Assembly: GCA_948759685.1 (NCBI GenBank)
Contig: CAQBGY010000249.1
Coordinates: 1 to 5,402, forward strand
Direction of reading: 5' to 3'
DNA length: 5,402 bases
From: an uncultured Eubacterium sp.
Lineage (GTDB): Bacteria; Bacillota_A; Clostridia; Lachnospirales; Lachnospiraceae
This document shows, in pieces, positions 1 through 5,402 of the stretch. The notes beneath the pieces were generated by a model that saw nothing but the letters and a program-made list of their open reading frames with translations, was not told the DNA's origin and did no database searches. The translations under genes were made by a program, and so were the position numbers. Every line of letters starts with the position of its first letter. Position 1 is the stretch's first letter.

Positions 1-12
1 CTCTTCCGATCT
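1..12. other. Illumina adapter remnant at contig end
   Basis: The first 12 bases, CTCTTCCGATCT, equal the 3' end shared by the standard Illumina read 1 and read 2 adapters. A perfect match placed exactly at base 1 points to untrimmed adapter and not to genome. Genomic sequence should be taken to start at about base 13. Confidence 0.88.
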
Positions 13-35
13 TCCAAGAGGAAAATCATAGCAAC

Positions 36-42
36 AAGAGGT
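36..42 (+). promoter_or_regulatory. Ribosome binding site of the response regulator
   Basis: AAGAGGT lies 7 nt before a GTG codon at 50. It supports GTG as the start codon, and the residues that follow (FKIAICDDE) are the expected first strand and acidic pair of a receiver domain. No promoter can be recognised in the roughly 37 genomic bases upstream, so the promoter or an upstream operon member is outside the window. Confidence 0.7.
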
Positions 43-49
43 CATAAAA

Positions 50-763
50 GTGTTTAAGATAGCCATTTGTGATGATGAGCAGGAATTCATCGTCGAATTA
101 AAGCAAAATTTAAGAAGATATGCAGATGAAACGGATAAGACTTTCTGCTTTTTTGAGTTCAAGGATGGAACGGAACTGCTCAAAGATTATCAGCCGGACT
201 TTGACTTGATTTTTATGGATATAAAGATGGAAAAGCTGAACGGTTTAAAGACAGCGGAAGAAATTCGCAGGATGGACAGTACCGTTGGACTTATTTTCTT
301 AACCTCTTTGAAGAAATATGTATGGAGGGGTTATGAATACGGTGCAGTTAATTACCTTTTGAAACCTGTGAAATACGGTGTTCTGAAAATGGAGCTTGAC
401 CGCTATTTTGCCCGCTATCAAGGAAAAGATGAGCCGTATGTGAGCTTTCAGAACGACAGCGGTAAATATAAGGTGCTGTATAAAAATCTCTGCTATGCGG
501 AAACTGCTAAGCGAAATGTAATGCTGCATTTTGAGGGACAGCAGCAGATAATCTACAAAAATATGAAAGAAGTATCTGCCCTGCTTTTAAGCCAGCCACA
601 GTTTGCCTGTCCGCATCAGAGTTTTGTAGTCAATATGGCTTATGTAAAAAGTGTGGAGAACTTGGAAATTGTGATGACCACAGGAAAGCGTGTTCCAATT
701 AGTCAGCCTAAGCGTAAGGACTTTATGATAAAGCTGACGGACTTTTGGGGGGATATGCTGTAA
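50..763 (+). CDS. LytTR-family response regulator (AgrA/ComE/VirR-like)
   Basis: A 237-residue cytoplasmic transcription regulator of two-component type, starting at GTG. The N-terminal receiver domain (about 1-122) shows the acidic pair D8/D9, the likely phosphoacceptor D57 in LIFMDIKM, the switch residue T85 in IFLTS, and the conserved K105-P106. The C-terminal part (about 130-235) has LytTR DNA-binding landmarks: HQSFVVNMAYVKSV at 189-202 and VPISQPKRKDF at 215-225. The length is usual for AgrA-type regulators. Its stop codon TAA overlaps the ATG of the first kinase by one base, so it is translationally coupled to its partners. LytTR proteins bind paired direct repeats about 21 bp apart, and such a pair lies before the ABC transporter at 3453-3494, which is the inferred target. 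The family call is firm; the target and the activating signal are inference. Confidence 0.95.
   Translation: MFKIAICDDEQEFIVELKQNLRRYADETDKTFCFFEFKDGTELLKDYQPDFDLIFMDIKMEKLNGLKTAEEIRRMDSTVGLIFLTSLKKYVWRGYEYGAVNYLLKPVKYGVLKMELDRYFARYQGKDEPYVSFQNDSGKYKVLYKNLCYAETAKRNVMLHFEGQQQIIYKNMKEVSALLLSQPQFACPHQSFVVNMAYVKSVENLEIVMTTGKRVPISQPKRKDFMIKLTDFWGDML
747..753 (+). promoter_or_regulatory. Ribosome binding site setting the first kinase start
   Basis: GGGGGGA lies inside the end of the regulator gene, 9 nt before ATG at 763. A TTG at 745 is in frame, but this site would then sit inside the coding sequence rather than upstream of it. The protein from 763 begins MWVYQCLDI, the same first nine residues as the second kinase, so 763 is preferred. 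Confidence 0.7.
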
Positions 764-2088
764 TGTGGGTTTATCAATGCTTGGATATTATATCAACACT
801 GACAGAGGGTTGGGGGTTATATTTTTTTAGTACGTTCTTTTGTAAGAAGCCAAGATTTCAGTCTTGTATAAATAAATGGATTATAATAGGTGGCTTTTTT
901 GCATTTGTTTTCAGTTTAACATGGTTTTCTGAATTGGGAGCATATAAAATACCAATTATTTATGCTGTATCAGTTATTGTTGTGAAAATATGCTATAAAG
1001 ATTCTCTTTATCAGTGTATTATCAGTTATGAGATGTCTATAACGACGATAACAATGTTATCAGAAGGTATAGGTACACTTTTGGGAAAATTTTTGTATGG
1101 AGAAAATATACTTGTCCTGATAGATGGTACATCTTTTTTGCGGTGGGAAACATATATCATGACTTTGTTAGTGAGAGGTTTGACATTCTTGGTATTATAC
1201 AGAATATGTAGGAAGTTTACTTATCAGTTTAACCTGAAAGATTTTTTGATTATTACATTTGTTTTTATCACAGGTTACATAAGTTTTATGTATAGTGCTG
1301 TCGAAAACCTAAATTTTCACAAAGTATCGGATGGCATGATATATTTCATTGCGGCAATTTTTCCTGTACTCGTTGTCTTGATTTTCCTGTATGTCAAAAA
1401 TACGGTACGTCTCCGTGAGCAGGAACAGAAAGATAAGATACAGATTGCACAGCTTCAACAACAGTTTGCCTACTATCAGGAAAAGCTAAAGGACGAAGAA
1501 AAAGTACGCTCCGTGTACCACGACATGAAAAATCATCTGCTTGTCTTGCAAAGACATATCTTACAGCGGCAGATTAACTCTCCCGAAACGACGGAGATGG
1601 TAGAAAAACTGCAATCACGGGTGGCAATGTATGAGGACTATGTGCATACGGGCAACGATATTCTGGACATCATTTTAAAAGAAAAATCCGAGCTTGCCAG
1701 AGAAAAGAGTATCGCTTTCTCTGTTACCGCCGACCTTAACGGCGTGGACTTTATAGAACCGCTTGATATTAGCACTATTTTCAGCAATGCCTTGGATAAT
1801 GCCATTGAAGCAAGCGAAAAGCTGCCGGAGGAACAGAGGGCAATCCTTGTGAAGGCGGGAAAAATGCAAAACTTCTTTTCGGTTTTGATTGAAAATAACT
1901 GCTTGCAGAATAGTGAAAATACAAATATCCGCACTACAAAGAGCGACGATTTTCTTCACGGTTTCGGCATCTCCAATATGCGAAAAGCCGCTGAAAAATA
2001 TGATGGTCAGTTGATAACCAAGTCTGAAAATGGGAAATTTGTTTTGAAGATTTTGCTGCCGATACCAGCAAGGTTGGAGGTGCAGTAA
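763..2088 (+). CDS. AgrC/ComD-type (HPK10) membrane sensor histidine kinase, copy 1
   Basis: A 441-residue membrane kinase that should phosphorylate the LytTR regulator just upstream. Residues 1 to about 211 form a hydrophobic sensor with six or seven likely membrane helices (clear ones near 40-58, 62-77, 132-149, 160-178 and 192-211). A hydrophilic, probably coiled-coil stretch at about 216-250 leads to the H-box VYHDMKNHL with H253 as the phosphoacceptor. The GHKL ATPase domain follows, with the N-box SNALDNAIEA at 341-350 and the G-box HGFGISNMR at 399-407. The HDxKN and DNAIEA motifs are typical of AgrC/ComD-like kinases. From Q220 to Y413 the protein is identical to the next gene, while the sensor half is only about 39% identical. 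The tail ends with a six-residue extension (ARLEVQ) absent from copy 2. GC is about 29% in the early sensor part and about 44% in the kinase part. The ligand is unknown. Confidence 0.93.
   Translation: MWVYQCLDIISTLTEGWGLYFFSTFFCKKPRFQSCINKWIIIGGFFAFVFSLTWFSELGAYKIPIIYAVSVIVVKICYKDSLYQCIISYEMSITTITMLSEGIGTLLGKFLYGENILVLIDGTSFLRWETYIMTLLVRGLTFLVLYRICRKFTYQFNLKDFLIITFVFITGYISFMYSAVENLNFHKVSDGMIYFIAAIFPVLVVLIFLYVKNTVRLREQEQKDKIQIAQLQQQFAYYQEKLKDEEKVRSVYHDMKNHLLVLQRHILQRQINSPETTEMVEKLQSRVAMYEDYVHTGNDILDIILKEKSELAREKSIAFSVTADLNGVDFIEPLDISTIFSNALDNAIEASEKLPEEQRAILVKAGKMQNFFSVLIENNCLQNSENTNIRTTKSDDFLHGFGISNMRKAAEKYDGQLITKSENGKFVLKILLPIPARLEVQ
1420..1955 (+). repeat. 536-bp perfect direct repeat, copy A (kinase half of copy 1)
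   Basis: This stretch is identical, base for base by eye, to 2747-3282, at an offset of 1327 bp. It covers residues 220-398 of the first kinase: coiled coil, H-box and N-box. The left edge is abrupt, because the codons just before 1420 are largely different. The right edge is gradual: the first differences (at 1956, 1968, 1998 and 2001) are synonymous, and amino-acid changes begin at codon 414. This pattern suggests recent gene conversion or segment duplication. Confidence 0.95.
2076..2080 (+). promoter_or_regulatory. Ribosome binding site of the second kinase
   Basis: GGAGG lies within the last codons of the first kinase, 9 nt before ATG at 2090. Only one base separates the stop TAA (2086-2088) from this ATG, so the two kinases are very probably translated from the same message. 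Confidence 0.75.
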
Positions 2089-2089
2089 A

Positions 2090-3397
2090 ATGTGGGTTTA
2101 TCAATGTTTGGATATATTGAGTACAGTAGTAGAGATGGTTTGTCTTTATATTATCAGTGGAATTTTGCTGAAAGAAACCCGCTTTCATACACCATTATGT
2201 AAATATATCCCGCCGATTATAATGTTTATGCTTACTTGGATATTAACTTGGTTTTCGGAGCTCGGTGCATTCAAAATGCCAATCATTTTTACATTGGCTG
2301 TAATACTATTGAAAATCGGCTACAAAGAGTCCATCTACCAGAGTATTATTGTTACAGAAATATGGTTTGTCTGCTGTGTTTTTTTTACGGAAGTGTTTTT
2401 GTATCTAATATCAAAATTCGTATATAACGATACGGTTTTTGTTATGGTAGATGGTCAAAACATGCTGCGTTGGGAAACTTATGTTGATGGAATTGCTGTG
2501 CGTATTATATCAGTTGTTGTTATTTGTGCGGTGTTAAAAAACTTCAAATACAAAATCAAAGCGAATGACTGTGCTGTTTTATCAACAGTTTTTATGATAG
2601 GGTTTACTGTGTTTATGTTCAGTGTCTATAATGTCTTGAACTTAAATAAAATACCCCATATGCTTATTATTGTGGGTATGGCAATTTTCACATTTACTTA
2701 TCTTGTCGTTTTTCTGTATTCTAAAAATACACTTTATTTTCGAGATCAGGAACAGAAAGATAAGATACAGATTGCACAGCTTCAACAACAGTTTGCCTAC
2801 TATCAGGAAAAGCTAAAGGACGAAGAAAAAGTACGCTCCGTGTACCACGACATGAAAAATCATCTGCTTGTCTTGCAAAGACATATCTTACAGCGGCAGA
2901 TTAACTCTCCCGAAACGACGGAGATGGTAGAAAAACTGCAATCACGGGTGGCAATGTATGAGGACTATGTGCATACGGGCAACGATATTCTGGACATCAT
3001 TTTAAAAGAAAAATCCGAGCTTGCCAGAGAAAAGAGTATCGCTTTCTCTGTTACCGCCGACCTTAACGGCGTGGACTTTATAGAACCGCTTGATATTAGC
3101 ACTATTTTCAGCAATGCCTTGGATAATGCCATTGAAGCAAGCGAAAAGCTGCCGGAGGAACAGAGGGCAATCCTTGTGAAGGCGGGAAAAATGCAAAACT
3201 TCTTTTCGGTTTTGATTGAAAATAACTGCTTGCAGAATAGTGAAAATACAAATATCCGCACTACAAAGAGCGACGATTTTCTCCACGGTTTCGGTATCTC
3301 CAATATGCGAAAAGCCGCTGAAAAGTACGGCGGTCAGTTGACAACCAAATATGAAAAAGGCACATTCACCTTAAAAATCCTAATACCAATTCCATAA
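2090..3397 (+). CDS. AgrC/ComD-type (HPK10) membrane sensor histidine kinase, copy 2
   Basis: A 435-residue paralogue of the preceding kinase with the same layout and the same residue numbering up to about residue 420. The hydrophobic sensor half occupies 1 to about 211, then linker, H-box with H253, N-box 341-350 and G-box 399-407. Three islands are shared by the otherwise diverged sensors: MWVYQCLDI (1-9), LTWFSELGA (52-60) and LRWETY (126-131). Elsewhere the sensor differs strongly, for example no residue is shared at 91-100, so it may recognise another ligand or variant. The whole 220-413 region, including all phosphotransfer and ATP-binding motifs visible there, is identical to copy 1. 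Both kinases should therefore be able to use the same response regulator, and their identical dimerisation helices could allow heterodimers (inference). It is the last gene before a terminator. No response regulator of its own is visible. Confidence 0.93.
   Translation: MWVYQCLDILSTVVEMVCLYIISGILLKETRFHTPLCKYIPPIIMFMLTWILTWFSELGAFKMPIIFTLAVILLKIGYKESIYQSIIVTEIWFVCCVFFTEVFLYLISKFVYNDTVFVMVDGQNMLRWETYVDGIAVRIISVVVICAVLKNFKYKIKANDCAVLSTVFMIGFTVFMFSVYNVLNLNKIPHMLIIVGMAIFTFTYLVVFLYSKNTLYFRDQEQKDKIQIAQLQQQFAYYQEKLKDEEKVRSVYHDMKNHLLVLQRHILQRQINSPETTEMVEKLQSRVAMYEDYVHTGNDILDIILKEKSELAREKSIAFSVTADLNGVDFIEPLDISTIFSNALDNAIEASEKLPEEQRAILVKAGKMQNFFSVLIENNCLQNSENTNIRTTKSDDFLHGFGISNMRKAAEKYGGQLTTKYEKGTFTLKILIPIP
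2747..3282 (+). repeat. 536-bp perfect direct repeat, copy B (kinase half of copy 2)
   Basis: Partner of 1420-1955 with no mismatch seen over 536 bp. It starts at codon 220 of the second kinase, in the same reading frame as copy A. Recombination between the two copies would remove 1327 bp and leave one intact kinase carrying the sensor of copy 1 and the tail of copy 2. Confidence 0.95.
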
Positions 3398-3414
3398 AGA
3401 TTATAACTTACGAG

Positions 3415-3445
3415 CCTGTTGTCTATTACGGACAGCAGGTTTTTT
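3415..3445 (+). terminator. Rho-independent terminator after the kinase genes
   Basis: CCTGTTGTC (3415-3423) pairs with GACAGCAGG (3431-3439) in a 9-bp stem with one G-U pair, around the 7-nt loop TATTACG. Six T residues (3440-3445) follow at once. It begins 17 nt after the second kinase stop. It should end the regulatory transcript and separate it from the ABC transporter genes. Confidence 0.88.
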
Positions 3446-3452
3446 CAATGCT

Positions 3453-3494
3453 TGAATATTAGAATTTGCGTTCTGAATATTAGAAACTGCGTCG
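3453..3494. promoter_or_regulatory. Two tandem 21-bp direct repeats, candidate LytTR operator
   Basis: Units 3453-3473 and 3474-3494 match at 17 of 21 positions (TGAATATTAGAAnnTGCGT common to both). They lie back to back, so equivalent bases are 21 bp apart, about two turns of the helix. LytTR regulators such as AgrA and ComE are known to bind two direct repeats with this kind of spacing. On the bottom strand, unit 2 reads GCAGTTTCT and unit 1 GCAAATTCT, loosely like the CAGTT core of known sites. Their place, after the terminator and just before the transporter promoter, fits an activator site for the regulator encoded at 50-763. Binding is inferred. Confidence 0.65.
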
Positions 3495-3498
3495 GCTA

Positions 3499-3526
3499 TT
3501 GTATCTTTTATAAAATAGGATATGAT
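3499..3526 (+). promoter_or_regulatory. Probable promoter of the ABC transporter operon
   Basis: TTGTAT (3499-3504) and TATGAT (3521-3526), 16 bp apart, resemble the -35 and -10 boxes of the main sigma factor. The -35 is weak, as expected for an activator-dependent promoter. The 21-bp repeats end 4 bp before it. TATAAA at 3509-3514 is a rival -10 box but lacks a good -35. Transcription would start near 3533, about 30 nt before the ATPase start codon. Confidence 0.45.
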
Positions 3527-3550
3527 GAGCATATCAAGTGGTATAAATCA

Positions 3551-3557
3551 AGGAGGA
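3551..3557 (+). promoter_or_regulatory. Ribosome binding site setting the ATPase start
   Basis: AGGAGGA lies 6 nt before ATG at 3564. The frame is also open from an ATG at 3522, but that codon overlaps the probable -10 box, has no such site, and would add 14 residues before the normal N-terminus of the ATPase. Confidence 0.85.
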
Positions 3558-3563
3558 ATTACT

Positions 3564-4229
3564 ATGTCAATATTAAATGCAACCCATTTGAAAAAATACT
3601 ATGGTAAGGATGAGAGCCTTGTCAAAGCTCTGGATGATGTGAATGTGTCCGTAAAGAACGGTCAATTTGTTGCCATTATTGGTACATCGGGCAGTGGTAA
3701 ATCTACTTTGCTCAATATGCTTGGCGGATTGGATATCCCTACTTCTGGCAGTGTTAAGGTGGAGGATAAAAGTCTTGAAAAACTTACAGAGGAACAGCTC
3801 ACGGTGTTCCGCCGTCAGCGTATCGGTTTCATTTTTCAGAATTACAACCTTATTCCGTATCTTACGGCGTATGAAAATATCGTGCTTCCTGTCCGCCTGG
3901 ATGGCAAGATAGAGGATAAAAAGTTTTTGAAAGAAATCGTACATTTCTTGGAACTTGACGGGAAACTTTCTAATTACCCGAGCCATCTTTCAGGCGGTCA
4001 GCAGCAGAGGGTGGCGATTGCCCGTGCATTAGTGTCAAAACCTGCAATTATCTTAGCCGATGAACCAACGGGAAACCTTGACAGCCGCACAAGCGATAAA
4101 GTTATCGACCTTTTGAAAATGACGAGTGAGAAGTTCAATCAGACTATCGTTATGATTACCCACAATCCTGAAATTGCTGGAAAGGCGGATGTGAGAATAC
4201 GTATTGAAGATGGGAAAATAGCGGGATAA
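3564..4229 (+). CDS. ABC transporter ATP-binding protein, MacB/LolD/FtsE type
   Basis: A 221-residue cytoplasmic ATPase that would power the FtsX-type permease encoded next. Every core motif is present: Walker A GTSGSGKST (40-48, K46), Q-loop Q92 in FIFQNYNL, signature LSGGQQQR (142-149), Walker B IILADEP (162-168, catalytic E167), D-loop NLDS (171-174) and switch H200 in MITH. The length and the sequence around the signature fit the small ATPases of the MacB/LolD/BceA group, which act in export or in mechanical work on envelope substrates rather than nutrient uptake. The permease starts 14 nt after its stop. It is the first gene after the terminator and the direct-repeat operator, so it heads its own transcript, probably under the LytTR regulator. 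The substrate is not readable from the sequence; antimicrobial peptide export or resistance is one common role of such regulator-linked pairs. Confidence 0.95.
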   Translation: MSILNATHLKKYYGKDESLVKALDDVNVSVKNGQFVAIIGTSGSGKSTLLNMLGGLDIPTSGSVKVEDKSLEKLTEEQLTVFRRQRIGFIFQNYNLIPYLTAYENIVLPVRLDGKIEDKKFLKEIVHFLELDGKLSNYPSHLSGGQQQRVAIARALVSKPAIILADEPTGNLDSRTSDKVIDLLKMTSEKFNQTIVMITHNPEIAGKADVRIRIEDGKIAG

Positions 4230-4243
4230 GGGAGGTAATCGGA

Positions 4244-5402
4244 ATGAACAATAAAAAGATAACGGCAAAAATGATTTCTTTGATGTCAAAGCAGAGCTTG
4301 AAATCAAGCCGTATGCGTAACCTGTTTGTGATGATTACCATTGTCTTGGCATCGGCTCTCTTGACCACAATCCTTATGTTTGCGATAGGACAAAAACAGC
4401 AGGTTAAAAACGACCTATCCCATAGACAGCAGGTAGGCTACTATAACCTTACCAATGAACAGGTAGAAATGCTGAAAGCAGATGACCGCATTGCTTATCA
4501 GATACAGGCGAAAACAGGTATCCTTTCCCAGATGGACGGCTTTGATGTCATGCCGTATTATGTGAGCGAGTTGTCCGATAAAATCCAAATCGGCGAACTG
4601 CTTGAAGGAAAACTCCCCGAAAAAGAAGATGAAATTGCTGCACAAGCGGCTATGCTTAAAAAGATGGGTGTCGAGCCTGGGGTTGGAAGCAGCGTGACTT
4701 TTACCTTTTATGATGGCAGCACCGAAACTTTTAGGGTATCGGGTATCTTAAATGGCAGCGATACGGCAAAGCAGTTTTCCGTATTCTTCTCTGAAAATTA
4801 TGCACAAAACGGCAGTCAGTTAAAAGATATGCCGTATGAGGTTTATGCAAAGTTGTACGGTGCAACAACAATGCATCCTGAAGATTGTAAAGAAGAGATG
4901 TACTTAATCGGAAGTGACGCAGGGATTGAAAGAAAATATGTCAGTCCTTCAAAGTCATTTATTGAGTCACTGTCTGTGGATACACAGTCTGTGATGGTTT
5001 ATGGTATGGTTGGAGCGGTTATTCTGCTTGCGTGTATCCTTGTGATTTATGGTGTGTTTTATCTCTCCGTCATCGGGAGAATACATCAGTTTGGGCAGCT
5101 TTGCACCATTGGTATGACAAAGAAGCAGATGAAAAGATTTGTTTCCCGTGAGGGGGGTGTATTGTATCTTCGCTCAGCTCCTATCGGTATTTTGATTGGC
5201 GGAATTGCAGGATATTTTATTATCCCCGACGGCTTTAACATCGTGAACACCCTTTTGATAATCGCTCTCGTATTTTCGGTTATCTATGTTATTACAATGA
5301 TTTCGGTACGCAAACCTGCTCGACTTGCGGCGGCTGTTTCGCCGATGGAGGCACTCCGCTATGTACCGCAGGACGGTATGAAAAAGGGTGCGAACAAGAA
5401 AC
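4244..5402 (+). CDS. ABC transporter permease, FtsX family (3' end cut by window)
   Basis: The frame starts at ATG 4244, 8 nt after GGGAGG (4230-4235), and stays open for 386 codons to the edge without a stop, so the gene is partial. The visible protein has a basic N-terminus, a first membrane helix at about 27-49, an extracytoplasmic domain of about 200 residues (50-248), and three more helices near 249-277, 305-327 and 333-355. The stretch IGRIHQFGQLCTIGMTKKQ (278-296) resembles the cytoplasmic coupling segment of FtsX domains, and KPARLAAAVSPMEALRY (357-373) resembles their usual end. A large domain after helix 1 is a MacB/FtsX-like layout, unlike BceB, where the large domain sits late. 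The basic run at 380-386 (KKGANKK) may be a linker to a second FtsX half, giving an eight-helix protein, or the protein may end soon as a four-helix form. The window cannot decide. Confidence 0.9.
   Translation, partial: MNNKKITAKMISLMSKQSLKSSRMRNLFVMITIVLASALLTTILMFAIGQKQQVKNDLSHRQQVGYYNLTNEQVEMLKADDRIAYQIQAKTGILSQMDGFDVMPYYVSELSDKIQIGELLEGKLPEKEDEIAAQAAMLKKMGVEPGVGSSVTFTFYDGSTETFRVSGILNGSDTAKQFSVFFSENYAQNGSQLKDMPYEVYAKLYGATTMHPEDCKEEMYLIGSDAGIERKYVSPSKSFIESLSVDTQSVMVYGMVGAVILLACILVIYGVFYLSVIGRIHQFGQLCTIGMTKKQMKRFVSREGGVLYLRSAPIGILIGGIAGYFIIPDGFNIVNTLLIIALVFSVIYVITMISVRKPARLAAAVSPMEALRYVPQDGMKKGANKK

Follow-up and report, generated by a model that had tools for sequence, protein, structure and literature searches.

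In the AgrC/AgrA system a GHKL kinase adjoins a LytTR regulator, and each system has one kinase together with an agrBD peptide gene. The locus analyzed here lies in a window of 5,402 nucleotides (the whole stretch of DNA under study, from an uncultured Eubacterium sp.) and shows the same pairing of GHKL kinase and LytTR regulator, but the number of kinases differs among related loci (one in L002, two in L003 and three in L004) and an ABC exporter lies downstream. No agrB or agrD was found among window ORFs of at least 80 aa, the window starting ~50 bases 5′ of the regulator.

Duplicated two-component pathways have often been studied for their mutual insulation (e.g., PMC9208753, in the sections available). 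The EnvZ/OmpR paralogs treated in that source resemble the window in that a kinase was duplicated and specificity is set at the phosphotransfer interface; in those paralogs the interfaces grow apart and the pathways become separate, whereas the window has a homogenized interface and retains one regulator gene. Gene conversion in a two-component gene, in that case arising from a segmental duplication, is described for ntrX of Ehrlichia ruminantium (PMC9937504), but the accessible sections of that source concern one altered gene in one passaged strain and no tandem kinases with differing sensors. The group A transducer-like proteins (Tlps) of Campylobacter jejuni (Tlp2-4 and 11) have, like the window kinases, differing ligand-binding halves and highly identical C-terminal signaling halves that constitute DNA repeats (PMC6433261, in part). 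The same source reports recombination among Tlps, as well as an identical Tlp11 N-terminus with an alternative C-terminus in 2/5 genomes. However, Tlps are chemoreceptors and not kinases, their repeats are tied to inversions of large chromosome segments, whereas those of the window lie in a tandem operon that has one response regulator, and gene conversion is not named as such in the available sections of the main text. Among the titles and abstract openings listed for open-licence papers that link kinases or sensors to gene conversion or concerted evolution, none concerns tandem kinases whose outputs are homogenized.

Organization of the window

Two AgrC-type kinases, HK1 and HK2, lie between a LytTR response regulator gene, the sole regulator gene seen in the window, and the genes of an ABC exporter. 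The features are as follows.

1-12, + strand: presumed Illumina adapter remnant (exact match at 1-12; match in 0/200 shuffles)
53-763, + strand: LytTR response regulator (Response_reg 6.9e-16, LytTR 1.2e-12; ORF listed from GTG at 50)
763-2088, + strand: HK1, AgrC-type GHKL sensor kinase in position 1, 441 aa (HATPase_c_5 1.2e-27)
763-1401, + strand: HK1 sensor half, codons 1-213, predicted membrane helices
1420-1955, + strand: identical output block, copy 1, codons 220-398
1546-1575, + strand: imperfect 15-bp duplication (LQRHI/LQRQI, codons 262-271), copy 1
1956-2088, + strand: tail of kinase 1, ends RLEVQ
2090-3397, + strand: HK2, AgrC-type GHKL sensor kinase in position 2, 435 aa (HATPase_c_5 1.1e-27)
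2090-2728, + strand: HK2 sensor half, codons 1-213
2747-3282, + strand: identical output block, copy 2
2873-2902, + strand: 15-bp duplication, copy 2 (copy 1 plus offset 1327)
3283-3397, + strand: tail of kinase 2, ends LIPIP
3412-3442, + strand: terminator-like hairpin followed by a T run, 3′ of HK2 (−18.5 kcal/mol for 3409-3450; by eye)
3458-3491, + strand: direct repeat with 21-bp period, presumed LytTR operator (2/26 mismatches to consensus; window shuffles minimum 7)
3499-3526, + strand: promoter-like TTGTAT-16-TATGAT upstream of the ABC gene (by eye)
3564-4229, + strand: ABC exporter ATPase (best NCBIfam scores LolD/YbbA type, all under the curated cut-offs shown)
4244-5402, + strand: FtsX/MacB-type permease, continuing past the window end

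A sigma-70 scan returned 16 sites, compared with 15.2 in shuffles, and both the promoter-like element at 3499-3526 and the hairpin at 3412-3442 were missed. The Shine-Dalgarno-like GGAGG before HK2 falls within the coding bases of the kinase 1 tail.

PF14501, the GHKL/HATPase_c_5 catalytic domain, was matched by 28/28 aligned members. Both HK1 and HK2 have intact YHDMKNH at 252, NALDNAIEAS at 342 and HGFGISNM at 399, which we take to be the phospho-acceptor histidine motif, the N-box and the G-box, respectively. In the kinase model (mean pLDDT 76, pTM 0.52), helices are predicted at 2-26, 36-55, 59-77, 82-116, 128-149, 158-183 and the start of 190-269, and those of the sensor half would be compatible with a polytopic membrane sensor. 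The first copy of the output block spans the linker helix, the H-box with H253 and the N-box at 342, and runs to a low-confidence stretch at 382-400. A sequence-profile search found AgrC (4bxi_A, E = 0.0021) as the only PDB chain at E ≤ 0.01, and fold matches of the cytoplasmic part include AgrC 6e95, 6e52 and 4bxi (TM by target 0.50, 0.50 and 0.71, respectively); a PDB search with HK2 alone gave no match.

An identical output block with divergent flanks

Exact runs between the two kinases were sought across 700-2100 with the offset held at 1327, and three were at least 12 bases long: 18 bp at 762-779, 536 bp at 1420-1955 and 29 bp at 1969-1997. The earlier note had described 1420-1955 and 2747-3282 as lacking any difference, and on recheck this was exact over all 536 bp; its count of 86 identical residues among 219 in the sensors was also reproduced. 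The 178 whole codons of the block have zero silent differences. Codons 220-399 are identical at 179 of 180 positions, with one silent change. Of the final 36 codons (400-435), 17 are identical, 12 carry a silent change and 7 a replacement. The block forms an island of identity, with deep divergence 5′ of it and divergence at silent sites 3′ of it, and its 5′ edge coincides with the sensor/linker border at codon 220. When the 25 differences among the 648 sites of the output half were permuted, a run of 536 was reached in 0/20,000 permutations. The renewed divergence at the kinase 3′ ends had been missed by the earlier note.

A converted tract in Faecalimonas umbilicata

An isolate of Faecalimonas umbilicata carries tandem kinases a and b (L003), and L002 is its single-kinase counterpart. 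L003b is like L002 except in a ~200-bp tract of the output. Columns 779-980 hold 33 sites that distinguish L002 from L003b; at 27 of them L003b matches L003a, while at the other six it is L002 that L003a matches. Outside these columns, 4 of the 20 sites that differ between L002 and L003b match L003a; clustering this strong occurred in 0/20,000 permutations. L003a, L003b and L002 together display the pattern expected of gene conversion, a bounded tract in which the paralogs resemble each other more than either resembles its ortholog, with divergent flanks on both sides. As read from this alignment, the tract shows one paralog bearing the sequence of its neighbor. The flanks of the window pair, compared with each other, diverge on both sides as well.

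Grouping of outputs and sensors among arrays

All loci were found through similarity to HK2, and the pairwise comparison included 17 kinases with DNA, the other single-kinase loci being left out. Among these 17, the nearest output by DNA was that of an array-mate for 11/11 kinases in five tandem arrays, and the nearest sensor was that of an array-mate for 0/11. Protein trees were constructed from 46 rows (2 window kinases, 24 locus kinases and 20 proteins hand-picked from a list of 120, the best 120 of 1839), with the G465 kinases not included. The sensor tree showed grouping by type, with sensors of one type spread over genomes. In the output tree the two window kinases grouped by genome, and so did the L004 kinases, with P0088 falling inside their group, but L003a and L003b were not sisters (L003b was placed beside L002 and P0004), and no group united L009a with L009b. 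The expectation of the earlier note, that under conversion outputs would group within genomes and sensors by position, was borne out for the window pair, for L004 and in the nearest-neighbor DNA comparison, and was not borne out for L003 and L009 in the output protein tree.

AU tests rejected 6/6 contrary groupings (p-AU ≤ 2.3e-4); the groups tested were named after the trees had been seen, the principle having been stated beforehand in the finding. In the first two tests the HK1 and HK2 outputs, being identical, were left free, and these tests rest on P0001, P0018 and P0039 with named orthologs. Output homogenization is uneven among arrays: the output identities of L009 (79%) and G465 (76%) are not above those of the best between-locus pairs (≤79%; 88% for L002/L003a).

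A shared insertion and two types of tail

Both window kinases carry a 5-aa duplication near the phospho-acceptor histidine. Among the 120 listed proteins (the best 120 of 1839), this insertion was present in 55, all with HK1- or HK2-lineage sensors, and absent from the sensor orthologs of other lineages; it was found in 0/24 locus kinases. HK1-like and HK2-like proteins are told apart by their C-terminal extension; identity across the tail columns that they share separates them poorly (78–86% for other-lineage proteins). P0002, which ends RLEGQ and was placed in the other class by the tail rule, is HK1-like both in its sensor (80%) and in its C-terminal extension, but its output lacks the insertion. 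S2-type sensors with an RLEV tail were seen in nine proteins among the best 120 of 1839, a combination that an output-limited tract does not explain. Since one sensor type occurs with both tail types, sensors may have been exchanged over the long term; P0008/P0039 and P0063-type proteins, which combine one sensor with both tails, may represent either true tandem duplicates or loops made by the assembler. P0010 is a sensor–sensor fusion.

Origin of the identical block

We consider it likely that recombination between adjacent paralogs, in the form of non-reciprocal gene conversion, homogenized the outputs while the sensors diverged with one regulator. Two paralogous AgrC-type kinases located between one LytTR regulator and an ABC exporter would undergo homologous recombination in which one output half is overwritten with the other, the sensor halves being presumably too diverged to recombine. 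The 3′ ends would stay distinct, plausibly because the kinase 1 tail contains the ribosome-binding site for the kinase that follows. The outcome would be domain-limited concerted evolution, with diverging sensors and a phosphotransfer half matched to one regulator. The identical island, the converted tract of L003, the shared insertion and the spread of sensor types can be read directly from the sequences; that conversion recurs in the species of the window, we infer.

The earlier note had offered two origins, of which gene conversion is mostly favored, by the nearest outputs and by the L003 tract. The other, in which a recent kinase copy received a foreign sensor through a single linker crossover with no later conversion, appears unlikely. 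Such a graft would suit the 5′ edge of identity at the sensor/linker border and the sensor types found with both tails, as well as the sensor of L003a, which is ~70% identical to that of L004a while their outputs fall in different groups. However, the tail would have been copied too, and a simple graft is made less likely by tails that differ at 19/36 codons; L003b is L002-like on either side of its tract, and P0002 joins an HK1-like sensor and extension to a different output. It is scarcely credible that this pattern goes back to an old duplication in which the output half was kept under strong purifying selection and no recombination took place. Outputs are inherently more conserved than sensors (for the 122 between-locus pairs with sensors below 45% identity, mean output identity is 65% and the maximum 91%), and selection of this kind may suffice for L009 and G465. 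It is contradicted by the lack of silent differences in the block, by the shared private insertion and the bounded L003 tract, and by the fraction of same codons at shared residues, which is higher within arrays (0.62–1.00) than the between-locus mean of 0.45 (maximum 0.75), with overlapping ranges.

The window pair is known from one contig, and as an Illumina adapter remnant, missed by the earlier note, opens that contig, the 100% identity carries an assembly caveat and may be overstated. Bubble-popping could remove a few differences, and the 536-bp repeat is longer than a typical short read. We regard it as quite improbable that a short-read assembler collapsed or looped two diverged kinase genes or a single one, even though P0008 and P0039 (longest contig 3090 bp each) have one sensor with differing tails, as a loop through the repeat would produce. 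By reasoning, the unique junctions between sensor 1 and output, tail 1 and sensor 2, and tail 2 and exporter jointly need two kinases; the named isolate genome of L003 has a similar pattern with unequal copies; and separate entries exist for P0001 and P0007 of the HK1 lineage and for P0018 (279 contigs) of the HK2 lineage, each with the insertion. For annotation, the warning is that such repeats can break or chimerize short-read assemblies.

Beyond gene conversion as the origin of the block, we suggest, tentatively and with more doubt than confidence, that the arrays act as a device for sensor shuffling, in which recurrent conversion and crossover in the output block keep all kinases of an array readable by the single regulator and let new sensors be tried, swapped or duplicated. 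Pointers in this direction are the one, two or three kinases per locus, the single sensor type with both tails and the P0010 fusion. If this were so, homogenization would be a selected force against pathway insulation, and an insertion in the presumed regulator-docking region would spread to all kinases of an array together.

Regulator, operator-like repeat and distribution

For LytTR regulatory systems, direct repeats of 9 bp, usually separated by 12 bp, are described as lying upstream of the promoter that is controlled (PMC6193735, in the sections available). The window repeat agrees with this arrangement in its spacing. An operator-like repeat was found upstream of the exporter in 21/29 exporter loci (≤6/26 mismatches, 21-bp period), scored with a consensus derived from the same loci; when six exporter loci that had first been left out were scored, 2/6 matched. 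A single LytTR regulator together with this repeat suggests that several sensors may serve one output. The two-sensor, one-output design put forward in the earlier note agrees with the regulator and the repeat, and its function we infer. HK1 and HK2 may both phosphorylate the 53-763 regulator, which may bind the 21-bp repeat and probably controls the ABC exporter; the sensors may detect different, perhaps peptide, signals, and selection may keep the outputs matched. Such arrays would represent a sequence-level route opposite to insulation, with conversion of the phosphotransfer half holding diverging sensors on one regulator. They also provide natural test material, as there are one-, two- and three-kinase relatives and, in one lineage, an insertion near the phospho-acceptor common to both copies.

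Megablast against plasmid and phage DNA gave no match. Protein searches of plasmids and phages returned 11 and 8 records, respectively, all below 60% identity, and IMG/VR contained one locus, L001, with identities equal to those of L006. In overlapping genome sets, an HK2 match (E ≤ 1e-60) was present in 13/397 genomes of the family of L003's genome, 10/58 of L002's genus, 2/10 of L003's genus, 1/3 of L008's genus, 1/4 of L004's genus and 2/392 of the order.

Gene Content of the Window and the Identical Output Half

The window holds the following features:

1-12, contig start: Illumina adapter remnant
53-763, + strand: LytTR response regulator
763-2088, + strand: HK1, GHKL sensor kinase
2090-3397, + strand: HK2, GHKL sensor kinase
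3564-4229, + strand: ABC ATPase (exporter)
4244-5402, + strand: FtsX-type permease, running off the window end

Only about 40 bases separate the adapter remnant from the regulator gene. The window is probably a contig from a metagenome, and its relatives point to gut bacteria of a Lachnospiraceae-like kind.

The earlier note claimed that HK1 and HK2 combine diverged sensors (N-terminal halves) with an identical 536-bp output (phosphotransfer) half. Comparison at an offset of 1327 confirmed this, as 1420-1955 and 2747-3282 are the same at 536/536 bases, and the sensors have 86/219 residues in common. The identical island covers the linker helix, the phospho-acceptor helix (H253) and what we take to be the N-box (342), with 398 as its last codon. 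The presumed G-box (399) begins right after it, and codons 400-435 have diverged anew (12 silent and 7 replacement changes). Model confidence is low at 382-400, where the island ends; this stretch is taken to be the ATP lid.

Gene Conversion in a Related Locus

Gene conversion can be seen at the sequence level in one relative, Faecalimonas umbilicata DSM 103426 (locus L003), which has kinases a and b, through comparison with Mediterraneibacter massiliensis (L002), which has b only; both records are of named strains. Identity of the aligned flanks is 93% over 817 bp on the upstream side and 97% over the 4827 bp that comprise b and the sequence following it. Across kinase b, 53 sites differ between L002 and L003b, and 33 of these sit in alignment columns 779-980, where L003b equals L003a at 27 sites and L002 equals L003a at the remaining 6. 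Beyond these columns L003b equals L003a at 4/20 differing sites (1/10, 0/2, 1/3 and 2/5 by segment); clustering as strong arose in 0/20,000 permutations. In 60-base bins, L002-L003b identity is 93-100% except in bins 780-900, where it is 80-90%, whilst L003a-L003b identity is 93-100% in bins 780-1020 and 64-87% in bins 1080-1260. Transfer from a to b is the simplest reading, because L003b is L002-like on both sides of the tract.

HK1 and HK2 both contain an imperfect 15-bp duplication (LQRHI|LQRQI), beginning nine residues past H253. Among the best 120 of 1839 protein matches it is present in 55, all with sensors at least 98% identical to that of HK1 or HK2 (for P0007, judged on the 83 sensor residues present). 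None of the remaining 65 has it, among them sensor orthologues of HK1 (P0002, P0003) and HK2 (P0063, P0116), and neither does any of the 24 locus kinases. A single insertion in one kinase copy, then transferred to the other, would explain this distribution. Three output haplotypes of HK1-type proteins (window, P0001, P0007) were each also found in HK2-type proteins, a pattern that recurrent homogenisation within the species would give if each such pair came from one genome.

Arrays and Protein Trees

Five arrays (loci with at least two tandem kinases) were found, with two kinases each in the window, L003, L009 (whose second kinase is truncated by the contig end) and G465, and three in L004; the majority of loci in the ORF table have a single kinase. 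Output DNA identity inside arrays was 100, 92, 87, 84, 81, 79 and 76%, compared with a between-locus mean of 66% for kinases with sensors <45% identical (122 pairs). The highest between-locus value was 88% (L002/L003a, the pair with the L003 tract) and the next 79%. At 79% and 76%, L009 and G465 are no higher than the best between-locus pairs, so their identities do not demonstrate conversion.

The earlier note proposed, as a test of conversion, that outputs group by genome and sensors by position. Among 17 kinases with DNA compared, the nearest output was the array-mate for 11/11 array members and the nearest sensor for 0/11. Trees were built from 46 rows (2 window kinases, 24 locus kinases and 20 hand-picked from the 120 proteins, with the G465 kinases left out). 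In the sensor tree HK1 fell with P0002/P0003, HK2 with P0063/P0116, and L003a with L004a (about 70% identical). The output tree agreed with the proposal in part: HK1 and HK2 grouped together, as did L004a, b and c in one starred group, with P0088 also inside, but L003a and L003b were not sisters and L009a did not group with L009b. L003b lay beside P0004, P0006 and L002, not adjoining L003a, both being inside an unstarred six-row group; a short tract would give this placement. The ungrouped L009 outputs count against recent conversion in that locus. AU tests rejected 6/6 contrary groupings, which were named after the trees were seen; the first two left the identical HK1 and HK2 outputs free and rest on P0001, P0018, P0039 and the named orthologues.

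Kinase Tails

RLEV(Q) is the ending of the first kinases HK1 and L003a, whose sensors are unrelated, and IP that of the second kinases HK2 and L003b; L004 tails are of other kinds. The RLEVQ codons of the window include GGAGGTGCAGTAAAATG, which holds a Shine-Dalgarno-like site and the HK2 start. Conversion through the tail would delete this site of HK2, and the tract may stop short for that reason. Among database proteins, of whatever operon position, nine of S2 type have an RLEV tail and 9/10 S1-type kinases outside the window lineage lack an RLEV-like ending (the tenth, P0002, ends RLEGQ); therefore sensor type does not fix the tail.

A given sensor type occurs with both RLEV and IP tails (P0008, P0039, P0063, P0065-P0069, P0078, P0116), reflecting either real sensor duplication or assembler loops. 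In P0010 (554 aa) a sensor of the P0071 type is fused with a portion of one of the P0116 type, along with one output, as deletion between tandem kinases would give.

A Proposed Multi-Sensor Design

The best reading of these comparisons is a design in which two or more sensors would feed one regulator and one exporter promoter, with gene conversion keeping the phosphotransfer half uniform and the sensor free to diverge. Kinship to AgrC hints that the sensors may detect peptide signals. As a concept, a variable sensor with a uniform signalling half is already known in Campylobacter Tlps (PMC6433261). Among titles and abstract openings of open-licence literature on gene conversion or concerted evolution with kinases or sensors, no account was found of tandem kinases that share one regulator and are homogenised by conversion.

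Operator-Like Repeat and Exporter

Upstream of the exporter lies a direct repeat, ATTAGAATTTGCG-8-ATTAGAAACTGCG, with a 21-bp period, ending 7 bp before a promoter-like pair (TTGTAT-16-TATGAT). LytTR sites have been described (PMC6193735) as direct repeats of 9 bp, usually spaced by 12 bp, that tend to lie 10 bp upstream of the -35. The geometry fits such sites, making the repeat a putative operator. A terminator-like hairpin (3412-3442) lies between HK2 and the repeat, with the same sequence, by eye, in L002 and L003.

A match (≤6/26 mismatches, ≤420 bases upstream of the exporter) was present in 21/29 loci, comprising 19/23 from which the consensus was itself derived and 2/6 further loci scored afterwards. 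In each of the 19, no other forward-strand match in the locus was better. Minimum mismatches were 7 in 200 shuffled windows and 8 in 460 shuffled upstream stretches. The other 8/29 loci gave no match at this threshold: L016 (8 mismatches) and L023, L026, L027, L028, L031, L033 and L034 (10-12).

The repeat is kept in L002 and L003 despite an exporter ATPase only 36% identical to that of the window. There, the closely related control module (regulator, kinase and operator-like repeat) comes with another exporter, and thus the two can be recombined. In L029 and L030 (Anaerobutyricum hallii and Coprococcus comes), the kinase C-terminus is matched at about 86% identity by a 124-aa ORF (5959-6333 in both); a near-perfect repeat copy follows at 6456 (1/26 mismatches), and after it comes a dissimilar ABC gene (about 27% identical). 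In L035 no matching ABC ATPase was found between kinase and permease, and the kinase reading frame (6001-7292) is split in two, so this copy of the locus may be decaying.
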